From the NCBI GenBank assembly GCA_016124575.1, contig WGNM01000008.1, positions 1 to 64,000 of the forward strand: DNA of 64,000 nt. The letters are read 5' to 3'. The notes under the pieces were generated by a model, which had not been told where the DNA came from, made no database searches, and saw nothing but the letters and a program-made list of their open reading frames with translations. Origin of the DNA: Cryomorphaceae bacterium. Lineage in GTDB: Bacteria; Bacteroidota; Bacteroidia; Flavobacteriales_D; Sanyastnellaceae. The translations under genes and the position numbers were made by a program. Position 1 is the first letter of the stretch; each line of letters starts with the position of its first letter. Positions 1 through 64,000 of this stretch are shown here, piece by piece.

Positions 1-29
1 AGAGTCTTTTCGTACATTGCTCTCAGGTC

Positions 30-3000
30 GTGCATGGTGCTCAATGTTTTGATTTTCGTACCTTTAAAATACTGAATACCAATACATTGCACGACCTTTT
101 CATCATTTATTTATTCATATATTCAGTAGCACAACGCGTTCTACTAATTGTTTTTTCTCTGCTCACAACCACTGTTTTTGGACAAACACTCAATCCAGTT
201 TCACTTGAGCAACTTGTGAACACAGATGTGCCATCAACACAGTACTGCCCTGTTGTTGCGGCAGACGACCAAGGGAATTATATGGTGTTTTGGACAATGT
301 CGTATTATGCTGGAGCGATACAAGCGCGCAGATACGACAATAACCACCAACCAATTTCTGATGAAATCACTGTCAATGCAGACAATTCAAAATTGATGGT
401 AGCTCATTATTGGGAAGATGGAAAGTTTGTGCTGAGCTACATTGAAAACTCAAGTAACAATTTAAAATTTGTCATTATAAACCCTGATAACTCTTTGGAG
501 GCAGAGGTTACCGTGCTTAACAACATTGAGAATTTTGATGTTGATATCAACGGAGATACCCTTGCGTTTGTTTACAATGGCACAGCGAGTAATTCGCAAA
601 TATACCTCCGTGGATACAACCTCAACAACAATGCATGGATCAATGCACAGGTATTGGTTACAGAATCGTCAGGTGTAAATTATAGTGAACCAAACGTAGT
701 CATTCATCCAAATGGAAGGATGACGGTAATTTATCACCAGTACATATTGGTTTCTGGATGTTGTGATTATTACCGTAACATCATGCGAAAGACGTTTTCA
801 TCATCGTTTTTAGCTGAAATTCCAGAAGAGATTATTTGGTATGTAGATTCAGAGTACAACGTAGGTTCTGATCTCGATGCTGAAGGAAATGCGGCAGGAG
901 AGGTAATAATTGCTACGACTCACGGAACAGTTTTTTCAAGTCGCCACCTCCGGATTTGGATACTTTCGGCTTCTGGAAGTTTCATTGTAAATAACGATCA
1001 AGTGGTTCAAGGCGGGAGCAATGATTGGTATGACAATATTGAATGTCACCTTTATGATAATGGTGATTTCCTGATAACAAAGTCCATTCGCACTGGAGGG
1101 TATACCAACCCAAATGGAAATGAGGCATATGTAATTTCAGGAAACAATTACAACCAAAGCAATACAGGTCTTTTGCAGCTAAATGCCACCAATTCTGGCG
1201 ATCAAGAGTATGTGGCATTGGCAGTTTTTCCAACTGGTGGCTTCGTAACGGCGTGGGCAGGAAACGGATTTCAAGGTGATACACAAGGTATTTATTCTAG
1301 AGCCTACAATACGATAGCTTTTCCAGGACTTAATGCAGGTGTGACATCATACCAAGTGAATGAATCTGGGTCAACAACAGCAATTCCAATCGTTCTCAAT
1401 ACACAGCCAACGGATAATGTAACGGTAGAAATCACAAGTGCCAATGCCGCTGAAGTTACTGTGTCGCCATCTACCCTCACATTCACAATCGCAAACTGGA
1501 ATACCGCTCAGTATGTCAATGCACAAGGAATTGACGATGCCGCCGACGATGGAAATGTATCTGTTTCAATCACACTTTCTACTGCATCTTCAGCCGATGT
1601 TACTTATGCAGGACTTGCATCGAATAGCGTGAACGTTACGAATTTAGACAACGATGCTACCATCACCGCTCCTGGCGACCAGAGCATTTGTCAAAATGCC
1701 GGATTGAGCGCAGTAAATGCCATAGTAACAAACAACGGTGGAAACATCAATACGGTTACTGCAATTAGTGGCAACACCTCGGTTGTAGACAATGGAGATA
1801 TCGCGGTTGTTAATTTGGGTGGTGGACAATATTCCATTTCGTTATCCAATCTTGCCAACAACACATTGGGCACAGCCACTATTACCATACAAGCACAAGA
1901 TGACAACTTCACGTATACAGATCAATTTGATGTAGAAGTGATAGGGGTTAGTGTAGCCTTGAATACAGAGGATTTGAATATTTGTGAAGGAGAAGAAGTT
2001 ACACTTACCGCAACAGGAGCAACTTCTTTGAGTTGGACTAATGGTGTTCAAAACAACGTAGCCTTTACCCCAAGTGAAACAGCTACTTATACAGTGACGG
2101 CTTCAAATGGAGGAAATTGTTTTGCCAATGCAGCTGTTACAGTAACTGTTAACGAAACTGCGGCCATGCCTAACATTTCAGCATCTAGTGTAAATGTCTG
2201 CGCAGGAGATGAAGTGACCCTTATCGGCACCGGCCCCACTATGGTAACTTGGAGTAATGGCGTACAAAATGGCGTAGCCTTCATTCCAACACAAACCACT
2301 ACCTATACCGCAGTGGGCAGCGAAGGGAATGATTGTACGTCTTCAAACACCATCCAGGTTGTTGTGAACAGCGTGCCAAATGCTCCGCAAATTCTGACTA
2401 CGGCAGAAGAAATATGTTCAGGAACGGGAGTCACATTATTGGCACTCGGGAATGAATCCATGATTTGGGATAACGAAGTTGAGAATAACGTTGAGTTCTT
2501 CCCATCGATGACTGAAACGTATACAGTTACTGCAACAAACGCTGGGGGTTGTTCGGCAGATGCGACAATTACAATAATTGTAAATGAGTCTGCAGCAGTT
2601 CCAAATATTACAGCATCATCTGTTGAAGTATGTGCAGGCGAATCAGTAACACTTATCGCCTTTGGCCCTACTAGCATTACTTGGGACAATGGCGTGGTGA
2701 ATGGTGCAGCCTTCAATCCTACAGAAACAACAACATACACTGTAATCGGCGATGAAGGAAACGACTGTACGTCATCCAATTCAATTGAAGTTGTAGTGAA
2801 TACTGTTCCGAACACACCCCAAATCCTTTCTACTTCGCAAGAGATTTGCTCGGGAACTGGAGTTACTTTATTTGCCATAGGCAACATTAACTTGACATGG
2901 GACAATGGCATAGAAAACAACGTTGAGTTTTTCCCAACACAAACAGCGACTTACACTGTAACTGGAAACGATGGCTCATCTTGTTCTTCAACTGCTTCAA

Positions 3001-3467
3001 TAGAAATTATTGTGAACCAATCACCCGCTATTCCAACCATTACTTTATTCAATGGCGGGTTTGTATCGAGTGCGATAAACGGCAATCAGTGGTATCTTGA
3101 TGGAGAGCCAATACAAGGTGCAACAGGTCAAACCTATACGTATACAGGGCCAGGCGACTACACTGTAATAGTTACTGCAAACGGATGTTCTAGTACGTCT
3201 GCAATTGAAGTTATTGCTGTGGGCATAGAAGAACTCTTGAATACAATAGAGGTATATCCAAATCCAGCAGAAACGGTGCTCAATATAAAAGGACAAATGC
3301 TTGGTGCACAATTCAACTTGTTTGACACCCGCGGACAAATGGTTAGATCAAGCATTTTGACTGCGAATAGCACTTCAGTAGATATTGCAGATTTGGCAAA
3401 TGGAGTTTACATGGCGACGTTCACGTACAACAATTTTGTCCATCACGTCAAACTGGTAAAGCAGTAA
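30..3467 (+). CDS. Large secreted adhesin-like protein with Ig-like repeats and T9SS sorting domain
   Basis: This is a secreted, probably cell-surface protein of about 1145 residues. The hydrophobic segment around residues 24-50 ends in VFGQ and looks like a signal peptide. A large extracellular region without a recognised domain follows. Around residues 435-545 is a Calx-beta-like segment, and around 645-1000 come five related Cys-containing Ig-like modules. The last 80 residues (from about EVYPNPAE, with an LFDTRGQMV segment) match the type A T9SS C-terminal sorting domain, so export by the type IX system and anchoring or release at the surface is likely. The start is doubtful: the longest frame begins with GTG at position 30, only 30 bases into the window, and no in-frame ATG precedes the signal peptide. 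A TTG near 87 or a start outside the window is possible. The ligand is unknown. Confidence 0.85.
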   Translation: MHGAQCFDFRTFKILNTNTLHDLFIIYLFIYSVAQRVLLIVFSLLTTTVFGQTLNPVSLEQLVNTDVPSTQYCPVVAADDQGNYMVFWTMSYYAGAIQARRYDNNHQPISDEITVNADNSKLMVAHYWEDGKFVLSYIENSSNNLKFVIINPDNSLEAEVTVLNNIENFDVDINGDTLAFVYNGTASNSQIYLRGYNLNNNAWINAQVLVTESSGVNYSEPNVVIHPNGRMTVIYHQYILVSGCCDYYRNIMRKTFSSSFLAEIPEEIIWYVDSEYNVGSDLDAEGNAAGEVIIATTHGTVFSSRHLRIWILSASGSFIVNNDQVVQGGSNDWYDNIECHLYDNGDFLITKSIRTGGYTNPNGNEAYVISGNNYNQSNTGLLQLNATNSGDQEYVALAVFPTGGFVTAWAGNGFQGDTQGIYSRAYNTIAFPGLNAGVTSYQVNESGSTTAIPIVLNTQPTDNVTVEITSANAAEVTVSPSTLTFTIANWNTAQYVNAQGIDDAADDGNVSVSITLSTASSADVTYAGLASNSVNVTNLDNDATITAPGDQSICQNAGLSAVNAIVTNNGGNINTVTAISGNTSVVDNGDIAVVNLGGGQYSISLSNLANNTLGTATITIQAQDDNFTYTDQFDVEVIGVSVALNTEDLNICEGEEVTLTATGATSLSWTNGVQNNVAFTPSETATYTVTASNGGNCFANAAVTVTVNETAAMPNISASSVNVCAGDEVTLIGTGPTMVTWSNGVQNGVAFIPTQTTTYTAVGSEGNDCTSSNTIQVVVNSVPNAPQILTTAEEICSGTGVTLLALGNESMIWDNEVENNVEFFPSMTETYTVTATNAGGCSADATITIIVNESAAVPNITASSVEVCAGESVTLIAFGPTSITWDNGVVNGAAFNPTETTTYTVIGDEGNDCTSSNSIEVVVNTVPNTPQILSTSQEICSGTGVTLFAIGNINLTWDNGIENNVEFFPTQTATYTVTGNDGSSCSSTASIEIIVNQSPAIPTITLFNGGFVSSAINGNQWYLDGEPIQGATGQTYTYTGPGDYTVIVTANGCSSTSAIEVIAVGIEELLNTIEVYPNPAETVLNIKGQMLGAQFNLFDTRGQMVRSSILTANSTSVDIADLANGVYMATFTYNNFVHHVKLVKQ
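1965..3030 (+). repeat. Tandem Ig-like modules with a two-module higher-order period
   Basis: Five consecutive modules of about 70 residues lie inside the first gene. Each has a Cys near its start (ICEGEEVTL, VCAGDEVTL, ICSGTGVTL, VCAGESVTL, ICSGTGVTL), a W(S/D)NGV-type core, a TTTYT-type strand and a second Cys. Modules 2 and 4 resemble each other most (both have EGNDCTSSN and VVNxVPN), and modules 3 and 5 resemble each other (ICSGTGVTL, NNVEFFP). Modules 1 and 3 share a NExAAxPNI linker. This implies duplication of a two-module unit, not of single modules. Confidence 0.8.
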
Positions 3468-3509
3468 ACATCAAACTTTACGCAGTCTAAATTGATTGTA
3501 TAAGTGAAA

Positions 3510-3553
3510 AGCCAGTGCAGTATATTTCGGAATGATGCACTGGCTTTTCTTTT
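3510..3553 (+). terminator. Intrinsic terminator after the first T9SS gene
   Basis: A perfect 10-bp inverted repeat (AGCCAGTGCA at 3510-3519, TGCACTGGCT at 3536-3545) is followed by a T-rich tract to 3553. It lies 43 bases after the stop codon of the T9SS protein. Confidence 0.85.
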
Positions 3554-3601
3554 CACCTACGAGGTAAAAACACATCACCTCACTCAATTCCCCTTACCTG
3601 C

Positions 3602-3705
3602 ACTTCTGCATTGAATAGCTTCAGCGAGGTGATCCGTTTCTTAGCTTTTTTGAGCATTGCTGTGCAATTGATCGCATTGAATATAGCACTCAGATTGAAT
3701 CAATT
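3602..3705 (-). pseudogene. Decayed fragment of the comM 3' end
   Basis: Two blocks match the 3' part of the intact comM gene at 4501-6042 in the same orientation. Bases 3603-3640 match about 4529-4566 with roughly 6 differences in 38. Bases about 3650-3704 match about 4725-4779 with roughly 5 differences in 55. In the intact gene these blocks are about 160 bases apart; here they are separated by about 10 bases, so the copy carries an internal deletion. No reading frame survives. The alignment was done by eye. It is a non-functional relic of a duplicated or displaced comM end. Confidence 0.75.
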
Positions 3706-3961
3706 TCCCCATAACTACTTCACGATATTGATCAACTTTTTGAACCGGCGCAGGCCTTAAATGATCTGAATTACCAACACTTCTAGCTACGCCATGTAAT
3801 TGATTTATATAAAAAGAAAGCTAAACTTCATGATTATTAGAAGACCCTTGGATAATAGTCACAGGGTGAACTGACCCATTTGTGTTGTTATCAGCACAAA
3901 TGAAACGCAATGTAATTTCATCAAATTTTTGTACCCTTGCAATCAATTAAATCTTATCCAA
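3706..3961. other. AT-rich intergenic stretch with one hairpin
   Basis: No gene is visible between the comM relic and the lipoprotein. An inverted repeat (CATTTGTG at 3876-3883, CACAAATG at 3894-3901) has no T-tract and may be an operator or mRNA structure. A weak -7-like box, TACCCTTG at 3932-3939, sits about 22 bases before the lipoprotein start. Confidence 0.4.
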
Positions 3962-4447
3962 ATGAAAAATTTCAAACTTTTTTTGCTCTCCTTGAGTTTT
4001 GGTGCATTGGCACTTACAGGCTGTAAAGATGAATGCGATGAGGTGTTGTGCCAGAATGGCGGTACATGCAACGATGGCATTTGTGCTTGCGCTACAGGTT
4101 ATGAAGGCGCTGAATGTGCTACAGAAACCCGTTCAAAGTTTCTTGGTTCATACAGTGTTTCAGAAAGCTGCTCATCGGGTAATTACACTTTCAACTTAAC
4201 TATTACCACCTCGTCTACAGGTGTTAGAAACGTTATTATCAATAATTTTTATGACTTCGGTATCAGTGTGAGTGCGACCATTAGTGGAAACTCATTGACT
4301 ATTCCGAATCAAACAGTTTCTTCAGGTGGTGCTGCATATACAATTAGTGGAAGCGGTCAAATTACAGGAAACATTTTGACACTGACTTATACCATTGCTG
4401 CGGGAGCGGAAAGCGACTCGTGCACTTCTATTTGCACAAAGCAATAA
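3962..4447 (+). CDS. EGF-like domain lipoprotein
   Basis: This is a predicted lipoprotein of 161 residues. The first 20 residues form a lipoprotein signal peptide ending in the lipobox LTGC, with lipidation at Cys21. Residues 25-52 carry six cysteines in an EGF-like spacing (CDEVLCQNGGTC, CAC, GYEGAEC). The remaining roughly 105 residues are Ser/Thr/Gly-rich and look like a small beta-sheet domain with two cysteines near the end. The ATG at 3962 is preferred over an in-frame start at 3929 because the signal peptide begins there. It sits between the comM relic and intact comM and may have arrived as an insertion at the comM 3' end. The specific function is unknown. Confidence 0.85.
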   Translation: MKNFKLFLLSLSFGALALTGCKDECDEVLCQNGGTCNDGICACATGYEGAECATETRSKFLGSYSVSESCSSGNYTFNLTITTSSTGVRNVIINNFYDFGISVSATISGNSLTIPNQTVSSGGAAYTISGSGQITGNILTLTYTIAAGAESDSCTSICTKQ

Positions 4448-4467
4448 GAATAATGTCATTTTTTTAT

Positions 4468-4500
4468 AAAAGGGCTGCATTTTGCAGCCCTTTCTTTTTT
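4468..4500 (+). terminator. Intrinsic terminator between convergent lipoprotein and comM
   Basis: A perfect 11-bp stem (AAAGGGCTGCA at 4469-4479, TGCAGCCCTTT at 4483-4493) with a TTT loop is followed by C and six Ts. It ends one base before the comM stop codon. A shorter T-rich run on the other side means it could also stop comM transcripts. Confidence 0.88.
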
Positions 4501-6042
4501 CTATCCCGCCCAGTTCTCCCTGTCAAAGCTTCTATATTGAATGGCCTCAGCGAGGTGGTGCGTTTCGATTTCTTTAGACGCCTCAAGATCAGCAATAGTG
4601 CGTGCAACCTTTAATATGCGATCGTAAGCGCGTGCTGAGAGGTTGAGGCGTTTCATGGCTGTTTTTAGCATTTCAACAGACGTCTCATTCAAACCAGCGA
4701 AGATGCGCAGTTCTGGTGTGCCCATTTGAGCATTGCAGTGCAATTGATCGTAGTGAATAAAGCGCTCAGATTGAATCAATCGGGTTTTGATAACACGCTC
4801 TCTGATTATTTGACTTTTTTCACCCAGTGTCCCACGTACCATAAGTTCATCATGATTCACAGGAGTTACCTCAATATGTAGATCGATGCGGTCGAGCAAT
4901 GGGCCGGAGACCTTGTTGAGGTATCGTTGCACATTCTGTGAGCCACAAGAGCATTCTTTGGTGGGGTGGTTGTGGTAACCGCACGGACAAGGGTTCATGG
5001 CAGCGACGAGCATAAAACTCGCGGGGTAGTCGACACTGAAACGAGCACGGGAAATAGTGACAACCCTGTCTTCAAGCGGTTGTCGGAGCACCTCCAGCAC
5101 CGTTCGTTTGAATTCAGGTAACTCATCTAGAAATAGCACACCGTTGTTGGCAAGCGATATTTCTCCGGGCTGAGGCCAGCCACCTCCGCCAACCAGAGCG
5201 ACATCAGAAATGGTATGATGGGGAGCTCGGAACGGACGAGCGGTGACGAGAGGCGAACGCCTTTTCATCTTTCCTGCCACAGAGTGAATCTTCGTTGTTT
5301 CGAGCGCCTCAGACAGATTCAACGGGGGTAAAATGGTCGGTAACCGCTTCGCGAGCATCGTTTTCCCAGCTCCTGGGGGCCCTATGAGGATGAGGTTATG
5401 TCCGCCCGCCGCTGCAATTTCAAACGCCCGCTTTATATTTTCCTGTCCCTTCACATCCGAGAAATCGAGAATAGAATCATCGAGCTGGCGGTTGAAAAGC
5501 TCATCAGTATTGATTACCTCGCTCATCAAATGGACAGCATTGCTAAAATGGTCGATTACCTCGCGCAAGCTATCGGCTTTCAGCACGGTAATGCCTGCAA
5601 CCATGGCCGCTTCAGGCGCATTTGTAGTAGGTACAATGATATGAGTGAAGCCCTCATCTTTCGCTTGCAGGGCAATAGGTAGCGCACCTTTTATTTCACG
5701 CAGACTGCCATCGAGCGAAAGCTCGCCCATCATCAGATAGCCCTGCACCGATTCTGGCGGCAATTGTTCAGACGCTGCCAGAATTCCAATCGCCAAGGGA
5801 AGGTCATAAGCCGTTCCTTCTTTTCTGATATCGGCAGGAGCCATGTTTATTGTAATGCCCTTGCCCGGCCAGTGCATGCCCGACTCTTCGATGGCTGTTT
5901 TTATGCGCTGTTGACTTTCTTTCACAGCACTATCGGGCAAGCCAACCATAAAAAAGTTGATTCCCTTATCGATGTGAACTTCGATGGTAACGGTGGTAGC
6001 CGCAATGCCATATATGGCAGAGCCGTAGGTTTGAACAAGCAT
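4501..6042 (-). CDS. comM: YifB/ComM-family Mg chelatase-like AAA+ ATPase
   Basis: This 513-residue protein has the full ComM layout: an N-terminal ChlI-type domain, a Walker A motif GPPGAGKT near residues 221-228, a Walker B region with LFLDELPEF, and a C-terminal Mg-chelatase helical domain. The Cys-rich stretch [18 protein letters not shown] is typical of the family. ComM is known in naturally competent bacteria as a hexameric helicase that promotes branch migration during integration of transformed DNA. The gene is 45 bp downstream of gmhA on the same strand. A relic of its 3' end lies about 0.8 kb further along (3602-3705). Length and motifs look intact. Confidence 0.93.
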
Positions 6043-6087
6043 AAGAACAATGTTAAGTTGAAGGCAGTTTTCGACAGTGGGTTACTG

Positions 6088-6660
6088 TCAGACGTTCAAT
6101 TCAATATAATCGATCAGCGAGTGAATGATTTTGATGTGTACCTCTTGAATGCGATCTGCGTAACCGTTCCAAGGCACGCGGCATTCAACATCGCATAGCG
6201 GGGCAAGTTTACCACCATCTTTTCCAGTAAGTCCGACAACAGTCATCCCTTTCTTTTTCGCAGCTTCAGCAGCTTTCAAAACATTTCCGCTATTGCCGCT
6301 GGTTGAAATGGCGAGTAACACATCTCCAGCATTGCCCACCGCTTCAACGTAACGCGAGAAAACAAAGTCGTATCCGTAATCGTTGCCAACGCAGCTCATG
6401 TGTGTAGGGTCGGATATGGAAAGTGCCGCCAGTGCCGGACGATTGTCACGGTATCGGCCGCTTAGCTCTTCAGCGAAGTGCATCGCGTCAGACATCGACC
6501 CCCCGTTGCCACAGGAAATAATTTTACAACCATTCTTCAGAGCAGTTACCATTGCCTCTCCAGCGTTGGATACGGCTAGCAGATTAGAAGGGTCGGACAT
6601 GAAAGATTGAAGCACAGAAAGGGCCTCATCGAAATGCTGATGTATGCGATTGTTTGCCAT
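6088..6660 (-). CDS. gmhA: Phosphoheptose isomerase (sedoheptulose 7-phosphate isomerase)
   Basis: This is a SIS-domain protein of 190 residues, the usual GmhA length. GmhA converts sedoheptulose 7-phosphate to D-glycero-D-manno-heptose 7-phosphate, the first step towards ADP-heptose for the lipopolysaccharide core. Visible motifs are [21 protein letters not shown] and [20 protein letters not shown], plus a C-terminal [15 protein letters not shown] helix. The ATG at 6660 is chosen; an upstream in-frame start at 6780 would add 40 residues not expected in the family and rich in Cys and Phe. No other heptose gene adjoins it. Confidence 0.92.
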
Positions 6661-6800
6661 GGGTCGAAGTTGATCAAAAAAGGAATAGGCACAAAAATTA
6701 AACCCCTCGATTTTGCGAATCGACAGTATTTTTTTGTGGATGGGCTGTTCATGTGGACAAAAACCGAAGAAACAGGACAAGGCGGAAGGTTAAGAATGAA

Positions 6801-6837
6801 AAAGCGGCATCAAACCATGATCATTTGATGCCGCTTT
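6801..6837 (-). terminator. Intrinsic terminator after the DsbD-like gene
   Basis: A perfect 14-bp stem (AAAGCGGCATCAAA at 6801-6814, TTTGATGCCGCTTT at 6824-6837) with a 9-base loop. On the minus strand it lies 17 bases past the DsbD-like stop and runs into a T-rich tail (TTTTTCATTC). It separates this gene from gmhA. Confidence 0.85.
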
Positions 6838-6854
6838 AAATCATTTCAGACCGC

Positions 6855-8783
6855 TCACTTTTTAAATGCGCGCAGTCCCTCTTTCAAAAAGCCAATGAAT
6901 TTATTCGGGTCTACATCATAAGATGCTGAGCCACCCAATTGGTTGCCATTGTGATCGAGCATCACATAATACGGTTGCGCGTTCACATTGTATTTCGAAG
7001 CCTGCAAATAGGTCCATTTATTACCAATGGTTTTGATCTTGAATTCTTTATCGCCATATGTTTCAACACGGTGTTCTTCTTCGGGAAGCAAGTTGCGGTC
7101 GTCAACATATAGGGAAACGAGAATAACTTTATCGTTCAAAATCGCCGCAACCTCCTCGACAGGCCAAATTGTTTCTTCCATTTTTCGGCAGTTCACACAT
7201 GCCCAGCCTGTGAAGTCAATAAGTACAGGTTTGTTTTCCAGTTTTGCTGCTTCCATTGCCTCCTCGAGGTCTTGGTATTTGGCTTCAACGTGCGCGCCGT
7301 GTGCGGGTTTGTTCTCAGCATACGTCATTGGAGGCGGGAAACCGCTGATGAGGTTCACTTTCGACCCCGTTAAGCCAGGAATCATGTAAATGGTCAAAAC
7401 CGCGAATACCAGTCCGAATAGGAAACGAGGTACCGACATTTTTTGATCTTTCGAGTCGTGAGGAAAGCGCAAACCGCCGAAAAGATAAATTGCGATGAGT
7501 GATGAAACGGCGACCCAAATGGCGATAAACAGCTCGCGCTTCAGCAATCCAGCCTGCCAAACAAGGTCGGCATTGGACAAAAATTTGAATGCGAAACCGA
7601 TTTCTAAAAGTCCGAGAACTACCTTCACAGAGTTCAACCATCCGCCTGATGAAGGCAAAGAGTTTAGCCAACCTGGGAAAGCAGAAAAGAGCATGAAAGG
7701 AAGGGCGAGTGCCAGAGAAAAGCCGAACATGATAGAAGCAGGGCCTCCATATCCGCCCGTTGCGGCGCCAGCCAAAGCTGTACCAACCAATGGCCCGGTG
7801 CAAGAGAAAGAAACAATGGCAAGGGTAGCTGCCATAAAGAAAATTCCCATGATGCCGCCTTTATCCGATGCTTTATCGGCCCTGTTGGCCAACGCCGAAG
7901 GCAAAGTGATTTCGAACGCACCCAAGAAAGAGATACCAAAAATCACCAGCAAAGCGAAAAGGAAGATATTGAAAATCGGATCAGTAGAGATTGTATTGAG
8001 GACGTCGACACCAAAAATGGCTGTCAACAGGAGTCCTAACCCCGTATAGATAAAAATTATAAAAAATCCATAGATAAACGCATTACGCATGCCTTGAGCG
8101 CGTGTTTTCGACTGTTTCGTAAAGAAACTCACCGTCATTGGAATCATCGGGAACACACAAGGCGTAAGGAGCGCCGCGAAACCAAGTCCGAAACCCAATA
8201 AGAATAACACCCATAGATCACTTTCTTCTTCTTGTTCGCCTTCGGCGGATGGTGTTTCACTGTGAGACTCTTCAACTGTCGGACAGTATTCGAAGCCATC
8301 AGGCATTGCTTCAGCAGAAGAGAGCGTAAATACGAAATCCAGATCAGCAGGGGGGAGGCATTTTGTAGAGTCGCACACCATGAATGATAGGTACCCTTTG
8401 ATCGTATCGTTTTCTGCATTCAGACGCTTTACTTTCTGACGCCAGTAAGTTTTTCCTTCGAAGTAGCTCAAGTTCATCATGAAGTTCGGGTCATACTCCA
8501 CGTGTGGAGTACATTCTAACACAGAATCAATGAACTGCACCGAAGCGTTTTCATCGAACTGGAACCAGGTAGGCAGCGGACCTTCGTCGCTTTCCAACCA
8601 CTGAGAATACACGTGCCAACCCGCATCTATCTGCGCTTCAAAAACCAAATCGAAGGTGTCTTCGTTTACCGCGTAGGTTTTATATGACCATTTAACTGGC
8701 TCATAAATTTGAGCGTTTAGCGCACCTGCGGTAGAAAGAACCGATATCAGCAGGGTCAATATTGCTTTGAACTTCAACTTCAT
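6855..8783 (-). CDS. DsbD-family thiol:disulfide interchange protein
   Basis: This 642-residue inner-membrane protein moves electrons from the cytoplasmic thioredoxin pool to periplasmic thiols, by analogy with DsbD. It has a signal peptide (about 1-24), an N-terminal DsbD-alpha-like periplasmic domain (about 25-170), and a membrane core (about 190-440). The core contains the family motif TPCVFPMIPMTVSFFTK and SFSCTGPLVGTALAGAATGG. The C-terminal thioredoxin domain has the redox motif CVNC near residue 529 (FTGWACVNCRKMEETIW). All three redox modules are present. A TATTTTCG box at 8805-8812 lies upstream and a strong terminator downstream, so it is likely monocistronic. Confidence 0.9.
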   Translation of the reverse strand: MKLKFKAILTLLISVLSTAGALNAQIYEPVKWSYKTYAVNEDTFDLVFEAQIDAGWHVYSQWLESDEGPLPTWFQFDENASVQFIDSVLECTPHVEYDPNFMMNLSYFEGKTYWRQKVKRLNAENDTIKGYLSFMVCDSTKCLPPADLDFVFTLSSAEAMPDGFEYCPTVEESHSETPSAEGEQEEESDLWVLFLLGFGLGFAALLTPCVFPMIPMTVSFFTKQSKTRAQGMRNAFIYGFFIIFIYTGLGLLLTAIFGVDVLNTISTDPIFNIFLFALLVIFGISFLGAFEITLPSALANRADKASDKGGIMGIFFMAATLAIVSFSCTGPLVGTALAGAATGGYGGPASIMFGFSLALALPFMLFSAFPGWLNSLPSSGGWLNSVKVVLGLLEIGFAFKFLSNADLVWQAGLLKRELFIAIWVAVSSLIAIYLFGGLRFPHDSKDQKMSVPRFLFGLVFAVLTIYMIPGLTGSKVNLISGFPPPMTYAENKPAHGAHVEAKYQDLEEAMEAAKLENKPVLIDFTGWACVNCRKMEETIWPVEEVAAILNDKVILVSLYVDDRNLLPEEEHRVETYGDKEFKIKTIGNKWTYLQASKYNVNAQPYYVMLDHNGNQLGGSASYDVDPNKFIGFLKEGLRAFKK

Positions 8784-8804
8784 TTTTTCTTGTTCTTAAG
8801 AGAG

Positions 8805-8812
8805 CGAAAATA
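8805..8812 (-). promoter_or_regulatory. Candidate -7 box for the DsbD-like gene
   Basis: TATTTTCG on the minus strand matches seven of eight bases of the Bacteroidota -7 consensus TAnnTTTG and lies 22 bases before the start codon. No clear -33 TTG was identified. Confidence 0.4.
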
Positions 8813-8862
8813 GCACTTAATATACCTTGCAGGAGAAATGTACTGCGCAGAATATTGTATTC

Positions 8863-9573
8863 CTAATCAATTGTTAATTCTTGTCCGACAGCTAATTTAA
8901 ACCGCTTTCGGCACAACCAAGTCCCTAAATAGAAAAACGGTGTATCGAAAATGGCGATAACTACTTTAAATAAAAAACCATTAAGCACTAGCGCCAAAAA
9001 CAAAGTCCACGGAATTTGTTGTCCGACGCATAGCAGTAAAATCACCAAAAACGTATCAAGAAACTGACTCAAGATTGTAGAGAAATTGTTGCGAACCCAG
9101 AGCATTTTGCCTTTTGTTAGGCGTTTCCAAAAGTGGAAGATCCGTATGTCTACATATTGTGCTGCTAGGTATGCCGCCATCGAAGCGCCTACAGCCAACG
9201 CCGTTTGTCCGAACACATGGCTGTATTGATCATCGCTTACTGGCGACCAGTCGGTGGCAGGTGCAGCTCCTGCAACCGAGATAATCAAAAGGACAAAAAT
9301 GGAGGATACGAGTCCGCCAAGCACCACTTGGTTTGCTTTTTTGCTTCCAAAGATTTCCGAAATCAAATCGGTGATCAAGAAAGTAATGGGGTATGGAAGG
9401 ATGCCAACACTTTGTTCGAAGGTAAAGCCGCCATCCCCGAAAGGGTTCCAGAAGAAAAATTTGCGAAAAATAAGATTGCAAGTGATAAGACTTGCGATAA
9501 AGAGGGCTGCAAGCAAAAGATAGATTTGAAACGCTACTTGCTTGTCTTTGGGAGTAAGGATTTTGGCTTCCAC
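8863..9573 (-). CDS. Queuosine precursor transporter (YhhQ/VUT family)
   Basis: This 236-residue membrane protein has about six hydrophobic segments. Family hallmarks are an N-terminal helix with SLITCNLIF, GILPYPITFLITDLISEIFG, AAYLAAQYVDIRIFHFWK and RNNFSTILSQFLDTFLVILL. YhhQ proteins import queuosine precursors (preQ0 or preQ1) used to modify the wobble base of GUN-anticodon tRNAs. The only start fitting the signal-less N terminus is GTG at 9573; no in-frame ATG precedes the first helix. It lies 25 bp downstream of the unknown gene at 9599-9892, probably in one transcript. Confidence 0.87.
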   Translation of the reverse strand: MEAKILTPKDKQVAFQIYLLLAALFIASLITCNLIFRKFFFWNPFGDGGFTFEQSVGILPYPITFLITDLISEIFGSKKANQVVLGGLVSSIFVLLIISVAGAAPATDWSPVSDDQYSHVFGQTALAVGASMAAYLAAQYVDIRIFHFWKRLTKGKMLWVRNNFSTILSQFLDTFLVILLLCVGQQIPWTLFLALVLNGFLFKVVIAIFDTPFFYLGTWLCRKRFKLAVGQELTID

Positions 9574-9598
9574 ATCCCAAAGGTAATTGGTTTAAATC

Positions 9599-9892
9599 TT
9601 AATTGAAAAGGATGCGACAAATGCTGTGCGTAGGCACATTCAAGTCGTTATCGAGGTAAATAGTTCTATCGCCAACGGCGAGGATGCGACCTTGAATGCA
9701 AACACAAGAGTCGATGCCTTCAACCCACATCAAAACGGGCAAATTGGTAAGACTTTCGAGTGAAACAGCATGCAGCAAGTCGGCATTTCGTCGACGTTGA
9801 TCGAATTTGCTGGTAAGAACTTCAACTTGGGTAAACCGAAAATCGGCAAGTTTGAGTGCATGTGCATGCACAGCGAGGTTAGCGTAAGCCAT
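9599..9892 (-). CDS. Small uncharacterised protein
   Basis: This is a 97-residue soluble protein with no signal peptide or membrane segment. I do not recognise a domain. The C-terminal half looks like a small beta-rich fold (DSCVCIQGRILAVGDRTIYLDNDLNVP), and the N-terminal half begins with Ala- and His-rich helix-like sequence. It sits between tilS (58 bp upstream) and the YhhQ gene (25 bp downstream) on the same strand, so it is probably co-transcribed with one or both. A real gene is likely because it fills the gap cleanly and starts with ATG, but no function can be assigned. Confidence 0.6.
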   Translation of the reverse strand: MAYANLAVHAHALKLADFRFTQVEVLTSKFDQRRRNADLLHAVSLESLTNLPVLMWVEGIDSCVCIQGRILAVGDRTIYLDNDLNVPTHSICRILFN

Positions 9893-9949
9893 TTATTAAG
9901 TAAGTTAGGTATGCATTGTTACGCAGCCTTTCTTACAATGGTTTCAAAT

Positions 9950-11269
9950 TTATTTCAAAACGCAGATATGCAAATAGTTACGAGTACTTTGTGAGATTTT
10001 GAACCGATCGTCGATGCGGTATCCAACCACCCAAACGATCTCGCCCTTTGATTCCAAAATCCACACATTTCGCTTTTCGTCATTCCCCATTTTCTGCTGC
10101 GTAAAAAAGTCGCTCAGCTTTTGAAAACCGGTCATTCCCAGTGGCTTGAAGCGGTCACCAGCTTCCCAACGGCGCAGCGTAAGCGGGAACGACAATTTTT
10201 CGAAGTCGATAAATGCTTCATCGGCATTTGTAGTCAATTCAGGGAATCCACTGTGGTGCGCAAAAACCAAGTCGACCGGGCCATTAAATTCTTGGGTCTC
10301 GGCCTCAATAACATAACTCACGCCATCGTCTTCAGGGTTGACAGAGATCACAAGCGACCCCCGTTCTTTCGTTATGCGGTGCGACTCAGAAGCCAAAAAT
10401 TTTCCATTTTGAGAGTTGAGCAACCCCACCACTTCGTCGACCCGTTTTGCTGGAAATCCATAATCAGCGCACAGGTGGCTGAGCAGCAGTCGCGGGTAAG
10501 GAAACGAAGTCAGCATCTCGAGCGAAATGGTCAACCCATTTTCAGTGGGCTCTATAAACTCATCTGTCATCTCAGAAAGAAACTGATTGATGAGCGGATT
10601 CAGCTCTTTGAAGAGGTTGATTTGTCGGAGTACATTGTTTTTAAAACCCGGCCTGATCGATTCCATCAGCGGAATCAGTTGCAAGCGGATTTTGTTGCGT
10701 GTATAATAGCTCTGTGCATTGCTTTCATCTTCCCTAAAGGGGATGTTGAACTTCGCTAGGTGGTCGAGCAAGTCGGATTTTTTGAAAGGCAAAAGCGGAC
10801 GGATAACAGCGCCATTTTTTTGAGGTATCGACGAAAAACCACCAAGATTGCTTCCACGTAGGATGTGCGCGAGATATGTTTCAACGACATCGTCTTCATG
10901 GTGAGCAGTTGCTATGCGGTCGGCTTCTAACTCGTCGAGTAGCTCATGGAACCAAGCATACCGAAGAAACCGCGCCGTTTCTTGAATTCCTATGCCCAAA
11001 GCAGTTGCTTCAGCGCGTGTGTCGAAACGTTTCGAAAAAAAAGGGACATCCAATTGAACGGCGAAATTCTTTACAAAAGACTCATCGGCATCAGATGCAT
11101 CGCTGCGCAGACCGAAGTTGACATGAGCTACTACAACGTTGTAATTCAGCCGATGCAGCAAGTCGGCCAACGCAATTGAATCGGCGCCGCCACTGCAAGC
11201 CACAATTACTTTCGCCTTTTCACGAATCAGATTGGTAGAAGTCAAATGCTCACGCAGCAGTTCAATCAT
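9950..11269 (-). CDS. tilS: tRNA(Ile)-lysidine synthetase
   Basis: TilS attaches lysine to C34 of the CAU-anticodon tRNA-Ile, changing its decoding from AUG to AUA; it is essential in most bacteria. The 439-residue protein begins with the PP-loop ATPase motif CSGGADSIALADLLHR near residues 25-40. It continues with TAHHEDDVVETYLAHILRGSNLGGFSSIP and ends in a TilS C-terminal domain (LRRWEAGDRFKPLGMTGFQKLSDFF). The start overlaps the pabB stop by 8 bp, indicating translational coupling. Confidence 0.95.
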   Translation of the reverse strand: MIELLREHLTSTNLIREKAKVIVACSGGADSIALADLLHRLNYNVVVAHVNFGLRSDASDADESFVKNFAVQLDVPFFSKRFDTRAEATALGIGIQETARFLRYAWFHELLDELEADRIATAHHEDDVVETYLAHILRGSNLGGFSSIPQKNGAVIRPLLPFKKSDLLDHLAKFNIPFREDESNAQSYYTRNKIRLQLIPLMESIRPGFKNNVLRQINLFKELNPLINQFLSEMTDEFIEPTENGLTISLEMLTSFPYPRLLLSHLCADYGFPAKRVDEVVGLLNSQNGKFLASESHRITKERGSLVISVNPEDDGVSYVIEAETQEFNGPVDLVFAHHSGFPELTTNADEAFIDFEKLSFPLTLRRWEAGDRFKPLGMTGFQKLSDFFTQQKMGNDEKRNVWILESKGEIVWVVGYRIDDRFKISQSTRNYLHICVLK

Positions 11270-12452
11270 CGTTCAATGCTTTAAATAGAGCGTCAGCTTT
11301 GAGCAGACACTCCTCGTATTCGGTTTCAGCATTGGCCAGAGCCGTTACAGCACTGCCAACCATGGCAGAAAGGTAATGCGTTTGAGCATTGTATTGCAAG
11401 CTTCTGATGACAACATTGAAATCGAAGTCACCTGCAGGGTCCACATAACCCACTGCGCCTGAATACAATCCACGAGCGCCTAGCTCCACCTGGTCGATGA
11501 GTTCCATGGCTCGCACTTTGGGTGCCCCCGTCATAGAACCCATCGGGAAAGTATCTGCGATGATCTTCGAGAACGTGATGTTTTCAGGGTAGCTCGCCGT
11601 AATGGTCGATATCATTTGATGCACCGTTTGGAACGAATAGATTTCGCACAACTCCTCCACCTTCACAGAACCAGGAAGGGCAGATTTGCTGAGATCGTTG
11701 CGCACCAAATCGGTAATCATGATATTTTCGGCGCGCTCTTTCGGGTCGTTTTTAAGACGAGCTATGATTTGGGCATCTACATCAACATCCGCCGAGCGAG
11801 GCGCCGTGCCTTTTATGGGCTGTGACATAACTTTGTTGCCGATTTTACGGAGGTATCTTTCCGGACTACCGCACATCAAGACACTGTTTTCCCATGTGAA
11901 AAAAGCAGAAAACGGAGCTTTGGTGCGTTCTTTCAAGCGAGAATACACCGTTGGAGGATGGATTTCGGCGTGATTTGCGAACTCAATGCAGTAGTTCAGT
12001 TCATAGACATCGCCTCGATGAATGTGTTTTTGAAGCAGTTCAAATTGTTGCATATACTCTGCTTTCGATACCTTCGGAAGAAGCCTTGTTTTGGGGTTCG
12101 ACCGACTAGAAAACGTATTTAAAACAGCATCAATTTCGCTATCGGTGGCATGGCCATACACAACCTGCCATCGTCCGTCAATTTTTTCAGCTACCACCTT
12201 CGGCATGAAGAAGCAAACGACAGGAAAACCGATGGAATCCGATTTTTTTTCAGGAAGTTTTTCGAATTCACGGTTTAATTCATAGCTGATAGCGCCGAAT
12301 TTCCACTTGCCGGGCTTTTCGATAAATGCAGCTAGTCGATGAAAATCGACCGCTAATCGAAAAGTGCATGAATCCTCCATTCCCCAAGCGAGTAAGTTTT
12401 TACCATCGCCATTGGCTGTTTCGAGCAATACAATTGGGGTTGTAAGATTCAT
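11262..12452 (-). CDS. pabB: Aminodeoxychorismate synthase component I
   Basis: This 396-residue chorismate-binding enzyme would convert chorismate plus ammonia to 4-amino-4-deoxychorismate for folate synthesis. The catalytic block shows PIKGTAPR, ENIMITDLVRNDL, TFPMGSMTGAPKVRAMELI and GARGLYSGAVGY. The Lys in PIKGT favours PabB over anthranilate synthase TrpE, which usually has Ala there. The N-terminal region is short compared with TrpE, as in many Bacteroidota PabB proteins. It overlaps tilS by 8 bp. The glutamine amidotransferase partner (PabA) is not in this window. Confidence 0.88.
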   Translation of the reverse strand: MNLTTPIVLLETANGDGKNLLAWGMEDSCTFRLAVDFHRLAAFIEKPGKWKFGAISYELNREFEKLPEKKSDSIGFPVVCFFMPKVVAEKIDGRWQVVYGHATDSEIDAVLNTFSSRSNPKTRLLPKVSKAEYMQQFELLQKHIHRGDVYELNYCIEFANHAEIHPPTVYSRLKERTKAPFSAFFTWENSVLMCGSPERYLRKIGNKVMSQPIKGTAPRSADVDVDAQIIARLKNDPKERAENIMITDLVRNDLSKSALPGSVKVEELCEIYSFQTVHQMISTITASYPENITFSKIIADTFPMGSMTGAPKVRAMELIDQVELGARGLYSGAVGYVDPAGDFDFNVVIRSLQYNAQTHYLSAMVGSAVTALANAETEYEECLLKADALFKALNDD

Positions 12453-12636
12453 ATAGTCAATAAGATATGAAATTATTCTGGGGAAAGGAGAAAATAAAAC
12501 GCCGTTTTAGGATTCCAATATTACGGGTTAAGAAAACAATGTGTATGTTGAACACTAGGTTGTACATTTGAGCGGACTCTCTAGGTAATTTATCAGATAA
12601 CCGAATTCCAAAGAGTTTATTTCAGATGATTAGCTC

Positions 12637-12666
12637 AATAGAGGCTCCGAACGAGGGGCCTCTATT
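12637..12666 (-). terminator. Hairpin overlapping the hemH stop codon
   Basis: A 9-bp stem (AATAGAGGC at 12637-12645, GCCTCTATT at 12658-12666) whose proximal arm includes two bases of the hemH TAA stop (12665-12667). The minus-strand side lacks a T-run, while the plus-strand side is followed by ATTTTAT. It may mark the hemH 3' end or act in both directions. The rest of 12453-12636 shows no gene. Confidence 0.5.
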
Positions 12667-13678
12667 ATTTTATACGTTCTCGAAGCATTTGTTCCAGGGC
12701 ATCAACCCAGATTGATGAAGTGTTCAGACTGGGCACCAATTTTAGATCTTCACCACCATTTTCCTGAAATAATTCAAGATAGCCTTCCCCTATTTCAACA
12801 ATGGTTTCGAGGCAATCGGCAACGAAAGCAGGGGAGAAGACAAGCAGTTTCTTTTTGCCAGCTTTCGCCATTTCAACAATCACTTCATCGCTGAACGGGC
12901 GCACCCATTTTTGATCGAGTCGAGATTGGAAGCACACCGTGTATTCATCTTCATTGATGCCTAACCGACTAGCGATGGCTCGCGAAGTAGCATAGCATGT
13001 AGCCACATAGCAAAAGCGATTCTCCTCGTTTATTTCGGTTTCACATGCGTGATTGCTGCACATTTTATCTTCATACACCTTATCTACTTGACGTTCTGGC
13101 AATCCGTGGTAGCTCATGAGAATGTGATCATAGGCCTTGAGATCGATGCCGTTGGCACTGTTTTCGAGTGCAGAAAGATAGCCTGGGTGATCCCAGAACT
13201 GGCTTATAGCAACAATTTCAGGAATGACATACCATTTAGAGATAAGTCGAAACGTCTCTTCGAGCGTACTTCCCGTTGAAGCTGAGGCATATTGAGGGTA
13301 GAGCGGCAAGACAATCACCTTATCGTACCTATCGGTTTCCATTTTTTGCAAAACCGAAGCCATCGATGGCGACCCGTATCTCATTGCCATTTCCACATGA
13401 ATGTCTTCATTTTGGAATCGCTCACCGAGTTTTTTCGCCAGTTCTTGTGTATAGAGCAACAAAGGCGACCCGTCGGCTGTCCATACTTTTTTATACTCTT
13501 TCGACGACTTGTATTTTCGAGTTGGAGCAATGATTCCATTCACAAGGATTTTTCTTCCAAGCCAAGGAATATCGATTACACGTTTATCGCCGAGGAATTC
13601 TCTCAAGTACCTGCCTACCGCCGAAGGTGTTGGCGCATCGGGAGTTCCGAGATTGATAATAAGGATGCCTATTTTCAT
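12665..13678 (-). CDS. hemH: Ferrochelatase
   Basis: Ferrochelatase inserts Fe2+ into protoporphyrin IX in the last step of haem synthesis. The 337-residue protein starts with MKIGILIINLGTPDAPTP. It contains LYPQYASASTGST, the active-site segment LMSYHGLPERQV, and the second conserved acidic/His region FSPAFVADCLETIVEIGEGY. An internal Cys pair lies around CSNHACETE and CYVATCYATS. The gene lies 35 bp downstream of lpdA on the same strand and is probably co-transcribed with it. Length and motifs are normal. Confidence 0.95.
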   Translation of the reverse strand: MKIGILIINLGTPDAPTPSAVGRYLREFLGDKRVIDIPWLGRKILVNGIIAPTRKYKSSKEYKKVWTADGSPLLLYTQELAKKLGERFQNEDIHVEMAMRYGSPSMASVLQKMETDRYDKVIVLPLYPQYASASTGSTLEETFRLISKWYVIPEIVAISQFWDHPGYLSALENSANGIDLKAYDHILMSYHGLPERQVDKVYEDKMCSNHACETEINEENRFCYVATCYATSRAIASRLGINEDEYTVCFQSRLDQKWVRPFSDEVIVEMAKAGKKKLLVFSPAFVADCLETIVEIGEGYLELFQENGGEDLKLVPSLNTSSIWVDALEQMLRERIK

Positions 13679-13713
13679 ATCGTGGTAACACGGAAGTCGG
13701 ATAAAGGTTCGAC

Positions 13714-15117
13714 TTATATGTGTATTGCGCGGTTATCAGTAGCTGCCAAAGCAGCTTCTTTAAATGCCTCAGTAAATGTAGGGTGAGCGTGAGAAGTGCG
13801 AGCGATATCTTCTGCCGACGCGCGAAACTCCATGCCGACAACCGCTTCAGCAATCATATCGGCTGCGCGAGGACCAATCATGTGTACGCCCAATATTTCA
13901 TCTGTCGTTTTATCCGCTAATACCTTCACCAAACCATCGGTATCCATGCTCGCACGCGCTCTTCCACTTGCTTTGAAAGGGAAAGAGCCTGTTTTGTAGG
14001 CTGTGCCCATTTCTTTCAATTGCTCTTCGGTGTATCCAACAGAAGCCACTTCAGGCCAAGTATAAACAACACCTGGAATAAGAAGATAATTGATGTGCGG
14101 TTTTTGTCCGGCCATCACCTCAGCCACAAACATCCCTTCTTCTTCTGCCTTGTGAGCTAGCATTGCACCTTTGATCACATCGCCAATGGCGTATATTCCT
14201 TTGATGTTTGTTTCCAAGTGATCGTCAACAGTAACTCTTCCGCGTTCGTCGACATGTACGCCAATTTTTTCGAGGCCGAGGTTATCGGTATATGGTTTTC
14301 TGCCCACAGCTACCAATGTGTAGTCGCCTTTTATGACCACTTCATTTCCTTTCGCATCGTCGGCCTTTACTGTTGTCTGCTTCGCAGTAGTTGATACCTC
14401 TTTAACTTTATGTCCGAGGTAAAACTTCATGCCCAACTTCTTCAATGAGCGAGTCAACTCTTTCCCCATCGTAGCATCCATGGTAGGGATGATAGAGTCC
14501 ATGTATTCAACAACACTCACCTCAGAGCCAAGGCGTGCATATACAGATCCCAATTCTAGTCCGATTACCCCACCACCAATGATGATCATGTGTTTCGGAA
14601 TTTCTTTCAGCTCCAGTGCTTCTGTTGAGGTGATGATGCGTTTTTTATCGATTTTGATAAAAGGGAGCGTAGCCGGCTTTGAACCTGTAGCGATGATTGA
14701 TTTTTTGGTTTTGATCACCATCGCATCACCTTTTTCTGGTTGCACAGAAATTGTTTGCGCATCGATGTAAGATCCGAAGCCAGTGAAGACCTCAATCTTG
14801 TTTTTCTTCATCAAGAAATCGATACCGCCCACGGTTTGCTTCACCACGTCGCGCTTTCGGTTGATCATTTGTGGGAAGTCGATAGAAAGATTGCCCACAC
14901 CAATTCCATGCTCTTTGAACTGCTCTTTTGCTTGATGGTAGTGCTCTGAAGAATCGAGTAAGGCTTTTGATGGTATGCATCCCACATTGAGACAAGTGCC
15001 ACCAAGTGAGTTGTACTTTTCTACAATAGCGGTTTTCATTCCGAGTTGCGCACATCTTATTGCGGCAACATATCCACCGGGTCCAGATCCGATTACTACT
15101 ACATCAAATTCGTTCAT
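13714..15117 (-). CDS. lpdA: Dihydrolipoyl dehydrogenase (E3)
   Basis: This is an FAD-dependent E3 enzyme of 467 residues that reoxidises the lipoyl groups of 2-oxoacid dehydrogenase complexes. The N-terminal FAD motif is VVIGSGPGGYVAA, the redox disulfide is GGTCLNVGCIPSKALL, the NAD-binding loop is IIGGGVIGLELGSVYARLG, and the C-terminal catalytic HAHPT motif is present in TSHAHPTFTEAF. The ATG at 15117 is chosen; an in-frame start at 15147 adds ten unconserved residues and overlaps the promoter box. sucA and sucB lie 5 kb away on the other strand and are likely functional partners. Confidence 0.95.
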   Translation of the reverse strand: MNEFDVVVIGSGPGGYVAAIRCAQLGMKTAIVEKYNSLGGTCLNVGCIPSKALLDSSEHYHQAKEQFKEHGIGVGNLSIDFPQMINRKRDVVKQTVGGIDFLMKKNKIEVFTGFGSYIDAQTISVQPEKGDAMVIKTKKSIIATGSKPATLPFIKIDKKRIITSTEALELKEIPKHMIIIGGGVIGLELGSVYARLGSEVSVVEYMDSIIPTMDATMGKELTRSLKKLGMKFYLGHKVKEVSTTAKQTTVKADDAKGNEVVIKGDYTLVAVGRKPYTDNLGLEKIGVHVDERGRVTVDDHLETNIKGIYAIGDVIKGAMLAHKAEEEGMFVAEVMAGQKPHINYLLIPGVVYTWPEVASVGYTEEQLKEMGTAYKTGSFPFKASGRARASMDTDGLVKVLADKTTDEILGVHMIGPRAADMIAEAVVGMEFRASAEDIARTSHAHPTFTEAFKEAALAATDNRAIHI

Positions 15118-15135
15118 GGGTTCATGTTTAGAATG

Positions 15136-15143
15136 CAAAGGTA
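15136..15143 (-). promoter_or_regulatory. Promoter -7 box for lpdA
   Basis: TACCTTTG followed by C on the minus strand is a perfect match to the Bacteroidota TAnnTTTG box, 18 bases before the lpdA ATG at 15117. A TTTCTTTG box at 15199-15206 on the plus strand may serve the divergent RND gene. Confidence 0.6.
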
Positions 15144-15233
15144 ACAAGCGAGGTGGAGTGATCGGGTTTAATCATCGACTTTTTAGCCTCGTTTTTTGTT
15201 TCTTTGCACAACCATCTATCTGGAAGAACATTC

Positions 15234-17882
15234 ATGTGGACTACCTTATCATCTTTCATCCTTAGAAACCGACTGCCCATTTTAATTGGTGTAGCGCTGA
15301 TAACCGTGTTCATGGGGTGGCAGGCGCGCGATGTGCGGATGAGTTACAAATTTGGAGGCTTGCTTCCTGATAACGATAGTACGTACCTCGATTACAAAGA
15401 CTTTCTAGAAAGTTTTTCTGAAGACGGAAATGTCATTGTTATTGGTGTTGGCGACGCTCAATTGTACAAGTTAGTGAACTTCAATGCGTGGTATAACCTT
15501 GCGTCCGATATTCGGAAAATTCGTGTTCCTGTTTTCCGCGATGGCGTGGAGCAAGAAGTAGCTGCAGTTGACTCTGTTTTTTCGGTTGCTCAGTCGTACA
15601 AAGTAAACAAAGATGATTCGCTCCAGCGCTTTGGCATTGAGCGGGTTTTTAAAACACGTCCGGGTTCACAGGTAGAGCTCGACAGCTTGTTAGACGGTGT
15701 GCGAAACATGCCATTTTATGAAGGCTTGCTTTTCAAAGACAATTCCAACGCCACGCTGATGATGGTGTTTGTGAATGCTGCCTTGTTCAATAGTGAAGAT
15801 CGGGGGCCTTCAATACAATATATCAAAGACGAGATAGCTGCTTTTGAGGCTGAAACCGGGTTGAAAGCGTATGTCTCTGGACTTCCATTCATCCGCACGG
15901 AAATGACCACCAAAGTAAAGTCCGAATTGGGCTTGTTTGTCGGCTTAGCTGCGCTTGTAACCGCCGTGCTTTTGCTGCTGTTCTTCCGCAATTTCGGAGT
16001 GATGGTAGTTTCCATATTGGTTGTAGGTATCGGCGTTGTTTGGTCAATGGGAACCATCGCCCTTTTCGACTACCCAATTTCCATGCTTATGGCGCTCATT
16101 CCGCCATTGATGATCGTCATTGGAGTCCCCAACTGCATCTATCTCATTAACAAATACCACGCTGAGTACAAGCGTCATGGCAACAAGGCGAAGGCATTGT
16201 CGAGGGTGATACAGAAAGTAGGCAATGCCACCTTTATGACCAATGCCACAACAGCATTGGGATTTGCAACCTTTATTTTCACGCACAGCGATGTGATGAA
16301 AGAGTTTGGAATCATTGCGTCACTCAACATCATCGCCGTATTTGCTGTTTCGCTAATCATCATCCCGACGGTTTATTCTTACCTACCACCACCGAAAGAA
16401 AGGCACACCAAGCACCTCGATCGCAAATGGGTGTTTTATGCAGTCAACAAACTGGTTCATATCGTTACCAATCACCGAAAGTGGGTGTACATCTTCACGC
16501 TTGTTATATTGGTATTGGGCGGAATTGGAATCAGCAAAATGGAAACCACGGGTAACGTCGTCGATGACTTGCCTCAAACCGATAAAGTAATAACCGACCT
16601 GCGTTGGTTTGAACACGAATTCAATGGTGTGATGCCGTTTGAGGTTATTTTAGATACGAAGCGTAAAGGACAGGTAACACGGCCGAACACACTCAAAAAG
16701 CTGGAAGAATTGCAAGAGTTACTTTCGCAGTATCCTGAAATCACGCGGTCTTTGTCTATAGCCGACGCTGTAAAGTTCTGCAAACAAGCCTTTTACAACG
16801 GCGACCCAGAGAAATACAGTTTGCTCACCCGCCAAGAGTCATCATTCATCGGTCCGTATTTCAGAAGTGAATATGAAACGGGCGGCATGGAGCACATGTT
16901 TTTTGATTCAACGCGCACCCGCACCCGCATCACAGCTCAAATTGCCGACATTGGCACCAAAGAGATGGCTGTTCTCTTGAATGATCTGCGCCCGAAAATC
17001 GATGCCATCATCAATCCATCGGCACGTGAAATGGACAGTCTGCTGAACGGCATAGCCACCGCCACCGACCGCAAAGCGGCAGCAACGGCATTTTTCGATG
17101 CTTATCCATCAATGGCAGATAGCGTAGTGAAGCAGATGAACCTCAGTGAACCATGCGACGACATTTTCGCATGCGCTATAGACCATAGCACCGATGCCTC
17201 GTTCATCCCTGCCGTGCGCAGAGCGGTAGACTCAGTAAAACAGCGCGTGATACTAACAGGAACTAGCGTTGTATACCTGGAAGGAACTACATACATGGTT
17301 CGCAACCTGTTCATTAGTCTTGTGCTCGCCATTTTGGTGATTGCAGGTGTCATGGCTTTGCTGTTCCGCTCATTCCGTATGGTGCTAATCTCCCTCGTGC
17401 CAAATGTGATTCCGCTCATATTTACTGCCGCCGTTATGGGGTATTTTCAGATACCTATAAAGCCATCAACCATTTTGGTTTTTAGCATCGCATTTGGGAT
17501 ATCGGTTGATGATACCATACACTTTTTGGCGAAGTACAGACAAGAATTGAAGCTTAAAGGGTGGAATATCCGCGAATCCATTTTGCTTGCAGTAAAGGAA
17601 ACAGGGGTGAGCATGATGTACACCTCGATAGTATTGTTCTTCGGTTTTGGCATGTTCGCAGCTTCTGAGTTCGACGGCACACGGGCGTTGGGTATTTTAG
17701 TGTCCATGACCCTTTTAATCGCCATGTTCTCGAACCTTTTGTTGCTGCCCTCGCTGTTGTTAAGTTTGGAAAGGTGGATCACCACAAAAGCATTTGCAGA
17801 GCCGTTTCTAGAGATTATTGATGAAGAAGAAGACATAGAACTGGAAGAATTGCAGGTTCAAAAAGGTATCGGACTCGAATAA
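15234..17882 (+). CDS. RND superfamily exporter (MmpL/SSD-type)
   Basis: This 882-residue inner-membrane protein has the two-fold RND layout. TM1 lies near residues 12-30, a large periplasmic loop spans about 35-215, and five TM helices with a sterol-sensing-domain-like core follow (about 220-400). A second TM near 430 precedes a second periplasmic loop (about 450-690), and the protein ends with five more TM helices. Conserved pieces include [23 protein letters not shown], the usual proton-relay Asp region. Such proteins export lipids, hopanoids or hydrophobic compounds; the substrate here is unknown. There is no adjacent membrane fusion protein or TolC. The ATG at 15234 gives a short cytoplasmic N terminus. 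rmlA follows after 8 bp. Confidence 0.85.
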
Positions 17883-17890
17883 TTGAAAAT

Positions 17891-18760
17891 ATGAAAGGCA
17901 TTATACTCGCAGGTGGCAGTGGCACACGTCTTTACCCCCTTACAAAAGCTGTTAGCAAGCAATTGATGCCCGTGTTCGACAAGCCGATGATATATTATCC
18001 GTTGTCGACCCTCATGATTAGTGGTATTCGCGAAATACTCATCATCTCGACTCCGCATGACCTGCCCGGATTCAAACATTTGTTAGGCGATGGCAGTCAA
18101 CTCGGTTGCTCGTTCACATATGCTGAGCAAGCCGTGCCGAACGGATTGGCCCAAGCATTTGTAATAGGCAGAGAGTTTATAGGGAAAGATAAAGTTGCGT
18201 TGATATTGGGTGATAACATCTTTTACGGACAAGGATTCGGGAAAATTCTGAGAGAGAACACCGAAGTTGAAGGCGCCATGGTTTATGCCTATCACGTTAG
18301 CGACCCCCATCGCTATGGTGTGGTTGAGTTTGATGCTGAAAACAAAGCCATCAGCATTGAAGAAAAGCCAATTTCACCCAAATCGAACTATGCAGTGCCA
18401 GGATTGTATTACTATGACAACGACGTGGTAGCGATAGCCGAAAATTTGGAGCCCAGCGCACGTGGTGAATATGAAATCACCGATGTAAACAGAGAATACT
18501 TGCGCAGAGGAAAGTTGAGCGTAGCGAAGTTAAATCGAGGTACAGCATGGCTTGATACTGGCACGTTTGCTAGCTTGATGCAAGCCGGACAGTATGTGCA
18601 AGTGATTGAAGAGCGACAAGGTTTGAAGGTTGGCTGCATAGAAGAAATCGCTTGGCGCATGGGTTATATCGACGATAGTCAACTGAAATCGCTCGCACAG
18701 CCCCTGCTGAACAGCGGTTATGGCGCATACTTGCTCGACCAACTCGGAAGAGAAAAATGA
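17891..18760 (+). CDS. rmlA: Glucose-1-phosphate thymidylyltransferase
   Basis: RmlA (RfbA) makes dTDP-glucose from glucose 1-phosphate and dTTP, the first step of dTDP-rhamnose synthesis. The 289-residue protein has the nucleotide-binding signature [20 protein letters not shown], then [31 protein letters not shown] and [14 protein letters not shown]. Length and motifs are typical. It overlaps the polyprenyl synthase start by ATGA, so the two are translationally coupled. rmlD lies 27 kb away at 45060; rmlB and rmlC are not in the window. Confidence 0.95.
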
Positions 18761-19749
18761 AATTTGTGAAAGACAACGTAGACCAACAGATAGCGCATTA
18801 TCAGCACATATTGGCTGAAAGAATCAACGCATACACCGCTGCCAATCCCAATTCTGCCCTGTACGCTCCCATTGGATATATGATGGAGCTAAAAGCAAAG
18901 CGCTGGAGGCCTATGTTTTTATTAGCCTGCGCTGAAGGGTATGGTGCAAGTGCCGAAAGAGCGATGCCCGCTGCTTTAGCGATTGAAGTCTTTCATAATT
19001 TTACATTGATGCATGACGACATCATGGACAATGCCCCATTGCGCCGCGGACAGCAAACCGTGCATGAAAAATGGTCAACCAATACAGCGATATTAAGCGG
19101 TGATGCCATGATTGTGCAGGCCTATCAATTGCTTGCAGATGTCGATAACGACCTCCTCGCCCCGCTCATGCTATTGTTCAACTCAACCGCGTTGGAAGTT
19201 TGTGAAGGCCAGCAAATGGATATGGATTTTGAGAGTCGGCAAGACGTGCACATCGACGAGTACATGGAGATGATCCGCCTGAAAACGTCTGTCTTGCTCG
19301 CGGCTGCCGTTCAAATGGGAGCCATTTGTGGCAATAAAAGCGAAGAGCAGCAACGCTTGGCATATGCGTTTGGCGAGCATTTCGGTTTGGCATTTCAGCT
19401 TCGCGACGACTACCTCGATGTTTTTGGCAATCCAAACGATTTTGGGAAGCAAGTTGGCGGCGATATCCTTGCCGATAAAAAAACATTCATCTACCTGCAT
19501 ACATGCGAAGCCGATGGCGGCGTGCATAAGAATGGCCTCTTGCAGTGGCACGGCACCCACGACCCCGAAGCGAAAATTACCAGTGTGAAAGAAATATTTC
19601 GCGCCAGCGGCGCGGATGATGCATGTTTGAAAGAAATTGCCATTCATTCTCAGGCTGCATCAGAGGCATTAGGTCGCATGGAAATAGCACCAGAAGCGAA
19701 GATTTTTTTCACCGCATTGCTAGATATCGTTCAAACACGAACTGTATGA
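18757..19749 (+). CDS. Polyprenyl diphosphate synthase (trans-isoprenyl diphosphate synthase)
   Basis: This 330-residue trans-prenyltransferase condenses isopentenyl diphosphate units into a polyprenyl diphosphate. The first aspartate-rich motif is DDIMD ([15 protein letters not shown]) and the second is [10 protein letters not shown], followed by [15 protein letters not shown]. The product chain length (farnesyl, geranylgeranyl or longer, for example for menaquinone) cannot be settled by eye. The start overlaps the rmlA stop by 4 bp, and the stop overlaps the next ORF by 4 bp. IspD, also isoprenoid-related, is encoded at 58780. Confidence 0.88.
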
Positions 19750-20117
19750 ATTTGAACGAGCTGCCCGCTGAATTTCCTGCCGATGAACAAGCAAAGGCAC
19801 GCATTATTCAGCTCACTGCCGAGCAAATAAACAAGGATTTTGGTAGTCAGGTAGTGGATCTTGAAAAAGAACATCTCGAATTGGAACATCTCCTTGATGG
19901 CGTGCGTATGTACCTGCAAACTTTCCCATGGAGAAATAGCGAAAAGCTCGCGCAGCAGTTGTACAGAGTGGATTTAAAAGAAAGAATAATTCGTGAGGTA
20001 ATTAAGAATCCGAACATTTCGGAAGGGCTTGAAGATCTTACAAACGAAATAGTGCGACGCGAAGTGCTAAAAATTCTTATGAGAAGTTATTTTTCATCTA
20101 GTAAACCAATTGAATAA
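19746..20117 (+). CDS. Uncharacterised protein coupled to polyprenyl synthase
   Basis: This is a 123-residue soluble, mostly helical and charged protein with no signal peptide, membrane segment or cysteine. I do not recognise a family. The ATG at 19746 overlaps the TGA of the polyprenyl synthase (ATGA), which supports both the start and co-translation. The middle (GVRMYLQTFPWRNSEKLAQQLYRVDLKERI) looks like paired helices. It ends before the sucA promoter region. A role alongside the prenyl synthase is inferred only from the coupling. Confidence 0.7.
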   Translation: MNLNELPAEFPADEQAKARIIQLTAEQINKDFGSQVVDLEKEHLELEHLLDGVRMYLQTFPWRNSEKLAQQLYRVDLKERIIREVIKNPNISEGLEDLTNEIVRREVLKILMRSYFSSSKPIE

Positions 20118-20141
20118 CCCCTGTTGCATTGCATATCTTGT

Positions 20142-20149
20142 TAACTTTG
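20142..20149 (+). promoter_or_regulatory. Candidate -7 box for sucAB
   Basis: TAACTTTG followed by C matches TAnnTTTG and lies 28 bases before the sucA ATG. A TTG at 20124-20126 is spaced 15 bases upstream, slightly short for a Bacteroidota -33 element. Confidence 0.5.
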
Positions 20150-20177
20150 CATTTCAACATTTCAGACACGCATCCTA

Positions 20178-22901
20178 ATGGATAAATTGTCATATCTCAG
20201 CAACGCTGATGTCGATGCCATCGACTCGCTTTATAAGCAATACCTTAAAGATCCAGAATCGGTAGATTTTGGTTGGAAAAAATTCTTTGAAGGTTTCGAT
20301 TTTGCCACCGCTAACTACAGCGAAACGGGCATTCCTGAAAACGTTAGCAAAGAATTTAAGGTGATAAGCCTTATTCAGAGTTACCGCACACGTGGACACT
20401 TGTTTACACTTACTAACCCTGTTAGAAAGCGCCGCCAATATACGCCTACGCTCGATATTGAGAATTTTGGTTTGTCGGATGCTGATCTCGAGACAGAGTT
20501 TCAGGCGGGAGACGAAATCGGTATTGGCAAAGCAATGCTGCGCTCGATCATCGAACACCTGAAAGAAACCTATTGCCAATCAATAGGTATCGAGTACATG
20601 TACATCCGCGAACCTGAGCGGGTAAACTGGATTCGCAACAAAATAGAACTTGCCAACCGTCCGCAGTTTTCGAAAGAATGCAAGCTGCAGGTTTTCAAGA
20701 AACTCAATCAGGCGACCACTTTCGAGCAGTTTTTGCAACGCAAATTCGTAGGAGCGAAGCGTTTCTCGGTTGAAGGAAATGAAAGCATCATTGCGGCACT
20801 CGATGATTTGGTAGAACAAGGCTCAAAACTGGGAGTGAAAGAATTTGTAGTGGGCATGGCTCACCGCGGACGATTGAACACCCTTGCACATATATTTGGT
20901 AAGCCTTATCAAGAGATCTTTGGTGAGTTCGAAGGGAAAGATTACGACGACGACGGTATCTTCGATGGAGATGTGAAGTACCACCTTGGCTATTCAACCG
21001 ATATTGTAACCGATGGAGGTCAGCATGTCCATCTCACACTCACTCCGAATCCATCTCACCTTGAGGCTGTTGACCCGGTTGTGGAAGGATTGACACGTTC
21101 TAAAATTGACCACTACCTGCATTCTGAAGATGCCATTGTGCCTATTTTGGTGCATGGAGATGCTGCAATAGCCGGACAGGGCATAGTATACGAATTGGTT
21201 CAAATGGCTCAGTTGGATGGTTACCGCACGGGTGGGACAATTCACCTTGTTGTCAATAACCAAATTGGGTTTACAACTGACTATCTAGACGGACGATCAT
21301 CGACCTATTGCACGGATGTCGCTAAAACAACCCTTTGTCCGGTATTTCACGTTAACGCCGACGACGTAGAAGCAGTTATTCAAACAGTACGCATCGCTCT
21401 TGAGTACCGTCAGCAGTTCCACCGCGATGTATTCATCGATTTGCTAGGGTATAGAAAATATGGTCACAACGAAGGCGATGAGCCGAAGTTTACACAACCG
21501 AAATTGTACAAAGCCATCGCGGCACACGACACCCCACGCGACATTTATCTCAACCAGCTCATCAGCGAAGGGATGATAACTGCTGAAGAGGGGGAGAAGG
21601 CACGAGTTGATCTAGAATCAATGCTGGATGTGTGTTTCGACGATTCGAAGCAGATATCAAAAGCGTATGTTAAGCACTTCCTAGAAGAAACGTGGAAAGG
21701 ATATCGCACCGCAGTGCCAGTAGACTTTGATCAGTCGCCTGATACAGGTTATGACAAGAAGAAGTTGATGGACATAGGGACAAAAATTGCTACGCTGCCG
21801 AAAGGGATGAAGTTTTTCAGAAAGTCGGAAAAACTCATGGAAGATCGTCTGAACATGCTGAAAAATGATCAGCTTGATTGGGCAATGGGTGAGTTGCTTG
21901 CCTATGGATCGTTGCTAATGGAAGGCCATCCTGTGCGGTTGTCAGGACAGGATGTCGAGCGAGGAACATTCTCACATCGTCATGCTGTGGTTGTTACCGA
22001 AGATACCGAAGAAGATTACACTCCATTGAATAACCTCAATGCGAAGCAATCGAAACTGAGTGTGTACAATTCTTTACTATCTGAATACGGAGTGCTTGGT
22101 TTTGATTACGGCTACTCATTCGGCTCGCCGCAAGGATTGACCATTTGGGAAGCTCAATTTGGAGATTTCTTCAATGGGGCTCAAATCATCATCGACCAAT
22201 TTATCAGCGCCGCTGAAGATAAGTGGCGTGCAATGAATGGCTTGGTGATGCTATTGCCTCACGGATACGAGGGCATGGGATCAGAGCACTCAAGCGGCCG
22301 CATGGAGAGATTTCTCCAGCTTTGCGCAGAAGAAAATATGCAAATTTGCAACTGCACCACGCCTGCCAACTACTTTCACCTGCTTCGCCGCCAATTGAAA
22401 CGCGATTTCAGAAAGCCGTTGGTGGTCTTTTCACCAAAGAAGCTACTTCGCTATCCTAAAGCGGTTAGCAGTTTGGGCGAGATGGCGAAAGGGCGATTCC
22501 AAGAAGTGATCGACGATGCGGGTGTGAACGCGAAGGATGTAGATACTGTTGTTTTCTGCTCTGGAAAAATCTTCTACGACATTCAAGAACAGAAAGAAGC
22601 ACTGGGCACTGGTGAAAATATCGCTGTAGTGCGCGTTGAGCAATTGTACCCACTTCCAAAAGTGCAGTTGGATGCTGTCGTCAAGAAGTACGGAGAAAAA
22701 TGTAAGTTTATCTGGGCACAAGAAGAGCCTGAAAACATGGGGGCATGGAGTTACATGTTGCGCATGTACCGCACCGTTCAGTTGGATGTCATTGCTAGAG
22801 CTGCTTCAGGTTCTCCTGCTGCAGGTTCTCCTCGCATTCACGAGCAACGTCAGCATAAACTGATGAGTAAAATATTTGATCACGCACGCGTAAAAGCGTA
22901 A
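20178..22901 (+). CDS. sucA: 2-oxoglutarate dehydrogenase E1 component
   Basis: This is the thiamine-diphosphate-dependent E1 of the TCA cycle, which decarboxylates 2-oxoglutarate and transfers succinyl to the lipoyl group of SucB. The 907-residue protein starts with the family N-terminal helix (SNADVDAIDSLYKQYLKDPESV). It has GMAHRGRLNTLAHIFGKP, HLTLTPNPSHLEAVDPVVEG, VHGDAAIAGQGIVYE, LLGYRKYGHNEGDEPKFTQP and the C-terminal transketolase part (LLPHGYEGMGSEHSSGRMER). Length is typical. sucB follows after 15 bp. Confidence 0.96.
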   Translation: MDKLSYLSNADVDAIDSLYKQYLKDPESVDFGWKKFFEGFDFATANYSETGIPENVSKEFKVISLIQSYRTRGHLFTLTNPVRKRRQYTPTLDIENFGLSDADLETEFQAGDEIGIGKAMLRSIIEHLKETYCQSIGIEYMYIREPERVNWIRNKIELANRPQFSKECKLQVFKKLNQATTFEQFLQRKFVGAKRFSVEGNESIIAALDDLVEQGSKLGVKEFVVGMAHRGRLNTLAHIFGKPYQEIFGEFEGKDYDDDGIFDGDVKYHLGYSTDIVTDGGQHVHLTLTPNPSHLEAVDPVVEGLTRSKIDHYLHSEDAIVPILVHGDAAIAGQGIVYELVQMAQLDGYRTGGTIHLVVNNQIGFTTDYLDGRSSTYCTDVAKTTLCPVFHVNADDVEAVIQTVRIALEYRQQFHRDVFIDLLGYRKYGHNEGDEPKFTQPKLYKAIAAHDTPRDIYLNQLISEGMITAEEGEKARVDLESMLDVCFDDSKQISKAYVKHFLEETWKGYRTAVPVDFDQSPDTGYDKKKLMDIGTKIATLPKGMKFFRKSEKLMEDRLNMLKNDQLDWAMGELLAYGSLLMEGHPVRLSGQDVERGTFSHRHAVVVTEDTEEDYTPLNNLNAKQSKLSVYNSLLSEYGVLGFDYGYSFGSPQGLTIWEAQFGDFFNGAQIIIDQFISAAEDKWRAMNGLVMLLPHGYEGMGSEHSSGRMERFLQLCAEENMQICNCTTPANYFHLLRRQLKRDFRKPLVVFSPKKLLRYPKAVSSLGEMAKGRFQEVIDDAGVNAKDVDTVVFCSGKIFYDIQEQKEALGTGENIAVVRVEQLYPLPKVQLDAVVKKYGEKCKFIWAQEEPENMGAWSYMLRMYRTVQLDVIARAASGSPAAGSPRIHEQRQHKLMSKIFDHARVKA

Positions 22902-22916
22902 GAAAATAAAGACGCA

Positions 22917-24170
22917 ATGCCAGTATTGGAAATGAAAGTCCCGAGTCCGGGTGAGTCAATCTCTGAAGTAGAAATCGCCGCTTGGTTGGTGAAAGATGGA
23001 GATTGGGTAGAAAAAGATCAAACCATAGCCGAAGTTGATTCCGACAAGGCTACGCTTGAGCTACCTGCTGAGTCTGCCGGCGTGATCACGCTGAAGGCTG
23101 CTGAAGGCGATGTGGTGGCTGTAGGTGGGGTTGTATGCCTCATCGACACCGATGCTGCCCGTCCGGCAAGTGCCGAGAAGCCAAAAGAAACTGCTGCTCC
23201 TGCTCCAGTTGCTGCGAAAGCAGAGGCTCCTGCGCCAAAAGCGCCAGTTGCGGAGAAGCCGAAAGATGCTTCGTATGCCAGCGGACATCCGTCACCAGCA
23301 GCCAGAAAGCTGATGGATGAGAATGGGTTGAAAGCTTCACAGGTTCCTGCCAACGGCAGGGATGGCCGCATCACCACGGGAGATGTTATGTCGGCATTGA
23401 GCACAGGATTTAGCGCTGCTGAACCTACTTGGGGAGGCACGCGCGACGAACGTCGTGAAAAAATGTCTTCGCTGCGCAGAAAAATCGCCGAACGCCTTGT
23501 CTCTGTAAAAAATGAAACGGCAATGTTAACAACCTTCAATGAGGTGAATATGCAGCCGATCATGGATATCCGTGCGAAGTACAAAGATGTTTTCAAAGAG
23601 AAGCACGGGGTGAACCTCGGCTTTATGTCGTTTTTCACCAAAGCTGTTACTACTGCTTTGAGCCTGTACCCATCGGTGAACGCACGCATTGAAGGCAATG
23701 AGATTGTGTTTCACGATTATGCAGATATAGGTATTGCAGTAAGTTCTCCAAAGGGACTTATGGTGCCGGTGGTGCGCAACGCAGAATCGATGAGTCTAGC
23801 GGGAATAGAAGAAGAGATCAAACGATTGGCCATCCGCGCTCGCGATGGGAAAATCACCATCGATGAAATGACTGGTGGTACCTTCACCATCACCAACGGT
23901 GGTGTTTTTGGCTCGATGTTGAGCACGCCAATCATCAACCCTCCACAAAGCGCCATTTTGGGTATGCACAACGTGGTAGAGAGGCCAGTAGCTGAAAACG
24001 GACAAGTTGTGATTCGTCCGGTGATGTACGTTGCCCTCAGCTACGACCACCGCATTATCGATGGAAAAGAAAGTGTGAGCTTCTTAGTGAAGGTGAAAGA
24101 GATGTTGGAGAACCCAGAAAAGATGTTGTTTGGGTCGAAAGACCCTGCCGAGGTTTTGCTGGGGTTGTGA
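22917..24170 (+). CDS. sucB: Dihydrolipoyllysine-residue succinyltransferase (E2 of 2-oxoglutarate dehydrogenase)
   Basis: This 417-residue E2 component has one lipoyl domain (residues 1-80, lipoyl-Lys in [10 protein letters not shown]), an Ala/Pro/Lys-rich linker (about 82-118), an E1/E3-binding domain ([12 protein letters not shown] through GRITTGDVM), and a C-terminal acyltransferase domain. The catalytic motif is [11 protein letters not shown]. The linker is unusually rich in APAPKA-type repeats, which is normal for flexible E2 linkers. It forms an operon with sucA; the E3 is probably lpdA at 13714. Confidence 0.96.
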
Positions 24171-24238
24171 GCTAAATAAACAGCTCCATGGGTGACAGAT
24201 CTGTGCGAGCTGTGTAAGCAATCAAAAGAAATAATAGT

Positions 24239-24269
24239 AAAAACCGGAGTCTTGTACTCCGGTTTTTTT
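24239..24269 (+). terminator. Intrinsic terminator after sucB
   Basis: The stem AAAAACCGGAGT (24239-24250) pairs with ACTCCGGTTTTT (24256-24267) across a CTTGT loop, and the T-tract continues to 24269. The mirrored A-run makes it potentially bidirectional. Confidence 0.9.
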
Positions 24270-24296
24270 ATGTGCTTCGAGAAGTAAGTTTTTGCA

Positions 24297-24464
24297 ATGC
24301 TAAACGAGGTGTCGATAATTAAGTTGCTGAAAATCAAAAGCATGACCCTCGCGGGTCCCGCCCGCCCCCGCCCATCCAAACCGAGCGTAGCGAAGGTACA
24401 AAAGTCTGAAATGCTTGTCAATAGGCACTTTGCGGATGATAGCGAGAACTTTGTAGATGCATGA
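24297..24464 (+). CDS. Possible small ORF over a GC-rich island
   Basis: An ATG-started 55-codon frame (MLNEVSIIKLLKIKS, then a Pro/Arg-rich centre, ending NFVDA) occupies part of the 357-base gap between sucB and the moeZ-like gene. Its middle, around 24348-24380, is strikingly GC-rich compared with neighbours and contains a GACCC-TCGC-GGGTC hairpin. It follows the sucB terminator directly, and no promoter is evident. It may be a small protein, a dispersed repeat, or the relic of a mobile element. The remaining gap (24465-24527) shows nothing. Confidence 0.25.
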   Translation: MLNEVSIIKLLKIKSMTLAGPARPRPSKPSVAKVQKSEMLVNRHFADDSENFVDA

Positions 24465-24527
24465 TTTTGGAGGTTTTCGCGGAGATAAAACGAACCTGAT
24501 TTTCTTTGTCACGATCCTAAGCCACAA

Positions 24528-25697
24528 CTAGTACAATGCTACACTTTCGTCAATCTCCTTTGCCCATGCCAAAATTCCTCCCTTCAAATTGTACAAATTG
24601 TCGTACCCATATTTTTCTTCAAGCTCGCGAATGGCTTTCGCACTGCGAACGCCGCTGCGGCAATGGACAACCACTTTTCTATCTTTTTGGATTTTGTGTG
24701 CAAACTCCGATACCGATTTCAAAGGAATCAACTCGCCTTCGATTTGGGCTATGGCGAATTCGTAGGGTTCGCGGACGTCAATGAGTTGAAACGGTTCGCC
24801 ACTCTCTTTCAATTGAGCGAGGGTGTGGACGTCTATTTCTTTGATAGCCTTTTCTACTGTCGCTGCTGTGGTATCGATACCGCAAAACTGCACGTAGTCA
24901 ATCAACCCTGTTTGTGTTGGGTGCTCACCATTTAGTGGGTTCGACTTGTCTTTGTGGACTTTCAAGGTCCGTGTTTCAAACGATGCTGCATCAAACAAAA
25001 ACAACCTTCCGTTCAATGGCTCTCCAACTCCGCTAATTACTTTGATTACTTCGTTTGCCTGCAGTGATCCCAATATCCCGGGCAACACGCCAATCACACC
25101 GCCTTCGGCACAACTTGGCACCAATCCCGGTGGTGGCGGTGAAGGAAACAAATCTCTGTAGTTCGGCCCACGTGTGCCGTCAGCATTCAAATAGTTAAAC
25201 ACGGATGCCTGTCCCTCAAACCGATATATGGATGCATAAACATTCACTTTGTCGAGCAAAACACACGCGTCATTCACCAAATATCGGGTGGCAAAATTAT
25301 CGGTGCCGTCGGCAACCACATCATAATCTTTAATGATATCGAGGGCGTTGTCTGATGTCAACTTGATGTTATGCACGATCACGTCAATATACGGATTCAA
25401 GGCTTTTATGCGCTTCGCTGCCGACTCTGCTTTGGGCTGTCCGACATCGTCGATGGTGAACAAAACCTGGCGTTGTAAGTTCGAGTTGTCGACGGTGTCA
25501 AAATCTACTATGCCAATGGTGCCTACGCCGGCAGCCGCGAGGTACAGCAACACCGGACTACCCAGTCCGCCAGATCCGATCACCAAGACTTTGCTTTCCT
25601 TCAACCGTTTTTGTCCTTCAATATTGAATTCAGGAATGATGAGATGTCGGGAGTAACGCTCCAATTCTTCTCTACTAAATGTCGTTTGCGCCTTCAT
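24528..25697 (-). CDS. MoeZ-like adenylyltransferase/sulfurtransferase (ThiF/MoeB fold plus rhodanese)
   Basis: This 389-residue protein has an E1-like adenylating domain (residues about 10-250, VLVIGSGGLGSPVLLYLAAAGVG; catalytic-loop region PPPGLVPSCAEGGVIG) and a C-terminal rhodanese domain (about 290-389) with active-site Cys in VHCRSGVRSA. In Mycobacterium, MoeZ adenylates the C terminus of the sulfur carrier CysO and converts it to a thiocarboxylate; the same role is inferred here because cysO lies 5 bp upstream. I see no paired CxxC zinc motifs, consistent with the MoeZ type. The longest frame starts at a TTG (25706) overlapping the cysO stop; the ATG at 25697 is preferred. It is the last gene of the sulfur operon. 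Confidence 0.88.
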   Translation of the reverse strand: MKAQTTFSREELERYSRHLIIPEFNIEGQKRLKESKVLVIGSGGLGSPVLLYLAAAGVGTIGIVDFDTVDNSNLQRQVLFTIDDVGQPKAESAAKRIKALNPYIDVIVHNIKLTSDNALDIIKDYDVVADGTDNFATRYLVNDACVLLDKVNVYASIYRFEGQASVFNYLNADGTRGPNYRDLFPSPPPPGLVPSCAEGGVIGVLPGILGSLQANEVIKVISGVGEPLNGRLFLFDAASFETRTLKVHKDKSNPLNGEHPTQTGLIDYVQFCGIDTTAATVEKAIKEIDVHTLAQLKESGEPFQLIDVREPYEFAIAQIEGELIPLKSVSEFAHKIQKDRKVVVHCRSGVRSAKAIRELEEKYGYDNLYNLKGGILAWAKEIDESVALY

Positions 25698-25702
25698 GTC
25701 TA

Positions 25703-25981
25703 TCAAATTGATCCGCCCGCAATGGCCGGAATGATCGAAATTACTGTATTGCTTTCAACAGCAGTGTTCTCTTTTTCAAGCTGCTGAATATCTTCATCGC
25801 CGACGTATATTCTGACGAAAGATCGAATATCGCCTTTGTCGTCGAGAAGATGATGACGCAAGCCGTCGTGTTGTGAGATCAAATCTCCAATAACGTCTTT
25901 TACTGTCGATTTACTGCTTTCAAAATGTGCGCTATCATTGGTGAATTTGCGCAGAGGGGTGGGGATTATGAGCTTTGCCAT
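25703..25981 (-). CDS. CysO/ThiS/MoaD-family sulfur carrier protein with a C-terminal Ser-Ile extension
   Basis: This is a 92-residue ubiquitin-fold sulfur carrier. The region RSFVRIYVGDEDI and the end SIIPAIAGGSI closely resemble mycobacterial CysO, which ends directly in Gly-Gly. Here two residues, Ser-Ile, follow the Gly-Gly. For adenylation the carrier must end in Gly-Gly, so these residues are predicted to be removed, most simply by the JAMM peptidase encoded 20 bp upstream. A known parallel is QbsE/QbsD of Pseudomonas thioquinolobactin synthesis, where a JAMM enzyme trims a C-terminal dipeptide. The thiocarboxylate would then serve as sulfur donor to the CysM-like synthase. Confidence 0.88.
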   Translation of the reverse strand: MAKLIIPTPLRKFTNDSAHFESSKSTVKDVIGDLISQHDGLRHHLLDDKGDIRSFVRIYVGDEDIQQLEKENTAVESNTVISIIPAIAGGSI

Positions 25982-26001
25982 AACGATTTGGATTTTTAAA
26001 G

Positions 26002-26445
26002 TTAGATTCTTCTTATTTCTTGTGATGTGCCTGTCAGCACTGTTTCTCTTTCAAATTGGTGAGCATCGTTCAACTGCCATGAGTTAACGTCTACCACATA
26101 TTCTGCATTCACCGATAGTATGACGTAGCTAAACCAAGGCATGGCTGCAAGGCGGTCGTGCTCAGATGGGATGGCAGGGTGCAGTGGATGCGAGTGGTAT
26201 ATCCCCAGTAAGGTGAGGTCATGCTCCAATGCGTACCTCTCGGCTTTCATATAGTCGGTTGGTGATATTTGAAATCTCCGACGTTGATCGCCGTCTTTGC
26301 TGTTCTTTACTGGGGTAACATGCGTAACCACGCGTTCTTCGTTGCCGCTTCCAAAGAAGAAGCCGCAACATTCATTTGGGAAATCTTTCAATGCGTGATT
26401 CCGCATGATGAGTTCGTTCTTGGGGTCAATGATCAATGTAGACAT
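26002..26445 (-). CDS. JAMM/MPN metalloprotease (Mec-like)
   Basis: This is a 147-residue single-domain zinc protease. The JAMM signature is complete: Glu in PNECCGFFFG near residue 25 and the metal-binding HSHPLHPAIPSEHD near 84-97. In Mycobacterium, Mec hydrolyses the CysO-cysteine adduct to release cysteine. Here it may also remove the Ser-Ile tail of the neighbouring carrier. It sits between cysM (1-bp gap upstream) and cysO (20-bp gap downstream), which fixes the functional context. Length and motifs look normal for the family. Confidence 0.9.
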   Translation of the reverse strand: MSTLIIDPKNELIMRNHALKDFPNECCGFFFGSGNEERVVTHVTPVKNSKDGDQRRRFQISPTDYMKAERYALEHDLTLLGIYHSHPLHPAIPSEHDRLAAMPWFSYVILSVNAEYVVDVNSWQLNDAHQFERETVLTGTSQEIRRI

Positions 26446-26446
26446 G

Positions 26447-27382
26447 TTACAGGTTTAGGTGTTTAAGTACTTCGCTATATTTCGATGCGTCGTCGGCAAA
26501 AATGGTTACTATGGTGCCTTCTTCTATTTCGTTTGCCAACTTCAACGCCCCTGCGAGATTTGCTGCCGAAGAGGGCGATAGTAGCAGTTGTTCATGCACG
26601 GCTGCATCAACTATGGTTTGGTAGGCTTCTTCGGTTGTAACGGTGCGATTTTCATGCGCTACGCTGTCGTCGTAAATGCTTGGTACTTTGGCGGTGTCCA
26701 GATGTTTCCAGCCTTCCATGCCGTGCAATGCTGAATCTGGTTGCAAACTAATTAGCTGTATATCGGCATTCAATTCTCGCAATTTCCTGCCTGTGCCAGT
26801 AAAGGTTCCGGTGGTTCCCAAGCCCGATATGAAGTGGGTGACTTGCTGGTAGGTCTGTCGCCAAATCTCTTCAGCCGTGCCTTCGTAATGTGCTTTCCAA
26901 TTGGCATCGTTGGCATATTGGTCGGCGTAAAAATATTTGTCAGGATGTGCAATACTCAGTTCCTTTGCCATGGCTTGTGCTCCGTCGGTTGATTCAAACG
27001 GACTGGTGGGAATAACGTTGACGCCCAAATTTTTAAGTATCGTTTTGCGCTCTTTGCTGGCATTGTCGGGCAGACAAAGCGTAACAGGAATACCTGACAC
27101 AGCAGCAAACACGGCATATGCAATGCCTGTGTTGCCACTGCTTGCATCCAACAATCCGCGCTCTTGGGTAATTTCGCCATTGCGAATGGCATCGCGCATG
27201 ATGTTATAGGCTGGCCGTGCTTTCACCGAACCTCCCAGTTGCATCCATTCTAGCTTGGCATAAATAGCAACTTTCGGGTTCTTGTTGAGATTTCGGATTT
27301 TATACAAGGGTGTATTGCCTACGTAGTGCTCCAATTCTATGAAGCGCTGCTGCATGGTAGATGTTGGAATTGTCAGGTTCAT
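26447..27382 (-). CDS. cysM: CysM-like PLP-dependent cysteine synthase
   Basis: This is a fold-type II PLP enzyme of 311 residues. The PLP lysine lies in GGSVKARPAYNIM, the substrate loop is DASSGNTGIAYAV, the phosphate-binding loop is SGLGTTGTFTGTGR, and the end has LLSPSSAANLAGAL. Its place next to CysO, JAMM and MoeZ-like genes suggests it uses CysO-thiocarboxylate as sulfur donor (O-phosphoserine-type CysM), not free sulfide, but the acceptor substrate cannot be proved from sequence. It is preceded by the peroxiredoxin gene (48 bp) and followed by the JAMM gene (1 bp). Confidence 0.87.
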   Translation of the reverse strand: MNLTIPTSTMQQRFIELEHYVGNTPLYKIRNLNKNPKVAIYAKLEWMQLGGSVKARPAYNIMRDAIRNGEITQERGLLDASSGNTGIAYAVFAAVSGIPVTLCLPDNASKERKTILKNLGVNVIPTSPFESTDGAQAMAKELSIAHPDKYFYADQYANDANWKAHYEGTAEEIWRQTYQQVTHFISGLGTTGTFTGTGRKLRELNADIQLISLQPDSALHGMEGWKHLDTAKVPSIYDDSVAHENRTVTTEEAYQTIVDAAVHEQLLLSPSSAANLAGALKLANEIEEGTIVTIFADDASKYSEVLKHLNL

Positions 27383-27430
27383 GGTTCGCGGCTATGAATG
27401 TTTTGTTCTTTCCTGCGCACGGCAGGGATG

Positions 27431-28084
27431 TTAATTCAGGTCTTTCTTAAGCAAGTAGAAGTCGGTTTGTTCGTAGCCCTTTCCATCGTGCTGTCCTACT
27501 TCTGCAAGGGTCTTTGGCGGTGGCACAACTACTTTCTCTCCAGGCTCCCAGTTCACAGGTAAAGCAACGCTGTGCTTGTCTGATGTCTGCAACGCGGTCA
27601 ACAATCGTTTGATCTCTTCTACGTTTCGTCCAACGTTCAAAGGGTAGTAAATAATCGCACGCACTGTTCCTTTTGGGTCAATCACAAATACGGCCCGCAC
27701 TGCTGCTGTTGTGCTTTCTCCTGGATGAAGCAGTCCGTATTTCTGCGCAACGGCGGTATCTAAATCTGCAATGATTGGGAAATCAAGCAACACGCCTGTG
27801 TTTTGCTTCACGTTCTGCACCCAGGCGAGGTGAGCATGTATGCTGTCAATGCTTACGCCTATCAGTTTTGTATTCCTAGCGGCAAAGTATTCTTTGTTTT
27901 TGGCAAATTCCACGAGCTCTGTGGTGCATACAGGTGTGAAATCTGCAGGGTGAGCGAAGAATATCACCCAGCTGTCTTTGTTAAACTCACTAAACGTGAG
28001 CGGTCCGGTGGTTGTCGCTGCAACGAAGTCAGGCGCTTTATCGCCAATTCGAGGCAGACTGTTGGTGTTGGTTTGATCAGACAT
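27431..28084 (-). CDS. 1-Cys peroxiredoxin (Prx6-type)
   Basis: This 217-residue thiol peroxidase has the catalytic motif AHPADFTPVCTTELVEF (peroxidatic Cys near residue 53). That is its only cysteine, so it is a 1-Cys enzyme needing an external reductant. The long C-terminal extension (ALPVNWEPGEKVVVPPP and onwards) is typical of Prx6. It reduces peroxides in the cytoplasm. It is the first gene after the two poly-Cys leaders and lies 48 bp before cysM, so peroxide defence and protected cysteine synthesis are probably co-expressed. Only 26 bases separate its ATG from the second attenuator terminator. Confidence 0.92.
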   Translation of the reverse strand: MSDQTNTNSLPRIGDKAPDFVAATTTGPLTFSEFNKDSWVIFFAHPADFTPVCTTELVEFAKNKEYFAARNTKLIGVSIDSIHAHLAWVQNVKQNTGVLLDFPIIADLDTAVAQKYGLLHPGESTTAAVRAVFVIDPKGTVRAIIYYPLNVGRNVEEIKRLLTALQTSDKHSVALPVNWEPGEKVVVPPPKTLAEVGQHDGKGYEQTDFYLLKKDLN

Positions 28085-28110
28085 TTTATATGTGTATTAA
28101 AAATTGTTGC

Positions 28111-28152
28111 AAAAAAAAAAAGGGCCCTATCTCACGAGGAGAAGGACCCTTT
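28111..28152 (-). terminator. Attenuator terminator 2
   Basis: Read on the minus strand, AAAGGGTCC (28152-28144) pairs with GGGCCCTTT (28127-28119) with one G-U wobble, and an inner TCTC/GAGA stem extends it. A run of 11 Ts follows on the RNA-like strand (As at 28111-28121). It stands between leader 2 and the peroxiredoxin gene. The segment GTCCTTCTC (28147-28139) can instead pair with GAGAGGAC inside the leader ORF (28188-28181) with one bulged base, which would block the terminator. Confidence 0.88.
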
Positions 28153-28170
28153 AATTCCATTTTTCAGGCA

Positions 28171-28263
28171 TTAACAGACAGTCCTCTCTAGCGGAAGAGC
28201 ACAACAACAACAACAACATGCTGCATTGTGAAAAACTGTCTTGTTAGTAACCTGATGTGACAT
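28171..28263 (-). CDS. Poly-cysteine leader peptide 2
   Basis: This is a 30-residue ORF: ATG at 28263, then SHQVTNKTVFHNAA, six consecutive TGT Cys codons (28218-28201), then ALPLERTVC and TAA. A seventh Cys codon directly precedes the stop. It ends 19 bases before the terminator stem. The layout matches classical amino-acid attenuation. With scarce Cys-tRNA the ribosome would stall on the Cys run, freeing GAGAGGAC to pair with the terminator arm. With ample Cys-tRNA it would proceed and the terminator would form. It has no promoter of its own between the first terminator and its ATG. Confidence 0.85.
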   Translation of the reverse strand: MSHQVTNKTVFHNAACCCCCCALPLERTVC

Positions 28264-28281
28264 TAACCAAAATATTAAACC

Positions 28282-28315
28282 AAAAAAAACACCCTCCCGA
28301 ATTTCGGAAGGGTGT
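28282..28315 (-). terminator. Attenuator terminator 1
   Basis: A 13-bp stem with one wobble (minus-strand ACACCCTTCCGAA at 28315-28303, TTCGGGAGGGTGT at 28301-28289) is followed by eight Ts (As at 28282-28289). The 5' arm contains CTTCCGA (28310-28304), which is exactly complementary to TCGGAAG (28345-28339) just after the stop codon of leader 1. Confidence 0.9.
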
Positions 28316-28345
28316 GATATTTTATACATATACACGTTCTTCCGA

Positions 28346-28396
28346 CTACCTTCTGGTAGAGCAGCAACAACATGTAAATGTGAATGTATTCTTCAT
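28346..28396 (-). CDS. Poly-cysteine leader peptide 1
   Basis: This is a 16-residue ORF, MKNTFTFTCCCCSTRR, with ATG at 28396 and TAG at 28348-28346. Four adjacent Cys codons (TGT TGT TGC TGC) are followed within four codons by the stop. A CTACC/GGTAG hairpin (28346-28359) covers the end of the ORF. The seven bases directly after the stop (TCGGAAG) form the proposed antiterminator with the arm of terminator 1. A ribosome at the stop would mask them; a ribosome stalled at the Cys codons would leave them free. Confidence 0.85.
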   Translation of the reverse strand: MKNTFTFTCCCCSTRR

Positions 28397-28403
28397 CGTT
28401 GGG

Positions 28404-28434
28404 CGAAATTAAGAAACAATTTTCGAATTTCCAA
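28404..28434 (-). promoter_or_regulatory. Candidate promoter for the cysteine-attenuated operon
   Basis: On the minus strand, TTG (28434-28432) is followed after 20 bases by TAATTTCG (28411-28404), seven of eight matches to the Bacteroidota TAnnTTTG box with normal spacing. A start site about 5-7 bases downstream would lie at or almost at the ATG of leader 1, so the transcript may be leaderless or nearly so. Confidence 0.5.
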
Positions 28435-28470
28435 ATTTTATAGAAATATTTCAAATGAGGATGGTGGGAT

Positions 28471-29796
28471 TTATCTAAAAACACTGTATCGTTCTGCATC
28501 CAACCGCACCATGATAAACAAGAGAATGGTAAAGCCCATCAAACTCGACCCGCCATAACTGAAGAAGGGGAGTGGGATACCGATTACGGGTGCTACACCT
28601 AACACCATCCCGATGTTGATGAGCATGTGCATGAACAGTATGCTCGCCACACTATATCCGTACACACGAGAAAATTGCGATCGTTGTCGCTCGGCGAGGT
28701 GTATCATTCGGAGGATGAGCACCACAAACATTGCGACCACGATTAAGCTTCCAAAGAGTCCCCATTCTTCACCAATGGTGCAGAAAATAAAATCGGTGTT
28801 TTGCTCAGGAACGAAGTCGTACCGTGTCATCGGTCCATTCAAATAGCCTTTTCCAAACCATCCGCCAGAACCAATGGCAGCTTTCGCGTGGCGTATGTTG
28901 TAGTCGGCATCGGGGTTAGAGACTTCCATTCCGAACAAGACATATATACGTTCCCGTTGGTGGGGTTTTAAGATTTGTTCTATTCCTACGTAAGTAGTGT
29001 ATGAAAATGCGAGCGCACCAACAAGACTGAATGCAAGGATGCGAAACACGCGTTTTCGCTTGCGGGGTAGGACAAATGAACGGACAAAAAAGATACCCAA
29101 AATCCCAAAGAAGAGCATCACAATCATCATGGTCCATATACCGCTTTGTTCTCCGTAAAATGGATAGTCGATGGTGGCGGCGCCGCTCAAAATGGCTACA
29201 ACGGCCAGTACCACGGCTCCAAATCCGGCGAGTAGAATATTGCCTGAAAGTCCTTCTCGATACATCGCAAGCACAAATCCTGAAAACACCAAAACGGTAC
29301 CAGCATCAGGCTGCATCAAGATCAAACCTGCGGGAATCGCCAGTATTGTTGCCGCTATCAATCGTGTAGATAGTGCGTTGAACTTTATACCTGTGCGTGT
29401 TACATACCACGCCAAAAACAAGGCTGTAGCGGTTTTTGCAAACTCACTGGGTTGTATGCTGAAAGCTCCGACCCCGAACCAGGATCTAGCACCTCCAATT
29501 TTCTTTCCTATGAACAAAACGGCAATGAGCAATAGCAACGATAGCAGATAGCTAATGGGAGAGAATCGTATGAAAAACTCTCCTTCAATATTCAAAATCA
29601 CCACTGCCAGCAAGGTACATATGCCTATCCATATCAACTGCTTGGCATGCTCCGCTTCCATGTCGAAAATACCCGTGTGTGCCGCATCATACCCCGCGCT
29701 ATAAATAGCAGTCCACCCCAGTAAAACCAAAAAGCCATATAAAAAAATGGTCAGCCAATCGAGATTCCTACGTATGTCGCCTCTGTTCGTGTTCAT
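28471..29796 (-). CDS. rodA: Rod shape-determining peptidoglycan polymerase RodA
   Basis: This 441-residue SEDS-family glycosyltransferase polymerises lipid II during cell elongation with its PBP2 partner. It has about ten membrane helices and the family pieces ARSWFGVGAFSIQPSEFAKTATALFLAW, MQPDAGTVLVFSGF and the C-terminal PLPFFSYGGSSLMGF. It follows mrdA (PBP2) after 2 bp and closes the mre operon. Its position directly after PBP2 favours RodA over FtsW. The poly-Cys leader begins 75 bases after its stop. Confidence 0.94.
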   Translation of the reverse strand: MNTNRGDIRRNLDWLTIFLYGFLVLLGWTAIYSAGYDAAHTGIFDMEAEHAKQLIWIGICTLLAVVILNIEGEFFIRFSPISYLLSLLLLIAVLFIGKKIGGARSWFGVGAFSIQPSEFAKTATALFLAWYVTRTGIKFNALSTRLIAATILAIPAGLILMQPDAGTVLVFSGFVLAMYREGLSGNILLAGFGAVVLAVVAILSGAATIDYPFYGEQSGIWTMMIVMLFFGILGIFFVRSFVLPRKRKRVFRILAFSLVGALAFSYTTYVGIEQILKPHQRERIYVLFGMEVSNPDADYNIRHAKAAIGSGGWFGKGYLNGPMTRYDFVPEQNTDFIFCTIGEEWGLFGSLIVVAMFVVLILRMIHLAERQRSQFSRVYGYSVASILFMHMLINIGMVLGVAPVIGIPLPFFSYGGSSLMGFTILLFIMVRLDAERYSVFR

Positions 29797-29798
29797 GG

Positions 29799-31613
29799 TT
29801 ACTTTTTCTTCGGCATGCCGAAAGATTGTTCGATGATGCGTTCTTCTTTCGACGGATCCGAAATGCTGTCGTTCAGATATTTCTCAATGAGCAAACTGGC
29901 TATCGGTGCCGCCCACGTACCACCAAATCCGCTGTACTCTACGTAAACAGATATCGCTATTTTCGGATTGTCTTTGGGTGCAAAAGCAATAAATACACTG
30001 TGGTCGGGGTATGGCTCGTTTTGAACAGTACCGGTTTTACCACATACTGTTACGCCTTCTATCCTCGCCCTGCGAGCTGTACCGCCGTCTTGGCCGACAA
30101 CTTTTTCCATCGCGTTAACCACTGTTGTGAAGTACTCTTCGTTCACACCTGAGTTTATCTTTTGCAAGAATCTTTCGGGTTTCCCCTCATCTCCGATACT
30201 TTTGATTACATGGGGTGCATGATACCATCCTCTATTGGCGATTATTGCGGCGAGATTCGCCATTTGAAGAGGATTGATCAGCAATTCTCCCTCTCCAATC
30301 GACATAGAATATATCGTAGAAAATGCCCATCCTAACTCACCATAAATGCCGTCGTAATACTTTTGATTGGGAACGTTGCCTTCTTTAATGCCTGGAATAT
30401 CTGATCCTAAGTTCGAACCAAATCCAAATTTTTTTATGTCTGAATTCCACCTTCCAATTCCGATCTGAGCGTCTTTAAAGCGGTTGGTGGTTTCACCCGG
30501 TTCTATCATGCGTTTGAACACTTGGTGAAAATACGGATTGCAAGAGTGGATGATGGCACCCTCCAGATCGTCGTAACTGTGACTGCCATGACACCCAATG
30601 ATCCCACGGTTGCAGGCAATGCGGGTATCTTTGGTGATCGATCCGCGTTGCAAGGCGACCAAACTCTGCACCATTTTGAATATCGACCCCGGACGATACA
30701 ATCCTTGCGTGGCGCGGTTGTAAAGTGGTTTTAAACTATCCACCTGAAGCTTTCTAAAATTTTCACCTCGGTTACTACCTACCAGTAAGTTTGGGTCGAA
30801 ACTGGGTGCGCTTACCAATGTGAGGATTTCACCTGTTGCAGGTTCTATGGCTACAATGCTTCCCATTTTGTTGCTCATCAGCAATTCAGCGTAGGCCTGC
30901 AGCTCGGCATCGATGGTGATATACAAGTCTTTTCCTGCTACTGCACTGGTATCGTATTTGCCTTCACTAAGACTTTCTTGAACGTTGTTTCTGACGTCTA
31001 CCAGCACATATTTTGCACCTTTTTTGCCGCGCAGCTCTTTCTCATACGTCATCTCGATTCCACTCTTTCCAATGTAGTCTCCAGATCTGTAATAATGATC
31101 ATTTTCGATTTCTGATGGTCCTGCTTCGGCATAGTCCCCTAGCACGTGTGCGCCAAATCCTTTCTGGTATGACCGCACTGTGCGGGCTTGTGCAAAGAAG
31201 CCGGGATAACGGTGTAGCTTCTCCGATATACGGGCGTAAATGTCGGGGTCGATTTGTTTTTTGATCACCGAAGCTTTGTGTCGCGAGTAATTCCGAGCTT
31301 TTTTCAATTCTACCCGAAGTTCCTCAACCGACATATTCACGAGTTGTCCGAATGCGAGAGTGTCGAATTCTTTCGTTTTACGCGGCACTACCATGAGGTC
31401 GTAAATGGCTCTGTTGGCCACCAAAAGTTCCCCATTGCGATCGTACACCAATCCACGAGAGGGGTAAATTCGAATTTTTTCCTCTGTAAGCTCGGCTGCC
31501 TTTGCTTTATATGAATCGCTCACGACCTGCAGCGTCAGCAGACGAATGGCGAAAATAAATGCGAAAGCAAGAATAATGGCGGTGATAATATATCGACGAT
31601 TGCCAAAGTTCAT
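29799..31613 (-). CDS. mrdA: Penicillin-binding protein 2 (transpeptidase)
   Basis: This 604-residue class B PBP cross-links peptidoglycan during elongation. It has an N-terminal membrane anchor (IITAIILAFAFIFAIRLLTL), a PBP dimer domain (about 50-220) and a transpeptidase domain. In the transpeptidase domain SIFK (YRPGSIFKMVQSLVAL) carries the nucleophilic Ser, SCN (HSCNPYFHQ) is the second motif, and KTGT (CGKTGTVQNEP) is the third. It overlaps mreD by 4 bp and is 2 bp from rodA. Confidence 0.94.
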   Translation of the reverse strand: MNFGNRRYIITAIILAFAFIFAIRLLTLQVVSDSYKAKAAELTEEKIRIYPSRGLVYDRNGELLVANRAIYDLMVVPRKTKEFDTLAFGQLVNMSVEELRVELKKARNYSRHKASVIKKQIDPDIYARISEKLHRYPGFFAQARTVRSYQKGFGAHVLGDYAEAGPSEIENDHYYRSGDYIGKSGIEMTYEKELRGKKGAKYVLVDVRNNVQESLSEGKYDTSAVAGKDLYITIDAELQAYAELLMSNKMGSIVAIEPATGEILTLVSAPSFDPNLLVGSNRGENFRKLQVDSLKPLYNRATQGLYRPGSIFKMVQSLVALQRGSITKDTRIACNRGIIGCHGSHSYDDLEGAIIHSCNPYFHQVFKRMIEPGETTNRFKDAQIGIGRWNSDIKKFGFGSNLGSDIPGIKEGNVPNQKYYDGIYGELGWAFSTIYSMSIGEGELLINPLQMANLAAIIANRGWYHAPHVIKSIGDEGKPERFLQKINSGVNEEYFTTVVNAMEKVVGQDGGTARRARIEGVTVCGKTGTVQNEPYPDHSVFIAFAPKDNPKIAISVYVEYSGFGGTWAAPIASLLIEKYLNDSISDPSKEERIIEQSFGMPKKK

Positions 31614-32134
31614 TTCCTTCTGCGATCAGGTTTGAAGATGAGATATTGTCCTAAAACAAGCATTACCAACGTAGCCAAAGCACTTAACAATGCTTTGCCG
31701 AAGGTGGTGAAAAAGGGCGTGAATCGCCACAATTCGAGGAAAAATAGTGTAACGTGATGCACCAAGGTCAATGTGGTGGCGTAAGTAATGTACCACCCCA
31801 ATCCCAAATCTTGAATGGTTGGTGTTTGTCCGCTCTCATAACCTTCTCGAGGCGCCAATGTCCGCAACACCAGTGGCTGCACAAATCCCAACAAGGTGCA
31901 AGCCCCAGTGTGCACACCTGCTGTGTTGGTGAAAAGGTCGATCAGCAATCCGGTGCCGAAGGCAATAAAAAGTGTTAGCCATCGCGGTGTTTCGAATGGC
32001 AGCATAAGCACACCGAAAATGTATACCCATGGCAACATGTAGCCTTGCCACAAATCAAGTCTGTTAACAATCAGTCCTTGCAACAAGATCAAGAAAATAA
32101 GCCGAAGAACAATTCTGAACCAAGTACCCGTCAT
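31610..32134 (-). CDS. mreD: Rod shape-determining protein MreD
   Basis: This 174-residue membrane protein has about five hydrophobic helices, and its family is weakly conserved. The assignment rests on size, topology and its place between mreC and mrdA, with ATGA overlaps on both sides. The N-terminal part (RLIFLILLQGLIVNRLDLWQGYMLPWVYIFGVLMLP) and GLLIDLFTNTAGVHTGACTLLGF are typical of Bacteroidota MreD. MreD is part of the elongasome at the inner membrane. Confidence 0.87.
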   Translation of the reverse strand: MTGTWFRIVLRLIFLILLQGLIVNRLDLWQGYMLPWVYIFGVLMLPFETPRWLTLFIAFGTGLLIDLFTNTAGVHTGACTLLGFVQPLVLRTLAPREGYESGQTPTIQDLGLGWYITYATTLTLVHHVTLFFLELWRFTPFFTTFGKALLSALATLVMLVLGQYLIFKPDRRRK

Positions 32135-32964
32135 TCTATATCCTCCCTTCTGGCTTCTAGTTCAAGCTGTTCCTTCGACATAAAGTTGTTCACCACTTGT
32201 ACATAATTCAATTGGTAAAACTTGGTGGTGAGGCGAATATTCAAGTCGAAAAAGTTTTCACCGTCTGGACTTTCATACGACTCCACAATGCCCACAAGTA
32301 TGTCTTCTGGGAAATATGTTGAAAAACCAGTGGTGGTGATGGTGTCACCAATTTCGGGGCGTGCATATTTCGGCACTTCAACTACAGTAGCTATTGTTGG
32401 GTCGTGGGTAGGCCATTTTAATTGTCCGAATGCGCCGCTTTTTGAGAGTTTTACCGACAAACTAAAATTGACATTTAAGATAGGCATGATGGTAGCGAAA
32501 TGCTCTTCAACATCTTTGATAATGCCAACAACAGATCCTTCAGCAATAACTCCCATGCCTTTTCGAATGCCGTTTAGGCTTCCTTTATCGATGGTGATAA
32601 AGTTGTTCGGACGGTTTACAGAGTTGTTAACGACCCGCGCTGAAGTGTATTCGAACCTGCGGAAATGCAAGGTATCGTTGAAAAGATAAAGCGAGTCGGT
32701 AAGTCGAAGAAAAGAAGGTGCCGCAGACGATAACAGGTGGGCATTTTCTTTTGCCAACTCCTCGTTGATGGATTGCAATTTCAGGTACTCTGCAATTTCT
32801 GTCCGCTTGGTATACAGGTTTCCAATAAAGTTGTTGGCGGCACTCAACGTAACGCGTCGTTGTAAGTTGTTGTTTTTAACGATCAATATAACACTTACCC
32901 CTTCCAAAATAAGGAACAGGAAGAAGACATGGTAGCGAAAGAGGAGTTGCCAGAGGCTGCGCAT
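32131..32964 (-). CDS. mreC: Rod shape-determining protein MreC
   Basis: This 277-residue inner-membrane protein has one N-terminal membrane helix (YHVFFLFLILEGVSVILIV), a coiled-coil segment (about 50-85) and a periplasmic beta-barrel domain with FITIDKGSLNGIRKGMGVI and VVGIIKDVEEHFATIMPILN. MreC links MreB filaments to PBP2 and RodA. It lies 18 bp after mreB and overlaps mreD by 4 bp. Length and motifs are normal. Confidence 0.93.
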   Translation of the reverse strand: MRSLWQLLFRYHVFFLFLILEGVSVILIVKNNNLQRRVTLSAANNFIGNLYTKRTEIAEYLKLQSINEELAKENAHLLSSAAPSFLRLTDSLYLFNDTLHFRRFEYTSARVVNNSVNRPNNFITIDKGSLNGIRKGMGVIAEGSVVGIIKDVEEHFATIMPILNVNFSLSVKLSKSGAFGQLKWPTHDPTIATVVEVPKYARPEIGDTITTTGFSTYFPEDILVGIVESYESPDGENFFDLNIRLTTKFYQLNYVQVVNNFMSKEQLELEARREDIE

Positions 32965-32982
32965 TCTTTTATTCCGTCCAAA

Positions 32983-34008
32983 TTACTCTCTCATGAGGAA
33001 TTGGAACTTATCAATATTTTTCAGAGCAATAGCAGTTCCTTTTGCCACGGCTCTTAGTGGTTCATCTGCCACGTGCACTGGTAGTCGCGTCTTCATCGAT
33101 ATCCGTTTGTCTAAACCGCGAAGCAACGCTCCACCGCCTGCCAAATAAATACCTGTTTTGAAGATATCGGCAGAAAGCTCTGGCGGAGTATTCTCAAGAC
33201 AGCTCAAAATAGCTTCTTCTATCTTGGCGATGCTTTTATCGAGTGCATGTGCGATTTCTACATACGATACGTGAATTTCTTTCGGAATACCTGTCATCAA
33301 ATCTCGTCCGCGTACAGCGTAGTCTGCAGGTGGGTTGTCGAGTTCTGGCAATGCAGCACCTACCTCAATTTTAATTTGCTCTGCCGTGCGCTCACCAATA
33401 AGGATGTTGTGCTGACGGCGCATGTATTCTTCAATATCTTGGGTGAATTCATCTCCCGCAACACGGATGTTTTTATCTGTCACAATACCACCCAGTGCGA
33501 TTACTGCGATTTCAGAGGTACCACCGCCTATGTCAATGATCATATTCCCCATTGGCTCTTCAACATCGATACCGATACCGATTGCTGCAGCCATTGGCTC
33601 GTGGATAAGGTAGACTTCTTTCGCTCCTGCGTGCTCGGCACTGTCTTTAACCGCACGTTTTTCAACCTCAGTGATGCCCGAAGGAATACAAATAACCATA
33701 CGAAGTGATGGTGCAAACCAAGATCGTCCTTTGCTGATCATCTTGATCATTCCTTTGATCATGTCTTCAGCCGATTGGAAGTCGGCAATAACACCATCTT
33801 TAAGCGGACGAATGGTCTTGATATTTTCATGGGTCTTACCATGCATTTGTTGCGCCTGTCTGCCTATTGCAACAGTTTTATTGGTCGTTCTGTCTTTGGC
33901 AACAATCGACGGTTCGTCCACAACAACCTTGTCGTTGTAGTAGATAATTGTGTTTGCAGTCCCCAAATCAATGGCGATCTCTTGCATGAAAAAATTAAAA
34001 AGCCCCAT
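32983..34008 (-). CDS. mreB: Rod shape-determining protein MreB
   Basis: This is a 341-residue bacterial actin homologue. Phosphate-1 motif: EIAIDLGTANTIIYY; KTIRPLKDGVIADF follows; phosphate-2: MIIDIGGGTSEIAVIALGG; adenosine motif: IYLAGGGALLRGLDKRI. MreB filaments under the inner membrane guide cell-wall synthesis, so the cell is probably rod-shaped. It heads the mreBCD-mrdA-rodA cluster, 94 bp after purH on the same strand. Confidence 0.96.
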   Translation of the reverse strand: MGLFNFFMQEIAIDLGTANTIIYYNDKVVVDEPSIVAKDRTTNKTVAIGRQAQQMHGKTHENIKTIRPLKDGVIADFQSAEDMIKGMIKMISKGRSWFAPSLRMVICIPSGITEVEKRAVKDSAEHAGAKEVYLIHEPMAAAIGIGIDVEEPMGNMIIDIGGGTSEIAVIALGGIVTDKNIRVAGDEFTQDIEEYMRRQHNILIGERTAEQIKIEVGAALPELDNPPADYAVRGRDLMTGIPKEIHVSYVEIAHALDKSIAKIEEAILSCLENTPPELSADIFKTGIYLAGGGALLRGLDKRISMKTRLPVHVADEPLRAVAKGTAIALKNIDKFQFLMRE

Positions 34009-34102
34009 GGTCCTCCTTGTAAGTGCTTAGCCTTGAGCGCAAATATAGACAATGCAGCAAGATAGAATGAATCTTACAGCAATCGTATGCGTTTTTTTTC
34101 TA

Positions 34103-35632
34103 TTAGTGCTTAAAGTGTCGATATCCGGTAAAGTACATCGCCATTTTGTGTTCGTTGCAATAGGTGATGCTTAAGTCGTCTTTTACCGACCCTCCAGGCT
34201 GAACTACCGCGTGAATCCCTTCATTTCCAGCCAGTTCAACACAGTCAGGGAAAGGGAAGAAAGCATCTGATGCCATTACTGCGCCGTTCAAATCAAATCC
34301 AAAACTTTTTGCTTTGTGAACAGCTTGCGACAAGGCATCAACGCGAGATGTCTGCCCTGTGCCACTCGCCAACAACTGCTTGTTTTTTGCAAAAACGATG
34401 GTGTTCGACTTGGTATGCTTTACAAGTTTGTTGGCAAAAACCAAGTCTTCAAGCTCACGTTCGTTTGCTAATTCTGCTGTAACCGCCTCAAAACCAGAGA
34501 TCTGGTCGGTGTGTAAGTCGCGGTCCTGCGCTAAAAATCCATTCAGTGCGGTGCGAACCATCATACGCGGCAATTGGCTGTGCTTTTGAATCAGAATGAC
34601 GCGATTCTTCTTGGTCATTAAGACATCAATCGCTTCTTTTTCATATTTCGGAGCGATGATTACCTCGCAAAACAGTTCATTTATTTCTTGTGCAGTGGCC
34701 TGATCAATAGTTCCATTGGCAATGAGCACTCCGCCAAAGGCAGATACAGGGTCTCCAGCCAAAGCATCTTTGTAGGCTTCGTGCATGGTTTTGCGGGTTG
34801 CCAAACCACATGCGTTGTTGTGCTTTAAGATTGCAAAAGTTGGCTCGTCGCCTTCGAATTCTTTCATCAATTGCACCGCGGCATCAACATCCAACATGTT
34901 GTTGAATGAAAGGGCTTTGCCATGAAGTTTGTCGAACATGCTGTCGAAGTCTCCAAAAAAGTATCCGCGCTGGTGCGGATTTTCACCGTACCTCAACGCT
35001 GTGCCACCTAAAAAGCTCTCTTTCAGCATGATGTCTGCATCACCAGCAAAATAACGGTGAATCATGGTGTCGTAATGCGATGAAACGTTGAATGCCTCTG
35101 CCGCCAGTGCTTTTCTATCTTCTTCGCGTGAGCAGCCATCTTGTTCCTGCAGCAAGTTGAGCAGATTCAGATATTGAGACTGCGAAGGGACAATAACAAT
35201 GTCGTTGTAGTTTTTTGCCGCAGCACGAATCAATGATATTCCGCCAATATCAATCTTCTCAATGATTTCTTCATGGCTGGCGCCAGATGCCAATGTGGCT
35301 TCAAATGGATACAGATCTACAATCACCAAATCGATTGCTGGAATTCCAAACTCTTCCATCTGATTGATGTCGTCTTTCATCGATCGGCGACCTAAAATTC
35401 CACCAAAAACTTTCGGGTGAAGCGTTTTCACACGTCCTCCCAAGATCGACGGATAGCTGGTGAGGTCTTCAACAGCCACAACTGTCCCACCCATTGCTTC
35501 TATTGCGGTTTGTGTCCCACCAGTACTATAAATGGTCACACCAAGTCGTATAAGTTCTTTGATGATTGGTTCTAATCCGTCTTTGTTAAAAACGGAAATG
35601 AGCGCGCTTTCAATGCGTTTCATTTCTTTCAT
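34103..35632 (-). CDS. purH: Bifunctional AICAR transformylase/IMP cyclohydrolase
   Basis: PurH catalyses the last two steps of IMP synthesis. The 509-residue protein has the N-terminal MGS-like cyclohydrolase domain (IESALISVFNKDGLEPI, GGTQTAIEAMGG, GGRVKTLHPKVFGGIL) and the C-terminal transformylase domain (LRYGENPHQRGYF, KHNNACGLATR, ASDAFFPFPDCVE, QPGGSVKDDLSI). ATG at 35632 or 35623 is a plausible start; an in-frame start at 35716 adds a segment that overlaps an inverted repeat and is unlike the family. It precedes mreB, a common order in Bacteroidota. Confidence 0.95.
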   Translation of the reverse strand: MKEMKRIESALISVFNKDGLEPIIKELIRLGVTIYSTGGTQTAIEAMGGTVVAVEDLTSYPSILGGRVKTLHPKVFGGILGRRSMKDDINQMEEFGIPAIDLVIVDLYPFEATLASGASHEEIIEKIDIGGISLIRAAAKNYNDIVIVPSQSQYLNLLNLLQEQDGCSREEDRKALAAEAFNVSSHYDTMIHRYFAGDADIMLKESFLGGTALRYGENPHQRGYFFGDFDSMFDKLHGKALSFNNMLDVDAAVQLMKEFEGDEPTFAILKHNNACGLATRKTMHEAYKDALAGDPVSAFGGVLIANGTIDQATAQEINELFCEVIIAPKYEKEAIDVLMTKKNRVILIQKHSQLPRMMVRTALNGFLAQDRDLHTDQISGFEAVTAELANERELEDLVFANKLVKHTKSNTIVFAKNKQLLASGTGQTSRVDALSQAVHKAKSFGFDLNGAVMASDAFFPFPDCVELAGNEGIHAVVQPGGSVKDDLSITYCNEHKMAMYFTGYRHFKH

Positions 35633-35707
35633 GGTGCTAATTTGGGTGCTGAAATAGGGCGCAAAAGTAGACTTTTCATGCCGCATTAAAAAGTTGAAAA
35701 CACGCAA

Positions 35708-35779
35708 ACTTGTCACGTGTTTTCCACCTATCTTGCTTTTTTAAATTGGGTTATTTAATGAGGTATAAATGTGACAAGT
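35708..35779. promoter_or_regulatory. Spaced inverted repeat between purH and the ABC permease
   Basis: ACTTGTCAC (35708-35716) and GTGACAAGT (35771-35779) are a perfect 9-bp inverted repeat 54 bases apart in the divergent promoter region. They may be paired operator half-sites or two copies of one binding site. The factor is unknown. Confidence 0.4.
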
Positions 35780-35838
35780 GGTGAATCTACGTGCGCGAAT
35801 GATGATGGCGTTTTGCTAATCCTGTGTAATTTGCATGT

Positions 35839-37086
35839 ATGTTGTATCTCCGATTTCTAAAGGAAAGTTTTCTGTTCGCATGGTCGGCAATTGTTGTAAA
35901 TAAGCTGCGAACTTTGCTATCGCTCACAGGTGTGATGGTTGGAATATTCGTCATTTCAGCAGTGTTTACCATGGTCGATTCTATGGAAGCAAGCTTGAAA
36001 GACACGTTCAACATGATCAGTGATGATGTCTTGTTTGTCCAAAAATGGCCTTGGGGGCCTGAAGGCGATGGCGAGTATGAATGGTGGAAGTATTTTCAAC
36101 GCCGTCAGCCATCGATGCGCGACATGGAGAATTTGAAGGGCCGACTGAATAATGCACAAGCCATTGCTTTTCAAGTTGGTGATGCGGGAGTTGCTTCGAA
36201 CCGCAACAACACTATGGACAATATTTCCATTGCTGGCATATCGAACGATTACAATCAATGTGTGAATTTAGACATCGCCGAAGGCAGATATTTTACTGAA
36301 GGCGAGTTCAACGGGGGTAAGAATTTGGCGATCATTGGAGCCGACATTGCCGATATGCTTTTTCCAGAGGGGAATGTCCTTGGCAAGGAGATGAAGCTCA
36401 AAGGATTGAAAGTTACTGTTGTCGGTATTTTTGCCAGGGAAGGCTCATCGATCATCTCCGATGGTTTTGATAAAATGGCGATGGTGCCAGCGCGCTTTGC
36501 ACAGCGGATAATGAACGTTCGTGAACTGGATTCGGGCATTGTTGTAAAAGTAAAGGAAGGATCAACCAATGCGCAGTTGAAAGATGAGATCGTACAACAG
36601 TTTAGGGCGATTCGCAAAGTGAGACCGAAACAAGAGAACGATTTCAGCATCAATCAAATGGACATGTTGACAGGTTTTATTGATTCTGTATTTACTCAAG
36701 TGGAGTTGGTTGGTTGGTTCATTGGGATCTTCGCAATTCTTGTCGGATGTTTTAGCATCGCGAACATCATGTTTGTTTCTGTTCGTGAGCGGACGAAAAT
36801 CATTGGCATTCAAAAGGCACTGGGGGCCAGAAACAGTTTCATTTTACAGCAGTTTTTATTCGAAGCTGTAGCATTGTGTATATTCGGAGCACTGCTCGCC
36901 TTTGGGCTGATTGCACTGATCGTGGCATTGATAAACGCTATGGATATCGGATTAACAGTAGGAATCTATTTCTCAAGATTTCTAACTGCAATGATTATCG
37001 CTGTAGCATCAGGGTTGATTGCTGGTATTGCTCCTGCATTGCAGGCCGCCCGAATGGATCCTGTAGACGCGATGCGCGCAAAATAA
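35839..37086 (+). CDS. MacB-like ABC transporter permease (FtsX family)
   Basis: This 415-residue inner-membrane permease has a TM helix at about 25-45 (LSLTGVMVGIFVISAVFTMVD), a large periplasmic MacB-PCD domain (about 45-270) and three C-terminal helices with the family pieces VRERTKIIGIQKALGARNSFIL and AARMDPVDAMRAK. Such permeases pair with an ATPase; none adjoins it. A GTAATTTG box ends only a few bases before the ATG. The substrate is unknown; lipoprotein or peptide export is possible. Confidence 0.87.
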   Translation: MLYLRFLKESFLFAWSAIVVNKLRTLLSLTGVMVGIFVISAVFTMVDSMEASLKDTFNMISDDVLFVQKWPWGPEGDGEYEWWKYFQRRQPSMRDMENLKGRLNNAQAIAFQVGDAGVASNRNNTMDNISIAGISNDYNQCVNLDIAEGRYFTEGEFNGGKNLAIIGADIADMLFPEGNVLGKEMKLKGLKVTVVGIFAREGSSIISDGFDKMAMVPARFAQRIMNVRELDSGIVVKVKEGSTNAQLKDEIVQQFRAIRKVRPKQENDFSINQMDMLTGFIDSVFTQVELVGWFIGIFAILVGCFSIANIMFVSVRERTKIIGIQKALGARNSFILQQFLFEAVALCIFGALLAFGLIALIVALINAMDIGLTVGIYFSRFLTAMIIAVASGLIAGIAPALQAARMDPVDAMRAK

Positions 37087-37117
37087 ACAAGCCCACCTCT
37101 TTCGAAATGGGCTTGTT
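37086..37117. terminator. Hairpin between convergent permease and T9SS gene
   Basis: A perfect 10-bp stem (AACAAGCCCA at 37086-37095, TGGGCTTGTT at 37108-37117). Its first base is the last base of the permease stop codon. The T-rich tail (TTTATTTT) is on the minus-strand side, so it more likely ends the 37156-40926 transcript. Confidence 0.65.
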
Positions 37118-37155
37118 AAGCTAGAAACAAGAGTATTAACTCAACCGAATGAAAA

Positions 37156-40100
37156 TTATTGGGTTATGATGAACTCGTAAGTCAATAAGATTTCATCATC
37201 AGAAGCAATGTTCATGGTGTAGAATCCTACAGACAAAGCCGAAAGATCTATACTGTAAGGATTGGCCTGCAGCGTGCTGTACTTCTGGTCAATTACAACT
37301 TGTCCTACTAAGTTGTAAACCACCACATTTACCTTGCTGTCTATCGCCATCTTGGGCGTGAACATCATCTGTGTGCCTGTCATAGAAGTATTGATCTTGC
37401 TCACCGTTTCCTGATCTGTGATTAGAGCCATGTCTTCGTTAGAAAGGTCAGTAGCGTTGCCTGTTACATGGATCGTTGTTTCGTAAACATGCGTACAATC
37501 ATCGTTAGATGCGGTCAGCCTTACGATGTAATCACCTGCAGACTGATATGCGTGTTGCGGGTTTACTGAAAGAAGGTCGGTTGTTCCGTCGCCAAAATCC
37601 CAAGCGTAGCTCGTAGCATTTAATGATTCGTTGTGGAAGAATGCCGAACCACCGTTCGAAAGCAGTACAATGCTGCTTGATGGATGGAAGTTCGATACAA
37701 CTGCGTCGGGATTGTTTAGGTTCAACTCATTGAACACAAACGTGTAACCGCAACTGGATGTCGCTTGCAATGAATAAATCGCTGCGGGAAGTCCGCTGAT
37801 TGTCGAATCCGCATTGATAGCCGTAAGGGAAGTGACCAATTCAGCATTTTCGTTGAGGAGTTGGACATCCCAAGTGTATCCGCTGGTTGGACTAACGGTT
37901 ATAGCTCCGTTTGCGCTGTCGGTGCACAAAGAAGTTTCAGCTGTATAGTCAACTTCCATTGGTGCAGCGGCAGTTACTTGCACCACTTCAGTTGAAGAAC
38001 CACAATGTTCATTTGCATTGCTCACAGTAACGGTGTAAAACCCAGGAAGCAAATCTTCCATTGAATCGGCAGTTGTCATGCCCTCCATGGTGCGAATCAC
38101 TTCGCCCATTTCATTTTCCCAAACATAGGTCCATGGCGCTTGTCCGTACCCTTCTGCAATCACACGTCCGTCTTCAGCTTCCGGACAAGTTTCAGCAAGT
38201 ACGCTGACTTGAATTGGAGCAGACACGCGCAAGGCAAAGCGGTTTTCGTTTGTTTCAGGAGTTACTGTGAAAGGATATTCATCATTTATATTAAAAGGAA
38301 CTAAGACATTTAGTTCGCGATCTTCAAGAATGAAACACATGCTGCTATCAAAACTATCAACCATATCGTTTTTCAAGATCAATGAGGTGTTTTGACCGGG
38401 GCGTAAAAGTAGGTCTACGACGAGGTCTTCTTCTGGTATCGGTAACATAGCGATACTCATTGGGAAGGCTTCCGCGCTATCAGGCACTGTTGCTAAGCTA
38501 GGTAAGGCAGGGTTTGGGGAAAAGAGTTTGAAACCTTCGATTTCTTCGTCATATCCCGATGCAGCAAGCGCATGGAAACCAATTACGGTCTCGTCGTAGA
38601 CATTTTCTTGTTGGGTCAATAATTTAATTCTTACCAAAGAATGCAGGTTTGGATCTTCTTCACGCATGAAGACACCTTGTGAAGTTGATTTTGCTGATTC
38701 TCTGATTGTAAGTGCAGGGTTGGCAGAGGTAGCTTTTACCCAGAATGCTTGAAACGGTCCAATCAAATTTGTTAAACTACCAACACTCACCCCATTTGTG
38801 TAGGTCGAGTATTGTCCGTTGATTGGGTCAAAAGCATAAATCGTATTGCTCAATCTCGTTTTTGTCCACCCCGAAGAACTCGTCCAGTTCACCGTGCATG
38901 GATATGGGTTAGCGATTAAATTCCAACCAATATCATTCGCACCTGAGCCATTTGAGTTGTAATTCAATGCATAGTCGACATTGCCACGAGGGAAATCACC
39001 TTGAACCTCCAACAGGGTTGGTGATGGAGCAAAGTAAGTGAAGTATCCTTTTTTTGGGTCGATGGTTTCTGTAACACCGCTTATCGATTCGAAGCCTTCA
39101 TTCATTCCTCCAGGAGCGCTTTCGTTGTATGCCCGAATATTCGACCATGGATTTGCAGCATTTGGGTAGTTCGGGTAATCGGCGCCCGCAAAACCAGTTG
39201 TCGGAATATCGTCATTCCATTGTTCAAATGTTGCATTGGTTACAGGAGCGCAGAGCATTCTCCAAGATCCTGATGCAGCAGGGAAGTAACGTTGCATTTC
39301 AATCGTTTCACCGATGATGTCTGAACCCGCACTCGTCTGCATGATCATTCCTGTAAAGTTCGCATCACTCGAAAGCGTTAACAGTTGTCCGTCAAGCTCC
39401 AAATATCCGCTTGAAAGCGTAATAAATCCTTTCACACTGATCGGCGAAAGCAAGTGAACAGAGTTCGATTTATTCAAGCGTAGTTCGAAGAAATTTGTAG
39501 TAGCGTATGAAGCTGCTTTAATAATTTGATCTGAGTCAGCTCTGAATTCAACACGACCAACCGTAGGATCAATTGTTCCTTTGTTGATGAAATCGCCATA
39601 AACACGAAGTCGGCCATTCGAATTGCCAAAGTTTATGGTTGAGTTTTCATCGATGATGAAGTTTTTTACATTTATACTTGCTGTAAGACTTGGGTCGTAG
39701 CTAGTAGATTGAATTCGAACGTTTGCAGTAGTTGAGTTCGGTACAACGTTTCCTGCCCAGTTTCCTGTATTGCTCCACGCGGTGCTAAACGCCCCCGTCC
39801 ATACAAACTCTGAGTTGTTACAATAGTTGTTCGAAACCGACGTTCCGAAGTTTATAGTTCCAGAGTATTGGTAAATCGTATTACCAAATTTATCGGTTAT
39901 TCGATATGTGCCGTCTTCGTCACACCCGTTGTATTCTGCGCCGCTGAAACCATCTCCAAAGGAGTCGAGAATTTCAATGGTATAGCATCCTGCCGGGAGA
40001 CATATTTCGGTAGTTAAAGAAGGGTTTGAAGGAAACTGATTCGAATAAGTACCTGCGGCAGCACTATAGATAACATCGTTATTTGAATTTAGGATATTCC

Positions 40101-40926
40101 AACTCAATTCACTGCCGTAACAATCGGGGTCGAAAATGAAGAAGAACGGCTCAGATTCATCGTTTAGAGGTATGTCGAACAAAGTGGATTGTGAATCACT
40201 GACGCCATTAACTGTTGAAGTTAAACTTACATTTTGAGAAGTGCCAGTTGGAAAACGCACAATTGGATTGTCTGAAGTTGATGTTGATGGGGTTCCATTT
40301 CCGAAGTTCCAATTCGCAAATCCGAGGACATTCGAAGTATTGGTGAATTGCACCAAACGGTAACCGCATCCATCATCGAGTATTTCAGATGTAAATGAAA
40401 CATCTAATGCAGGAAACGTGCATGAACCATCGCCAATGGTGGCATTGGAGTCATAGTTTGTCGCGCCTGGGATTATACAACCAAAAGAAGCGCAAAACGA
40501 AATTGTGGTTGATGCGCCGAAATCTGGGTCTGACAACGAGGCGAATACAGTACCATAAGAATCAATAAAGTTGAAACTTCCATTTGTATTACAACCGGGC
40601 CACTGAGCTCCCGCAATACCATCACCAAAGGTGTCGTTAATTGTTAGTGTATAACAGACGCCTTCTGTAACTGTAACAATTGTGTTTGCAGCACCTGTGC
40701 CATCTGGCTGCATGTCGGCGTATGTCCCCAAGGGTGCAGAAGCTAAATTCGCCCCGCCATCCTCATCAAAAGACCAAGATGTTTCAGATCCCCAGCAGTC
40801 AGTTGTGAATTGGAGAGTCACGCTCGTAGTTTGTGCCGAAGCTCCAATCGCAATCAACCATAATCCCATCAAGGTAGCGTTGCAAATGAGTTGGCTAAGA
40901 GTTAATACTCGTTTCATCGTATTCAT
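37156..40926 (-). CDS. Large secreted protein with PKD domain and T9SS sorting domain
   Basis: This is a secreted protein of 1256 residues. The signal peptide (residues about 4-31) ends in GASAQ; the ATG at 40917 may be the true start. The N-terminal third has two similar modules (around SVTLQFTTDCWGSETSWSFD and FFFIFDPDCYGSELSWNI), each with a CYT-I-DSFGDGF(S/A)GA segment. A central region of beta-rich sequence and a PKD domain (YAWDFGDGTTDLLSVNPQHAY) follow. The last 70 residues (VNVVVYNLVGQVVIDQKY through EFIITQ) resemble a T9SS sorting domain. It is probably a surface or released structural or binding protein; the ligand is unknown. Confidence 0.85.
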   Translation of the reverse strand: MNTMKRVLTLSQLICNATLMGLWLIAIGASAQTTSVTLQFTTDCWGSETSWSFDEDGGANLASAPLGTYADMQPDGTGAANTIVTVTEGVCYTLTINDTFGDGIAGAQWPGCNTNGSFNFIDSYGTVFASLSDPDFGASTTISFCASFGCIIPGATNYDSNATIGDGSCTFPALDVSFTSEILDDGCGYRLVQFTNTSNVLGFANWNFGNGTPSTSTSDNPIVRFPTGTSQNVSLTSTVNGVSDSQSTLFDIPLNDESEPFFFIFDPDCYGSELSWNILNSNNDVIYSAAAGTYSNQFPSNPSLTTEICLPAGCYTIEILDSFGDGFSGAEYNGCDEDGTYRITDKFGNTIYQYSGTINFGTSVSNNYCNNSEFVWTGAFSTAWSNTGNWAGNVVPNSTTANVRIQSTSYDPSLTASINVKNFIIDENSTINFGNSNGRLRVYGDFINKGTIDPTVGRVEFRADSDQIIKAASYATTNFFELRLNKSNSVHLLSPISVKGFITLSSGYLELDGQLLTLSSDANFTGMIMQTSAGSDIIGETIEMQRYFPAASGSWRMLCAPVTNATFEQWNDDIPTTGFAGADYPNYPNAANPWSNIRAYNESAPGGMNEGFESISGVTETIDPKKGYFTYFAPSPTLLEVQGDFPRGNVDYALNYNSNGSGANDIGWNLIANPYPCTVNWTSSSGWTKTRLSNTIYAFDPINGQYSTYTNGVSVGSLTNLIGPFQAFWVKATSANPALTIRESAKSTSQGVFMREEDPNLHSLVRIKLLTQQENVYDETVIGFHALAASGYDEEIEGFKLFSPNPALPSLATVPDSAEAFPMSIAMLPIPEEDLVVDLLLRPGQNTSLILKNDMVDSFDSSMCFILEDRELNVLVPFNINDEYPFTVTPETNENRFALRVSAPIQVSVLAETCPEAEDGRVIAEGYGQAPWTYVWENEMGEVIRTMEGMTTADSMEDLLPGFYTVTVSNANEHCGSSTEVVQVTAAAPMEVDYTAETSLCTDSANGAITVSPTSGYTWDVQLLNENAELVTSLTAINADSTISGLPAAIYSLQATSSCGYTFVFNELNLNNPDAVVSNFHPSSSIVLLSNGGSAFFHNESLNATSYAWDFGDGTTDLLSVNPQHAYQSAGDYIVRLTASNDDCTHVYETTIHVTGNATDLSNEDMALITDQETVSKINTSMTGTQMMFTPKMAIDSKVNVVVYNLVGQVVIDQKYSTLQANPYSIDLSALSVGFYTMNIASDDEILLTYEFIITQ

Positions 40927-41205
40927 GTGTACTTAATTTGTAGCATCCTCATATACGCCAACAACAATCGTGGGTTGGCTGAAAAACACGGTTACGGAAA
41001 AGTCCTACAAAGCCATAGGAATGCGCCGTCAGCGGTGTTTTGAAGTTTTTTGGAGGGGGCTTGAAGGAGTGATAATTGACTTTTTTGTGGTTTCCCTTAT
41101 TTTCGGGACGCAAAGGTCAATTGATTTTCGCTAAATGCAGTAATAGTGTATATTAAGCATCAAATATATTCGACGAAACATAAAAAAACATCGACGAAGG
41201 GATCG
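40927..41205. other. Upstream region of the second T9SS gene
   Basis: No gene is visible in this gap. A GACCTTTGC box on the minus strand (41118-41110) differs by one base from TACCTTTGC and would give a 5' untranslated region of about 180 bases. The sequence TCGACGAA is repeated around 41170 and 41191. Confidence 0.35.
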
Positions 41206-41229
41206 AAAAAAAAGCATCCAATTGGATGC
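41206..41229 (-). terminator. Intrinsic terminator after the outer-membrane barrel gene
   Basis: The perfect palindrome GCATCCAATTGGATGC (41214-41229) is followed on the minus strand by eight Ts (As at 41206-41213). It lies 24 bases past the stop of the barrel gene. Confidence 0.88.
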
Positions 41230-41253
41230 CTGTTAAAAATGAAAGTAAGTTGT

Positions 41254-41970
41254 TTAGAACTCCAGACTGATGCCTGCTTGAAACAGCCACATATCTGTTT
41301 TGCTGCTGACTCTTGAAAACTCAAGGTCTCCCACGTCATTTATTTGAATGCTGTTTTGATCAACGAAGTCGACATTACCACCGAGCATGTTCGAAAATCG
41401 ACCTTCAATTTGAAGGTTTTGTGTTAAGCGAACCTTTAAACCTGCTGCCCAACCATAGGTTAGTGCAAAATCACGGTGAGCCCTTTCTTTTATATCGCTC
41501 GCAGAGTTGTCTTGACTGCTAATAATATTTCGCGTTGAGAAATTTTGAATTCCAGCTATTAGCTCTCCATAGGGTTGCACAGCACCAGCAAAAGGTTTGA
41601 ATCTGGCAGAGCCTGTGTAGGTGTAGATATTGTTGCGGACCGATATTGAGCCTTTTTCAAAAACGTCATCGCCAACGGCATCAACACCTTGAAAAATATA
41701 GATGTCTTGATTTTTTTCACCTTGATTCATCCAAGAGAAACCGAATCCCAATTCGAAAGGTGAACGACGAAGGTTCGACATAAATTGAGTGGCGATACCG
41801 ACTGGGTATCCTTCAAAACTATCAGAAAATTCATTTCGTGGCTGCGCTACTTGAAGGCCGAAACTCAATGACGGAGTTCTGCGGGCAACCACATTTCGCT
41901 GATTCTGCTGAGAGAAAACAGCTGTTGTACTCAAAATAGCGAGTAGCAGAAGTGTAAATCGGGCATTCAT
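41254..41970 (-). CDS. Outer-membrane beta-barrel protein
   Basis: This 238-residue protein begins with a signal peptide (MNARFTLLLLAILSTTAVFSQ). The remainder alternates hydrophobic and polar residues in strand-like stretches (SLSFGLQVAQPR, ELGFGFSWMNQGE, TYTGSARFKPFAG, YGWAAGLKVRLTQNLQIEGRFS) and ends in a terminal aromatic residue (AGISLEF), typical of small outer-membrane porin-like barrels. The ATG at 41970 is chosen because it begins the signal peptide. No specific function can be assigned. It is apparently monocistronic, with a strong terminator behind it. Confidence 0.8.
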   Translation of the reverse strand: MNARFTLLLLAILSTTAVFSQQNQRNVVARRTPSLSFGLQVAQPRNEFSDSFEGYPVGIATQFMSNLRRSPFELGFGFSWMNQGEKNQDIYIFQGVDAVGDDVFEKGSISVRNNIYTYTGSARFKPFAGAVQPYGELIAGIQNFSTRNIISSQDNSASDIKERAHRDFALTYGWAAGLKVRLTQNLQIEGRFSNMLGGNVDFVDQNSIQINDVGDLEFSRVSSKTDMWLFQAGISLEF

Positions 41971-42051
41971 AAGCGTGTAATTTGAAAGTTGCAACTCAAC
42001 AAACATGCCAACGTCCAAAGATACACAACGCAAACGAGGTGATAATGAAGC

Positions 42052-44445
42052 TTATACGATATTAAATCTGTCTTTTGAAGATTCTAAAACTTCTTGAATG
42101 GCTTCAAGCTTGAACGGCTTGTGCAGAAAATGGGTCATTCCTGCTTCAAAACACGCATTCTTAGTCTCTTCCATTACGTTCGCCGTTAGGGCAATAACAA
42201 TGGGATGCGGATTGCGAGAAAGTATTTCTTTGGTGGCCACAATTCCATCTACCAATGGCATTTGAAGATCCATAAAAATGAGGTCATATTTTTTCTTTTC
42301 TGCCATATCAATCGCTTCTTGTCCGTTGTTCGCTAAATCTATCTGATATCCCATTTTCTCAAACACAAATGTTGCGAGTTTCTGGTTTACAAGGTTGTCT
42401 TCAGCAACCAGTATTTTATAGGGCCATTTTTCACCGAGTTGTCTGTCTAAAGTCACAGTGTGATTTCGGGAGATTTCTTGGTTGTCTGCAACAACAGCGG
42501 GTATTGAAACAGTGAAACAAGATCCTTCTCCTGCAGCACTCACCACGCTGATCGATCCGCCAAAAAGTTCACAGATCTGTTTGCAAATGGCGAGACCTAA
42601 ACCTGTACCGTTGTATTTTCGAGACGACGATGAGTCAACTTGGGAGAAGGGTTCAAAAAGCAGTGGGAGGTCTTTTTGATCTATTCCAATACCGGTGTCG
42701 GTAATGGAAATAGACAATTGAACTGTTTTCTTATCGCTCGGGATGGCGTCTAATTCGATGTGCACGCTTCCGGAAGTGGTAAATTTGACAGCATTCGAAA
42801 GGAGGTTGTTGACGATTTGAGTGAATCGTATTTTGTCGATCTCGACCATGCTCGGCACGCGGTGGGTTATTTTGGATGTCAGCGCCAAACCTTTTTCTGA
42901 TGCTGACTCACTAACCAAAGATAAGGCGTCTGATATAAGTTTATGAAGTTGAAAGGTGGAGTTTTGCAGCTCCATTCTCCCAGCTTCAATCTTCGAGAAA
43001 TCGAGTATTTCGTTGATAATGTGCATTAGGTTTTCACCACTGGCTTCTATTGTGTCGAGGAAGCTGATTTGTTCTTTTGTGAGGTTGGTGCTGGATAATA
43101 TCTTCGCCATTCCAAGGACACCGTTCAGTGGTGTCCGTATTTCGTGGCTCATGGTCGCTAAAAATTCTGACTTTGCTTTGGTTGCTTTTTCAGCTGACTC
43201 TTTCGCAGTGATCAATTCGTTTTGTGCCGCCTTGAAAGCATTGTTGTCGCGCACAGAAGCAATCATATTTCCACCCTGCAGCCTTGTTATGGTTAGTGCT
43301 AATTCACATAGCTCATTGTTGTTTCCAACAGAAGCAGCTTCACCTCTCCAAACGCATTTGGTCTGAACTTCTGGAAAGATTTCTCTTCTGAATTTGATTT
43401 GCCATTCTACTGAAAAAAATTGGTACCAGCTAGTAGCTGTTAGATCGCTACCCGACCCTAACAAGCGCTTCAGCGATTGGTTTGAATAAACGAATTCGCC
43501 ATCTTTTCGAATGATGCCCAAGCCGTCGGCTGCGAATTCCATCGCGTTTGTTAACTCCTGAACAGTTGATCGTGCCTGCTGAATATCGGTTACATCTTCG
43601 CCAAAAATTGAGATGTGGTTGTTATCGGCAGTGGGCTGACAAACGAAGTGAAAATGGCTTTTGCCAACTTTGGTCACCACTTCGCATGGCGATTGTGATC
43701 GCAAACTTTCAAAAATGGTTTCTGCTACGCCGGGTGGGTAATCGAAACGATCTTGCTCCTTTAGTAAAATTGTCCTCGCCAGGTCATTGGCAAGAACTAC
43801 CTTGCCATCTAGCGTTAACTGCATCATTGTGAGCGGTGCCGAATTAAAAAAAGTAGATAGCGTTTCAATGTGCGTGGTTTTCTTTTGGCTCAAGACTTTT
43901 TTCGCGCCTAAGCTTTTGAAATGCTGAACACCAGCCGCCGCTGCGAGTGTGTAAGAAATAATTAGTGCAATGAAGAAAACAACATCTACCTCGGGTATGA
44001 TGCGGTCTGATACAGTGGTAAACGCAGTGGTTAAGGTAATAGAAAAACTCAGCAATATCGTGAGCGAAAGGGCGGTGAGATGTTCGCGGTTTTTTTCTGT
44101 CAAAACGGTGTATAGCGAAATCAAGGGAAAGCTGAGTAGCAAAAACGCACGGTTGATGGGCAGTATGAGTAGGATATGCGCGATCGTAAGTAACACAACA
44201 AACTCTGGAATTGAAGAAGACGTTCGATGCCCAATGACTTGCTTGATAAACAGCATAGCCAATAAAAAAGCAAAACCCAGAACGATAACAACTATGTTTG
44301 GTAAATAGGTGAATGTCGCCAAGGTGTAAACCGTAAAAATTGCAGTCAACAGATAGGCCTTTATTCCTGATTCTGAGCGAGCAAATTTGGCAGCAGTAAA
44401 TTTGTTCAATAGGGTCATGGGTGGTTTTTTTACTTGTCGGTGCAT
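42052..44445 (-). CDS. Membrane hybrid histidine kinase/response regulator
   Basis: This 797-residue sensor kinase has five or six N-terminal membrane helices (about 20-175), two PAS-like segments (about 195-290 and 300-400), and a HisKA domain with phospho-His in [17 protein letters not shown]. An HATPase domain ([27 protein letters not shown]) and a C-terminal receiver (phospho-Asp in [14 protein letters not shown]) complete it. There is no DNA-binding output, so the receiver must act through another protein or as a phosphate sink. ATG at 44445 overlaps the HPt-like stop (TGATG), indicating coupling to the gene at 44445-44807. The signal is unknown. Confidence 0.9.
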
Positions 44446-44807
44446 CAACTGCTACCAACAGACTTCAACAAGTCTGCTCGGTCGCGTTCGCATGTCTCCT
44501 TTAGCCGATGAAGCAGCGGATATATATTCCTTATTGAAAAGTTTTCTTTGATGCAGTGGTCTATTTCACGGGTGATGCTTCCCGATGTGTTTAATCCAAA
44601 GACATCAAGTGCAGAAGTCATTTTCCGCGCCGTTCGGCGGATGCTGATGTGGTCTTTGGATTTTACGGCATGTTCCAAAGTGATCACATCTATGGTCATT
44701 TGAGCTATAAAAAGATGAATAAAATCTTTCGCTAGTCTGCTATCATTGCCTGTTATATGTCTTAATCTCGACATGCTAAACGTGTTTTTCGAATCCTTCT
44801 CCATCAT
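44445..44807 (-). CDS. HPt-like protein lacking the phospho-accepting His
   Basis: This is a 120-residue helical protein, the right size for a single HPt domain, directly coupled to the hybrid kinase (TGATG overlap). The segment [16 protein letters not shown] aligns with the HPt consensus AHKLKxxxxxxG, but the position of the phosphorylated His is Arg. The flanking helix pattern ([10 protein letters not shown] upstream, IDHCIKENF downstream) fits the fold. If the reading is right, it cannot relay phosphate and may instead dock or inhibit the receiver. The family assignment itself is an inference. Confidence 0.6.
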
Positions 44808-44821
44808 CCTGTTCTGAAAAT

Positions 44822-44848
44822 AAGGGCGAGGAGACTCGCCCTTAATCC
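44822..44848 (-). terminator. GC-rich hairpin upstream of the HPt-like gene
   Basis: A perfect 9-bp stem (AAGGGCGAG at 44822-44830, CTCGCCCTT at 44835-44843) with a GAGA loop lies only 15 bases before the HPt-like ATG. On the minus strand ATTTTC follows. It looks like a terminator but sits in the 5' region of the gene, so it could be a control element or the end of a short upstream transcript. Confidence 0.5.
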
Positions 44849-44867
44849 TTACTTAAATATTAAACTT

Positions 44868-44892
44868 CATAAATAGTCTACCTCTATTTATG
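44868..44892. promoter_or_regulatory. Inverted repeat in the kinase/rmlD divergent region
   Basis: CATAAATAG (44868-44876) and CTATTTATG (44884-44892) form a perfect 9-bp inverted repeat with a 7-base centre, AT-rich and operator-like. It lies between the HPt-like gene and rmlD. Confidence 0.4.
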
Positions 44893-45059
44893 ACCAATCT
44901 CCACTAGAGAAATCTACGTGCAATTTTACGAGCATTGTCATTCGAGGTTTGTAGGGTTAGAAATGAAGGTAGTGTCAGACATATGCTTACCCATTGTAGG
45001 CATTCTGTAGATTGTAGATAAAAAACCGCAAGAAACCTGTATTTTCGAGGCGAAATGTA

Positions 45060-45929
45060 ATGAGTGAAATGCGCATTTTAGTCACTGGTTCAGACGGACA
45101 ATTGGGAAAGGCCTTCCGCGAAGTTTTCGCGAATGAAAAAGGTTTTGAAGTGCACTTTGCTACAAAAGCAATTTTTGATATCACCAGCGAAGCTTCAATG
45201 CAGGCGGGTATTTCCGACTTCAAACCGCAGGTGGTGATCAATTGTGCGGCATATACGAATGTTGAATTGGCTGAAACTGAAAGTGGTATTGCGAACAACG
45301 TGAACGGACATGCAGTAGGGAAGCTTGCGGAAATATGCAATTCCAACAGTGTTGTTTTGGTTCATTTTTCAACCGACTATGTATTCGATGGTGCGCAAAC
45401 GAAGCCTTATTCTGAAGACGCTCCAACTGCTCCGATGAACGCTTATGGGAAGTCGAAACTGCTCGGCGAAGAATTGGCTTTGAACGCTTACCCGGCTGCG
45501 CTGATTGTCCGCATTAGCTGGTTGTTCTCATTGCATGGAAAGAACTTTTTGAACACCATGCGGAAATTGTTTGAGCAAGGAACGGAGGTAAAAGTGGTTG
45601 ATGACCAACTAGCGTCGCCAACGTTCGCTTTTGCACTAGCGAATGATATAGTGAACTGGATGAAACGAGATGTGACCTTTGGCGGGGGTGGACTTGTGCA
45701 TTATAGCCACAACGGCATCACAAGCTGGTTCGGATTTGCTCAAGAGATACGCAAATGTCTAGAAAGCGATGTCGTTTTAACCGCTACAACGTCAGACAAT
45801 TTCAAAAGTGCCGCCACACGTCCGAAATTCTCCAAATTGGAGAACAGAAGGTTTCAAAAAGCGAGTGGATTGCAGATGATTTCTTGGCAGGAGTCCGTAA
45901 GGCATTGCCTCAAAAATATTTCACGGTGA
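45060..45929 (+). CDS. rmlD: dTDP-4-dehydrorhamnose reductase
   Basis: RmlD (RfbD) reduces dTDP-4-dehydrorhamnose to dTDP-L-rhamnose. The 289-residue Rossmann-fold protein has ILVTGSDGQLGKAF for NAD(P)H binding, VVINCAAYTNVELAE, HFSTDYVFDGAQTKPYSE and the catalytic YGKSKLLGEE. The ATG at 45060 is used; 45069 is an alternative. Its TGA overlaps the phosphohexomutase ATG (TGATG), linking rhamnose and sugar-phosphate supply. A TATTTTCG box at 45040-45047 is a possible promoter. Confidence 0.93.
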   Translation: MSEMRILVTGSDGQLGKAFREVFANEKGFEVHFATKAIFDITSEASMQAGISDFKPQVVINCAAYTNVELAETESGIANNVNGHAVGKLAEICNSNSVVLVHFSTDYVFDGAQTKPYSEDAPTAPMNAYGKSKLLGEELALNAYPAALIVRISWLFSLHGKNFLNTMRKLFEQGTEVKVVDDQLASPTFAFALANDIVNWMKRDVTFGGGGLVHYSHNGITSWFGFAQEIRKCLESDVVLTATTSDNFKSAATRPKFSKLENRRFQKASGLQMISWQESVRHCLKNISR

Positions 45930-47653
45930 TGGAGAAAACTACACCCAACGCAGAAGAGAGAGCCCACGCATGGCTCAAACCGTTTTTCGACGCACAAACA
46001 CGAGCAGAAGTTGAAATACTTCTTGATGGTGATGCTGACTTGTTGCAAGATGCTTTCAATTGTGATCTGGAGTTTGGCACCGGTGGCCTGCGAGGAAAAA
46101 TGGGCGCAGGAACCAACAGGGTGAATGCCTATACAATTCGGCTGGCAACAAAAGGGTTTTCAAATTACCTGCGCCATATATTTGGCGATGGCGATTTCTC
46201 CGTGGCCATTGCATACGACTCGAGGAACAACAGCAGATTGTTTGCCATGAATGCTGCGGGTGTGCTGGCTTATGATGGGTTTAACGTGTATGTTTTTGAA
46301 GACATGCGACCAACTCCTGAGTTGTCTTTTGCAGTTAGAAACTTAGGCTGCAAAGGGGGGATTGTTGTTACTGCAAGTCACAATCCACCAGAATACAATG
46401 GCTATAAAGTTTATTGGGAAGACGGAGCTCAAGTGCTTGATCCACACGACACAGGCATCATTGATGAGGTTCGGAAAGTGAAGATTGAAGAAGTGAAGTT
46501 CGATGAGCAATCAGAGAGAATAAAGTTTATTGCTGGTGAAATTGATGAAGCGTACATCGAAGCGGTTTTACAAAACTGCATTGAACCTGCTGCCATCCGC
46601 CGCCAGGCTAAATTGCCAATGGTGTACACTTCGTTGCATGGCACGGGCATCACCTTGTTGCCGGAAGTATTGAAGCGTTTGGGGTTTACAAACCTTCACA
46701 TCGAATCGTCGCAAGCCATTCCTGATGGCTCCTTCAGTACTGTTGAGAGTCCAAATCCGGAAGAGACCGAAGCTCTATCGAGAGCCATTCAACTCGCCAA
46801 AGAAACGGGTGCTGCTTTGGTTTTGGGGACCGACCCAGATGCCGATCGCGTAGGAATAGCAATACCACAAGATGGTGGCTTTCGACTTCTAAATGGCAAC
46901 GAAACAGGAGCAATGCTAACCCACTATCAATTGAGTCGGTTGAAAGCCAATGGCCGACTTCCTGAAAATGGATTTGTGGCGTTGACAATTGTGACCTCGG
47001 ATCTGATTCGGCGAATAGGTGTTGGTTTCGGACTGCCAGTTTACGAGACCTTGACAGGGTTTAAATACATAGCAGGGGTTATTCGCGAGAAAGAGGGCAA
47101 AGAGAAATTTGTTACAGGAGGCGAGGAAAGTTACGGCTACATGATCGGCGATTTTGTAAGAGATAAAGATGGTATTGCCGCTTCGGCAATGATTTGCGAG
47201 ATGTTCGCGTGGCTTAAAGACAACAATCTGGATGCTGCGGACTACCTTGAGCAGATACACAGAGAATACGGAGCTTTTCAAGAAACTCTGATTTCGATGA
47301 AGCGAGAGGGATTGAAAGGAAAGGAAGAAATCGATGCCATGATTTCAAGTTTTAGACTAAATCCACCGCAGGCGATAGATGGTGTGGAAGTGGAGTATGT
47401 TATCGACTACAAAGCGAAAACGAAGAAGAATATCGTTTCAGGAACCGAAGAGATGATTAACTTACCAAGTTCAAACGTGGTTCAGTATGTATTGAGGGAC
47501 GGTTCTTGCATAACTGGACGTCCGTCAGGCACTGAACCAAAAGTAAAATTCTATATTTCGGTGCGATCGGAGGTTGGGGCAGATTATAGTGCTACCGTAA
47601 AATCGCTGAAAGAACGAATTATTAGGATAACCAAAGAGCTTGATCTGAATTGA
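45929..47653 (+). CDS. Phospho-sugar mutase (phosphoglucomutase/phosphomannomutase)
   Basis: This 574-residue alpha-D-phosphohexomutase interconverts hexose 1- and 6-phosphates. The phospho-Ser loop is VVTASHNPPEYNGYK, the metal loop is GTDPDADRVGIA, the sugar loop is VTGGEESYGYMIGDFVRDKDG, and the phosphate-binding region is RPSGTEPKVKFYISV. The length matches the PgcA/PGM2-type enzymes common in Bacteroidota. The ATG at 45929 overlaps the rmlD stop. Glucose 1-phosphate made here could feed RmlA. Its stop overlaps the TTG start of the next gene. Confidence 0.92.
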   Translation: MEKTTPNAEERAHAWLKPFFDAQTRAEVEILLDGDADLLQDAFNCDLEFGTGGLRGKMGAGTNRVNAYTIRLATKGFSNYLRHIFGDGDFSVAIAYDSRNNSRLFAMNAAGVLAYDGFNVYVFEDMRPTPELSFAVRNLGCKGGIVVTASHNPPEYNGYKVYWEDGAQVLDPHDTGIIDEVRKVKIEEVKFDEQSERIKFIAGEIDEAYIEAVLQNCIEPAAIRRQAKLPMVYTSLHGTGITLLPEVLKRLGFTNLHIESSQAIPDGSFSTVESPNPEETEALSRAIQLAKETGAALVLGTDPDADRVGIAIPQDGGFRLLNGNETGAMLTHYQLSRLKANGRLPENGFVALTIVTSDLIRRIGVGFGLPVYETLTGFKYIAGVIREKEGKEKFVTGGEESYGYMIGDFVRDKDGIAASAMICEMFAWLKDNNLDAADYLEQIHREYGAFQETLISMKREGLKGKEEIDAMISSFRLNPPQAIDGVEVEYVIDYKAKTKKNIVSGTEEMINLPSSNVVQYVLRDGSCITGRPSGTEPKVKFYISVRSEVGADYSATVKSLKERIIRITKELDLN

Positions 47654-49515
47654 CTAAAAGTGAGCAAATAGCAGCGATTGCGTACCAAGAGATTTGTTTT
47701 TGTGGCATCTCTCTAGATGGAACAATTGGTTTTTGCTCAGATAAATGGAATGCCTTGTGGGCTGATGCCTTAGAAGGGGCCAATTTTTTTCCTTTTTACG
47801 GACAGTTTAATCACGCACACGTCGCCTTGTTGAAAGATCGATTTCTAGATCCACGAGTTTGGGAAGAGAAAGTTGAGCTGGACGGTCGTCATTTCAAGTT
47901 GCGATTCCGACCTCAGATCAAGGCCGATGGCACAACGTTTTTTTGGTGTGTTTGTGAAGAAGTTTACCTCCCCAATGTCCCAAAGAGAAGTGATTTTCTA
48001 AATGAATTGGCAGACAACCTTCACGAAGGCGTTTTTCGGGCCGGACCCAACGGCGATCTTCTTTATGCAAATGCTGCTTTGTCGCGCATGTTCGAGTACC
48101 CAAGCGCCGCTGAGATGTTATCGTCGAAATCGTGGCAGCTATTGATCGAAGATGATGCATTTCATAAGTTCATTTTGGCTTTTCGGTCAGACGGACATGC
48201 CGAGAACAAAGAGATGTTGCTTCGCAGAAAGAACGGAGATGTATTTACCGGATTGGTAAGTGTCAAACGACACATCAATGATAAAGGGGAGAAAGTTTAT
48301 GATGGCAGCGTGAGAGATATTTCGCACATCAAAGAGATTGAGCGACAATTAAAAGAGGAAAAAATCAAAGCTGAGAACGCTTCGATGGTGAAGCAACAGT
48401 TTTTAAGTACCATTTCCCATGAGTTACGCACCCCATTGAATGCCGTGATTGGCTTTGCGTACTTATTGAAAGAAGATTCTCCCCGGCCTGGACAGGTTGA
48501 GAATGTAAATGCTTTGCTTTTCAGCGCAGAAGCATTGTTGTCGCTGATCAATGAGATACTTGATTTCACCAAACTGGATGTCGGGAAAGTGAATCTCGAT
48601 AGCGAGACCTTCGATTTGCGGAATTTGATTCGGAAAACTGAGAACAGTTTCTCGATTGCGACAGGGAAGAAAAACCTTCAATTCGTCGTAAATATCGATG
48701 AAAAGGTACCTAAGCTGGTAAAAGGCGATGCTGTTCGCATAATTCAAATATTGAATAATTTGTTGTCGAATGCTGTGAAATTCACCTTCCATGGCGAAGT
48801 CCGACTGGAAGTGAGTCTGATCAATGAGGACGAAAAGAACTATGCTATTCGATTCATGGTATCAGACACAGGGATAGGCATTCCTCGCGCAAAATTAGAT
48901 GCGGTATTTAGCATTTTTACGCAAGCAAGCGAGCTCAGTACAAGGCAGTTTGGGGGAACTGGATTGGGACTTACGATTACAAGGAAATTGGTGGAACTCC
49001 ACGGCAGCGAATTGGTTATTGACAGCAAACCAGGAATTGGGACAGCCATATCGTTTGTTTTGAATATGGCAAGGTCGCACAGTGAACAGATATTCTTAGG
49101 TGATGAGCACAGCGAGCAGTTGGAACGATTGGATGGCATCTCCATTCTGGCAGCAGAAGACAATGAGGTCAATCAATTGTTACTTAGAAAGTTCCTTGTC
49201 TCTTGGGGAGCAAAAGTATCGATTGCAGTGAATGGTAAAGAAGCTGTTGAGATGCTGGCGATTGAGAAATACGATGTGGTTTTGATGGACATCCAGATGC
49301 CAATCATGGATGGTTATACAGCGGCCCAACACATCCGGGCAACTGAGCATTTCAACAAACAAATACCAATAGTTGCTGTTACGGCTTCTATTATGTCGGA
49401 AGTAGCCGATCAAATCAAAGTGTCGGGAATGAACGATTACCTTATAAAACCCTACACTCCTTATTCATTACGGAGTGCGGTTCTCAAGAATGTAGAAAAG
49501 AAAGCTACTCCTTAA
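47650..49515 (+). CDS. Cytosolic PAS hybrid histidine kinase/response regulator
   Basis: This 621-residue kinase has no membrane helix. It has an N-terminal sensory region (about 1-115), a PAS domain (about 117-230, NLHEGVFRAGPNGDLLYANAALSRMF, with SVRDISHIKEIERQ after it), and HisKA (STISHELRTPLNAVIGFAYLL). An HATPase ([30 protein letters not shown]) and a C-terminal receiver (DVVLMDIQMPIMDGYTA) follow. The only start at the conserved boundary is TTG at 47650, overlapping the mutase TGA; no ATG lies in frame upstream of the PAS domain. The 3' end overlaps cvpA by 11 bp. The signal is unknown. Confidence 0.87.
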   Translation: MTKSEQIAAIAYQEICFCGISLDGTIGFCSDKWNALWADALEGANFFPFYGQFNHAHVALLKDRFLDPRVWEEKVELDGRHFKLRFRPQIKADGTTFFWCVCEEVYLPNVPKRSDFLNELADNLHEGVFRAGPNGDLLYANAALSRMFEYPSAAEMLSSKSWQLLIEDDAFHKFILAFRSDGHAENKEMLLRRKNGDVFTGLVSVKRHINDKGEKVYDGSVRDISHIKEIERQLKEEKIKAENASMVKQQFLSTISHELRTPLNAVIGFAYLLKEDSPRPGQVENVNALLFSAEALLSLINEILDFTKLDVGKVNLDSETFDLRNLIRKTENSFSIATGKKNLQFVVNIDEKVPKLVKGDAVRIIQILNNLLSNAVKFTFHGEVRLEVSLINEDEKNYAIRFMVSDTGIGIPRAKLDAVFSIFTQASELSTRQFGGTGLGLTITRKLVELHGSELVIDSKPGIGTAISFVLNMARSHSEQIFLGDEHSEQLERLDGISILAAEDNEVNQLLLRKFLVSWGAKVSIAVNGKEAVEMLAIEKYDVVLMDIQMPIMDGYTAAQHIRATEHFNKQIPIVAVTASIMSEVADQIKVSGMNDYLIKPYTPYSLRSAVLKNVEKKATP

Positions 49516-50029
49516 TCCAGTCGGCATTTTTCCACTGATTTATCAGCTCACTGTTTTCGATATCAGGCACTACTTTTAATCCTATTTCTTGCATGTCGCG
49601 ATAGAATAGCGATCCATTTTTGAGTTCTTCAGATGGCCATGGGATGAAACTCGAGAACGATTCGAGTATCAGCAAAACAACCCCGAGAATGAAGAGCGTC
49701 TTGATAAGTCCGAACACCGCTCCAAAAGCCTTGTTCAGCAGACTTAGCGCAGCAAGGTCGATCGCCTTATTTACGATGCGACCAATGAGGTGAATGCCAA
49801 TGGCAACTCCTAAAAAAGTTACTGCAAAACCAGCAGCAGGCAGCAATTCCGCCTTTATTTCCCAGTTTTGACGAAGCCAATCGGTGGCATACTCAGAAGC
49901 ATGCATCGCAATGAAAAGTCCACCGAAAAATGCAAGCAACGAAAAGATTTCGAGGACAAAGCCCTTTTTAAAGCCTGACCATGTAGCGAGGCCTAGGTTA
50001 AGGAGAATGAGAAAATCGAGGTAATTCAC
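49505..50029 (-). CDS. CvpA-family membrane protein
   Basis: This 174-residue inner-membrane protein has four hydrophobic helices and the family start NYLDFLILLNLGLATWSGFKKGFVLEIFSLLAFFGG. The GTG at 50029 places the start exactly at the family N terminus. The longer frame from ATG at 50089 would add 20 residues and overlap the start codon of the divergent GNAT gene. CvpA proteins were linked to colicin V production and envelope stress, but the molecular role is not established. The 3' end overlaps the convergent kinase gene by 11 bp. Confidence 0.85.
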   Translation of the reverse strand: MNYLDFLILLNLGLATWSGFKKGFVLEIFSLLAFFGGLFIAMHASEYATDWLRQNWEIKAELLPAAGFAVTFLGVAIGIHLIGRIVNKAIDLAALSLLNKAFGAVFGLIKTLFILGVVLLILESFSSFIPWPSEELKNGSLFYRDMQEIGLKVVPDIENSELINQWKNADWIKE

Positions 50030-50087
50030 ATTGGCAAGATAATAACTCTTCTCGTTTACACAGTGCGTATTTAGTAGCTTTGATGCC

Positions 50088-50585
50088 ATGAATTCTCCAG
50101 ATCAAATTATCATTGATTTCGCATTGCGCGGAGATGCTGTGGGCTTGCATGCATTGATCAAAGAACTAGCGGTTTTTGAGAGGGCTGAAAACCAAGTTAT
50201 TCTTACCGCCGATGAACTAGATGATGATGTTTTTGGTGCAAATCCCAAGTGCAAAGTTTATACAGCAAAGTGTGAGGGAGTGATTGTGGGAATGGCGTTG
50301 TTTTATGGTAAGTATTCGACATGGACAGGCAGCTGTGTGTATTTGGAAGATTTGATCGTTTCGGAGCAATGGAGAGGCAAAGGAATAGGGACGAGATTGT
50401 TTTTAGAAGTTGCTAAATATGCAGCTGAAACAAACGCTGGCAGATTGGAATGGCAAGTCCTGGATTGGAATGACAGTGGCATTGCTTTTTACAATAATCT
50501 CGATGCTGTGTTAGATAACTCGTGGGTGAATTGCAAATTGACCCGAGAACAACTCAGCCAATTAATGAGAAAGAACGGATTATGA
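50088..50585 (+). CDS. GNAT-family N-acetyltransferase
   Basis: This 165-residue acetyltransferase has the acetyl-CoA loop EQWRGKGIGTRLF and the following FYNNLDA/W-rich region resembling diamine N-acetyltransferases (YLEDLIVSEQWRGKGIG, EWQVLDWNDSGIAFYNNLDA). It transfers acetyl from acetyl-CoA to an amine; the substrate is uncertain, with polyamines the best guess. Its TGA overlaps the aspartate kinase ATG (ATGA), so the two are co-translated. Confidence 0.88.
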   Translation: MNSPDQIIIDFALRGDAVGLHALIKELAVFERAENQVILTADELDDDVFGANPKCKVYTAKCEGVIVGMALFYGKYSTWTGSCVYLEDLIVSEQWRGKGIGTRLFLEVAKYAAETNAGRLEWQVLDWNDSGIAFYNNLDAVLDNSWVNCKLTREQLSQLMRKNGL

Positions 50586-51847
50586 TAGTATACAAATTCG
50601 GTGGCGCCTCTGTGCGCAATGCAGATGCAATTCGCAATGTTGCGAGCATCTTGAAATCTTGTGAAGCCGAACACTTGGTTGTGGTGCAATCGGCTTTAGG
50701 TAAGATGACCAATCACCTGGAAACCATTTGGAAAGAATGGATAGAAGGTGAGAAAACCGATAGTTCGCTCGAGCATTTCAAGAACTACCATTTGAGTATT
50801 GCTAAAGAGCTCAAGTTGAACGATGTCTGCTTGGTACCGCTTCAAGCTATGTTCTCAGATTTTGAAAAGATGCTGCAAGCAACCCCGCCTCGCGATAGCG
50901 ATCAAGCCTATGATCAAATTGTAAGTTGGGGTGAATTGATAGGCACCTGCTTGGTGCATTTGGCGCTTGAGAGCGAAGGATTGCCAATTGAATGGGTAGA
51001 TATTCGGCATGTATTACGCACCGATTCGACCCACCGCGCAGCAGAGTTGGATTGGGAGCGGACGCGCAAGCAGACTGATATTTTAAAAAGCCATTTTGAA
51101 AAAGGACAACGCAACATTGTCTTAACACAAGGTTTCATAGCAGAAAGCACCTTTGGAAATACCACAACTCTTGGAAGAGAAGGGTCAGACTATAGCGCTG
51201 CTATTTTGGCTTATTTGCTTGATGCACAGTCGTTGACCATTTGGAAAGATGTGCCTGGGATGTTAAATGCTGACCCGAAATGGTTCAATCATACAGTCAT
51301 GATTCCATCATTGTCGTACAAAGAAGCCATCGAACTGAGCTATTACGGAGCGAGCGTGATTCACCCAAAAACAATCAAGCCGCTTCAGAACAAGAGCATA
51401 CCACTTTTCGTAAAAGGCTTTCTTTCCCCAACAGAGAAAGGAACAGAGATTTCTGAAAATGCAATGGCGGAGCAGCCAGTGCCGATGTACATCTTCAAGC
51501 CAAAACAAATCTTGATATCGATTTCACCTCGTGATTTTTCCTTCATTGTGGAGTCGAACCTGCGAGATATTTTCGAAGCATTCGCTTTGAGTGGGTTAAC
51601 AATTAATCTCATGCAGAATTCAGCGATCAGTTTTTCGGTATGTGTGAATGAAGACATGGAACGTATATCTCGTTTTATTGACTTGATGAGCAGCAACTAC
51701 GCTATACGATACAACCAAGAAGTTGAACTTTTAACCATTCGCCACTTCGATGAAAACACCGTTCGGCAATTGGCACAAGGAAAAGAAGTTCTACTCGAAC
51801 AACGCAGCAGACACACCTTACGGATGGTTTTACGCAAAAAAGTGTGA
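50582..51847 (+). CDS. lysC: Aspartate kinase
   Basis: This 421-residue monofunctional aspartokinase phosphorylates aspartate at the head of the lysine, threonine and methionine pathways. Visible motifs are the ATP/aspartate site KFGGASVRNADAIRNV, GFIAESTFGNTTTLGREGSDYSAAILA, WKDVPGMLNADP and SYKEAIELSYYGASVIHPKTI. C-terminal ACT domains (about 300-421) are expected to give feedback control. ATG at 50582 overlaps the GNAT stop by 4 bp and puts the kinase motif at the very N terminus. Confidence 0.92.
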   Translation: MIVYKFGGASVRNADAIRNVASILKSCEAEHLVVVQSALGKMTNHLETIWKEWIEGEKTDSSLEHFKNYHLSIAKELKLNDVCLVPLQAMFSDFEKMLQATPPRDSDQAYDQIVSWGELIGTCLVHLALESEGLPIEWVDIRHVLRTDSTHRAAELDWERTRKQTDILKSHFEKGQRNIVLTQGFIAESTFGNTTTLGREGSDYSAAILAYLLDAQSLTIWKDVPGMLNADPKWFNHTVMIPSLSYKEAIELSYYGASVIHPKTIKPLQNKSIPLFVKGFLSPTEKGTEISENAMAEQPVPMYIFKPKQILISISPRDFSFIVESNLRDIFEAFALSGLTINLMQNSAISFSVCVNEDMERISRFIDLMSSNYAIRYNQEVELLTIRHFDENTVRQLAQGKEVLLEQRSRHTLRMVLRKKV

Positions 51848-51866
51848 AATTTTTAATTCTTCCTTT

Positions 51867-51893
51867 TTGGTTTAGGAAAAATCTGTACCTTTG
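51867..51893 (+). promoter_or_regulatory. Strong promoter-like element after lysC
   Basis: TACCTTTG at 51886-51893 is a perfect Bacteroidota -7 box, with TTG at 51867-51869 spaced 16 bases upstream. It points into a gene-free stretch that ends in a hairpin at 51989-52014. Confidence 0.55.
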
Positions 51894-51898
51894 AATCC

Positions 51899-52020
51899 TA
51901 CCTGCGGGCATTCGTCCGCACTGAAGGCAAATTTTCATAATTACAATGAATTTCATTGTAATGGTAGTTTTAGTTTAATGTTAAGTGGAATGGGGTCTGA
52001 ACGCAGTCCCCATTTCTATT
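51899..52020 (+). ncRNA. Candidate small non-coding RNA
   Basis: From a start near 51899 the plus strand forms three stable hairpins. The first is TGCGG/CCGCA (51903-51920). The second is a near-perfect 11-1-11 palindrome at 51940-51962 (ATTACAATGAA arm). The third is an AATGGGG/CCCCATT stem (51989-52014) extended inside by CTG/CAG and followed by TCTATTTT. No reading frame of note is present. Expected length is about 120 nt. It does not match SRP RNA, tmRNA or 6S features I can recall. The 3' hairpin could also simply end the lysC transcript. Confidence 0.4.
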
Positions 52021-52048
52021 TTCGCATATTTCTAAAACGTAAAGGCAC

Positions 52049-52072
52049 AAAAAAAGCTGCCGAAGCAGCTTT
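52049..52072 (-). terminator. Intrinsic terminator after the DUF2795 gene
   Basis: A perfect 8-bp stem (AAAGCTGC at 52053-52060, GCAGCTTT at 52065-52072) with a tetraloop (TTCG on the minus strand), followed by seven Ts on that strand (As at 52049-52055). It lies 19 bases past the stop. Confidence 0.9.
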
Positions 52073-52091
52073 AATGTGGGTTCAACACCTT

Positions 52092-52313
52092 CTAATACTC
52101 ATCTTCATTGAAGAAAAAGTCTTCTTTCGAGGGGTAGTCAGGCCAAATTTCCTCGATGGTTTCATAGATTTCACCTTCGTCTTCAATCTGTTGCAGATTT
52201 TCAACCACCTCGAGCGGAGCTCCAGTTCTCATGGCAAAGTCAATCAATTCATCCTTGGTTGCTGGCCATGGGGCGTCTTCCAAATAGGAAGCTAATTCCA
52301 ACGTCCAATACAT
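52092..52313 (-). CDS. DUF2795 family protein
   Basis: This is a 73-residue acidic protein that closely matches the short Bacteroidota DUF2795 pattern: MYWTLELASYLEDAPWPATK, then DELIDFAMRTGAPLEVVENLQ and an acidic tail with EEIWPDYPSKEDFFFNEDEY. The function is unknown. It is apparently monocistronic, with its own terminator. The 143-base stretch upstream (52314-52456) holds no other gene. Confidence 0.85.
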   Translation of the reverse strand: MYWTLELASYLEDAPWPATKDELIDFAMRTGAPLEVVENLQQIEDEGEIYETIEEIWPDYPSKEDFFFNEDEY

Positions 52314-52456
52314 AATACCAGAGTTTTAAAAGTCAAAAAATTTAAGTACGCAAAAATATGTTTTTTGTTATGGCAGTCAACGAAATAGTGTAATACTTCA
52401 TTTATTATTTACACATTTTCTCTATTCCGCGTGAATCAAGCGTTTCGGCGATTGAT

Positions 52457-53005
52457 TTACTTCCCTGGCAACCACGGTGTCTCTTCAATTCCCAAATCAA
52501 CGGCTAATTTTCTGCTTAAAACGAAGAAAAAATCAGACAATCGGTTGAGATATTGCACATATTCTGCTCCCACGTATGACGTATGAGATAGTGCAATGGT
52601 TGCCCGCTCGGCACGTCGACAAATGCAACGCACGACATGACAAGCAGAAACCGCAGGATGTCCGCCTGGTAGCACGAAATTCCGCATCGGTGGCAAGGTG
52701 CTATCCATATCATCCATGCTTTTTTCAAGTTCGGCAATACGCCCCGAATTTAATTCTGGCAGCGTCATCTTGTTTTTTTCAGGATCAGCAGCAAGGTGAC
52801 TGCCAATGGTGAAGAGGTCTTCTTGAATTTGAACCAAGTGGGCATGCCAACCTGCCGTGCCCTCTGTGTCGCGCAGCACACCAATGAAGGCGTTTAACTC
52901 ATCAAGGGTGCCGTATGCTTCGATGCGGATGTGGTCTTTCGGCAGGCGTGTCCCACCCAATAGCCCCGTCGACCCGTCGTCGCCTGTTTTCGTGTATATC
53001 TTCAT
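52457..53005 (-). CDS. PduO-type cob(I)alamin adenosyltransferase
   Basis: This 182-residue enzyme transfers adenosyl from ATP to cob(I)alamin to make coenzyme B12. Family motifs are KIYTKTGDDGSTGLLGGTR, RIEAYGTLDELNAFIG, VRCICRRAERATIAL and YLNRLSDFFFVLSR. The ATG at 53005 overlaps the adenylate cyclase TGA (ATGA), so the two are co-translated; an in-frame start at 53077 would lie inside the cyclase. Why a corrinoid enzyme is coupled to a signalling cyclase is not evident; both use ATP but in unrelated pathways. Confidence 0.93.
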   Translation of the reverse strand: MKIYTKTGDDGSTGLLGGTRLPKDHIRIEAYGTLDELNAFIGVLRDTEGTAGWHAHLVQIQEDLFTIGSHLAADPEKNKMTLPELNSGRIAELEKSMDDMDSTLPPMRNFVLPGGHPAVSACHVVRCICRRAERATIALSHTSYVGAEYVQYLNRLSDFFFVLSRKLAVDLGIEETPWLPGK

Positions 53006-55848
53006 AATCGTTCTTCTACAAAATACATTTCCATGTCGCCTTTGTTCTTTGCAGCTACAAATCCTCTCGCAGTGCACTTAAATTTGTCTTTGATGATGGC
53101 ATGCGTAGCACCGGAGATGTTGATGCAATTTGGCGCTCCGCTGCTTTCCATGCGCGATGCGGTGTTCACAGTATCGCCCCAAATATCATAGGCGAATTTC
53201 TTTTCTCCTACCACCCCAGCAATGAGCGGACCTGAGTGAATACCAATGCGAATTTGCCAAGGTGGCAACCTACGTTGAGCCAGTTTCTCATTAAAAACGT
53301 CCATTTCTTCAAGCATAGCAAAAGCGAATAAGACAAGTTTTTCGGCATGGTCTTCGGTTGAAAGGGGAAGTCCAGTTGCGCACATGTAAGCGTCGCCAAT
53401 GGTTTTAATTTTTTCTACTCCAAACTGGTCGCAGGCGCGATCAAATGATTTAAAGGCGTCATCAAGCAGCGAAACCAAATCTTCAGAGCTAACCAGCTCA
53501 GACATCATCGTAAATCCTTTAAAGTCAGAAAACAAAACCGATGCTTGCCGGTAGCTTTTAGTCATCGCAAAACCGTTTTGTTTGAGCTCATCGGCGGTTT
53601 CTTTGGGCAGGATGTTTAGCAATAGTCGTTCGCTGCGGTCTCGCTCAACCTTAAGCTCTTTTGTCCGCTCGTTAACCTTCTCTTCCAGCACCTTATTCGC
53701 CTCTTTTAAGGCCCTCACACGCCACTTCACAAAAAGGAAAATAGCCAACAAGGAAATGACTATGACCGCAAAAAGAAACCCTGGCTTGGCGTAAAAAGGT
53801 GCGTCGATGACAAATGAAATGGTTTCAGTTTTTTCGGACCAAATACCGTCATGGTTGCGCGCGCGGACCTCAAACATGTAATCACCAGGTGGCAACTGCG
53901 GGTAAACAACGGGTGAAGTAACCTCGTGGAAATCGTCTTCAAAACCCACAAGTCGACATTGATAAACAACATCAAAAGGATCGGCTAGGTCGATTGCGTA
54001 AAAATGAAAAGTGAGGTGATTTTCATTGTATTTCAACTCTGGTGCTATGGGCAATTCGAAATTCACGAACGCCTGGTTGATGCGGACAATAGGTGGATTG
54101 TAATCGGGAAATATTCCGTTTGGATCGAATGTAATCAAGCCCTTTGAGCTTCCAAAAGCAAGTTTGCCATTGAAGTATTGCAGCGAGCCAGGTGAAACGG
54201 CGTATTCAAGAGGGTAGTTCGAGACATTGAGGACAAGGTCACCTTCAGGTGAGAGTTCAATCAAACTCAAGCCCGACATGGTTGAAACCCAGATGTTGCC
54301 GTCATCGGCCCTGCAAATACCTGTTACATGCTGGTCATCAAGCGATTTCCGCGCAACGACCTCGATCTCGTTTTTGAACTTCAACAGTCCGTCGTTCTTT
54401 GTCCCAAGCCACAAGGTGCCGTTACCATCGTTCAAAACAGTCGTGAAATTATACACCTCACTGCCATCGGCAGGAATGAAAGTCGACATGTTATCGGGCA
54501 GAATCACGGAGCCGTTCACGCGAAGCGGAAGAAAATACAGGCCGCACGCAGCGGCGATCACCAAGCTGTCGTTAAAAATCGCAATATCGTTGAGATTTTC
54601 ACATGCCAGATCTGAAGTCAGAATCTTGTTGTTGGGAGTTACAACGCCGTTTACCTCGAGCGAATAATTCGCACATCCCGCGATTGAGCGGCGCGCATTT
54701 TCAAACACACCTTCAATACGATTGTCGCGATAAACCAGCGTCCCCTCTTTTTCGAGCGAGAAATAGATGGCAGTGCCACATTGCAACATGTCAGACACCC
54801 CATTGCGCAGATATTGTCCGCTGTTTTGATAGATCAATGCTGGCATTTCGGGATATCTCCACCTGAAAACCGAGCCGTCAACCGTCCCGAACCACAAGGT
54901 AGAGTCGTTTTCTTTTACCGTCGCCGTTATCAACGTTTCGGGAAATCCGTGTTCTTGCGCGAAGGTCACTATCGACATGTCGCGCAGCATGAATAGTCCG
55001 GCGGTTGATGAGCCAAACCAAAGTGCCCCTGAGCGGTCGGTGAGGAGTTTGCGCACCTTGGCCGAAGGCAGACCGTTGATTTCTGATAGCGACTGTGTTT
55101 CAGTGCCGTTGAAAGTGAGGACATGATTTCGGCCCGCCATCCACAGTTTACCGCAGACATCGATGCACAGAGAGCGCACCCGTTCGTTTTCAGTGCCAGG
55201 AATCAAATACAAAGAATCATTCAGCATCCATACCCCTTCCTTTGTGGCAAGGAAAAAAGTGTTATCGACCTCCGTTCCTGCATATACAGGCATTGCTTCG
55301 GGAAGATCGAATTTTGGATGCCATCCGCCGAGTAAGGCGTGAATGCCCACATTGGTTAATGCTAGAAGATTGTTGTTGAACCATAAGTAGTCGTTCACCT
55401 CACCGATATCTGTGGCATCAATTTTATCATGGTACGACAAGAAAAGCGCACCATTGGAGTCGATTAGCCACGTCGAATCGCCCAGTATCCAAAACTTTTC
55501 AAAAGATTTGTTTTGAGTCAGCACATGCTCAGAAACACCTTCAGTTGAAGCCTTGTAAATGCCCGATGATTTAAGGTAGTAAACAGCATTATCAAAGAAC
55601 CCTACATCGGAAACCGTATCGTTTTCAGTACCGCTTAGCAGCTCGAAACGGAACCCATCGAAATGCACTAGTCCTTGTCCGGCTGTGCCAATCCATAACC
55701 TACCCTCCTCATCTTCCGTGAAATCGGTTATGGTTTGAGCATTCAAACCCTCACGCCGACCAAAGCCCTCAAAATTCAATTCTTGTCCGAAAACAGCGAC
55801 GTTCAGCGTGGCGAAAAGGGTCGATATGTAGAAAATCTTGAGAAACAT
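53002..55848 (-). CDS. Receptor-type adenylate cyclase with periplasmic beta-propeller
   Basis: This 948-residue signalling protein has a signal peptide (about 1-22, ending VFGQ), a large two-component-regulator-type beta-propeller (about 25-600, repeats such as EGRLWIGTAGQGLVHFDG), and a Y_Y_Y domain (about 610-680). One TM helix (about 685-705), a coiled coil (EANKVLEEKVNERTKELK) and a cytoplasmic class III cyclase domain (about 755-945) follow. Metal Asp residues lie in FSDFKGF and GDAYM. The purine-specifying residues are Lys (KIKTIGDAYM) and Asp (AYDIWGDTVN), as in adenylate and not guanylate cyclases. The transition-state Asn/Arg are in NTASRM. The ATG at 55848 starts the signal peptide. 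In Bacteroidota such propellers usually drive histidine kinases; cAMP output is less usual. Confidence 0.9.
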   Translation of the reverse strand: MFLKIFYISTLFATLNVAVFGQELNFEGFGRREGLNAQTITDFTEDEEGRLWIGTAGQGLVHFDGFRFELLSGTENDTVSDVGFFDNAVYYLKSSGIYKASTEGVSEHVLTQNKSFEKFWILGDSTWLIDSNGALFLSYHDKIDATDIGEVNDYLWFNNNLLALTNVGIHALLGGWHPKFDLPEAMPVYAGTEVDNTFFLATKEGVWMLNDSLYLIPGTENERVRSLCIDVCGKLWMAGRNHVLTFNGTETQSLSEINGLPSAKVRKLLTDRSGALWFGSSTAGLFMLRDMSIVTFAQEHGFPETLITATVKENDSTLWFGTVDGSVFRWRYPEMPALIYQNSGQYLRNGVSDMLQCGTAIYFSLEKEGTLVYRDNRIEGVFENARRSIAGCANYSLEVNGVVTPNNKILTSDLACENLNDIAIFNDSLVIAAACGLYFLPLRVNGSVILPDNMSTFIPADGSEVYNFTTVLNDGNGTLWLGTKNDGLLKFKNEIEVVARKSLDDQHVTGICRADDGNIWVSTMSGLSLIELSPEGDLVLNVSNYPLEYAVSPGSLQYFNGKLAFGSSKGLITFDPNGIFPDYNPPIVRINQAFVNFELPIAPELKYNENHLTFHFYAIDLADPFDVVYQCRLVGFEDDFHEVTSPVVYPQLPPGDYMFEVRARNHDGIWSEKTETISFVIDAPFYAKPGFLFAVIVISLLAIFLFVKWRVRALKEANKVLEEKVNERTKELKVERDRSERLLLNILPKETADELKQNGFAMTKSYRQASVLFSDFKGFTMMSELVSSEDLVSLLDDAFKSFDRACDQFGVEKIKTIGDAYMCATGLPLSTEDHAEKLVLFAFAMLEEMDVFNEKLAQRRLPPWQIRIGIHSGPLIAGVVGEKKFAYDIWGDTVNTASRMESSGAPNCINISGATHAIIKDKFKCTARGFVAAKNKGDMEMYFVEERL

Positions 55849-55905
55849 AATCGCAAAGATTTGCCAAATTACGGTGCTTAACTGTGACAGCAAGTGCTAT
55901 TCCGC

Positions 55906-55913
55906 TAAATTTG
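55906..55913 (+). promoter_or_regulatory. -7 box deciding the comEB start
   Basis: TAAATTTG is a perfect TAnnTTTG match. A start site near 55920 would coincide with the first ATG (55921) and leave the second ATG (55936) a short leader. Confidence 0.5.
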
Positions 55914-55935
55914 ATGCCGCATGCACCGAATATCT

Positions 55936-56370
55936 ATGAAATTAACAGAGGCAGAGAAGCAAGAACGTTACGATAGAGCCTATTTAAAGATGGCTGCTGA
56001 ATGGGGAAATTTATCTCATTGCAACCGAAAGAAAGTAGGCGCCTTGATTGTTAAAAATGGTATGATCATATCAGATGGTTACAACGGCACACCATCAGGA
56101 TTTGATAATTGTTGCGAAAACGACGCAGGAGATACACATTGGTACGTGTTGCATGCCGAAGCCAACGCCATAACCAAAGTAGCGCGATCGAACAACAGTG
56201 CAGAAGGAGCTACGTTATACATCACGCTTTCACCATGCAAAGAATGTTCGAAGTTGATTTTGCAAACGGGTATGCGACGCGTAGTGTACAAAGTAAGATA
56301 TAAAGACGACAGCGGGTTGGAGTTTTTGCAGCAGGCAGGAATAGAGCTTGTGCACATTTCAGAACCGTGA
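55936..56370 (+). CDS. dCMP deaminase (ComEB family)
   Basis: This 144-residue zinc deaminase has the metal motif HAEANAI and SPCKECSKLI. The N-terminal region MAAEWGNLSHCNRKKVGALIVKNGMIISDGYNGTPSG and the internal Cys-rich loop NCCEND are typical of the ComE/dCMP deaminase family. It probably deaminates dCMP to dUMP for thymidylate synthesis. Start is either 55921 or 55936; the promoter box favours the latter. S41 protease follows after 12 bp. Confidence 0.88.
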   Translation: MKLTEAEKQERYDRAYLKMAAEWGNLSHCNRKKVGALIVKNGMIISDGYNGTPSGFDNCCENDAGDTHWYVLHAEANAITKVARSNNSAEGATLYITLSPCKECSKLILQTGMRRVVYKVRYKDDSGLEFLQQAGIELVHISEP

Positions 56371-56382
56371 TAACCAATTTCA

Positions 56383-58050
56383 ATGGAAGATAGCCAACAA
56401 ACGCCAGCAGAAAAGAAATCACCATTTCAACCCTTGTTTTACGCCATCGTGCTGTTGATCGGGGTTTACATCGGTTCGTTGTTCGCTGGCGATACCATAC
56501 TCATTCACCGATCTTCGGATGAAGATAACCCGAACAAGTTGGTGAACATCATCAACAAGATCGACGAGATGTATGTTGATTCAATTGAGAAGAGTGCCTT
56601 GATAGACAAAGCCATCAACGCCATTCTTGAAGATTTAGATCCCCATTCGTACTACATCAGCGCAGCAGAATTGGCCGCAGTAACAGAACCCTTGGAAGGT
56701 AATTTTGAGGGCATTGGCGTGGAGTTTATGATTCAAAAAGACACCTTGATGGTGGTTTCGCCCATTGAAGGAGGTCCGTCTGAAACAGCCGGAATTTTAC
56801 CTGGAGATCGCATTATCACCGTTGAAGGTGAGAACATTGCAGGTTTGGGTTTAACCAATGAGAAAGTCATGACCCTTTTAAAGGGAGAGAAAGGCACCAT
56901 TGTTAACTTGGGAATCAAACGCAACGACGAACCCGAGCTACTTTCTTTTTCAATAGAGCGCGACAAAATTCCGATCTACAGTGTTGTTGCCTCGGTAATG
57001 ATAGAGCCTGAGATTGGGTATTTGAAACTTACACGCTTTGCAAAGAATTCTTACGAAGAGTTTATGGCAGGCATGAAAGAACTGGCAGATGATGGAGCGA
57101 AAAGTGTGATTCTTGATTTACGCGGCAATGGCGGCGGATATTTGAATTCTGCCATTCCCATGGTGCAAGAATTTCTGGACAACGACCAACTGATAGTTTA
57201 CACAGAAGGGAAGAACTCACCCCGCCGTGATTATTATTCGAAGATCAAAGGAGTGTATAACAACATGGATGTAGTGGTGCTTATAAACCAAGGGTCGGCT
57301 TCAGCGAGTGAGATCTTGGCGGGTGCACTGCAAGATCACGACCGGTCGATTACCGTTGGACGGAGGTCGTTTGGAAAAGGACTCGTTCAAGATGAGATAG
57401 GGCTTCCTGACCATTCAGCGCTGCGGTTAACAGTGGCGCGATACTACACACCAACCGGACGAAGTATCCAACGTCCTTATGGCGAAGGGGTAGACTACGA
57501 CAACGACCTCACCAACCGCTTCGAGACGGGAGAGCTATTGAATTTAGACAGCTTGCAATTTCAAGACAGCTTGCGGTATGTGACCAAAGGAGGCAGATTT
57601 GTTTATGGAGGGGGAGGAATCATGCCAGACGTCTTTGTGCCCATCGACACCCTTGGAGGTTCGTTTTATCTTTCAGACTTGAGTTACAGCGGCGTGATGC
57701 GCACCTTTGCATTCGACTTTGTGAATAAAAATCGCGACCTATTTGCCGGCTATGCCAATGTTTCAGAGTTGCTCGAAGGGTATTCGGTGCCAGATGAGTT
57801 GCTTGAGAAATTGTTCAATGCGGCTGAGAAAGAAGGCATTTACAAAGACAAGGTAGGCATCAAGAATTCACGCGAGGTGATACGTACGCGAATATTGGCA
57901 TTCATTGCGAAGAATGTATTCAACGAAGAGGCCTATTACCGTGTCTTATTGGAAGACGACCTCGTTTTCGATCATGCCTTAGACGTTGCCCGCGATTACG
58001 ATGCGTACAAGGTTGTGGATGGAAAGTTAACTCTTCCGCAATCTGAGTGA
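56383..58050 (+). CDS. S41 family C-terminal processing peptidase
   Basis: This 555-residue periplasmic serine protease is anchored by an N-terminal membrane helix (PLFYAIVLLIGVYIGSLFAG, about 15-35). It has a PDZ domain (about 95-185) and a tail-specific protease core with the catalytic Ser in QGSASASEILAGALQDHDR and Lys in RRSFGKGLVQDE. A long C-terminal extension (about 400-555) is typical of Bacteroidota enzymes. It degrades or trims periplasmic proteins at the C terminus. Co-transcribed with the dCMP deaminase. Confidence 0.93.
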   Translation: MEDSQQTPAEKKSPFQPLFYAIVLLIGVYIGSLFAGDTILIHRSSDEDNPNKLVNIINKIDEMYVDSIEKSALIDKAINAILEDLDPHSYYISAAELAAVTEPLEGNFEGIGVEFMIQKDTLMVVSPIEGGPSETAGILPGDRIITVEGENIAGLGLTNEKVMTLLKGEKGTIVNLGIKRNDEPELLSFSIERDKIPIYSVVASVMIEPEIGYLKLTRFAKNSYEEFMAGMKELADDGAKSVILDLRGNGGGYLNSAIPMVQEFLDNDQLIVYTEGKNSPRRDYYSKIKGVYNNMDVVVLINQGSASASEILAGALQDHDRSITVGRRSFGKGLVQDEIGLPDHSALRLTVARYYTPTGRSIQRPYGEGVDYDNDLTNRFETGELLNLDSLQFQDSLRYVTKGGRFVYGGGGIMPDVFVPIDTLGGSFYLSDLSYSGVMRTFAFDFVNKNRDLFAGYANVSELLEGYSVPDELLEKLFNAAEKEGIYKDKVGIKNSREVIRTRILAFIAKNVFNEEAYYRVLLEDDLVFDHALDVARDYDAYKVVDGKLTLPQSE

Positions 58051-58074
58051 ACTTTTAAGACATCAAATGATTTG

Positions 58075-58082
58075 TATCTTTG
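58075..58082 (+). promoter_or_regulatory. -7 box for sodB
   Basis: TATCTTTG, a perfect TAnnTTTG match, lies 21 bases before the sodB ATG. The -33 element is weak. Confidence 0.55.
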
Positions 58083-58103
58083 ACACACAATAAACATTCT
58101 ATT

Positions 58104-58706
58104 ATGGCTTTTGAGTTACCAAAACTTCCTTATGCGTTCGACGCATTGGAACCACATATCGATGCCCGCACCATGGAAATTCACCATGACAAGCACCATG
58201 CTGGGTATACAAACAATTTGAACGCTGCCATTGCTGGCACTCCAATGGAGTCGATGTCGATTGAAGAGATCTGCGCCAATGTTGGCGACAACGCAGCAGT
58301 GCGCAACAATGGGGGCGGTTATTACAACCACAACTTGTTTTGGACTGTGATGACGCCAAACGGTGGTGGAGCGCCAACAGGTGCAGTAGCAACTGCTATT
58401 GATGCCGCATTTGGTTCGTTTGACGCTTTCAAAGAAGCTTTTGCGAAAGCAGCGGCTACCCGTTTTGGATCAGGATGGGCGTGGTTGTGCGTGAAAGGTG
58501 GCAAGTTAGAAGTTTGTTCTAGCGCCAACCAAGACAATCCACTGATGCCAGGAGTAGGTTGTGGAGGCACACCGATACTCGGACTTGATGTGTGGGAGCA
58601 CGCGTACTACTTGAACTATCAGAACCGTCGTCCAGACTACATAACTGCATTTTTCAATGTTATCAATTGGGATGAAGTGAACAAGCGCATGGCTGCGGCA
58701 ATGTAA
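58104..58706 (+). CDS. sodB: Superoxide dismutase (Fe/Mn family)
   Basis: This 200-residue enzyme detoxifies superoxide in the cytoplasm. Metal ligands are visible: His in [11 protein letters not shown], His in [12 protein letters not shown], and Asp/His in [35 protein letters not shown] is present. The Gly-rich segment around [21 protein letters not shown] fits the Fe/Mn group; metal preference cannot be fixed by eye. The ATG at 58104 begins the conserved [15 protein letters not shown]. Confidence 0.95.
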
Positions 58707-58722
58707 TTTATAACAGCTTTTG

Positions 58723-58752
58723 AAAAGCCACTTGCGCAAGCAGGTGGCTTTT
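58723..58752 (+). terminator. Intrinsic terminator after sodB
   Basis: The stem AAAAGCCACTTGC (58723-58735) pairs with GCAGGTGGCTTTT (58740-58752), with one wobble and a GCAA loop, followed by more Ts. It lies 16 bases past the sodB stop and just before ispD. Confidence 0.9.
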
Positions 58753-58779
58753 TTGTTGCACACTACTTACCTTTACCGC

Positions 58780-59439
58780 ATGCGCGAAGTGATAATTGTA
58801 GCCGGAGGAAAAGGCAAGCGGATGGGAGCCGAAATGCCGAAGCAGTTTTTGGAAGTCGACCAAAAGCCAATCATCGTGCATACCATCCATCGCTTTCGCA
58901 GCTTCGATGCAACCATGAAGGTAATCGTTGTGCTACCCGAACAATGGGTTGACTATTTTCAAGACCTCGCAGCGAAGTTCAACATCAACTGTCAAGTCGC
59001 CATAGGTGGTGCTGAGCGCTTTCAATCTGTTCAAAACGGATTGAAACTAGCTACCGCAGATGTTGTTGCAGTGCACGACGCTGTTCGTCCGCTCGTGAGC
59101 ATTGAAACCCTCCGCAATGTTTTCGATGCAGCAGAGTCAACAGGAGCAGCCATACCCGTGATTGCCCTTTCTGAGAGTTTACGTCGCATTACCGAAAACG
59201 GATCAGTGGCGCTGAACAGAAGCGAGTATCGGTTGGTGCAGACACCTCAGGTTTTTAGAATTGACATCCTCAAATCGGCCTACCAACAACCCTACAACCC
59301 TGTTTTTACCGATGACGCATCGGTGGTAGAGGCGCAGCGCAAGGAAATAAGTCTGGTGGCTGGAAATGTGGAAAATATAAAGATTACGACTCCTGCTGAT
59401 CTGCAGCTGTTTCATAGTTTGCTGCGGTTACCCGACTGA
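58780..59439 (+). CDS. ispD: 2-C-methyl-D-erythritol 4-phosphate cytidylyltransferase
   Basis: IspD makes CDP-methylerythritol in the non-mevalonate isoprenoid pathway. The 219-residue protein has EVIIVAGGKGKRMGAEMPKQFLEV, VAIGGAERFQSVQNGL, VAVHDAVRPLVS and TDDASVVEA. The ATG at 58780 is chosen; an in-frame start at 58720 lies inside the sodB terminator hairpin. Its 3' end overlaps the convergent CPBP protease gene by 56 bp. A TACCTTTA box at 58769-58776 is very close to the ATG. Confidence 0.94.
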   Translation: MREVIIVAGGKGKRMGAEMPKQFLEVDQKPIIVHTIHRFRSFDATMKVIVVLPEQWVDYFQDLAAKFNINCQVAIGGAERFQSVQNGLKLATADVVAVHDAVRPLVSIETLRNVFDAAESTGAAIPVIALSESLRRITENGSVALNRSEYRLVQTPQVFRIDILKSAYQQPYNPVFTDDASVVEAQRKEISLVAGNVENIKITTPADLQLFHSLLRLPD

Positions 59440-60355
59440 GATAAGCAGGTTTCACTATGTCCCACTTGCTCTTTTGAATCACCACCCAAAACATCAGGGT
59501 GAACACCAACGCCGATAGTAACAGCAGTATAGGATTCAACGCGGCTTCTTCCATTTGTGCTTCACCAATGCTAGCGCTGCCTGCAAAGTATGCTGCAGTA
59601 ACGGCCATGGCATTGTTTATAAAGTGGGCCAAAACGCTGCTCCAAATGCTCCCTGTGTGCACAAGGAGGTAGCCGAAAAAGACACCGAGCAGCATCCTTG
59701 GAAGAAAACCATAGAACTGAAAATGGATGAAGCTGAAGACGAAAGCCGACGTCCATATACCCACGTGGATGTTGTTAAAAGCTTTTGCGAGCTGCGATTG
59801 CACGACACCACGAAAGACAAACTCTTCAGCCACTGCGGGTAGCACGGCAACAACAAAGAGCATCAGCAGGTATTCTGAAAAAGAATTCATCGTTAACAAA
59901 ACTTCCGTCATTTTCGCCAGGTTGTCTTCGCTCGGTTTGAGTAATCCTTCGAGGTAGCCACCCTCAGGAATCAAGGCATTGTTGATTTCGAAAGCCGCTT
60001 GGATCAAGGGCATTGAAAACATCGCGAGGAAAGGAACCAGGAGAATCGTCATGCGCGGCACACCCATCCAAAAGCCATTTACCGACTTCTTTCCCATGAG
60101 GAGAAGAAATAAAAACGACGCACCTAAGAAACCAAATATCTGGTTTGAAGCGTTGATTACTCGCAATGCGCAGACCTTCACGTCATCGAAAGGTTCAGTT
60201 GTAACAGATTGAAGATCAGACATTGGGCTATTGCAAATCCACGAGCTGAGGGCGATGCCAATACCTGCCGAAGTGGCTACAAGCATGAGTACGATGCACG
60301 CGAAAAACACCACTTTTAGCAAAGGATGCATTGTTTGGAAAGAACTTCGAATCAT
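59384..60355 (-). CDS. CPBP family intramembrane metalloprotease
   Basis: This is a 323-residue membrane protein with about eight hydrophobic helices. The CPBP/CAAX-protease motifs are EEFVFRGVVQSQL (Glu-Glu and Arg), FSFIHFQFYGFLPRMLLGVFFGYLL (His) and SVLAHFINNAMAV (His and Asn). Such proteins are intramembrane metalloproteases; the substrate is unknown. ATG at 60355 (or 60331) fits the start of the first helix. It overlaps ispD 3' ends by 56 bp. Confidence 0.88.
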   Translation of the reverse strand: MIRSSFQTMHPLLKVVFFACIVLMLVATSAGIGIALSSWICNSPMSDLQSVTTEPFDDVKVCALRVINASNQIFGFLGASFLFLLLMGKKSVNGFWMGVPRMTILLVPFLAMFSMPLIQAAFEINNALIPEGGYLEGLLKPSEDNLAKMTEVLLTMNSFSEYLLMLFVVAVLPAVAEEFVFRGVVQSQLAKAFNNIHVGIWTSAFVFSFIHFQFYGFLPRMLLGVFFGYLLVHTGSIWSSVLAHFINNAMAVTAAYFAGSASIGEAQMEEAALNPILLLLSALVFTLMFWVVIQKSKWDIVKPAYLSRVTAANYETAADQQES

Positions 60356-60373
60356 AAAGCATGTTTCATTTCG

Positions 60374-60381
60374 TAAATTTG
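60374..60381 (+). promoter_or_regulatory. -7 box for dusB
   Basis: TAAATTTG, a perfect TAnnTTTG match, lies 25 bases before the dusB ATG in the short divergent gap. Confidence 0.5.
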
Positions 60382-60406
60382 CGTCGAATTTGTTCAATTT
60401 CCACGG

Positions 60407-61393
60407 ATGGTCAAAATTGGGTCGATAGAGTTGGGTGATTTTCCCTTGTTGTTAGCTCCTATGGAGGATGTTAGCGACCCGCCATTTCGTGCGCTTTGCA
60501 AAGAGCACGGAGCAGATTTGATGTACACAGAATTTATTTCAAGCGAAGGCTTGATTCGTGATGCTGCGAAAAGTATGCAGAAACTCGATATATTCGAGTA
60601 CGAACGACCGATTGGCATCCAAATATTTGGAAGTGAAATAGAATCCATGCGGAAAGCTACTGAAATTACGGCAGCCGCAGGTCCAGACATCATTGATATC
60701 AACTATGGTTGTCCGGTAAAAAAGGTAGCATGCAAAGGCGCTGGCGCTGGAATCTTGCAAGACATACCAAAAATGGTTTCGATGACACGAGAAATTGTGA
60801 ATTCAACCCATTTGCCAGTTACGGTGAAAACCCGTTTGGGTTGGGACGAAGATACCAAGTACATTGTTGAAGTGGCAGAACGGCTGCAGGATGTGGGTAT
60901 TCAAGGCATCTCCATCCACGGAAGAACGCGGAAGCAGATGTACAAGGGCGATGCAGATTGGACCTTGATTTCGGAGGTCAAGAACAACCCCCGCATGCGC
61001 ATACCTGTTTTCGGAAACGGCGATATAGATACTCCTGAAAAAGCGGTTGAATACCGCGACAGGTACGGAGTTGATGGCATCATGATTGGACGCGCAAGCA
61101 TTGGTTATCCGTGGGTTTTTAACGAGATCAAGCACTTCATGGCTACGGGCACACATTTGGCACCTCCTACCATTTCAGATCGTGTAGATGCAGCAGGAAA
61201 ACACCTGTCGATGGCAGTGCGATGGAAAGGTGAGCACCTTGGCTTGGTAGAGATGCGCCGCCATTATGCCAACTATTTCAAAGGGTTGCCGCACTTCAAG
61301 GAGTACCGCATGCAATTGGTGACGGGAGAGTCTGTTGACCTTGTTAATGCTACCCTAGAAGAAATCCGCGGGATGTTCCAAGATCAGTATTAA
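60407..61393 (+). CDS. dusB: tRNA-dihydrouridine synthase
   Basis: This 328-residue FMN enzyme reduces uridines in the tRNA D-loop. Family motifs are LLLAPMEDVSDPPFRALCKEHGADLMYTEFIS, QIFGSE, IDINYGCPVKKVACKGAGAGIL (catalytic Cys), GISIHGRTRKQMYKGDADW and GIMIGRASIGYPWVF. The DusB class is the best fit. The 3' end overlaps the convergent permease by 4 bp. Confidence 0.92.
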   Translation: MVKIGSIELGDFPLLLAPMEDVSDPPFRALCKEHGADLMYTEFISSEGLIRDAAKSMQKLDIFEYERPIGIQIFGSEIESMRKATEITAAAGPDIIDINYGCPVKKVACKGAGAGILQDIPKMVSMTREIVNSTHLPVTVKTRLGWDEDTKYIVEVAERLQDVGIQGISIHGRTRKQMYKGDADWTLISEVKNNPRMRIPVFGNGDIDTPEKAVEYRDRYGVDGIMIGRASIGYPWVFNEIKHFMATGTHLAPPTISDRVDAAGKHLSMAVRWKGEHLGLVEMRRHYANYFKGLPHFKEYRMQLVTGESVDLVNATLEEIRGMFQDQY

Positions 61394-62598
61394 GCGAACC
61401 TTTTGATCAGGTAGCGCACCATGGATGTTGAGAACAGCACACCAATTGTAAGCACAGTAGTAAGAATGGCTACAATATCGAGAAACCGTACCTCAATTGG
61501 GTACGATGGCACAATCGATCCTTCGAGTTTTATAAAGCCGAATTTCTGCTGAAGCAGACATACAGACAGTCCGATGATTGTTCCGATGGCAGCGCCAACG
61601 ATGTTGATCAATACGCCTTGATACGAGAATATACGGCGGATGGCTTGTGGCGTTAGTCCTACGCTCTTCAGAATGAATATATCCTTCTTTTTCTCAATAA
61701 TGAGCATGGTGAGCGAGGCAATGATGTTGAATCCTGCGATGAGCAGGATAAATGTTAGAATCAAGAACGTCGCCCACTTTTCAGATCGGTTCGTTTTGTG
61801 GATGATTTCATTTTTATCATACCGTGTTTCAACCACAAAGTTATCGCCTAATTTTTCACGCAGCAGCGCTTTCATATCGTCGGCATCCTCGCCGCTGGCG
61901 AGAGAAATATCAAGTTGACTCACCTCGTTGTCGTAGCTCAAGAGCTCACGCGCATAGTCGAGTGGTGTGAGTATGTACTTCACATCCATTTCGGCATTTA
62001 CGCTGAACACGCCCGACACCAGAATTGGCAGGGTATTGAGGGCTTTGTCTTTGTACCGCGCCAGTTTTTTACCGCGAATGGGTGCGCTGAGGGTGATGAT
62101 GGGGTAGTCTTCAGGGTGATACGGAATGCCCAACTCAGATTGGATGCCGTACCCGGGAATGGCGCATGGAATGTCGGAACGATAGAGTTCAAAAGTGCCG
62201 GCCCGCATGACATCGCGAACGTTGGTAACCTCCTGAAAAAGGGTGTCGACCCCTTTGATTGTGGCCACAGAGGGTTGTCCGTCGAACCGTACAATCACAT
62301 CGTCTTCAAGCACCGACGAGATGACCCCAATGCCTTCTACCGAAGTGATAACAACCAGCAGGCTATCGGTGGCTTCGAACACCTTTCCTTTGGCAGGGGA
62401 GATGGAGATTTCAGAATCGAAGGTGCTAAACAAGTCAGAAACCAGCGTTTCGATACCATTGAGGGCTGAAAGAATCGCTATCATGGCCGTGGTTACGCAT
62501 GCCACAACGAACATTGAGATGCCAGAAATGACATTGATGATGTTGCGTGACTTCTTGGAAAAGAGGTACCTACGTGATATGAAAAGCGAAATGTTCAC
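61390..62598 (-). CDS. LolC/LolE-like ABC transporter permease
   Basis: This 402-residue inner-membrane permease has the LolC/E start (ISLFISRRYLFSKKSRNIINVISGISMFVVACVTTAMIAIL), a periplasmic domain (about 50-255) and three C-terminal helices with IEKKKDIFILKSVGLTPQAIRRIFSYQGVLIN. It likely takes part in lipoprotein release to the outer membrane, but the ATPase partner is not in the window. The start codon is GTG at 62598; no ATG lies in frame before the first helix. It is 54 bp downstream of the methyltransferase gene. Confidence 0.87.
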   Translation of the reverse strand: MNISLFISRRYLFSKKSRNIINVISGISMFVVACVTTAMIAILSALNGIETLVSDLFSTFDSEISISPAKGKVFEATDSLLVVITSVEGIGVISSVLEDDVIVRFDGQPSVATIKGVDTLFQEVTNVRDVMRAGTFELYRSDIPCAIPGYGIQSELGIPYHPEDYPIITLSAPIRGKKLARYKDKALNTLPILVSGVFSVNAEMDVKYILTPLDYARELLSYDNEVSQLDISLASGEDADDMKALLREKLGDNFVVETRYDKNEIIHKTNRSEKWATFLILTFILLIAGFNIIASLTMLIIEKKKDIFILKSVGLTPQAIRRIFSYQGVLINIVGAAIGTIIGLSVCLLQQKFGFIKLEGSIVPSYPIEVRFLDIVAILTTVLTIGVLFSTSMVRYLIKRFA

Positions 62599-62652
62599 GG
62601 GGTGTGAATAAACGAAGAAAAGCCGAGATAGCGAACGAAAATGCGTTTGAGT

Positions 62653-63438
62653 TTACTTCCAGGCCAGCACGATGATGCCATTGCCATTGAGGTGCGCCAT
62701 GTGGCTATCGATCCAGTTCAAAACGATGGTCACTGGAAAAGCGAAGATGTAGTAGAACGGAAGCACGACGGCCAACAATCGGGTTAGCTTTAGCATCTTG
62801 AGTGGAATTTCCAATCCGATTTTACCTGCTAACCTGCCTGATGAACCGAGGGTGTAGTGGGTTTTTACCTTTGAAAACCCTGCCGATTTGAACTTCGCCT
62901 TTAGGTCTTCGCGGGTGTAGCCGTGGCGGCACATCGCGTCGCGCTCCAATTTTTTTCCTTCATAGCAGCGATTCACGGTGCCAATCACCATTCCGCCTTG
63001 ATGTAGAGCGTGGTGGAAGTTGCCAATTACCTTATCGTCATCATTGACATATTCCAAGGTCTCAGTGCATAGAATCAAGTCGAAGGCATCCGTGTCTTCT
63101 AAAGCTTCTAAGTTCAACGTGCGAAAGAGTAGATTTTTTCGGTTTGTATCGCGAACGAAGGCATTGCCAGAGCAAACACGTTCTTGGGCGTTATCGACCG
63201 CGAGGACACTAAATTTCTCACGCTGACAGCTCAGCCACCATGAGTTTTGACCAAAGCCAGCGCCGGCATCGAGCACGTGGGCGCGATCAGGTGCTGAGCG
63301 CAGCCATTTCTTGAGCTCTCTCCTCACGTGCCAACTGCGACCTGTGAGCCAATTCATAAGGTTGAATAGCCCCTTTCGCAGTAGTGTTGATTGTCCGCAC
63401 ACCACCGATAACGAGCGGCGGATTTCCTCGTGTTGCAT
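62653..63438 (-). CDS. Class I SAM-dependent methyltransferase
   Basis: This 261-residue protein has a Rossmann-type methyltransferase core: motif I VLDAGAGFGQNSWWLS, motif II region VLAVDNAQERV, then DLILCTETLEYVNDDDKVIGNFHHALHQGGMVIGTVN. The C-terminal part is hydrophobic (LLAVVLPFYYIFAFPVTIVLNWI), suggesting membrane association, as in methyltransferases acting on lipids or quinones. Its substrate is unknown. It starts 2 bp after rbfA. Confidence 0.82.
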   Translation of the reverse strand: MQHEEIRRSLSVVCGQSTLLRKGLFNLMNWLTGRSWHVRRELKKWLRSAPDRAHVLDAGAGFGQNSWWLSCQREKFSVLAVDNAQERVCSGNAFVRDTNRKNLLFRTLNLEALEDTDAFDLILCTETLEYVNDDDKVIGNFHHALHQGGMVIGTVNRCYEGKKLERDAMCRHGYTREDLKAKFKSAGFSKVKTHYTLGSSGRLAGKIGLEIPLKMLKLTRLLAVVLPFYYIFAFPVTIVLNWIDSHMAHLNGNGIIVLAWK

Positions 63439-63440
63439 GC

Positions 63441-63779
63441 TTAACCTTTCAGTAAACGATCTATATCTTCAAAATAATCCAAAGAGTCGTCCAAATAAAA
63501 ATGGAGCTCAGGCATCTTACGTAAATGTTTGCCTGCGGTTGCAGCGAGGAGCTTGCGTATTTTCCAGGTTTCAGATTCTATCTGCTTCAAATCAGCATTT
63601 TTATCTTTCGACGCCATGATGCTGACATATATTTTAGCTACAGAGAGGTCGGGCGACAAGCGCACGCTGGTCACTGTGATAAATCGTCCGTTGAAGAGGG
63701 TATTGCTCTCTCTTTGAAAGATAATGGCTATTTCCCGCTTAATGAGACTGCCTAATTTTTCCTGGCGTAATCCTGACAT
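63441..63779 (-). CDS. rbfA: Ribosome-binding factor A
   Basis: This 112-residue KH-fold protein assists 30S subunit maturation and cold adaptation. It opens with SGLRQEKLGSLIKREIAIIF and carries FITVTSVRLSPDLSVAKIYVSIM and KHLRKMPELHFYLDDSLDY, the core RbfA pattern. It is followed after 2 bp by the methyltransferase gene and is 33 bp from the hflX stop. Confidence 0.92.
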   Translation of the reverse strand: MSGLRQEKLGSLIKREIAIIFQRESNTLFNGRFITVTSVRLSPDLSVAKIYVSIMASKDKNADLKQIESETWKIRKLLAATAGKHLRKMPELHFYLDDSLDYFEDIDRLLKG

Positions 63780-63812
63780 AGTACAAAGATAGTGAAGACA
63801 ACAACTGAAATG

Positions 63813-64000
63813 TCAATAAAGGAAATCGTTGTATGGATAACGCACCTGATGGATTTCTTTTACGCGGGTATAAATGACCTCACGAAGTTCATCGATGTTG
63901 GTGCGGTTGGTAGCAGAAATGAAGACGACATTGTCGAATTCGCTCTTCGCCATCCACGATTTTTTCAAGTCGTCAAGCGATGCTGGTGGGGCATCTGAGT
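63813..64000 (-). CDS. hflX: GTPase HflX, C-terminal part (truncated by the window edge)
   Basis: On the minus strand an open frame enters at the right edge and ends with TGA at 63815-63813. The last residues read FDNVVFISATNRTNIDELREVIYTRV, then KEIHQVRYPYNDFLY. This matches the C terminus of Bacteroidota HflX, a ribosome-associated GTPase that splits stalled ribosomes; ISAT is the G5-like element. Only about 62 residues are visible, and the GTPase core lies outside the window. Confidence 0.8.
   Translation of the reverse strand, partial: SDAPPASLDDLKKSWMAKSEFDNVVFISATNRTNIDELREVIYTRVKEIHQVRYPYNDFLY

Follow-up and report, generated by a model that had tools for sequence, protein, structure and literature searches.

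Two predicted cysteine attenuators in series upstream of a peroxiredoxin-cysM operon in Bacteroidota

The leader region of a peroxiredoxin-cysM-JAMM-cysO-moeZ operon in a Cryomorphaceae bacterium very probably contains two ribosome-mediated, cysteine-sensing transcription attenuators placed in series on one transcript. The locus lies in a 64,000-nucleotide stretch of contig WGNM01000008.1 (assembly GCA_016124575.1), hereafter the window, and the operon, judged by its gene content, makes cysteine. Read from the rodA end, the order is promoter, leader 1, terminator 1, leader 2, terminator 2 and then the five genes (Table 1). Each leader is a short open reading frame with a run of codons for cysteine, the product of the operon, and each unit has, downstream of its Cys run and ahead of its terminator, a strand complementary to the terminator 5' arm. 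All results were computed from sequence, and what they show is the anatomy, its conservation, the promoter placement and the fit of the antiterminators.

Table 1. Features of the leader region and operon, in window coordinates.
Feature	Position	Strand	Remarks
Promoter, Bacteroidota-type, TTTG-N20-TAATTTCG	28404..28435	-	consensus match; RNA start expected at or just before ATG1
Leader peptide 1, MKNTFTFTCCCCSTRR	28346..28396	-	ATG 28396, stop 28346; kept in relatives
Antiterminator strand 1 (predicted), TCGGAAG	28339..28345	-	directly 3' of the leader 1 stop
Terminator 1, predicted intrinsic	28279..28315	-	hairpin 28315-28289, dG about -20, then U-run
Leader peptide 2, MSHQVTNKTVFHNAACCCCCCALPLERTVC (...AACCCCCCALPLERTVC)	28171..28263	-	ATG 28263, stop 28171; internal start
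Antiterminator strand 2 (predicted), GAGAGGAC	28181..28188	-	pairs with GTCCTTCTC at 28147-28139, one bulge
Terminator 2, predicted intrinsic	28109..28152	-	hairpin 28152-28119, dG about -18.5, then U-run
Peroxiredoxin (prx)	27431..28084	-	Pfam AhpC-TSA, 1-cysPrx_C
CysM-type cysteine synthase (cysM)	26447..27382	-	Pfam PALP
JAMM/Prok-JAB peptidase	26002..26445	-	Pfam
CysO-like ThiS-family sulfur carrier	25703..25981	-	Pfam; C-terminal ...AGGSI
MoeZ-like protein, ThiF + rhodanese	24528..25706	-	Pfam

We propose the following mechanism. RNA synthesis would start at or just before ATG1, and leader 1 would be translated leaderless or nearly so. When Cys-tRNA is ample, the ribosome would proceed to the stop codon and hide the antiterminator, such that terminator 1 forms and the transcript ends near 28282. 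When Cys-tRNA is scarce, the ribosome would stall on the Cys codons and the strand ~25 nt downstream would pair with the 5' arm of terminator 1, letting polymerase continue past it. Leader 2 would then be translated from an internal start and an equivalent decision taken at terminator 2, with prx-cysM-JAMM-cysO-moeZ being transcribed only when both gates are open. Were ribosome stalling and premature termination to occur independently at the two gates, a steeper response and a lower basal level would be expected, and readthrough at the two might multiply, as the initial annotation proposed.

The paired layout is shared by relatives of the window. Orthologues of cysM were gathered from 60 relatives, from named genomes and from 114 genomes of the window's family, and a unit was defined as a short ATG open reading frame in which some stretch of five codons includes three or more for Cys, with a hairpin and U-run behind it; the terminator thresholds were chosen in this analysis and some of the within-family counts depend on them. 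The initial annotation had proposed a search of relatives for paired poly-Cys reading frames upstream of prx or cysM, and this search yielded 19 further loci, giving 20 with paired units and none with triple units. Ten of the 19 belong to the window's family (L004, L005, L006, L007, L008, L011, L012, L013, L015 and L160; L037 is a duplicate record of L011) and nine to Saprospiraceae/Lewinellaceae (L033, L035, L036, L039, L046, L051, L079, L087 and L092); the loci are not phylogenetically independent. At L039 the second leader and hairpin were found with terminator 2 under the U-run cut; this locus was counted by hand among the pairs and is omitted wherever unit 2 is measured. Examples of leader 1 from relatives are MKNTFTYTCCCC and MNTNFTFTCCC. 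Within the family, cysM was present in 34 genomes and its upstream sequence was readable in 31, where a pair was found in 11 (7 genera, window included), a single unit in 18 and none in 2 by the cuts used, one of the latter (G036) retaining a poly-Cys leader.

Several further observations were made during this survey. Two hairpins with U-runs and one leader passing the cut were found at each of L070 and L078, making them possible extra pairs, with the hairpins of L078 sitting ~1.1 kb upstream of cysM. Candidates for a single poly-Cys leader plus terminator precede cysM at L086, L090, L105, L110 and L112; one of these genomes belongs to Ignavibacteria and the rest to Acidobacteriota, three of them within Pyrinomonadaceae or close to it. 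The gate and cysM are separated by prx only in the window, L004, L008, L012 and L160; the remaining family loci that were examined have the gate directly upstream of cysM. Genome size in the family is 2.8-4.6 Mb where there is a pair and 1.7-2.9 Mb where there is a single unit, kinship being ignored in this comparison.

The placement of promoters argues for a single transcript. Promoters of Bacteroidota follow the consensus TTG, an 18-22 nt spacer and TAnnTTTG, and matches were scored allowing at most one mismatch in TTTG, with expectations taken from shuffled sequences. Of the 20 paired loci, 17 have a promoter whose end lies 4-17 nt ahead of ATG1 (0.3 expected), whereas one was found before leader 2 in 1 of 19 (0.5 expected). 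The window contains just one match between 28700 and 27300, at 28435-28404 upstream of leader 1. Spacing between hairpin 1 and ATG2 is 25 nt in the window, and a scan of this gap returned no promoter match. Of the 19 pairs measured, 15 have a gap of 15-46 nt, and L008, L036, L051 and L079 one of 57-88 nt. Promoters lying before leader 1 but not leader 2 favour serial gating over two transcripts, and any transcripts reading through from rodA would likewise face both terminators. Moreover, the short distance from the -7 element to ATG1 (7 nt in the window) suggests that leader 1 is leaderless or nearly so; on this sequence evidence it is probably leaderless. In the window, the reading frame of leader 2 extends without a stop back across terminator 1 as far as an ATG at 28329. 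This alternative start was rejected because most relatives' leader 2 has no counterpart to it.

Each unit has a predicted antiterminator that fits its own terminator. The antiterminator strand begins ~25 nt past the first Cys codon; for 72 of 89 units, where 21 would be expected, its start lies between 19 and 34 nt past that codon, immediately downstream of where a ribosome stalled on the Cys run is predicted to sit. Compared with dinucleotide shuffles, the antiterminator duplexes of the 89 units had a median z of -2.4, with p<0.05 in 57%. Preference for the unit's own terminator ranked in the best tenth for 39 of 83 units (8.3 expected), and own pairing exceeded swapped pairing in strength in 14 of the 18 tandems, the exceptions being L004, L013, L036 and L160. 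In the window, own pairs reached -25.7 and swapped pairs -13.3. Antiterminator 1 pairs there with CTTCCGA at 28310-28304 (duplex -14.1, z -3.2); the duplex of antiterminator 2 (-13.0) showed no clear excess over shuffles (p 0.085).

Equilibrium folding with a model ribosome was used to compare the two states of each unit. The ribosome was masked either at the second Cys codon (stalled) or at the stop codon with an assumed footprint, the downstream edge being set at 12 nt, a value from general knowledge. Across the 89 units the mean fraction of terminator 5' arm sequestered was 0.60 when stalled and 0.31 at the stop, with the stalled value being higher in 75. When only the RNA downstream of the ribosome was folded the values were 0.65 and 0.19, with stalling higher in 87 of 89, a difference that arises partly by construction because more RNA is removed in the stop state. 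Unit 1 of the window behaved alike in both foldings, at 0.86 stalled against 0.24 (0.29 downstream-only) at the stop. For unit 2, downstream-only folding gave ~0.8 stalled and 0.21 at the stop, while inclusion of the upstream RNA gave 0.22 and 0.31, opposite to the expected direction, and we attribute this flat response to a competing helix. Thus the modelled switch, with readthrough upon stalling at Cys codons and termination upon arrival at the stop, is clear for window unit 1 and less so for unit 2.

The weaker behaviour of unit 2 in the window, both in its duplex and when upstream RNA is folded in, is what might be seen if one gate regulated while the other terminated constitutively or had decayed, and 18 family genomes manage with a single unit. 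We consider this unlikely, as both units of the tandems retain Cys runs, a terminator and an antiterminator that matches it. Far less probable is that two transcripts arise, through RNA processing or an internal start between the units, with gates acting in parallel: the longer gaps of L008, L036, L051 and L079 offer enough room, and L035 has one weak promoter match between its units, but promoters at leader 2 occur at 1 of 19 loci against 0.5 expected and the window gap is short.

It could also be argued that the Cys-rich peptides themselves act, through metal, redox or peptide sensing, with the terminators being incidental, for which the presence of a peroxiredoxin gene in the operon (window, L004, L008, L012 and L160) speaks. 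Against this, the leaders differ widely beyond their Cys run, whereas the distance from antiterminator to Cys codons is kept, and we regard peptide action as very improbable. The serial double gate put forward in the initial annotation is therefore the reading that we retain, given the conserved layout, the promoters found only ahead of leader 1 and the own-fitting antiterminator of each unit.

The two leaders differ in their Cys content. On average leader 1 has 4.1 Cys and leader 2 has 5.7 (19 pairs), with leader 2 having more in 14, an equal number in 4 and fewer in 1 (Wilcoxon p 0.0009, kinship ignored). The larger count in leader 2 agrees with the two gates having different thresholds, as far as codon numbers can indicate. 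Codons TGT and TGC are mixed in 23 of 37 Cys runs, which speaks against a simple microsatellite.

The origin of the pair was also considered. It had been suggested that the TF/TVF-x-CCCC layout common to the window leaders reflects a tandem duplication, but beyond the Cys run the window units resemble one another no more than shuffled sequence does (z 0.2), and neither the duplication nor the shared layout as a sign of it is borne out there. Clear duplication was found elsewhere: when the Cys run is disregarded, unit 1 still strongly resembles unit 2 in L036 (z 17.7) and L046 (z 13.2), and does so to a moderate degree in L051 and L087. Strong likeness in L036 and L046 together with none in the window suggests recurrent tandem duplication, such that the duplication in the window's lineage may be old or the pair may have arisen there independently. 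In a quick CysM tree, in which gain and loss of the pair are indistinguishable, the paired state requires at least eight changes, and four of these are imposed by branches with good support. The pair seems to have had several origins.

Runs of Cys codons are not in themselves unusual in this genome. The pattern TGYTGYTGYTGY, four TGY codons in a row, matched 64 times compared with 59 for the reversed control, and since this is no enrichment the case is carried by the reading frames, terminators, antiterminators and conservation. A survey of the window's own genome, built on pattern matches only, identified at other TGY4 sites six short ATG reading frames with such a run, five of them without a terminator candidate. 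The sixth (L129, G000:C27:856) encodes a Cys-rich product of 46 aa, MNDCCKCCNTKSCEPCSGCQCCCCCCQAYDTDTNRCDCDEDNTCAM, which looks like a small Cys-rich protein. It is followed 88 nt past its stop by a hairpin (dG -13.1) with an imperfect U-run (tail TCTTTTATCC), and by judgement it was not counted as an attenuator. Uniqueness of the locus in its genome thus partly rests on this exclusion. Two TGY4 runs 125-155 nt apart, a pattern that misses Cys runs of three, matched in 28 of 395 genomes of the phylum; among the loci examined from this search, a leader-plus-terminator pair was found in the window only, and L224 contained a single weak candidate unit.

Taken together, the analysis leads us to a broader proposal, offered tentatively as one that we would not yet call probable: that double attenuators reading one amino acid twice, in which gate 1 is leaderless and gate 2 is internally started and richer in Cys codons, have arisen repeatedly in Bacteroidota as modules that steepen the cysteine response and lower basal expression. 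If true, the locus would represent a naturally occurring cascade in which two RNA switches share one input; the steepening by serial gating would be directly measurable there, and relatives with a single unit would be natural controls. It would also combine a leaderless and an internally started reading frame in one regulatory RNA. Predicted cysteine attenuation is extended by this work to Bacteroidota and, through candidates with one unit, to one Ignavibacteria genome and some Acidobacteriota.

Leader-peptide attenuation is a classical mechanism of the E. coli trp type. As in trp, the window has short leaders with codons for the operon's own amino acid and a predicted antiterminator and intrinsic terminator that are mutually exclusive; it differs from trp in its cysteine codons, its two full units in series and a leader 1 that is probably leaderless. 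No Rfam family reached its gathering threshold in the window leader region; Phe_leader (RF01859) was rejected for unit 1 (28284-28397; 35 bits with 55 needed, E 0.0018). Transcriptomics of F. psychrophilum mentions leader-peptide attenuation before amino-acid operons in general terms (PMC9723704). The initial annotation knew of no described tandem Cys attenuator in this phylum, and our literature search, in which subscription papers were thinly covered, likewise found neither a Bacteroidota cysteine attenuator nor same-amino-acid attenuators in series.

In mycobacteria, leaderless poly-Cys reading frames are reported to be cysteine-responsive attenuators (Canestrari et al. 2020, as related in PMC9031893), and candidates have been listed (PMC4633059). 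The likeness to the window lies in a poly-Cys reading frame, here probably leaderless, before sulfur genes and in cysteine-dependent attenuation, predicted here. In PMC9031893 the mycobacterial frames are described as acting on translation of the downstream genes, unlike the window with its predicted intrinsic terminators and two units. The Salmonella mgtCBR leader has the tandem attenuators mgtM and mgtP, which act independently, sense ATP and proline and are without recognisable intrinsic terminators (PMC3641672). By sequence, the window likewise has two short reading frames in series in one leader but, in contrast to the two signals of mgtCBR, both carry Cys runs and each has its own predicted terminator. 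B. clausii metE has tandem SAM and B12 riboswitches and so, like the window, two serial transcription-termination switches; unlike the window, as described in PMC3641672, the RNA binds metabolites directly, responds to two signals and involves no leader peptides. There are precedents for attenuation, for poly-Cys leaders and for attenuators in tandem, and two attenuators for the same amino acid in series would appear to be the new element.
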